23,033 bases of DNA. Origin: a virus. The stretch covers positions 1 to 23,033 of IMG/VR virus record IMGVR_UViG_3300006752_000248; one strand, 5' to 3'. The notes below the pieces were generated by a model. That model saw only the letters and a list, made by a program, of their open reading frames with translations, ran no database searches and was not told where the DNA came from. This document shows, one piece after another, positions 1 through 23,033 of the stretch (positions within the stretch are counted from its first letter, which is position 1; every line of letters begins with the position of its first letter). The position numbers and the translations under genes were made by a program.

Positions 1-198
1 AGGCGTTGATCCAGACTCTAAGAATTGAGGAGAGTACTGTCTGCCCTTAAGACGGCCTACAATGATCTCAACCTTCTTAGGGCCATGATTGTGAGGTGTG
101 TTTGCTCCGTAATGCGTTGATAGCCGTACAGCGGGATAACCCACCAAAACAAGATCGCCTTCGGCATCATGTGCCTGAACGTAAAGAACTCCAAACAT
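1..198 (-). CDS. Partial gene at the window edge, unknown function
   Basis: The first 66 residues of a gene that continues past the left edge. It starts MFGVLYVQAHDAEGDLVLVG and continues through YPAVRLSTHYGANTPHNHGP and KKVEIIVGRLKGRQYSP without a stop. The ATG at 198 is supported by AGGAG eight bases upstream and by the TAATG overlap with the previous gene. The visible part is probably beta-rich, with a His/Asn-rich loop. No domain is recognised from this fragment. It should belong to the same late operon. Confidence 0.75.
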   Translation of the reverse strand, partial: MFGVLYVQAHDAEGDLVLVGYPAVRLSTHYGANTPHNHGPKKVEIIVGRLKGRQYSPQFLESGSTP

Positions 199-737
199 TA
201 TATACTCCTTATCTTGTCGTATTCGATCTTAACATCATAGCGCGTCGTGTCGTTGTCCAACGAAGCCCCCGATGTGTCATAAATAACTACCGCAAATTTA
301 ACGGAGCTAGAGGCTACATCGGGGAAGGTCGGGCCAAACCAATGGCTAAAAGGAAAGTCAATAACAAGAGACGCAGTGCTCGCGTCATAAGAAGTAGTAT
401 CTGTTTGTTGCCAAGCCAATAAGTTAGGCCCATCCGTGTCCACTGTCGCTGTGGTGTAATCATAGGAATCAGATACCCATGACCAAAGCTCTAGACGAAT
501 AGAGTAGCCCTGAGAGCCGTTATAGTTCCCATAAGACGAGCTGTTATATTGGCTTGCAGATCTACTTACGCGAATATTGCGCACGAATACCCGCTCAGTG
601 CTCTTGCCTGCGATTGTTATAACCTGATCATCTTCCTTATTAGCGGTGACGACACTATCAGTCTCTAATACGCTTGTAGTATAAGTCGTTGAAGCAGGCT
701 CTAAAGCGGCTACCTGTTTGCCGGGTATTATTGGCAT
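198..737 (-). CDS. Unknown beta-rich fibre-associated protein
   Basis: A 179-residue protein that follows the tail fibre after 47 bases. The middle is rich in Ser, Tyr and Asn (SASQYNSSSYGNYNGSQGYS at about 60-79), followed by strands LRLELWSWVSD type and a second strand set, STASLVIDFPFSHWFGP, VKFAVVIYDTSG and TRYDVKIEYDKI. It looks like a beta-sandwich, such as a carbohydrate-binding or fibre-tip domain, but no family is certain. No signal peptide or TM is seen. The ribosome site is weak (GAGAAAG). The palindrome at 769-784 lies in its leader. The stop shares a base with the next ATG (TAATG), and its end holds the AGGAG of that gene. Confidence 0.72.
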   Translation of the reverse strand: MPIIPGKQVAALEPASTTYTTSVLETDSVVTANKEDDQVITIAGKSTERVFVRNIRVSRSASQYNSSSYGNYNGSQGYSIRLELWSWVSDSYDYTTATVDTDGPNLLAWQQTDTTSYDASTASLVIDFPFSHWFGPTFPDVASSSVKFAVVIYDTSGASLDNDTTRYDVKIEYDKIRSI

Positions 738-768
738 ATCATGTTCTTTCTCATTACAGTTTCAAGGG

Positions 769-784
769 TAGTTTTATAAAACTA
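769..784. promoter_or_regulatory. 16-base palindrome, conserved intergenic motif copy C
   Basis: TAGTTTTATAAAACTA is a perfect palindrome abutting the TAA stop of the fibre gene. Its 13-base part TTTTATAAAACTA (minus strand) is also found directly after the giant gene. It may be a promoter, operator or processing site. Confidence 0.4.
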
Positions 785-2236
785 TTACAGCGCCATGAAG
801 CTAATCTTTACCTCATCCTCAGACGCGTCGTAGTCAAATCCTGCAACATTAGGCGCGAACCACAGCTCATCGCCACTCTGAAGGCTATTGAATCCACGTA
901 CATTAGAGACGTTTGTATCACTAGCAGGCATAAAGAATACTTCAGCCCCTGTAGTCGTAGCGTCTCCAACAAGCATAAGAACGCCGTTGATGAATACAAA
1001 GACATCACAGTCCTGTGCGGGGATCTTAGAAAGAGTGATACCTGTTGTGCCGGGGCTACTCCCCGTTACATCAGCTGCAACACCGCCTTCGATCCCTTTA
1101 GCGAGGACAGCCGCTTGTAAGCCGTTTGTTCCAACACTAATCGTATCAGCATCTACCTTGACAGCGAGTCCATCATTACCTGTTGAAGACGCTACAATGA
1201 GCGATTCATTTTGGTTGCTTGCGCTCTGCCCGCCAAGTTGTACGCCTACCTCATCAGAGGAAATCTCAAGCCCGTTTGCGACATTGACAGCGAGCTTGTT
1301 TGAGATAAATGTTAAACCACTCGCAGTGGCACGATCTACGGCTACGGTAACACCGCTTACAGAAATACCATTTCCGCCCGAAACGGAAGTCGCAGAACCG
1401 CTAAACAAGAGCCAACTTAAGTCATCAGTGTCTAATGTCGGATCACCCCCACCTGAAGGGGATTCAAGAACATAAGCATTGAGCTTGTTAGAGGTACCTT
1501 CGGTCGTAAGTACATACGCGCCTGATGTGATCTCAGCATCAGAGTTAAAATCAGATGCGCGGGTCAATACCCAATTGCTTGAGCCATCTCCTGCAGTAGA
1601 TAAAACATAGATGCCGTTTTGTGAAGCGTCTGCCTGATCTTTAATAAGGATGCGCTCGCCTGCGGTCACAGTAACCCCATCAAGCGCAAAAGCCGCCTGA
1701 GTATCCGCGTTAGTGAGCGTTAGCTCGCTAGAGCTATAAGTTGCGGTAAGCGCGGCTGTTGTCGCCACTACAACAGAGTCTTTAAAGTCAAGACCTTGTG
1801 CTTTGTCATCTACATATTTCTTAGTCGCAGCATGACCATCCGCAGTGGGTGTCGGTACTAAGAATGAGTTTACGCCTGAAAAGTCATAATCGTTTGAGGT
1901 GGATGCGCCATCAGCGCCCTCAATCTTAGTCTCATCTACAGCATCCGCTAAAATCTTGGCCGAGTTAACCGCGTTAGGGGCTAAGTCATCAGCGCCAATA
2001 GATGCCGCCTCAATTTGAGAGGATTGGCCTGAAACAGCAGAAGCTGAGCCGTGAATGGCGCTATCGCGTAGGAACAGTTTAATACCAGCCGTTCCTGTGG
2101 TCTCAAGAGCAAACGTTAGCTGTGAATCAGCGTGAGCTCCCATACCTTGTGCAATACCCGTTGCGCCGTTTTTAGCTCCGCTAATGATGAGCTTATCATT
2201 GGCATCAATTTTAATCTGTTCTGGTTTTAAGCTCAT
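785..2236 (-). CDS. Tail fibre protein
   Basis: A 483-residue protein, probably a trimeric fibre that reaches the host surface. Residues 1-60 are strand-rich and possibly the attachment part. Residues 133-146 read DGHAATKKYVDDKA, the A-T-K-x-Y-V-D motif marking trimeric fibre junctions. The following domain (148-285) carries LDFKDSVVVATTAALT, LDGVTVTAGERILIKDQADA, SQNGIYVLS, WVLTRASDFNSDAEI and GAYVLTTEGT, a well-known tail-fibre module. Residues 285-400 are glycine, serine and valine-rich repeats (NGISVSGVTVAV, NGLEISSDEVGVQLGG, NDGLAVKVDADTISVGTNGL). The C-terminus (VFVFINGVLMLVGDAT ... LQSGDELWFAP) is a beta domain. The start has a strong AAGGAGG site nine bases upstream. Receptor specificity cannot be seen. 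Confidence 0.88.
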   Translation of the reverse strand: MSLKPEQIKIDANDKLIISGAKNGATGIAQGMGAHADSQLTFALETTGTAGIKLFLRDSAIHGSASAVSGQSSQIEAASIGADDLAPNAVNSAKILADAVDETKIEGADGASTSNDYDFSGVNSFLVPTPTADGHAATKKYVDDKAQGLDFKDSVVVATTAALTATYSSSELTLTNADTQAAFALDGVTVTAGERILIKDQADASQNGIYVLSTAGDGSSNWVLTRASDFNSDAEITSGAYVLTTEGTSNKLNAYVLESPSGGGDPTLDTDDLSWLLFSGSATSVSGGNGISVSGVTVAVDRATASGLTFISNKLAVNVANGLEISSDEVGVQLGGQSASNQNESLIVASSTGNDGLAVKVDADTISVGTNGLQAAVLAKGIEGGVAADVTGSSPGTTGITLSKIPAQDCDVFVFINGVLMLVGDATTTGAEVFFMPASDTNVSNVRGFNSLQSGDELWFAPNVAGFDYDASEDEVKISFMAL

Positions 2237-2254
2237 AGCAGAGCCTCCTTAAAT

Positions 2255-2542
2255 CTAAATTTGGTTGACATACCAAAGAGAAACAGTGTCACCCTCATCC
2301 AAATCGAGATAAGGGTGGTTCCAAGTTACAATGTTATTGTTAACGTTAAAGAACTCATGACCATAGCGCAATCCATTATATAGTAAGTACACATAAGGAT
2401 TAGTGTCCGGGTCATAGGCGAGATTAGCGCTAAGAGTAAAGTTTTTATCCCAATCAGCGGGGATCGTTAGCGCGAGTTCACGGAAAAATGGCGCGTCTGC
2501 GCCTTTTACTCCTCTTTCTCGCACGACTATATAATCAGGCAT
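2255..2542 (-). CDS. Small fibre-linked protein with N-G ... G-D beta motif
   Basis: A 95-residue protein. Residues about 48-92 read YVYLLYNGLRYGHEFF, NNNIVTWN and LDEGDTVSLWYV. The arrangement Y/V-x-L/V-x-x-NG-x-x-x-x ... I-T/V-x-x-x ... L-x-x-GD-x-V-x-x-x-Y is common in short domains of phage tail fibres and adaptors. The first part (RERGVKGADAPFFRELALTI, PADWDKNFT) is not recognised. It starts three bases after the previous stop, with GAGGTAG upstream. The stop is followed by an AAGGAGG site for the fibre gene. A similar NG/GD arrangement closes the fibre encoded next, so the two may share a fold. Confidence 0.65.
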   Translation of the reverse strand: MPDYIVVRERGVKGADAPFFRELALTIPADWDKNFTLSANLAYDPDTNPYVYLLYNGLRYGHEFFNVNNNIVTWNHPYLDLDEGDTVSLWYVNQI

Positions 2543-2545
2543 GAG

Positions 2546-2902
2546 CTACCTCGCAGTCTCAGTAAGTGTGTTTATTCTACCGCGAAGTATGGTCTTTTTC
2601 CAACCTATAGCGTCTTCAGTGACCTCTAGGTCGTATTCAAGAGCGCCTGATGTAAACTCAGCTGTCTCAGATGGTGGGATAGATATAAGGATCTCACCCT
2701 TTCGCGTCGGATCAGTAATCTCAGGTCGATTAATCTCATCAGATGCAGAGGTCTTATCGTACAGCGTCTCATTGGTAAAACGAATAGCGAAGCGGATCGT
2801 CTTACCCAACAAAGGGATACGATTACCCTCAGAGTCTTCCCAATACACGTTAAGTTCAAAAGTATCACCAATGATGAGGTGCGTATCAAACGTGTTGGTC
2901 AT
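2546..2902 (-). CDS. Small beta-sandwich structural protein, unknown function
   Basis: A 118-residue protein starting MTNTFDTHLIIGDTFELNVY. The ATG at 2902 is preferred to 2917 because it overlaps the lipoprotein stop as ATGA and has AGGGA six bases upstream. The pattern G-D-T-F-x-L-x-V-x-W-x-D-x-x-G (17-31), LLGKTIRFAIRFTNE and a later LEYDLEVTEDAIGWKKTILR with GRINT resembles Ig-like small proteins found beside fibre genes in many phages, in which a sequence of the form R-G-x-I-x-L/V ends the domain. No signal peptide or TM is present. It begins a run of fibre-linked genes after the lysis genes. An adaptor or baseplate-surface role is plausible. I cannot name it. Confidence 0.7.
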   Translation of the reverse strand: MTNTFDTHLIIGDTFELNVYWEDSEGNRIPLLGKTIRFAIRFTNETLYDKTSASDEINRPEITDPTRKGEILISIPPSETAEFTSGALEYDLEVTEDAIGWKKTILRGRINTLTETAR

Positions 2903-3147
2903 AGCTTTTCCCTGCATTCGACGAGCTTTACCTTAAGTCTTTGCTCAATAGACATACGATACAGCATCCATTTTTTAGACACACGAAAAGAACCATCTTC
3001 ATTCTTAGTAATGTCCGATGAGTCTATAGTGATCACAATAGGCTTCGCTGTATTCGTCGTAGGAGGCTTACAAAGGCTACAGCAACCGCTCAAGATCAGC
3101 GTCGTGCTTAGCCCAAGCAATCTCAATGTCTTGTTCGTTCTGTGCAC
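2899..3147 (-). CDS. Lipoprotein, possible outer-membrane spanin (Rz1-like), GTG start
   Basis: An 82-residue protein starting at GTG (3147). It has a basic n-region (MHRTNKTLR), a hydrophobic core (LLGLSTTLIL) and a lipobox L-S-G-C ending at Cys22, so it should be exported and lipid-anchored. The mature part opens CCSLCKPPTTNTAKP and is 61 residues long, with a Pro/Thr-rich start as in many Rz1-like proteins, then strands (PIVITIDSSDI) and a charged helix (MSIEQRLKVKLVECREK). The GTG is supported by AAGGAG at 3155-3160, seven bases upstream and inside the previous gene. The first 71 bases overlap that gene out of frame. The stop overlaps the next start as ATGA. The lipobox is clear, the spanin role is inferred from context. 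Confidence 0.68.
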   Translation of the reverse strand: MHRTNKTLRLLGLSTTLILSGCCSLCKPPTTNTAKPIVITIDSSDITKNEDGSFRVSKKWMLYRMSIEQRLKVKLVECREKL

Positions 3148-3268
3148 GATTGATCTCCTTAATGTAAGACGTCTTAGGTATATCCTCTTTGCGAGGTTGA
3201 GACAAGAGATCTAATATCTTCGGTAACACAGAAGCGATAAACCCAAGAATTAGGCTAAGGGCGGTCAT
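3077..3268 (-). CDS. Small one-TM protein, possible inner-membrane spanin or holin partner
   Basis: A 63-residue protein with a hydrophobic segment at residues 3-22 (ALSLILGFIASVLPKILDLL) and a charged tail (SQPRKEDIPKTSYIKEINRA, then QNEQDIEIAWAKHDADLERL) that can form a helix. Placement after a holin-type gene and overlapping a lipoprotein gene by 71 bases in another frame is the layout of Rz/Rz1 spanin pairs, in which the inner-membrane partner bears one TM and a periplasmic helix. The tail is short for an Rz-type spanin, so an antiholin-like or accessory membrane role is also possible. The start is an ATGA overlap with the holin-like gene. Translation is probably coupled, as no strong binding site precedes it. 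Confidence 0.6.
   Translation of the reverse strand: MTALSLILGFIASVLPKILDLLSQPRKEDIPKTSYIKEINRAQNEQDIEIAWAKHDADLERLL
3155..3160 (-). promoter_or_regulatory. Ribosome binding site that decides the GTG start of the lipoprotein
   Basis: AAGGAG on the minus strand, seven bases before GTG at 3147 and located within the preceding membrane-protein gene. It supports real translation of the overlapping frame. Confidence 0.75.
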
Positions 3269-3633
3269 ACCCGAACGGACTTTCCGGTTGATCCAAGATC
3301 ATCAGTACGCGCGATCTCAGCGTCAATAAGCATTGCGATCTCAGACTCTTGTACCTCTGGGTACATGGCTTTTACGACACCAATGACACGCTGTGCCTTG
3401 TCGCGACCTGAGACGATTCGTGAGCCATCTACTTTTAGCTCGCGCGCGGCCCATTCTTCAGCGGAAGCGATTCCATTCCGAACAAGGCCAAGCATCATAT
3501 TATTTTGTTGCTGTGACAGCTCAATGTCGAAGCGAGCCTGTAGCTTGCGGATAGCTATCGCTGCAAGCGCAGTCAAGACACTCGCGAGTACAGGGATAAG
3601 GATCTCTAAAACAGAAGTCATGATTTCGCTCAT
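3265..3633 (-). CDS. Probable holin, LL-H (superfamily 6) type
   Basis: A 122-residue protein with a single hydrophobic N-terminal segment at about 8-28 (VLEILIPVLASVLTALAAIA) followed by charged helices. The later part, VRNGIASAEEWAARELKVDG, then GRDKAQRVIGVVKAMYPEV and IAMLIDAEIAR, fits the LL-H-type holin layout: one TM, an A-x-x-x-A-E-x helix, a K-x-x-x-V helix and a final I-D-x-x-I-E/A helix. The role would be to make lesions in the inner membrane at the end of infection. The start at 3633 is preferred over 3642: TAGGTG lies six bases upstream, and it makes the ATGA overlap used across this operon. Its stop also overlaps the next start as ATGA. The same family name is sometimes given to tail-linked membrane proteins, so holin activity is inferred. 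Confidence 0.65.
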   Translation of the reverse strand: MSEIMTSVLEILIPVLASVLTALAAIAIRKLQARFDIELSQQQNNMMLGLVRNGIASAEEWAARELKVDGSRIVSGRDKAQRVIGVVKAMYPEVQESEIAMLIDAEIARTDDLGSTGKSVRV

Positions 3634-4166
3634 AATATGCACCTATATGCGTTTGAGATGGTGAGTAAGTCGTGCGTAGCTTCAGTGATCTTATCACATA
3701 GGCTTGTCATAGTGAAGTTAGAGTTATCAAGGTCAATGCTTGTGATTACTCCCCATTTGTCCTCGCATTCAATGATGTCATTGACCTCGTATAGTCCTAA
3801 TAACACAGAGAACGCTGAGTCAGAGGATTCAAGCGCAGACAAGATGTCCAAAGATGGATCAAACCCTAGAGCGCGCATAATCGCCACAGAGCCGTCTTCG
3901 GATTGATGTGTATCGGGAACACGCTGAGTTACGTCAACAGTAACAGGAATGCGTCGAGTCTTTCCGCGTATAGAGATCGTCTTATAGATGACCCTTGAAC
4001 TCTTAGTGCGCTTATTGAAGTCGTCTATGACGACATCACTGCCTCCCATAGTCATGGTCTCAAGGTAAGCTTCATATTCATCATCTGAGAGGTCAATTAA
4101 ATCCGCGCGTAAGCGTAGCTCTAATCGTTTCAGTAGTTCTTCGTTGTTCATTACACATTCAACCAT
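3630..4166 (-). CDS. Unknown acidic protein before the lysis cassette
   Basis: A protein of 178 residues (or 173 if it starts at the ATG at 4151, MNNEELLKRLELRL). Neither start has a good ribosome binding site. The ATG at 4166 lies inside the conserved motif that follows the giant gene, so the 4151 start may be the true one. The N-terminus is a charged helix (ELLKRLELRLRADLIDLSDD), then a segment with GGSDVVIDDFNKRTKSSRVI and basic strands (KTISIRGKTRRIPVTVDVTQ). The C-terminal half is acidic and helical (SLDILSALESSDSAFSVLL). No family is recognised. It ends in an ATGA overlap with the probable holin gene, so its expression is tied to lysis genes, yet nothing indicates an enzymatic lysis role. 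Confidence 0.75.
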   Translation of the reverse strand: MVECVMNNEELLKRLELRLRADLIDLSDDEYEAYLETMTMGGSDVVIDDFNKRTKSSRVIYKTISIRGKTRRIPVTVDVTQRVPDTHQSEDGSVAIMRALGFDPSLDILSALESSDSAFSVLLGLYEVNDIIECEDKWGVITSIDLDNSNFTMTSLCDKITEATHDLLTISNAYRCIL

Positions 4167-4181
4167 AGTTTTATAAAAGTC
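4163..4181 (-). promoter_or_regulatory. Conserved intergenic motif, copy B
   Basis: On the minus strand this reads GACTTTTATAAAACTATGG and begins directly after the TAA stop of the giant gene. It shares 17 of 19 bases with 19227-19245 and the 13-base core TTTTATAAAACTA with 769-781. TATAAAACTA resembles the T4 late-promoter core TATAAATA plus flank, but no other evidence of a T4-type late system is in view. Confidence 0.4.
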
Positions 4182-7100
4182 TTAGATCTCGTTACCATCT
4201 TCATCGTATACTGTATTATCAAGCGTTGGCCTTCCACCCGCTACCGAGAACGTCATTAATCCTTGAGGTACGATCTTAATCTCGTCTCTTGTTGACGCGC
4301 TAAAGGGTAGCTGAGAGCTAGGTGTCTGTACCCCATAGTGGATAGCTCGCTCATTAATGTGCTCAGCTAGGTGCGGTGAGTCTGTACGCTCAGAGGGGCG
4401 GTTAACCTCAATAGATGCCTTAATGTGACAGCCTGCTACGGGAGGATTGATGCCCTCAGGTAAATCTTCTGCGAATGACTGCCCATGATTACCTGTATAC
4501 AGTACGAATACAATCTCATGATCTCCGGGCAATGTAAGCTCATTAGGAGTCACTACGCTGTCATTGAGGCTCTTTGAAGACAAGCCAATAGGCGCGTTTA
4601 GCCGAAGTGAGGATGCCTGCTCATGCATACGGCCAAGACTGCTCAGTAGCTCATATTCAACACCACTGTTCTGCGCAGAGTTAGCGACAGGAGAATGAAC
4701 CTCAGTAATACCCGCGCCAAGATCCCAAAGCGTATCAAAAGGATCAGAAGCAAACGTGTCTCCCGTATGGCTAGGGATGAGTGAACGCTCAAATGCGGCC
4801 TCTGAGGTACTGCCCGATTGAACGAGCGCGTTTTCACCTTCAAGCCAATACTGCTTAACATCCGAAGTATTATTAGTGGGCTTAAGTTGAAGATCCTCAG
4901 AGTTGCGGAATTGAACACCATCTTGGTTCGCTCCACCCGATAGGTTTGTTGACACCATTCTCTTTAGAGGCTTCATCCACTTAAAGTTAGGATGCAAACG
5001 GCTACCGCCTAAGTTGCTTATGTCACCTGTATCAATCATTGATTCCAAATGAATATAAGGCTTATTAGATGGGGAAGTAAGGTTAGTGCGAGGTAGTCTC
5101 TTAAGCTGATTAGTCTCAGCATCAACAGCTAAGAACATCTCAGTGAGGCTCTTAGTCGGTGATGAAAGACCTCCATAATTTAATGCTGCCCCGCCCAAAG
5201 CGATTGCACCTCCCGGCCTATTATGCAGAACGCGGATAGAGCTGTTTAACATCAGCTTAGTCTGCATCCCCAATTTGCTCCACATAGATGATGTATACAA
5301 CAAGCCCTGATTAAGCGTAGTGCCTTCAGAAGTCATTAATACACCCTTAGCTTGACGCTCATAGCCACACATATCAAAGATATCACGGAAAGTGAGATTG
5401 TCTTCTCGTAGCGAGTCATTATCACTATCATGGACAAGAGTACCGTCTTGTCGCGTTGCACCAACACCCAAACAAAGTGGGTCTAAGAACACAGAACGAC
5501 GAGTAACGAATACATTCGTACCCATGTCACCCATCATTAAGGTATCCACATCTTTATCTGGACCTTTACCGCTTACGATGCCCCTAGAGTCCGCAAAGTC
5601 AATGTGCCATGAAGGGCGATCATCAGCGTCATCCAAGTAGCTGTACGGATGAATGCTGTTATGTCCATAAGTACGGCTATACGTCTTAACATAGAGGTTA
5701 ATCCAAGCAAGCGTGTCTGTCTTTAGCCCAGAGCGGAGAGCCGCACCCGAGAATGGCTCCGTATGCGGTAATGAATCAGGAATAATCTCAGAGAAGTCGT
5801 TGTCTGTAACCTCCGTTCGTCCATTGAATCCTGTGAGACGTGAAGAATCTAAAGCCTGTAATACACGCAAGGTGTTCGCATCATATGGAAGACCTCGAAC
5901 ATCATAATACGCGTCTCTCGGATCATTATTATCCATGACCTCAAGTCTCGGGTTGCTAATCAGCGGGTTATACCCCGCGTTGTATGCATACTGATTGTCT
6001 TCATTTCTTGATGAAGCATCATAGCCCGATATCGGAGTAAATGAAGCCGTTCCCTGATGCGCCGCGTTTGTGTTTACATTGTCTATGACCGACATGGACG
6101 CGGGTAAATAAACCGGACGAGTCGCTTGATGGAACACCGTTCTAACCAAACGATCTTTAATCGTATTCGTCGCTGTTCCGCTATTTGCAACAAGAAGCGT
6201 GTTGTTAAAAGAATCGCCATATTGATGCGTTACGCTTGGGAGATACGGGAACCAATTAGCCCAGCTATTATATTGCTGTGCATTGAGTTGTCCCGTGTAG
6301 TTATTCTCCTCATAATCAAGACCATCCGCAAATCCAACGGAGCTTGGTAAATTAAGCCCGCCAAATCCAAGAACGCCCGTACTATGAGAGAAGTACGGGA
6401 TGTAGTTGAAGCTGTTACCTTCAGGATCAGCGTCACTGTTGTCGCCAAGTCTAAAGCCTTCTCCATGAGGATTAATTGACCCTAGTGCCGCGTTATAGTC
6501 AAAAGCAGTCTTATAGAAGCTCTCAACAGCAGGAACAAATCCATCTTCACTGTCCGAACCAGGGAACAAGCCCGTTATTCCGTTAAATAGGCGAAGCGCA
6601 TTAATCTGTTCAGCTGAATTATCTGTATCAGCGTCCGTCTCATTAGAGCTACTCTCGTTAAAGCCCGCAACATTACGCCAATTGCTGATTCCTAGCTGGT
6701 TAGACATAATTCCACGAGCTCTCGCAGTAAGGCGATCGCTTATAGGTACGATCCCCGTGTAAACCATGCTCTCGCGTGACCACTCAGGGTATGCCTGATA
6801 TCTAACTCTTGTGTCATCTGAGTTTTGAGTGTTGCCTTCTGTGCTGTTCAGCCAAAATCCATCCTCACCGCCCGGTGCTTGTAGCGCGTCCATGTTAGGG
6901 TGCCACCAATGAATATAAGGCTGTGCATTGCTAGGGATACAGACTGCTACAGGATCAACAGACCCAATTTGCACAGCATTAGTCTCAAGGAGATCCCTAA
7001 AGAAATCAGTAAGCGTAACGCTAGATCCCGAAGAGTCCTTAAGCTCACCATCTTGGTTTACCTGTGTTTGGATCAGGTCAGTAAGCGCCTTAAGTGATAG

Positions 7101-10100
7101 CGCAGACACTACAGGTAAGGCATTCGGGTTGTTGCTTTGATCACGTGCTCCAGCCAATGCGGGATACATTCGCTTTAAAGCCGTAGGTGATAGCTTAGAA
7201 AGCCACTCACTAATGATCGGAGTCGTAGTAGCAAGACCGCTTGTCGCGGGATTATTAGGTGCTTGCAAATCTGCGATTGCCTCATAAAGCGTATCAGAGC
7301 GCAGAGCGCCTGCATCGATGAGACCATCTAAGTCCTTAGCGAGCGTACTGCTGTTAAACAAGAACGAGCTTAGGATATCCTTAAGATGATTCGCCACGTC
7401 AAGATAGAAGTCTTTAAGAGCTGTCTCTGTTAGTGCGGGATTTGTTAAAACCTCCGCTGATAGCGGTCGATTTCGTCTTGAAGCCCAACGATCAAATAAA
7501 ATCTTCCATTCAGGATTCGCGACCCACTTCGAAAGTATACTATATTGTCCGTTATTCGCCTCAATTCCAATAGCTTGGAAGTAAGAAGCTACGGGGAATG
7601 GGTTATTGCCCGTCGGTACAACCGCAGTTATGTCAACCTCACTGCCCGCAATGACTCCAAAGATGATATCAGTTCCATTAGCCCCTTGCCCGTTATTAGG
7701 TACGCTAAACAGGTTTATTGCTAAAGCTCTAAAGGCGATCGCGATCTCAGAGTTGTAATAACGTGAATGCGCCTCTAATAGCGTTAATGTCTGATCATTC
7801 CTTATCAGGCGAGGCTCATTCTTAGAAAGAGCAAAACTCTCAAGATCAAGCGCAGATCTCGGGATGACGTTACCCTCATCGCTGTCAATGAATAGGAAAT
7901 CTGAATCATCAGTCTCAGATGCATATGACGCTGTTAATGAGTATAGATGGTCGGGGATACCGCGTCCGTTAGAAATATCGAGGAGCGTCGCAATCGCTTC
8001 GCTTAAGTCCATCGAACCCTCTAAGATCGAGTGCTGATGCTTAGGCATTGTCATCCAATGTGTGAAGCTCAAAGGCTCTACGCGAACGAACAAGTTTAAG
8101 CTATCAACAAGCAGATTAGATGGTACACCGTTTGCGTCTAACTCGCCGGGATAGAAATCTCCAACGTGGTAACGAAGTCGAAGTGCTGTTGCGCGGTTAG
8201 TGTCCAGAGACGTAGAAGGCATATACAGAGGGCGATCCTCTGATGGACTGCTTGATGCGGATGATGCCTGCGTCATAAGTCGAGTAAGCGATAGCTCTCT
8301 TCGACCCCAAGCACCCTTTAGAGGCTCATTCATCTTAGCAGACGAAGTCTCAATATCATCGTAGTAGCGAGCCTGATGCACATCATCTAAGTTAGATGAA
8401 GATCCTTGATCTAGGCGAGTAATCGAAGTTGAACCACTAATGTTACTCAAGAATGGTAGTAAAGTGCTGTTAGTCGCGGTATGCCCTAATGCTTTTGAGA
8501 GCGCCTGAAATCCATCGTTTCCAATAGTTGGAGCATAAGAGGTACCCGCAGCTGAGCTAATACCCATCGTACCCTTGACCTCTACATCAGCGCGCTGTGA
8601 TCTAATCGCAGATCGAGAGCTTGCGAGTACAGTAGCATGGCCAAACTTTAGTGCGTCAAAAGCCGTGTAAAGGCTCTGATCAAAATAAGCAGGCCCACCC
8701 TGTGGCGTCACTGTTGAATTACTTAGAAGGTCTAAGGTGTCGGTAAAAGAATCTAAACCCTGAAACCATAAAGGTTGATCTATCGTGAACAAGTCACCCT
8801 CTGCATGAGCGGAGGTCTTAATAGCCAATTTTCTTAGATTAAAGGAGTCCTTGAAAGCCTTAGCCTGCGCGATTCCTTCGTGCCAAAGTCGTTGCTCGTT
8901 AGAGCTCTTAGAACGGCTCCACCCTAGAGATTCGTCATTGTAATCAACAGTGTTTGATCCGTTTATCTTCTCGCGTACAAAGTACGACGCATCTTGTTGA
9001 GACAGCTGAGCCATTCCTCCAAGATTAGCGCCCTTGTTGTGATCAGCCCATTGTGAGTTTGCCGAATACAGTGGGTCTTCAAAGTCAATAGTACCGAATG
9101 TACGGACATCACCGTAATTCGTAGCGTCGATAAAGTTGTTGCTTACAGAGGATGCGTCTGCTTGACGATAAGTTGTACCAGAGCTTGCATTACCTATCGC
9201 GTGATCGTCACCTAATAATAGGTTAGCGCATGGCGTTATCCTAAATAGAGTGCCTGATTGAGTGGCGGGGCTGTTGCCGGTAGTGCGAAGCTGAGTAATG
9301 CCTGCCTGCCCAATTACGGCTAGAAGCGCATTGTCGTAAGAGTCTAAGCGTCCATCCAAAGAGTTGAACAACACCTGTCGTAGAGTCTCGCCTTCAGCAA
9401 GTGATAAACGGTCTAAGACAAGTGGCGCGTATACAGATCGGAGTTGATCCATAGCCCGATAAGGTGTAGCGCCATAAAATGCTTGGCGCGCGCGAACAAT
9501 CTCAGAGGTAGCGTCGCTTGCCTTAAGGAAGATACGAGGAGGTGCGACGTATACTGAAGGCTGTACGCTAAATGTGTCCGAGCCTGAGATATGAGTATAG
9601 TAGCCGTTTGCGTTCGGAGAGACTCTTGGTCTGTTCCAAAAACGTGGAACTGTTGCATCTTGAGTATCAATAACGAGCATATCAAATTGATGCGCGAGAT
9701 CTAAGTTAGGCCAAAATCTCGGTGATAGTGAGTCGCTGTTTACAGCGGGAGCTGCACCATTAGGGAAGTTAGCGAGATCAGAAGCAAGAGCGCCATTGAT
9801 TAAGAACTCTTGATGTAGACGCTTTGATGGCGAGCTACATACGAGGAGAATCAGCTGATCACTAAGGTAACGATCATAGGCAACAGCACTACCATTAGTA
9901 GTGTGAAGCCCTAGTATTGCCTTGAGAATATCGAGGTTTAGTAAACCATCATCGCCCATCTTACGTAAAACAGGTGATGATACCTTCTGTACGCCAAGTA
10001 TAGATTGTGGACGATTAGAGAGCGCATTATCTTCGCTAATGTCGTGCTCTGTTATAGAGCCCGCTGAAAGCAGTAAGGTCTGCTGTGTGAAGCCGTTTGC

Positions 10101-11183
10101 GCCAATGTTCCACTCCAAGTCACGATTAGAGCCAATAGCGAACTCTTGTGTCGTAATTAGATTCTCTAAAAGAGAACGGGCATCGTCTGCAGTTTCGTGC
10201 TCACCTGAATCTGATAGCGCAGAAGCAAGCTCATAGATAGCATCTCCATAGACGTTAGCGATGCGTACAGTCCAGCGAAGCTGAGTACGGTGCGTCGTCT
10301 CAGTGCCGATGTTGGCGTTCTGAATGTCACCATCTTCGTCGGAAGAGATATCCTCTTGCCAAGTGTTTACGAACACTAATTGCAGTGGGTTATCCTCTTT
10401 GCCGATAATCGTCTCAAAGTTGCTCGCTTGATCCCATGCTGAGCGGTTGCTTGTAAGCATATTCGGAGGGATTATAATATACTCGTCACCTATAGAGACC
10501 GGTGCGGGTAAAAGATTTTCCATCTTAATTATGTCGCCTGAAGCGACAATAAGTGGATAAGCATCGCCTACATTGGCTTGATTTAGCGCGTTAGTAAACA
10601 CTACTCGACATGCGCCTGTTTTAACATTAAGGCTCTTGAGATTAGGCGCTACTCCAAATGAACAAGATGTAGTCGTCTCCATAAGGAGGTGATGCGATTC
10701 AAAGTTCTTAGATAAGTCTTTAAACGTCCTGTTAGGGTCAGTAGCATCTACCTCGCTCACTTTTCCCTTAAAGACGTAGTTCCCGTAATCAATCGTCTCA
10801 GCGCCTCCAACCTGTTTTAACAGGAAGGAGTCATAGGCAATCGTAAAGTCACCGTCGTTAGCCGTAAATAGACTCTCAGTATCTATAACGCCCGCTCTTG
10901 TAGGTAAGCGCCCAATAGTCACCGCGAAGTTGTCATTATTCATCGTGTTCTGAGGATCTACATTTGCAGGCATTACTGCCCATTCAAATGGTGATGTCTC
11001 AATACCGCTAAAGCGTTGGTCTAATCGCGCCTTAGATAACAGTTCTTCAATAGTCATGTCTTGAGCGTCATTAAGCTCAGTGTCTAAAACAGGCTTACCC
11101 TGTTGAAAGCGTACACTCTTATATAAGTCACGCCGATCAAAAGTGCCTGAAATGGATACGTTTGGAGTTGATGTATCAGCCAT
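4182..11183 (-). CDS. Giant 2333-residue baseplate/tail-fibre-type structural protein
   Basis: One intact frame of 2333 residues, roughly 250 kDa, with no frameshift seen. Residues 18-43 contain RDLYKSVRFQQGKPVLDTEL followed by NDAQDM. The V-R/M-x-QQG-x-x-x-LD-x-x-x-N pattern is known from N-termini of large phage and tailocin baseplate-associated proteins (DUF6519/DUF4815-like), where it probably anchors the protein. The rest alternates acidic, Ser/Asn/Asp/Gly-rich strands with a few helical parts (for example around residues 1260-1400). Few Cys are present, and no catalytic motif, signal peptide, collagen repeat or clear tandem repeat was found. The C-terminus (PQGLMTFSVAGGRPTLD) is beta-rich. 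GAGG is nine bases before ATG. Position after W-J-I suggests a baseplate skirt or receptor-binding fibre. It could also be a secreted effector-like cargo, which is less likely. Confidence 0.85.
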   Translation of the reverse strand: MADTSTPNVSISGTFDRRDLYKSVRFQQGKPVLDTELNDAQDMTIEELLSKARLDQRFSGIETSPFEWAVMPANVDPQNTMNNDNFAVTIGRLPTRAGVIDTESLFTANDGDFTIAYDSFLLKQVGGAETIDYGNYVFKGKVSEVDATDPNRTFKDLSKNFESHHLLMETTTSCSFGVAPNLKSLNVKTGACRVVFTNALNQANVGDAYPLIVASGDIIKMENLLPAPVSIGDEYIIIPPNMLTSNRSAWDQASNFETIIGKEDNPLQLVFVNTWQEDISSDEDGDIQNANIGTETTHRTQLRWTVRIANVYGDAIYELASALSDSGEHETADDARSLLENLITTQEFAIGSNRDLEWNIGANGFTQQTLLLSAGSITEHDISEDNALSNRPQSILGVQKVSSPVLRKMGDDGLLNLDILKAILGLHTTNGSAVAYDRYLSDQLILLVCSSPSKRLHQEFLINGALASDLANFPNGAAPAVNSDSLSPRFWPNLDLAHQFDMLVIDTQDATVPRFWNRPRVSPNANGYYTHISGSDTFSVQPSVYVAPPRIFLKASDATSEIVRARQAFYGATPYRAMDQLRSVYAPLVLDRLSLAEGETLRQVLFNSLDGRLDSYDNALLAVIGQAGITQLRTTGNSPATQSGTLFRITPCANLLLGDDHAIGNASSGTTYRQADASSVSNNFIDATNYGDVRTFGTIDFEDPLYSANSQWADHNKGANLGGMAQLSQQDASYFVREKINGSNTVDYNDESLGWSRSKSSNEQRLWHEGIAQAKAFKDSFNLRKLAIKTSAHAEGDLFTIDQPLWFQGLDSFTDTLDLLSNSTVTPQGGPAYFDQSLYTAFDALKFGHATVLASSRSAIRSQRADVEVKGTMGISSAAGTSYAPTIGNDGFQALSKALGHTATNSTLLPFLSNISGSTSITRLDQGSSSNLDDVHQARYYDDIETSSAKMNEPLKGAWGRRELSLTRLMTQASSASSSPSEDRPLYMPSTSLDTNRATALRLRYHVGDFYPGELDANGVPSNLLVDSLNLFVRVEPLSFTHWMTMPKHQHSILEGSMDLSEAIATLLDISNGRGIPDHLYSLTASYASETDDSDFLFIDSDEGNVIPRSALDLESFALSKNEPRLIRNDQTLTLLEAHSRYYNSEIAIAFRALAINLFSVPNNGQGANGTDIIFGVIAGSEVDITAVVPTGNNPFPVASYFQAIGIEANNGQYSILSKWVANPEWKILFDRWASRRNRPLSAEVLTNPALTETALKDFYLDVANHLKDILSSFLFNSSTLAKDLDGLIDAGALRSDTLYEAIADLQAPNNPATSGLATTTPIISEWLSKLSPTALKRMYPALAGARDQSNNPNALPVVSALSLKALTDLIQTQVNQDGELKDSSGSSVTLTDFFRDLLETNAVQIGSVDPVAVCIPSNAQPYIHWWHPNMDALQAPGGEDGFWLNSTEGNTQNSDDTRVRYQAYPEWSRESMVYTGIVPISDRLTARARGIMSNQLGISNWRNVAGFNESSSNETDADTDNSAEQINALRLFNGITGLFPGSDSEDGFVPAVESFYKTAFDYNAALGSINPHGEGFRLGDNSDADPEGNSFNYIPYFSHSTGVLGFGGLNLPSSVGFADGLDYEENNYTGQLNAQQYNSWANWFPYLPSVTHQYGDSFNNTLLVANSGTATNTIKDRLVRTVFHQATRPVYLPASMSVIDNVNTNAAHQGTASFTPISGYDASSRNEDNQYAYNAGYNPLISNPRLEVMDNNDPRDAYYDVRGLPYDANTLRVLQALDSSRLTGFNGRTEVTDNDFSEIIPDSLPHTEPFSGAALRSGLKTDTLAWINLYVKTYSRTYGHNSIHPYSYLDDADDRPSWHIDFADSRGIVSGKGPDKDVDTLMMGDMGTNVFVTRRSVFLDPLCLGVGATRQDGTLVHDSDNDSLREDNLTFRDIFDMCGYERQAKGVLMTSEGTTLNQGLLYTSSMWSKLGMQTKLMLNSSIRVLHNRPGGAIALGGAALNYGGLSSPTKSLTEMFLAVDAETNQLKRLPRTNLTSPSNKPYIHLESMIDTGDISNLGGSRLHPNFKWMKPLKRMVSTNLSGGANQDGVQFRNSEDLQLKPTNNTSDVKQYWLEGENALVQSGSTSEAAFERSLIPSHTGDTFASDPFDTLWDLGAGITEVHSPVANSAQNSGVEYELLSSLGRMHEQASSLRLNAPIGLSSKSLNDSVVTPNELTLPGDHEIVFVLYTGNHGQSFAEDLPEGINPPVAGCHIKASIEVNRPSERTDSPHLAEHINERAIHYGVQTPSSQLPFSASTRDEIKIVPQGLMTFSVAGGRPTLDNTVYDEDGNEI

Positions 11184-11197
11184 GTTGATGTCCTCTA

Positions 11198-11791
11198 TTA
11201 GTTGCAGTTCTCTATTGTGATCTCTACGACGCGCTCTAAACGTAAGCTATCGTCTTTATCAATAAGCGGGTGAACCACCCAATTAAAAATTAAGCCCTGA
11301 TTAATCAGAGCTTGATTAGCTATGTCATCTCCGTAACGACAAAATAAGCCGAACTCCCGAAGCTGTCCGACAAACTCAAGCTCTGTGAGCGTTAGGCTTA
11401 CTCTAATTCGGTTAGTCGGGGTTAGGCTTGATTGGTTGCCTCCAAAGGGATCACCATCAGGAACGAAGCTAATCTGATTTTGCGAAATCTCTTGTCGGTA
11501 AACCGCATTATGAATCTTAGCATCAGACGAGGGTTGGTCTACAACAGTTGCGGGCAAGTCCCAAGAGGCGTCGCCTGAGCCGTAATCAATATAGCTAATA
11601 CCAAAAGTTGTGGGAGTCTGAACAGGTACTCTTACAACATCAAATTGATTCGCGAGTAATGAGGCTACTACGACGTAAGCGTTATCTTGAATCTGGTTGT
11701 GTTGAACCTCAGATTCATGAACAAGAGTACCTTCTTTATAGTATTTGTCTTGCCACTTACCGCTTAAAATTCGCGGGATTTGCTCAATCAT
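11198..11791 (-). CDS. Unknown beta-rich protein between gpI-like and giant genes
   Basis: A 197-residue protein, probably structural. The N-terminal part (MIEQIPRILSGKWQDKYYKE, HNQIQDNAYVVVASLLANQF) has a short helix after strands. Residues 125-195 have alternating strands: NRIRVSLTLTELEFVGQLRE, FGLFCRYGD, GLIFNWVVHPLIDKDDSLRL and ERVVEITIEN. The R-V-x-L-x-x-x-E-x-x-G-x-x-R-E-F-G-L-F phrase and closing R-L-E-R-x-x-x-I-x-I resemble phage tail proteins annotated only as conserved hypothetical or tail-collar-like, as far as I can recall. An AGAGAG-type purine run precedes the ATG. The stop lies 14 bases before the giant gene, so it may help dock or fold that product. Confidence 0.65.
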   Translation of the reverse strand: MIEQIPRILSGKWQDKYYKEGTLVHESEVQHNQIQDNAYVVVASLLANQFDVVRVPVQTPTTFGISYIDYGSGDASWDLPATVVDQPSSDAKIHNAVYRQEISQNQISFVPDGDPFGGNQSSLTPTNRIRVSLTLTELEFVGQLREFGLFCRYGDDIANQALINQGLIFNWVVHPLIDKDDSLRLERVVEITIENCN

Positions 11792-11806
11792 ATCTGCTCT
11801 CTTTGA

Positions 11807-13249
11807 TTATGGTGTTTGATCCAACTGATTAGAGGAGTCACATAAGAACTCGATGTGAGAGTGATGTAAGCGATATTTCTCATCGTTTGTTTCACTGTTT
11901 TCCGCTTCAAAAACACTCCAAGTTTTAAACAAGCACTTGTTGCTCTTAGTGTTGGAGAAGTGGTCTAAAATGTCAAGCCGAATATCGTTTGCATGGCGAG
12001 AGCCAAAGTCATCGTCAAACTCTACAGTGAGCCCTATATTAAGTGTTTCTTGATGCGCGTCTAAGATCAAGAAGTACACGTCTGCTGAGTGTAGCACAAA
12101 CAAAGGAAGTAAGTTGCGTGCCTTAGTCAACGCTAATCGCGTGAGCGTTACCTTTGCATCTTGTGAAGGGTATAGACGTATTAGAACGCCGTTTACATTC
12201 TTCCAATCTTTGTCGGGAGAAGGTAAGACGAGTACGGAGCTATTTGCGCTTGTAAAGGTTGTACTATCGCGAGGGCTCCAAGTCATCAGCTGATTAGGTG
12301 ATAGGCTATCCCATACTCCTGTAAATTGCAGATCAGCGTCTAGGGTGGAGTTGGGGTCGGTTTGTCCTTCAATCCAATCGTTAGGTTGAGATGGAGTCCT
12401 TATGGCGGTTCGCGCGACGTGTCTCCATCCCTCAAAGATCTCAACGTCCCATCCAATGGTGCGTTGCATGACGAGCTCTAATGCGCGAGCAGATCCTTTA
12501 GTCTTCCACAAGTCAACGGCTTGACCTGTTTCGCGTCTTCTCAAATTCTCCGGCAGCTCAAAGTTGGTAGGCCATCCAATAAGACGATCAATAAAAGGGA
12601 GATGAGCCGCGTCAACTCTCTCGTAGTCATAAAGAGAGTGAGGTAGGTTTGCCCTAGAGTATGCATCGTCGAACGCGATGCCGAATAGTTTTAATAACCG
12701 GAATAGAGCGTCATCGTGATTTTGATCTTCTGTCTGCTGATACATCGGGAGTGAAGAGAAGAGTCTATCACCCCATAACCCAATAGAGTCTCTAATTAGT
12801 ACACGATCCATAAGGTTGGACGCGCTAAAAAGCCATAGGCTTTGATCAGTCTCATACGCTACAGACACATACAGCATTGTAGATGCTTGTGATTCAATGA
12901 CCAGAGTGTACTCTTGGGTCACATCATTAACATCTAAATCAAACTCATGGTCGGATAGATCTAACAGGTCTATATTAAAGTCTAAAGGGTCGCGAACAAA
13001 CTTATTAGCAGAGCACAGGACGCGTACTTTTCCCGTAAGGGTATGCGTCGCATCCGTAACCATTTTAAATTTTAAAATGGCGCAAGGGCGAGAGATGGAC
13101 ACTAAACCCTTGATGGTAGGTATCTCTACCTCTGGATATGGAAAACTCTCTAAGTGAATAGGGGCATTGTTGCCTAGTGTGTCGACAGCGCGTCCATAAT
13201 CTCCGTAGAGTTCAGTAAAGCGAAACTGCCATAAGTTATCTGTAGGCAT
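11807..13249 (-). CDS. Baseplate protein, gpI / TIGR02242-type phage tail protein with added beta domains
   Basis: A 480-residue protein whose centre (about 165-285) matches the gpI-type tail protein: SLPMYQQTEDQ, LFRLLKLFG, LIGWPTNFELPENLRRRETG, LWKTKGSARALELVMQRTIG and WDVEIFEGW. In this family the region lies next to gpJ at the wedge periphery and helps attach fibres. It is more than twice as long as P2 gpI (176 residues). Residues 1-135 are a beta-sandwich-like N-terminal domain, and 300-480 a second beta-rich domain (GVWDSLSPNQLMTW, VNGVLIRLYPSQDAKVTLTR). These may be sockets for the large protein encoded next. It starts in the TAATG overlap with the J-like gene. A 15-base gap separates it from the following gene. 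Confidence 0.82.
   Translation of the reverse strand: MPTDNLWQFRFTELYGDYGRAVDTLGNNAPIHLESFPYPEVEIPTIKGLVSISRPCAILKFKMVTDATHTLTGKVRVLCSANKFVRDPLDFNIDLLDLSDHEFDLDVNDVTQEYTLVIESQASTMLYVSVAYETDQSLWLFSASNLMDRVLIRDSIGLWGDRLFSSLPMYQQTEDQNHDDALFRLLKLFGIAFDDAYSRANLPHSLYDYERVDAAHLPFIDRLIGWPTNFELPENLRRRETGQAVDLWKTKGSARALELVMQRTIGWDVEIFEGWRHVARTAIRTPSQPNDWIEGQTDPNSTLDADLQFTGVWDSLSPNQLMTWSPRDSTTFTSANSSVLVLPSPDKDWKNVNGVLIRLYPSQDAKVTLTRLALTKARNLLPLFVLHSADVYFLILDAHQETLNIGLTVEFDDDFGSRHANDIRLDILDHFSNTKSNKCLFKTWSVFEAENSETNDEKYRLHHSHIEFLCDSSNQLDQTP
13060..13080. repeat. Perfect inverted repeat inside the gpI-like gene
   Basis: CCATTTTAAA and TTTAAAATGG are exact complements separated by one base. The repeat lies within the coding sequence at about residues 57-63. 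It could be a protein site or a coincidence of AT-rich codons. Confidence 0.35.
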
Positions 13250-15132
13250 TATATACCCCCTAGTATCTCGATCTGATAAGAGGTCTGATCAAGTGTTTGG
13301 TCTATTGTGAGCGTAGGTACGATAAGCTCATTAGGATTAAGGTTAATGTTACCAACATAAGCATCTAAACAGAACCCCCATACATCTCCGCGAGATGGCG
13401 TATTATTGCCGATTGTCACAGAGAAAGATAATTGCTTAACACGAGCGGGCGTGTCTTCATCTGCCAAAAAGTTATAGAAAAATACATCAGAATCCGTATT
13501 CGCAGTGTAGAGGATTGGCGCTCTTGAGCTGTAAGACTCTCTAATGTCACCGTAGTGCTCAGCTTGCATTGTGAACTGCTGTGAGTTACGCCAAATAATC
13601 TTATATCGCGTAGGAGTTGCGTCAACGCTAGGGGTAACATCAATCGTTGATCCTAATATGGAATACTCTGAACCTTTAAGATAATAAAGCTCAGGTACGC
13701 GCCTAAACTCTAACACATTCACAAAGTCAACCCCCCGAGTGTTCTCTACGATCTGAATTAACCTTGAGATCGGGAGATTTCTGCCAAATACATCATTAAT
13801 GTCATCAAGCATTATTTGTATACTGCTCAGTACCTCAGTTTTAGCCTCATTTCTTAATATGTTACGAAGACATGATACTCTTAAGCGCGTAAACAAGCGA
13901 ACCGCTGTGGGTGCGAGAACCTCTAATTGCGTAGTAACAGGCTTTCTTGTTAGTAGCCACCTGCCTACCGCGCCAATAAGTCCTGTCCCTGCCTCTAATT
14001 CGGGATACCATCTCCCCGTTGGGATAGGATTCTCTCCTTCTGCAGATATGTAAACACGGACACGGTAAGGCTCCGATCCATCTGCTCTAGCCGCCTTTAC
14101 GCCCCCCGATGGAGTCAATCGAGCAAGCGTCTCAAAGTCCTCTAATGTCACGGCTCTGTCTAAAGCTCTTAATGACAAGGGCCCGTTTAATCTCGCCTCC
14201 TCAATAGATTCAGCATTTAAACCTCCTGATGGTGTAACAGGATTAAAGACACGGACAACTCCCAGAGTAGCAGGGCTAAGGTTAGTGAGCGTGTTAACGC
14301 CAAATGAGTTGGATTCGACTCCCGATCCTGTTCGGTAGTATGCCTCGATGTCTTGGTTTATAGGCGGTATTTTACCCGAGATGCCGTCTCCAAATCGGAC
14401 AGAGACAAGGCCCTCCGCGTTGATCCGATATATGAAAACAGCAGTATCAGGCTCAGAGTCAAGGAAAGATGAGACAGGCTGATAAATCTCTCCATCGATC
14501 TCTAGGTATAGAGGCGAAACTGATGAGAAGGATACGTCTGAATGTGATAAGGTGAATTCCTGAAATGCACGTCCGTTTGAAGCCCCAATAGTCTCTTCAA
14601 TGGTATTCCCAAAGTATCCTACTAAGTCGTCATTAGCGACCACAGGTAAGCCCCCAAGACCCTCTTGGGTGATCGCGATTACTGAGGATGGCGCGTAGAT
14701 GCCCGCAGCGGGCAGAAATACAGGCCGAATTAATTCAAATTGGCCCGTGATCCCCGGCGCTTTGATTACTGTTCCTACAGGTAAGGTAACAGCATCATCA
14801 CACACCACGCATAAAGGCACAGTGGATCCCGCGCCTGTAGACATTTGATAGCCAATAAGCTCTAATAGAGCTTTAACGTTTTGGAGCTCTTGAGCTGTTG
14901 ATAGATAGCTCTCGTTTTGGGCGCGGTCTATATGGTAGTTAAGCGTATCCCCAATATAGGCCATGACCTCCAATAAGTTCATACCTAAATCGCCTGATGA
15001 GCGATCTGTCCATTCAGGCGTTATATCCGTAATAAAACGAATAAGAGCATCCCTTAAAGATGTGTAGTCTCTTGATGTAGTGTCTAGTTGAAACGGTAGA
15101 CCACTTAATGTTGTTGAGTTGATGGAGCGCAT
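13249..15132 (-). CDS. Baseplate wedge protein, gp6 / gpJ (baseplate J-like) family
   Basis: A 627-residue wedge protein, probably forming the ring of dimers that ties wedge units together. Residues 22-95 carry the N-terminal signature: DYTSLRDALI, PEWTDRSSGDLGMNLLEVMA, YIGDTLNYHIDRAQNESYLS and LLELIGYQ. The core J domain contains VRFGDGISGKIPP near 245-257, GGLNAESIEEAR at 303-314 and PLSLRALDRAVTLEDFETLA at 318-337, all typical of the family. Residues 500-627 are an extra beta-rich domain. Length is close to T4 gp6 (660) and twice P2 gpJ (302). The gene follows the gp25-like gene by one base and shares TAATG with the gpI-like gene downstream, so W-J-I are coupled. Confidence 0.92.
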   Translation of the reverse strand: MRSINSTTLSGLPFQLDTTSRDYTSLRDALIRFITDITPEWTDRSSGDLGMNLLEVMAYIGDTLNYHIDRAQNESYLSTAQELQNVKALLELIGYQMSTGAGSTVPLCVVCDDAVTLPVGTVIKAPGITGQFELIRPVFLPAAGIYAPSSVIAITQEGLGGLPVVANDDLVGYFGNTIEETIGASNGRAFQEFTLSHSDVSFSSVSPLYLEIDGEIYQPVSSFLDSEPDTAVFIYRINAEGLVSVRFGDGISGKIPPINQDIEAYYRTGSGVESNSFGVNTLTNLSPATLGVVRVFNPVTPSGGLNAESIEEARLNGPLSLRALDRAVTLEDFETLARLTPSGGVKAARADGSEPYRVRVYISAEGENPIPTGRWYPELEAGTGLIGAVGRWLLTRKPVTTQLEVLAPTAVRLFTRLRVSCLRNILRNEAKTEVLSSIQIMLDDINDVFGRNLPISRLIQIVENTRGVDFVNVLEFRRVPELYYLKGSEYSILGSTIDVTPSVDATPTRYKIIWRNSQQFTMQAEHYGDIRESYSSRAPILYTANTDSDVFFYNFLADEDTPARVKQLSFSVTIGNNTPSRGDVWGFCLDAYVGNINLNPNELIVPTLTIDQTLDQTSYQIEILGGI

Positions 15133-15133
15133 A

Positions 15134-15514
15134 TTAGACCTCGAATGATGTTTGTACTTCAGGCATAAACCCTAAAGATTTAATCTTGTAGCTTATGTTT
15201 ATTTTGAGGCTTGTTCCTGATACGTCATCGATCTCATCAATCGTGATTCCAAGAAGTATCATACGAGGCTCATGCTGTCTTATGGCTGTCTGTACATCAG
15301 AAGTCATCACAGGTAGCGGGATTTGACCCAACTTCCCAAACAAATGGCTCGCCACATTTGTGCCAAAGCTAGGGTTAAGGTATCGCTCCCTTATTCGGGT
15401 AGTCACGATGTTCTTAACATTATCTAAAATCTTAGCCTCTCCGTTTGAGCGAGAGAGTCCTCCATTGTTGGCAAATCGGAGTGGAAATGCCAATCCTTTA
15501 ACCTGCGAGATCAT
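15134..15514 (-). CDS. Baseplate wedge protein, gp25 / gpW family
   Basis: A 126-residue protein of the gp25-like family, a core wedge subunit that in T4 and eCIS contacts the sheath start and the hub. It shows GLAFPLRF near the N-terminus, then DNVKNIVTTRIRERYLNPSFG at about 31-51. The pattern I-x-x-I-x-x-T-R-x-x-E/G-R-x-x-x-P-x-F-G is the family signature. Residues 82-124 form the expected closing beta-sheet (PRMILLGITIDEI, SLKINISYKIK). Length fits the family (T4 gp25 has 132 residues). The start overlaps the previous stop as ATGA, with AAGGGTG upstream in the preceding gene. One base separates its stop from the gp6/J-like gene, the same order as W-J in P2-like phages. Confidence 0.9.
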   Translation of the reverse strand: MISQVKGLAFPLRFANNGGLSRSNGEAKILDNVKNIVTTRIRERYLNPSFGTNVASHLFGKLGQIPLPVMTSDVQTAIRQHEPRMILLGITIDEIDDVSGTSLKINISYKIKSLGFMPEVQTSFEV

Positions 15515-16797
15515 GTGTCACCCTTTACTCTCCAGACATAGTTAATGTCTGTTGAAGATATAGCCGCATTAGTTTGTGCCAAAGCCCGCGCGTCGCTGTT
15601 CTCTTTGATGCGATCTCCCCACTCTAAGTCCTCTGCAAGATCGTTTATTTTAAAAGCCGCCCTTAAAACGTCAAGCGCGCGACCCGCCCCTAGAACGAAG
15701 TGGAGCGCGAAGTACGCAGTCTTTTCCAAAGGCACGTCGGGATTCAGGGGATATGTACTTAGAGATGATGCCTTAGAAATAGTAGAGTAAACAGACTCTA
15801 TATCACCTGTGCCGTATACCAAAAGGTTTTGAATCGGAGATTCGGCGATCTCTATAAACCCCTGTAGAGCTGTAATCGCGAGCTTAAGAGATCTATCTAT
15901 TACCTCTATGCGTTTTTTAACGAGAGCGATTTGCCTAGACATGGCGTCAGTGACCGATATTGCGACCTTTAACGCATTAACGGCAACAATGAGGCCATTA
16001 ATTGTCTTCTTAAACGGCTCTATGTCATTAAGTGATAGCGATGACCAATTAGGCGCAGTCGCGGAACCCGCAGTAAACATGGAGTTAGGGTAGCTCTCTA
16101 TAGCATTATATGTGTCGATGTTATTGAAGAGAAACTTTTGGCTGTCCGGCATTAAGGCGAGTAGGACGCTAAACGCCTCAGTGAGTTTGCTTATTGAAGG
16201 GGCAGTTGCAAAGAAGCCTATAAACAAGTGTACGTCACTTACAGAACGGCTAATCGGTCTAAAGCGGTCTGCTTGGTCTTGATAAGAGTTTGAGATCTCA
16301 ATCAGAGAATCGGGTAGACTCTTTGAGGTCTTAATCGTCATGTGCCTGCTTGTCAGGGCGGCTACTCTTGTGGACGCGAAGAGATCAATAAAGCTCTCTA
16401 GTGCTAAGATAGCGATTGTAAACGCTTCTCTCAGGATGTTTGCGCCCTCTATAGCGAGAGTGAGCGCGAGGTCTATAGCAGATTCTAATATGGTTACGAA
16501 CTGCTTAGCTACATCAAGCGCGGTAGATGTAGAATCAATGATATCGCTAACGCCTTCAAGACCCTCGCCTAAATCTTGGAGGCCAAATACGTTCCAATCC
16601 GCTTGCACAGATCCATAGAGATCGGGGTTTGATTTGATGTCTTCCCAAAGCTGATCGGGAGTGCGCACATCTTTATCTAAGCCTTGACGATCTAAATCAT
16701 CAGTTTGTGCGCCAACGCTAAATCGCTTAGCGCGAATATTCGCGAGACGTATTTTTTCCTCAGCGCTTAGAGTGTTGTAATCTCTTTGTTGCATCAT
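15511..16797 (-). CDS. Helical, Ala/Leu-rich protein of the baseplate cluster, unknown function
   Basis: A 428-residue protein with no recognised family. The N-terminus is charged (MMQQRDYNTLSAEEKIRLAN), and residues about 85-140 are amphipathic to hydrophobic helices (AKQFVTILESAIDLALTL, LREAFTIAILALESFIDLFA). More long helices occupy the rest, including AMSRQIALVKKRIEVIDRSL around 285-305. It looks like an elongated helical bundle or coiled coil rather than a beta-rich fibre. Two neighbouring ATGs (16797, 16794) are possible starts, with a purine-rich AAGAAGAG just upstream. The gene begins inside the previous one and ends in an ATGA overlap with the gp25-like gene. The hydrophobic helices lack a clear membrane topology. 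A baseplate-internal or wedge-scaffold role is possible. Confidence 0.75.
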   Translation of the reverse strand: MMQQRDYNTLSAEEKIRLANIRAKRFSVGAQTDDLDRQGLDKDVRTPDQLWEDIKSNPDLYGSVQADWNVFGLQDLGEGLEGVSDIIDSTSTALDVAKQFVTILESAIDLALTLAIEGANILREAFTIAILALESFIDLFASTRVAALTSRHMTIKTSKSLPDSLIEISNSYQDQADRFRPISRSVSDVHLFIGFFATAPSISKLTEAFSVLLALMPDSQKFLFNNIDTYNAIESYPNSMFTAGSATAPNWSSLSLNDIEPFKKTINGLIVAVNALKVAISVTDAMSRQIALVKKRIEVIDRSLKLAITALQGFIEIAESPIQNLLVYGTGDIESVYSTISKASSLSTYPLNPDVPLEKTAYFALHFVLGAGRALDVLRAAFKINDLAEDLEWGDRIKENSDARALAQTNAAISSTDINYVWRVKGDT

Positions 16798-17179
16798 GCT
16801 CTTCTTTCTTTAACAAAGCTAACAACGCATTAACCTTTGCTATTTCCTTGACAGAAACAACAAAACCCGCAGCCGAAACGACGCGAGTTAGAGAATCAAC
16901 GACCTCTTTTGATTTTAATACAGCCAAAGCTTGGTCATCGCCTTTAAGCGCATCATTAAGACCCGCTAGGGTTGCAGTTACAGGCTCGAAGTATTCAGCA
17001 ACAGTGAGCCCTTTTGAAGCCCACGGAGATTCGCTGTTACATATTGAAGGGTAGTTTTCGGAAACTTTTGGGGGGCTGTCTTCAGGAGATACCACTCCTC
17101 CCCAGCCTTCAGAGGTTAGGCTTGACCTTGCGGCTAAAGCGTCGAGGTCTTTGATTCGCTCTGTTCGTGTATCAGTCAT
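16760..17179 (-). CDS. Unknown helical protein preceding the 428-residue gene
   Basis: A 139-residue protein that I do not recognise. Residues 1-25 are helical and charged (MTDTRTERIKDLDALAARSS), a Pro/Ser/Gly-rich stretch follows, and residues about 55-139 form long helices with Ala, Leu and Val repeats (EVVDSLTRVVSAAGFVVSVK, then EIAKVNALLALLKKEE). The ATG at 17179 has AAGGA seven bases upstream. The last 38 bases overlap the start of the next gene in another frame, which suggests coupled translation and perhaps a complex of the two products. It lies between the inserted small-gene cassette and the wedge genes. A structural or assembly role in the baseplate is inferred from location. Confidence 0.7.
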   Translation of the reverse strand: MTDTRTERIKDLDALAARSSLTSEGWGGVVSPEDSPPKVSENYPSICNSESPWASKGLTVAEYFEPVTATLAGLNDALKGDDQALAVLKSKEVVDSLTRVVSAAGFVVSVKEIAKVNALLALLKKEEHDATKRLQHSKR

Positions 17180-17191
17180 GTAGTGTCCTTT

Positions 17192-17213
17192 CAGTAGCAG
17201 TCTTAGGCTACCG
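17192..17213 (-). other. Hairpin next to ribosome binding site of the 139-residue gene
   Basis: On the minus strand CGGTAGC and GCTACTG can pair (7 base pairs, one G-U) around the 8-base loop CTAAGACT. It ends two bases before the AGGA that serves the ATG at 17179. No U-run follows, so it is not a standard intrinsic terminator. It may shape translation of the gene after the inserted cassette, or be chance. Confidence 0.3.
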
Positions 17214-17236
17214 TAAAGTCACCACATATTCAACAA

Positions 17237-17410
17237 TCACCAAAGGTAAAGTGCGTCATTCACATCATCTAATGTTGGTTTCTCGCTAAATAGCGTCTGA
17301 GCGATCAGTTCGTCATCCTCATTGTAAACCTTAGCGACCCACTCATCTTTTACATAAGTTATTGAAACCCGGATCTCTCCGTCGTCTGTCTCTACAATAT
17401 AGCTTTTCAT
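17237..17410 (-). CDS. Small acidic protein, unknown function
   Basis: A 57-residue protein starting MKSYIVETDDGEIRVSITYV. The start at 17410 is set by AAGGAG ending six bases before the ATG. An open frame continues upstream to 17629, but that extension runs through the previous gene and has no such site. The N-terminal half looks like a small beta-sheet (alternating residues, YIVETDDGEIRVSITYV, DEWVAKVYN). The C-terminus is acidic and helical (PTLDDVNDALYLW). Its acidity contrasts with the basic protein two genes before. An anti-host or antitoxin-like role is imaginable, but nothing in the sequence proves it. Confidence 0.75.
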   Translation of the reverse strand: MKSYIVETDDGEIRVSITYVKDEWVAKVYNEDDELIAQTLFSEKPTLDDVNDALYLW

Positions 17411-17420
17411 TGGTATCTCC

Positions 17421-17951
17421 TTAGAAGGGTAGCGCGAAGTTTTCGTGAGCCCAGCACTCACTATAAATATCAACAGTGGCGTCCGTATTCTTGCGAATAG
17501 ATTCCATATGCTTGGCGAGTAATGGTCGAAGTTCCGTAGAGGTCGAAGCAACAAGCGAGCTAAGCGCCATCTTTGCGAACCCTTCGTGCACGTGCGGAGT
17601 TGTAAACATCGGATAAACCCAAGGATCACTCATCTCAATGCGCTCTAACTCTGTGAGCTTGCGAAACTCTGCATCACCATATTCGGTGTGGAAAATTATT
17701 GATAATAATATGGTGCGGTTGACCTCATAACCGCCACCCTCCCAAAGAATCTTGTAAGTTTCCATCTGTAGCTCAGGAATACCTAAGACTCTTACGAATG
17801 GCGCAAGAGCATACCGCTCAGCGACAGTAAATGAGTCTTGCAGTAGCTTGTTAATAATAATGTTATGTGTCTCGCTCAAGTCATATTTAAATGAATGAGG
17901 CGTGACGTGTAGAGGAAGAATCCTCTGCTCAAGGTCGTATTGCTGTGTCAT
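17421..17951 (-). CDS. Unknown 176-residue protein of the inserted cassette
   Basis: Function not recognised. The frame is open further upstream to an ATG at 18002, but that would overlap the basic-protein gene by 41 bases. The ATG at 17951 is preferred because AAGGA lies seven bases before it, giving a protein beginning MTQQYDLEQRILPLHV. It appears mostly helical and soluble, with three Trp, scattered His (HVTPHSF, TTPHVHEG, CWAHENF) and a cluster WEGGGYEVNR. No transmembrane segment or catalytic motif is clear. It lies between the basic 65-residue gene and the acidic 57-residue gene with gaps of ten bases on each side, so the three are surely co-transcribed. Composition and lack of beta repeats set it apart from the baseplate genes around it. 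Confidence 0.75.
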   Translation of the reverse strand: MTQQYDLEQRILPLHVTPHSFKYDLSETHNIIINKLLQDSFTVAERYALAPFVRVLGIPELQMETYKILWEGGGYEVNRTILLSIIFHTEYGDAEFRKLTELERIEMSDPWVYPMFTTPHVHEGFAKMALSSLVASTSTELRPLLAKHMESIRKNTDATVDIYSECWAHENFALPF

Positions 17952-17961
17952 TGCTGTGTCC

Positions 17962-18159
17962 TTATGTGAAATCCCATTTAAGGGTCTTTGATTCAAAATC
18001 AACGGTGCTCAGGCGAAGTTGGGCCTTATTATACGCGCGATTGCTCTTCTTTTTATTGTTCCTCTCGCAATGCACAAGATTGCCGTAAGTGCTCCGCAAG
18101 TTAAGACGAGAGCCTGAGCGCGTGCGCGACCCTCGTGAATCAAATCGGTTGCTTGCCAT
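17962..18159 (-). CDS. Small very basic protein, unknown function
   Basis: A 65-residue protein that I do not recognise. The first 45 residues hold many Arg, Lys and Ser (RFDSRGSRTRSGSRLNLRS, then ERNNKKKSNRAYNK), the last 20 are more ordinary (LSTVDFESKTLKWDFT). There is no signal peptide or membrane segment. The start is supported by GGAG nine bases before the ATG. It is the first gene after the sigma70-type promoter and is followed after ten bases by another small gene. The charge would suit binding to nucleic acid or an acidic partner, but that is inference from composition only. Confidence 0.7.
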   Translation of the reverse strand: MASNRFDSRGSRTRSGSRLNLRSTYGNLVHCERNNKKKSNRAYNKAQLRLSTVDFESKTLKWDFT

Positions 18160-18190
18160 ATGTTGATCTCCGTTGAGATTGGGTGGTGTA

Positions 18191-18229
18191 TTTGATCATT
18201 TACGAGTTGTTTTAGGTGTTTAGATCAAA
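18191..18229 (-). promoter_or_regulatory. Inverted repeat in leader downstream of the promoter
   Basis: TTTGATC (18191-18197) and GATCAAA (18223-18229) are a perfect 7-base inverted repeat with a 25-base spacing, lying between the -10 box and the first gene. It could be an operator pair or a weak hairpin. It includes GATC sites. The role is speculative. Confidence 0.25.
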
Positions 18230-18239
18230 CGATGAATAT

Positions 18240-18268
18240 ATTATAGCAAGGTCTATAAATCTTAGCAA
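18240..18268 (-). promoter_or_regulatory. Sigma70-type promoter for the three-gene insert
   Basis: On the minus strand: TTGCTA (-35, four of six matches to consensus) at 18268-18263, a 17-base spacer, and a perfect TATAAT (-10) at 18245-18240. A-rich sequence lies upstream of the -35. The leader to the ATG at 18159 is about 75-80 bases. Transcription would enter the small genes at 18159-17237. It is the best host-type promoter noticed in the window. Confidence 0.65.
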
Positions 18269-18277
18269 ATTTATTTT

Positions 18278-19216
18278 TTAACCTGTTATCTCCTCCAGAA
18301 CAAGCGAAATCCCTATAGAGTCAATCTCAGTAGTACAAGACGCTTGTATAGAGATAAGATGACTCTTAATCAGTATAATATCCTTGCTAGGGGGGAACAC
18401 AGATTTGTAAAAGTCCGTAACGGAAAAACTGAAAGACGACGTGTCATCTACTCCTGTATCTCCATAATTAATCGCTACTGTGATATCAGACTCCTTGTCG
18501 TCTTTAGCCAATGCCCAAACACCTATAGATTTGACTCTACAATGCCTGTGCGCGATTTGATATCGAGCGCCTCCCGCAAAGTCTAAGAGGAATGATAGTT
18601 GACCAAAATCAGGCTCGTAAGAGGCGCTCCACGTGTAGACCTGTCGGTCAATAGCCTCAGTATTAAAGTAAGGCCTGTTCTGTTGTGTAAACAGATGGTC
18701 GTCGCCTAGATAAAGAGAATTGGCGCTAAGGAATAGATTGCGAATCTTCTGATCAGCGCTACCTATGTCATATTGCGCGTTTAAAGCCGGTAGGAAGTGG
18801 CCATCACCATTGATATTAAAACGCTGAGAGGCGTTAGTGGTTAAAGAGATCTCATTACCACTTGCATCAACTCTCGTAGCGTTTGATGCATTTCTAATTA
18901 AAGAAGGCGTAGGTATCTCAGGATCTTGATGGGTATGATCCGTTAGCTGTGATGGATCAGTAAATCTTATGTTCCCATTCTGAACCGTAAGAATATCCCC
19001 ATTAGAGGCTAAAGAGAGATCAATATCTACACCCTGTTGTATGTTATTGACGATTGTCCCTTCATCAGAGCTTGTATTGGCAAATTCTTCGTGAATTGCC
19101 TGCGCGTAATCCTCCGCATGCCGTCTTATAACCTTATATGCAGGGCTAGTATTCGGTATTTCTTGTCCTACACTCTGCATATCTGCTTCTTGAAGTTTGT
19201 CCGCTAATGTTGGCAT
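18278..19216 (-). CDS. Probable tail-fibre or spike-associated structural protein
   Basis: A 312-residue protein of mixed build. Residues 1-50 are polar and probably helical, possibly an attachment segment. Residues about 52-100 carry short strands and a His-rich phrase, LTDHTHQDPE. Residues 132-172 contain FNINGDGHFLPALNAQYDIG, then SADQKIRNLFLSANSLYLGD. This F-x-P-x-x-x-x-x-Y-D-I/L-GS ... R-D/N-L-F/Y-L-S-x-N-S-L-Y-L-G-D pattern is widespread in tail fibres of marine and other phages. The C-terminal 120 residues look like a beta-sandwich (SFSFSVTDFYKSVFP, ISIQASCTTEIDSIGISLVL). It follows the spike gene after 27 bases and is the last gene before a 118-base gap with a promoter. The motif supports a fibre-type fold, but whether it is a fibre, a plug or a chaperone-like partner cannot be seen. 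Confidence 0.6.
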   Translation of the reverse strand: MPTLADKLQEADMQSVGQEIPNTSPAYKVIRRHAEDYAQAIHEEFANTSSDEGTIVNNIQQGVDIDLSLASNGDILTVQNGNIRFTDPSQLTDHTHQDPEIPTPSLIRNASNATRVDASGNEISLTTNASQRFNINGDGHFLPALNAQYDIGSADQKIRNLFLSANSLYLGDDHLFTQQNRPYFNTEAIDRQVYTWSASYEPDFGQLSFLLDFAGGARYQIAHRHCRVKSIGVWALAKDDKESDITVAINYGDTGVDDTSSFSFSVTDFYKSVFPPSKDIILIKSHLISIQASCTTEIDSIGISLVLEEITG

Positions 19217-19226
19217 ATAAGTTTCT

Positions 19227-19245
19227 CCATAGTTTTCTACAAGTC
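19227..19245 (-). promoter_or_regulatory. Conserved intergenic motif, copy A
   Basis: On the minus strand this reads GACTTGTAGAAAACTATGG, beginning inside the TGA stop of the spike gene and ending about ten bases before the ATG of the next gene. It matches the motif at 4163-4181 at 17 of 19 positions. It may be a phage-specific promoter or RNA processing site. The role is inferred from position only. The TGGAG at its end probably serves as ribosome binding site for the gene starting at 19216. Confidence 0.4.
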
Positions 19246-20638
19246 ACTTGCTCACGAACACAGTATCGCTCGCATAGATCGGTTGCGCTCTCGGAGCCTG
19301 CGGAGAGGCGTATGTTGCCGCCCATGATGTCAACGAAGTCGCCAAAGCAACATTTGCAGACGCTAATACAGGATTAGGAGCGCCAAACCCTGGAGTAGTT
19401 CCTCCGCTTGAGAGCATCCCCGCATAGGATTCAAATATACCCACAAGCCCCGCTAAAGCTAATTGAAGCTGAGTACCCATAACAACGCCCTCTTTCTGAG
19501 TTGGTATGATCGGGATTGATCTCCTAACAGCTGAAGGGAGCGTAAGGTCACCCAAAATGACATCACCCGTCGATTGAACAGCCTCTATACCCACAGCAGA
19601 TAAACCCGCTTTATCAGAGCTAACAAGCGAGAAACCTCCACCCTGTGATGACATATCAATACCCATGCCTAGACCTGAAGGATCATAGCCATTAAGCGCA
19701 ATCATCTTGTGCGATGCAACGGACAGATCCGCGCGATCTCCACCACTCGTTATCAATATGTTGTCTCCTGCGCTAAAATCAATGAAGCTTAAGGCAGACG
19801 CAGATATCGAGCCCCTAGACTCCAGAGAAACATCATTCATTGAAGCCGTAAGTGAACCCGATTCAACAGATACCTTTGATTCATCTTCAAGATCAAAATT
19901 AACGCGATATTTAGAAACAAACAGAGCTGAGTAATCGCCTCCAAAAGATTCAGTCACGCTATCGTCGTATACGGTATCAGATTGGCCTGTGTGCGTCGCA
20001 GTCATGGCTCCCGTATAGATCGCCTTAGTGCCCTCTGTTACTTCCGTTATAGAGCCATCTCGACGTATTTCATAATAAGACCCCGATGGGCCATGATGAA
20101 TAAAAATACGCTCTGCACCCTCAGTGTCGTCAAGCTCTATTACATGACCCGATTGCGTTCGCGTAGTGTTTACCTTGCCGTATTGACCGCGGAAGTCTGA
20201 AGGCGGTATGTTCCTAAAGTTTCGAACGCATCCCTCAAGATCACTCCCGTTCGGTAAACCCTGTGCATGAACAGGCAGAGGTGAGTTGTTTCCTTGATGA
20301 GCCTCAGATTCCTCTACAATAGATCCATCTGAAGGTTTACCAAGATCCGCAGCTAAAGCATAACCACCCACGTATATAGGCGCGGTTACGTCTCCCTCCT
20401 CAAAGCTAATCCATACATAGCTATCCGTTGGTGGATTAGAGATTGAGCCTGTACCTACTCCTAAGCCAAAGGGGAAACAGGGTCTTGACCACGGAGAAAG
20501 TGACGCACCATACGCAGAGATGCATTCAACTCTAATCCTGCCTAAGCGCATCGGATCATCAATATCCTTTACGACAGCCGCATGCAGTCCAAATAATTTT
20601 CCCTCTAGTGTACCTAATATCTCAAGTGGTCCGTACAT
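19244..20638 (-). CDS. Baseplate spike / assembly protein, gpV / gp5 OB-fold type
   Basis: A 464-residue protein, probably the central spike below the hub. Residues 15-93 form an OB-fold of the gpV/gp5/VgrG kind: LFGLHAAVVKDIDDPMRLGR, IRVEC, WSRPCFPFG, VWISFEEGD and PIYVGGY occur in the usual order. Residues about 165-330 are short strands rich in Ser, Gly, Asp and Thr (for example SYYEIRRDGSI), as in a trimeric beta-helical or beta-prism shaft. The C-terminus ends in a G-x-QL-x-x-AL region and SDTVFVSK, a closing phrase common in phage spike proteins. No lysozyme domain is visible, unlike T4 gp5. The start is well supported: TAAGGA sits six bases before ATG and also holds the hub stop codon. 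No separate PAAR-type tip gene was recognised in the window. Confidence 0.85.
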   Translation of the reverse strand: MYGPLEILGTLEGKLFGLHAAVVKDIDDPMRLGRIRVECISAYGASLSPWSRPCFPFGLGVGTGSISNPPTDSYVWISFEEGDVTAPIYVGGYALAADLGKPSDGSIVEESEAHQGNNSPLPVHAQGLPNGSDLEGCVRNFRNIPPSDFRGQYGKVNTTRTQSGHVIELDDTEGAERIFIHHGPSGSYYEIRRDGSITEVTEGTKAIYTGAMTATHTGQSDTVYDDSVTESFGGDYSALFVSKYRVNFDLEDESKVSVESGSLTASMNDVSLESRGSISASALSFIDFSAGDNILITSGGDRADLSVASHKMIALNGYDPSGLGMGIDMSSQGGGFSLVSSDKAGLSAVGIEAVQSTGDVILGDLTLPSAVRRSIPIIPTQKEGVVMGTQLQLALAGLVGIFESYAGMLSSGGTTPGFGAPNPVLASANVALATSLTSWAATYASPQAPRAQPIYASDTVFVSK

Positions 20639-20647
20639 CGTTAATCC

Positions 20648-22264
20648 TTATTTAGCCTGAGCTTCTTTTTTCTTCTTTTCATACGCTTCTTGCATCTTCG
20701 CTCGTCGCGCAGCATCCCTCTCTCGCCTCGTAAGAGGTTGCTTACTTTTAGCCTTTGGCTGAGGCGGGAGTGCAACCTGATTACCCGAAGTAGATGCAGT
20801 ACCGCCTTGAGGTGTTGGTGTTGATACAGTCGAGCTAGGCTGAGATACGGGAATCTGAGTTCCCAAATTTCTGCCGTTAACGGTGCTCTTAACACCGCCT
20901 TTGCTTTTCTTCTTACCACTCTTCTTGGGTGGTCGAATAATCTTAAGCGATGTGTTGAAGCCCCTAGTATTGAATACGTGTGTAACCTTGTCGATTATGT
21001 ATTTCCCGCTGTAATACGTGCTGTCTAATTTGATTTCAACCGGCATGAGTGTAGTCACGAGCGGTGTGCCTGTCATAAGCTTAACAGTCGCAGAAAGAAT
21101 CTCACCTTTTGCTCTGCGTCTGCCAACAACAGTGCCTAAATACTTTCTCCGATCTATCTCATATTTAGTAGATGGAGTTGAGGTAGAACCGCCTGGGGTG
21201 TTTGAACCTTCCCCGTCTTCTGAGCTTGCCTGAGCAGCAGGTATTTGAGTTCCTATCTTTCTGCCGTTAACGCGACCCTTTTTCCCGACAGATTTAGATA
21301 CAGCCTGTTCGACGAGCTTTCTTAGGTAAGTCATCTTAGGCTTGGAAACCTCAAAGTTAATGTCTGAGACGTTTGGTCGATAAATAGTGCCGTTTAAATT
21401 CAAGTCCTTGCCGTAAACGAGGCGCACAAGCGGTTTCTTTGCGGTATTAAAGATGTTTGTTACATCTAATCTGCCCCTAGAATCAGTGCCAATGCTTAAC
21501 CCAAGATTTAAAAAAATCCTATGTAGCTCGCCAATAAGCGTCGCGGTGGGCTGAATAACTAAGGGAGAGTCGGGGCTTAATGTAAGGATCTTATCGAGGT
21601 TATAAGCATTATCTGCCTTAGCCGAAGCTTGCGAGTCAGCATCATCCCCAAAGTAGTAGTCGTCGGGCTTTATACCTTCCTCTAAATGCTTTCGTAGATC
21701 AACATTTGTGAAAGCAAGCTCTATCCCATCGCGGTTACATAGCTGTACAACAGCATCATAAAGACTGCCTGATGAGAACACCTCTTGCACAGATGTTCCG
21801 CGAGATCTTCCAAACATCTGGAGCTCAATGTTAACCTCAGAGCCGCCCTTTCGGTAGCGAACATCGTGCTCTACAACATCAAATGGCCCGAATTGTCTGA
21901 ATGACGAGATATAGCCCGCTTTAAATTTTACGCGAGAGTCTAAGGGCATGAAATTATTGAGTATATCAGACCCGACCTTCATAGAGGCGGGATCAATTCT
22001 TATGGCAGAGTCCGCGAAGGTATTAGTAAAATTCGCGTATTCTAGGGGATCAGCTGTTTGGTAATCCTCGAAGAAGAAGCTAATTGAGACCTTTGGGCGC
22101 TTCTTGCGTTCAAAAATCATTTTGAATGACACAATACGATCTCTAAGCGTCTGAGGCAGAACGCCAATAGGCGTTCCGCTGTCGCGTGACGATACTACCT
22201 CCACCTCGAGAAAGGGAGTGGCCTCTAATAATGTATCCGAAGAGAAAATATCAAGCTCTCTCAT
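20648..22264 (-). CDS. Baseplate hub protein, gpD / gp27 / VgrG N-domain type
   Basis: A 538-residue protein, probably the hub that adapts the six-fold tube to the three-fold spike. The N-terminal half (about 1-310) is strand-rich with the layout of late-control gpD proteins: FLEVEV near 18, a long beta region, then SGSLYDAVVQLCNRDGIELA at about 165-184, resembling the hub segment that opens the second domain. Residues 427-441 (KVTHVFNTRGFNTSLKI region) match the V-x-H-x-x-x-x-G-x-x-T-x-L pattern closing gp27/gpD folds. It exceeds P2 gpD (387 residues) because of two low-complexity Ser/Thr/Pro/Gly linkers and a Lys/Arg-rich tail from about 504. A near-identical phrase, VNGR-K/N-I/L-GTQIP, occurs at 332 and 462. 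The start forms an ATGA overlap with the LysM gene, and the stop lies nine bases before the spike gene. Confidence 0.8.
   Translation of the reverse strand: MRELDIFSSDTLLEATPFLEVEVVSSRDSGTPIGVLPQTLRDRIVSFKMIFERKKRPKVSISFFFEDYQTADPLEYANFTNTFADSAIRIDPASMKVGSDILNNFMPLDSRVKFKAGYISSFRQFGPFDVVEHDVRYRKGGSEVNIELQMFGRSRGTSVQEVFSSGSLYDAVVQLCNRDGIELAFTNVDLRKHLEEGIKPDDYYFGDDADSQASAKADNAYNLDKILTLSPDSPLVIQPTATLIGELHRIFLNLGLSIGTDSRGRLDVTNIFNTAKKPLVRLVYGKDLNLNGTIYRPNVSDINFEVSKPKMTYLRKLVEQAVSKSVGKKGRVNGRKIGTQIPAAQASSEDGEGSNTPGGSTSTPSTKYEIDRRKYLGTVVGRRRAKGEILSATVKLMTGTPLVTTLMPVEIKLDSTYYSGKYIIDKVTHVFNTRGFNTSLKIIRPPKKSGKKKSKGGVKSTVNGRNLGTQIPVSQPSSTVSTPTPQGGTASTSGNQVALPPQPKAKSKQPLTRRERDAARRAKMQEAYEKKKKEAQAK
20831..20881 (-). 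repeat. Linker repeat copy 2 in hub gene
   Basis: Encodes VNGRNLGTQIPVSQPSS at hub residues 462-478, exactly 130 residues after copy 1. The two copies bracket the last beta domain of the hub. Confidence 0.8.
21221..21271 (-). repeat. Linker repeat copy 1 in hub gene
   Basis: Encodes VNGRKIGTQIPAAQASS at hub residues 332-348. It is nearly the same as hub residues 462-478. Both copies start a Ser/Pro-rich linker and share the DNA string TTTCTGCCGTTAACG on the plus strand. Confidence 0.8.
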
Positions 22265-22581
22265 AACAGGAACTCGCTTTTATCAGGTACGACGATAATC
22301 ACCCCCGCGCTTAGTCCAAACAAGCCCTCATTAAGATCAATGTTTTGGTTTGCATCCGCGATAGCCCACCAATAGTGCTCCTCGCCGTAGACGTTAAAGG
22401 AGACATCTCTAAATTTTTCGCCCTCAATACATGTGTACGTCCTTCCCGTAGGCGCGTTCAGGAACGTCCTTGACGACGGAACAACATCAGTCCTTATTCG
22501 CATCGGGTTACGCTGAACAAGGACAAAGTGGTTTATAAAGTCCTGTTGCATATATCTTGAATCTTCGTGTTGGACGCTCAT
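22261..22581 (-). CDS. LysM-like baseplate protein (gpX / gp53 type)
   Basis: A 106-residue protein that should join hub and wedge at the baseplate, as gpX of P2 and gp53 of T4 are thought to do. Residues about 48-99 read as a LysM fold: YTCIEGEKFRDVSFNVYG, then WWAIADANQNID, then SAGVIIVVP. The W-x-x-I-A-x-x-N core and closing I-x-V-P are typical of phage tail LysM proteins. The first 45 residues are polar and strand-rich, with no signal peptide, as expected for a protein assembled in the cytoplasm. It starts in an ATGA overlap with the gene before and ends in an ATGA overlap with the hub gene, so the three are probably translationally coupled. The position between a tube-type gene and the gpD-like gene is the gpX position of P2-like clusters. 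Confidence 0.78.
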   Translation of the reverse strand: MSVQHEDSRYMQQDFINHFVLVQRNPMRIRTDVVPSSRTFLNAPTGRTYTCIEGEKFRDVSFNVYGEEHYWWAIADANQNIDLNEGLFGLSAGVIIVVPDKSEFLL

Positions 22582-23033
22582 AGCTTTCTCCTAGAGATCG
22601 TAAAGTCAAGATTTACGCTTGCTTGTGTGGGATAAAGGCTTCTACTCATATGAGATATTGTGACGTTTAGCGAAGATACTACGCCCGTAACAGTGCGATC
22701 AGTATTATCTACACCTGAGTACGCCAAAGTCGGCACTAAGTTTCCTAGATATAAATAAGCCATTGGAGGCCCTTGATTGCTGTCGAGCGGTGTAGCTAAA
22801 TAATTAAGGCTCTGAATCTCCTCAGTGATGTCTGCGTTATCGTCGGTGAGTGTAAAAAACCTCTTGCTCCTTAAGAATAGCGAGAAGGATATAACTTGAG
22901 GCGACATTGAGCCGTATTGCGCGAATGCCTGATTGCCTGTAATGCCTACATTAAATTGATAGGAAGGCTTATGAGAAGTAGTCACCTTATTAGGGTTATA
23001 CATAAACGTTACCTTACCATCAGTAAGCAATGC
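22578..23033 (-). CDS. Contractile tail tube/hub-adaptor protein, CIS tube N-domain type (5' end outside window)
   Basis: Probably a tail tube-like protein at the junction of tube and baseplate hub (the family known from eCIS Afp7/PVC7-like proteins and LysM tube proteins). The reading frame stays open to the window edge (Ala-Leu-Leu-Thr-Asp-Gly-Lys before the first clear motif), so the true start may lie beyond it. A TTG at 23030 and an ATG at 23000 are the only internal starts near the edge. The motif FMYNPNKV near the visible N-terminus, followed by a phrase of the type SPQVISFSLFLRSKRF, matches the F-x-YNP ... L-x-F-x-L-x-x pattern of contractile-injection-system tube proteins. The C-terminus is beta-rich (ASVNLDFTISRRKL). 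Its stop overlaps the next start as ATGA, and the AGGAG six bases before that ATG is inside this gene. The LysM, hub and spike genes directly downstream support a hub-proximal role. Family assignment is by motif only. Confidence 0.7.
   Translation of the reverse strand, partial: ALLTDGKVTFMYNPNKVTTSHKPSYQFNVGITGNQAFAQYGSMSPQVISFSLFLRSKRFFTLTDDNADITEEIQSLNYLATPLDSNQGPPMAYLYLGNLVPTLAYSGVDNTDRTVTGVVSSLNVTISHMSRSLYPTQASVNLDFTISRRKL

Follow-up and report, generated by a model that had tools for sequence, protein, structure and literature searches.

Do the three small genes lying between the spike and wedge genes in the baseplate operon of this virus record form a moron, or do they belong to the phage's own expression plan? 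A transcription terminator of its own is a classical moron trait, and a base composition differing from that of the neighbours is a frequent sign. By definition, comparing the operons of related phages shows a moron, whether a single gene or a group, as an apparent insertion, usually with a promoter of its own and independent expression (PMC2629481). These traits were followed in the window (the whole stretch of DNA analysed, 23,033 nucleotides, positions 1–23,033 of the 23-kb virus record IMGVR_UViG_3300006752_000248, which is a fragment of its own genome) and in its relatives. The initial annotation had described a moron-like three-gene cassette; its observation is confirmed, and its moron interpretation is partly supported. 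The best reading of the sequences is that the segment, here called the slot, would be moron-like and wired into the phage's own regulation, rather than a foreign three-gene cassette.

Relatives were sought by scanning 2.9 million viral contigs, which gave two related lineages. The nearer is L002 (IMGVR_UViG_3300012920_000051, 54.8 kb), with a baseplate-J protein 72% identical to that of the window. In the more distant, L013/L014, the spike is 49% and J 50–54% identical to the window; its two members give equal match figures and were counted as one lineage, so that the slot comparison covers three lineages, a small set. Remoter spike or J matches (L003–L006, L009–L011 and L015–L019) were too diverged to define the slot, and the 197-aa tail protein as an extra query brought no new lineage. 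Single-protein and alignment scans of the viral contigs with the 176-aa protein matched L002 only, the same protein had no match in genome contigs, and the 65-, 176-, 57- and 428-aa proteins had none among phage records. The L002 contig encodes a contractile tail sheath, tube, terminase, portal and major head protein, and further PhoH, ThyX, a B12-dependent-type ribonucleotide reductase (RNR), a processivity factor and an amidase. The group is therefore one of contractile-tailed phages, and the amidase gene points to a bacterial host with peptidoglycan. A search for tRNA genes found none. Almost one third of the window (4182–11183) is taken up by the gene of a 2333-aa protein, whose N-terminus has a similar counterpart in L014.

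Slot contents in three lineages

The ORFs claimed for the slot, a basic one of 65 aa, one of 176 aa and an acidic one of 57 aa, are all present on the - strand, tightly spaced at 10 bases (Table 1). Outside the slot the operon is collinear in all three lineages, and L013/L014 keep the baseplate set; the slot itself holds the 65-, 176- and 57-aa genes in the window, 170- and 57-aa genes in L002 (order 312-like, 170 aa, 57 aa, 129 aa, 428 aa, W, J, I) and one unrelated gene of 126–128 aa in L013/L014. Between the window and L002, identity is 42% for the 176- and 170-aa proteins, 46% for the 57-aa pair and 54% for W. The 65-aa gene lacks a counterpart in L002, L013 and L014, and the 176- and 57-aa genes are absent from L013/L014, where a 124-aa gene (L013) takes the position of the window's 139-aa gene. 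The slot protein of L013/L014 belongs to phrog_2859; like the 65-aa product it is small, basic and encoded in the same slot, but it is unrelated in sequence to the 65-, 176- and 57-aa proteins, and in other phages its relatives are encoded close to portal and capsid genes, sometimes within larger proteins. A tiny ATGA-coupled ORF (MKHGYKKKKKKGSGK, L013 7004–7051) lies 3' of this gene.

Slot content thus varies within a collinear operon, as expected of a moron, and this part of the cassette claim stands; yet the 176- and 57-aa genes are shared with L002, from which the 65-aa gene alone is missing, and the three genes are therefore not one unit of insertion. The comparison of relatives that had been proposed for exactly this segment gave a corresponding result: the slot differs between lineages and is not conserved in all, but the segment does not come and go as a single piece. 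The statement that it splits spike from wedge genes holds but leaves something out: in all three lineages the stretch from spike (V) to wedge (W) also contains the 312-, 139- and 428-aa genes or their positional counterparts.

Table 1. Features of the slot region in the window and copies of the promoter motif in L002
Feature	Position	Strand	Remark
312-aa protein, upstream operon flank	18278..19216	-	51% identical in L002; N-terminus matches L013 299-aa protein
Promoter block, conserved	18231..18278	-	83% identical to L002 7104-7151
Core word TTTGCTAAG	18269-18261	-	overlaps -35
-35 TTGCTA	18268-18263	-	17-nt spacer to -10
-10 TATAAT	18245-18240	-	extended -10 TG in front
5' leader	18160..18230	-	Shine-Dalgarno (SD) within small stem-loop AUCUCAACGGAGAU, 18179-18166
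65-aa ORF, basic, pI 11.0	17962..18159	-	window only; weak codon support
176-aa protein, pI 5.3	17421..17951	-	all-helical model; conserved in L002
57-aa acidic protein, pI 4.05	17237..17410	-	beta-beta-beta-beta-alpha; conserved in L002
Hairpin	17177..17228	-	pairs SD (AAAGGAC) and AUG of 139-aa gene; L002 counterpart 7926-7978
139-aa protein, first gene past slot	16760..17179	-	51% identity to L002 129-aa protein
L002 motif	2501	+	heads unit: 129-aa gene, then ThyX and RNR
L002 motif	5643	+	heads unit starting with 100-aa gene
L002 motif	6522	+	heads unit starting with 304-aa gene
L002 motif	9139	+	heads unit starting with 178-aa gene
L002 motif	21673	+	heads gene with weak ribbon-helix-helix match, then terminase and portal
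L002 motif	27188	+	heads 74-aa gene, then 242-aa coiled protein and major head protein
L002 motif	43988	+	heads slot

Codon statistics support the 176- and 57-aa ORFs as coding (0 of 2000 shuffles each) and the 65-aa ORF more weakly (p 0.018). The GC contents of the slot genes (0.475, 0.452 and 0.414, against 0.424–0.485 in neighbours) are in keeping with the phage's own, so the deviating base composition of many morons is not seen. Pfam, PHROGs, PADLOC and NCBIfam returned nothing significant for the three proteins. The AF2 model of the 176-aa protein is all helical and of moderate confidence (pLDDT 70.9, pTM 0.66); that of the 57-aa protein, built from two sequences, has four strands and a helix at high confidence (pLDDT 93). 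Foldseek gave no match with E < 0.2 for either model against the PDB, or for the 176-aa model against BFVD. The top VIA-align matches, an eIF2B epsilon fragment for the 176-aa model (Z 6.5) and MmoD for the 57-aa model (Z 5.8), fall in the range of common arrangements and were set aside. The 57-aa protein occurs in L002 without a 65-aa partner. Given a slot that varies among stable assembly genes, the leading guess is that its products would be accessory or host-directed.

The gap promoter and its phage-wide motif

Upstream of the slot lies a gap of 118 bases (18160–18277), as annotated the longest between genes of the window, with 31% GC against 41–49% in genes. It contains the expected TTGCTA-17-TATAAT sequence (18268–18240, - strand), which has the -35 and -10 hexamers and a spacer within the 16–18 of sigma70-type promoters, its activity being predicted. 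On a sigma70 weight matrix this is the top site of the whole window (13.6, next 11.2), and by consensus count (10/12) it is level with two other window sites. Such promoter-like sites number 19 in the window against 21.6 in shuffles, i.e. chance level, and the promoter evidence from the window sequence alone is therefore modest. Conservation across relatives makes the predicted promoter a solid call: window and L002 share 83% identity over the opening 48 bases of the gap, and the gap carries a promoter in all three lineages. The leader and its SD (TCTCAACGGAGATnAAC) are also kept in L002, where they directly precede the 170-aa gene, while in the window they precede the 65-aa gene; from this position, the two genomes differ by one small gene, either placed behind the leader and ahead of the 176-aa gene or lost from that point.

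Sites resembling AAATAAATTTGCTAAG-N15-TATTATATA occur seven times in the L002 contig, every one on the gene strand and all seven outside listed genes, although only about 11% of the contig is intergenic; with the window's copy they make an alignment of eight. The word TTTGCTAAG is found six times on the + strand of this contig (0.23 expected) and never on the - strand. Five of the six are followed exactly 15 bases on by TATNAT and the remaining one by TAATAT; the seventh site carries two mismatches. A strict 19-base pattern, AAATTTGCTAAG-N15-TATNATAT, has four matches among the contigs listed from the 2.9 million viral ones, which may leave out the window's own record, all four in the L002 contig. 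The motif count rests on L002, and further copies are expected elsewhere in the genome of which the window is a 23-kb fragment. In the L013/L014 gap, TTTGCTAAG is followed by TTGACA-17-TATATT, the top promoter match there (11/12). The distance from TTTGCTAAG to the -10 is 10 bases longer in L013 (6515–6559) than in L002, about one helical turn, with the consensus TTGACA between; this makes a -35 role of the word uncertain there, and suggests that the word may bind a protein in addition to acting as a -35.

By sequence, then, the predicted slot promoter is one copy of a phage-wide element and no special moron promoter. It is present and conserved, as a moron's own promoter would be, yet the motif also heads structural and metabolic units. 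By itself the motif does not mark expression apart from the late genes, which the initial annotation had thought possible: copies head the capsid unit as well as nucleotide-metabolism units, and the motif therefore says nothing on the timing of slot expression. Stem-loops with a loop of 4 and the Shine-Dalgarno as 3' arm were seen 3' of several promoter copies (L002 5752, 9244 and 44093; window 18179–18166). As a mark of these promoters they were unconvincing, being present at 3 of the 7 unit heads compared with 6 of 32 genes elsewhere.

A hairpin over the start of the 139-aa gene

The second-longest intergenic gap of the window, 57 bases, is on the 3' side of the slot and harbours a hairpin that sequesters the start of the 139-aa gene. 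Folded in isolation, without ribosomes, the window RNA has an MFE of -23 kcal/mol (z -5.5) and its L002 counterpart one of -21.5 (z -4.6), with 0 of 200 shuffles as good in either case. Sliding-window scans place the hairpin in the top 0.3% of - strand windows in the window and in the top 1% in L002, and the start it covers is the least accessible of 20 genes tested in the former and of 27 in the latter. The inner stem is kept in both genomes; the outer stem is rebuilt from other sequence with the register shifted by one, so that covariation, across these two sequences, consists of the outer stem and two G-C/G-U switches. No hairpin of this kind was found in a folding scan of L013, and it is therefore not essential to the family. 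The stop codon of the 57-aa gene lies 8 bases before the hairpin, which makes it plausible that ribosomes finishing that gene would open it.

Rival readings and a model of expression

The slot could be a true moron, with no part in morphogenesis: a host-directed cassette (for example anti-defence) whose expression would be early and separate from that of the structural genes. Its lineage-dependent contents and small orphan proteins would fit, as would a promoter of its own, whose type is also found ahead of ThyX-RNR, a unit that is usually early or middle; the hairpin would hold the wedge genes off during slot translation. The 57-aa model is weakly like inhibitory proteins (MmoD, and an AcrIF at Z 5.1), both in the common-arrangement range. 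Against this, the nearer relative shares both the 176- and the 57-aa gene, the capsid unit has the same motif at its head, PADLOC gave no significant match and the base composition is the phage's own; nor does the - strand between 17180 and 18268 contain an intrinsic-terminator match, so that no classical moron terminator of the intrinsic kind is recognisable. We regard a true moron as unlikely, if a serious contender.

Alternatively, the 176- and 57-aa proteins might serve this phage group as parts of the baseplate or as chaperones in its assembly, with another protein in the distant lineage and the 65-aa ORF a chance or decaying one. Their order and position are kept in L002, at an identity slightly under that of the 139-aa protein and W, and the ORFs of the window are tightly spaced at 10 bases. 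L013/L014 lack both genes despite keeping the remaining baseplate set, and no structural family was matched; this reading seems to us quite improbable. That the gap is a mere spacer with chance promoter-like and hairpin-like sequence would agree with the shuffle-level number of promoter-like sites in the window, but it has to contend with seven motif copies in L002, one kept at the slot gap, and with a hairpin maintained despite altered outer-stem sequence; it is very hard to credit.

We consider it reasonably probable, instead, that the wedge genes form a second, promoter-headed transcription unit with an exchangeable slot in first position, followed by a translational gate. The phage-wide promoter (TTTGCTAAG at -35, 17-nt spacer, TATTAT/TATAAT at -10) would fire in the gap 3' of the 312-aa gene, giving a transcript that first carries the small slot genes; read-through into the 139-aa, 428-aa, W, J and I genes would then top up wedge mRNA. 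With its SD and start hidden in the hairpin, the 139-aa gene would need, for its translation, either ribosomes coming in from the 57-aa gene or processing of the RNA, and slot and wedge genes could thereby be set to different levels. Tolerance of exchange in the position next to the promoter may be why slot genes come and go. Motif recurrence and placement, slot variability and the hairpin in two genomes are observed; what the model would add is that the promoter is active, that read-through and gating take place and that the slot products are accessory. A moron-like slot can, on this model, belong to the phage's own transcription and translation plan, as opposed to having come in from outside complete with promoter and terminator. 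The well-supported promoter motif may also serve to predict transcription units and other accessory slots from sequence in this uncultivated contractile-tailed group. A further step, which we think doubtful, would see an expression module made for gene exchange, in which repeated promoter, tolerant first slot and hairpin shield essential baseplate genes; new accessory genes could then be tried without disturbing the wedge genes.

The arrangement resembles the 'ant moron' of P22-like phages, which lies between gene 16 and the tailspike gene, shows flux above that of neighbouring assembly genes and can affect downstream gene expression (PMC2629481). Both place variable small genes at one fixed point of a conserved late structural operon, with flux exceeding that of the assembly genes and a possible influence downstream. 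Here, in contrast, the promoter is one member of a phage-wide family, the slot genes point in the operon direction, no regulator genes are recognised among them, and the slot, without a recognisable terminator, ends at a start-hiding hairpin, likely a translational gate. In T4, genes e, soc, 49 and I-TevI have their SD or AUG sequestered in an RNA helix, and late promoters immediately upstream of gene e yield transcripts lacking the 5' arm (PMC3014915). The 139-aa gene likewise has its SD and start codon in a strong hairpin on a longer transcript; no promoter like that of gene e was identified at it. The end of an ORF 8 bases ahead of the hairpin suggests that, unlike in gene e, control would be by coupling to translation.
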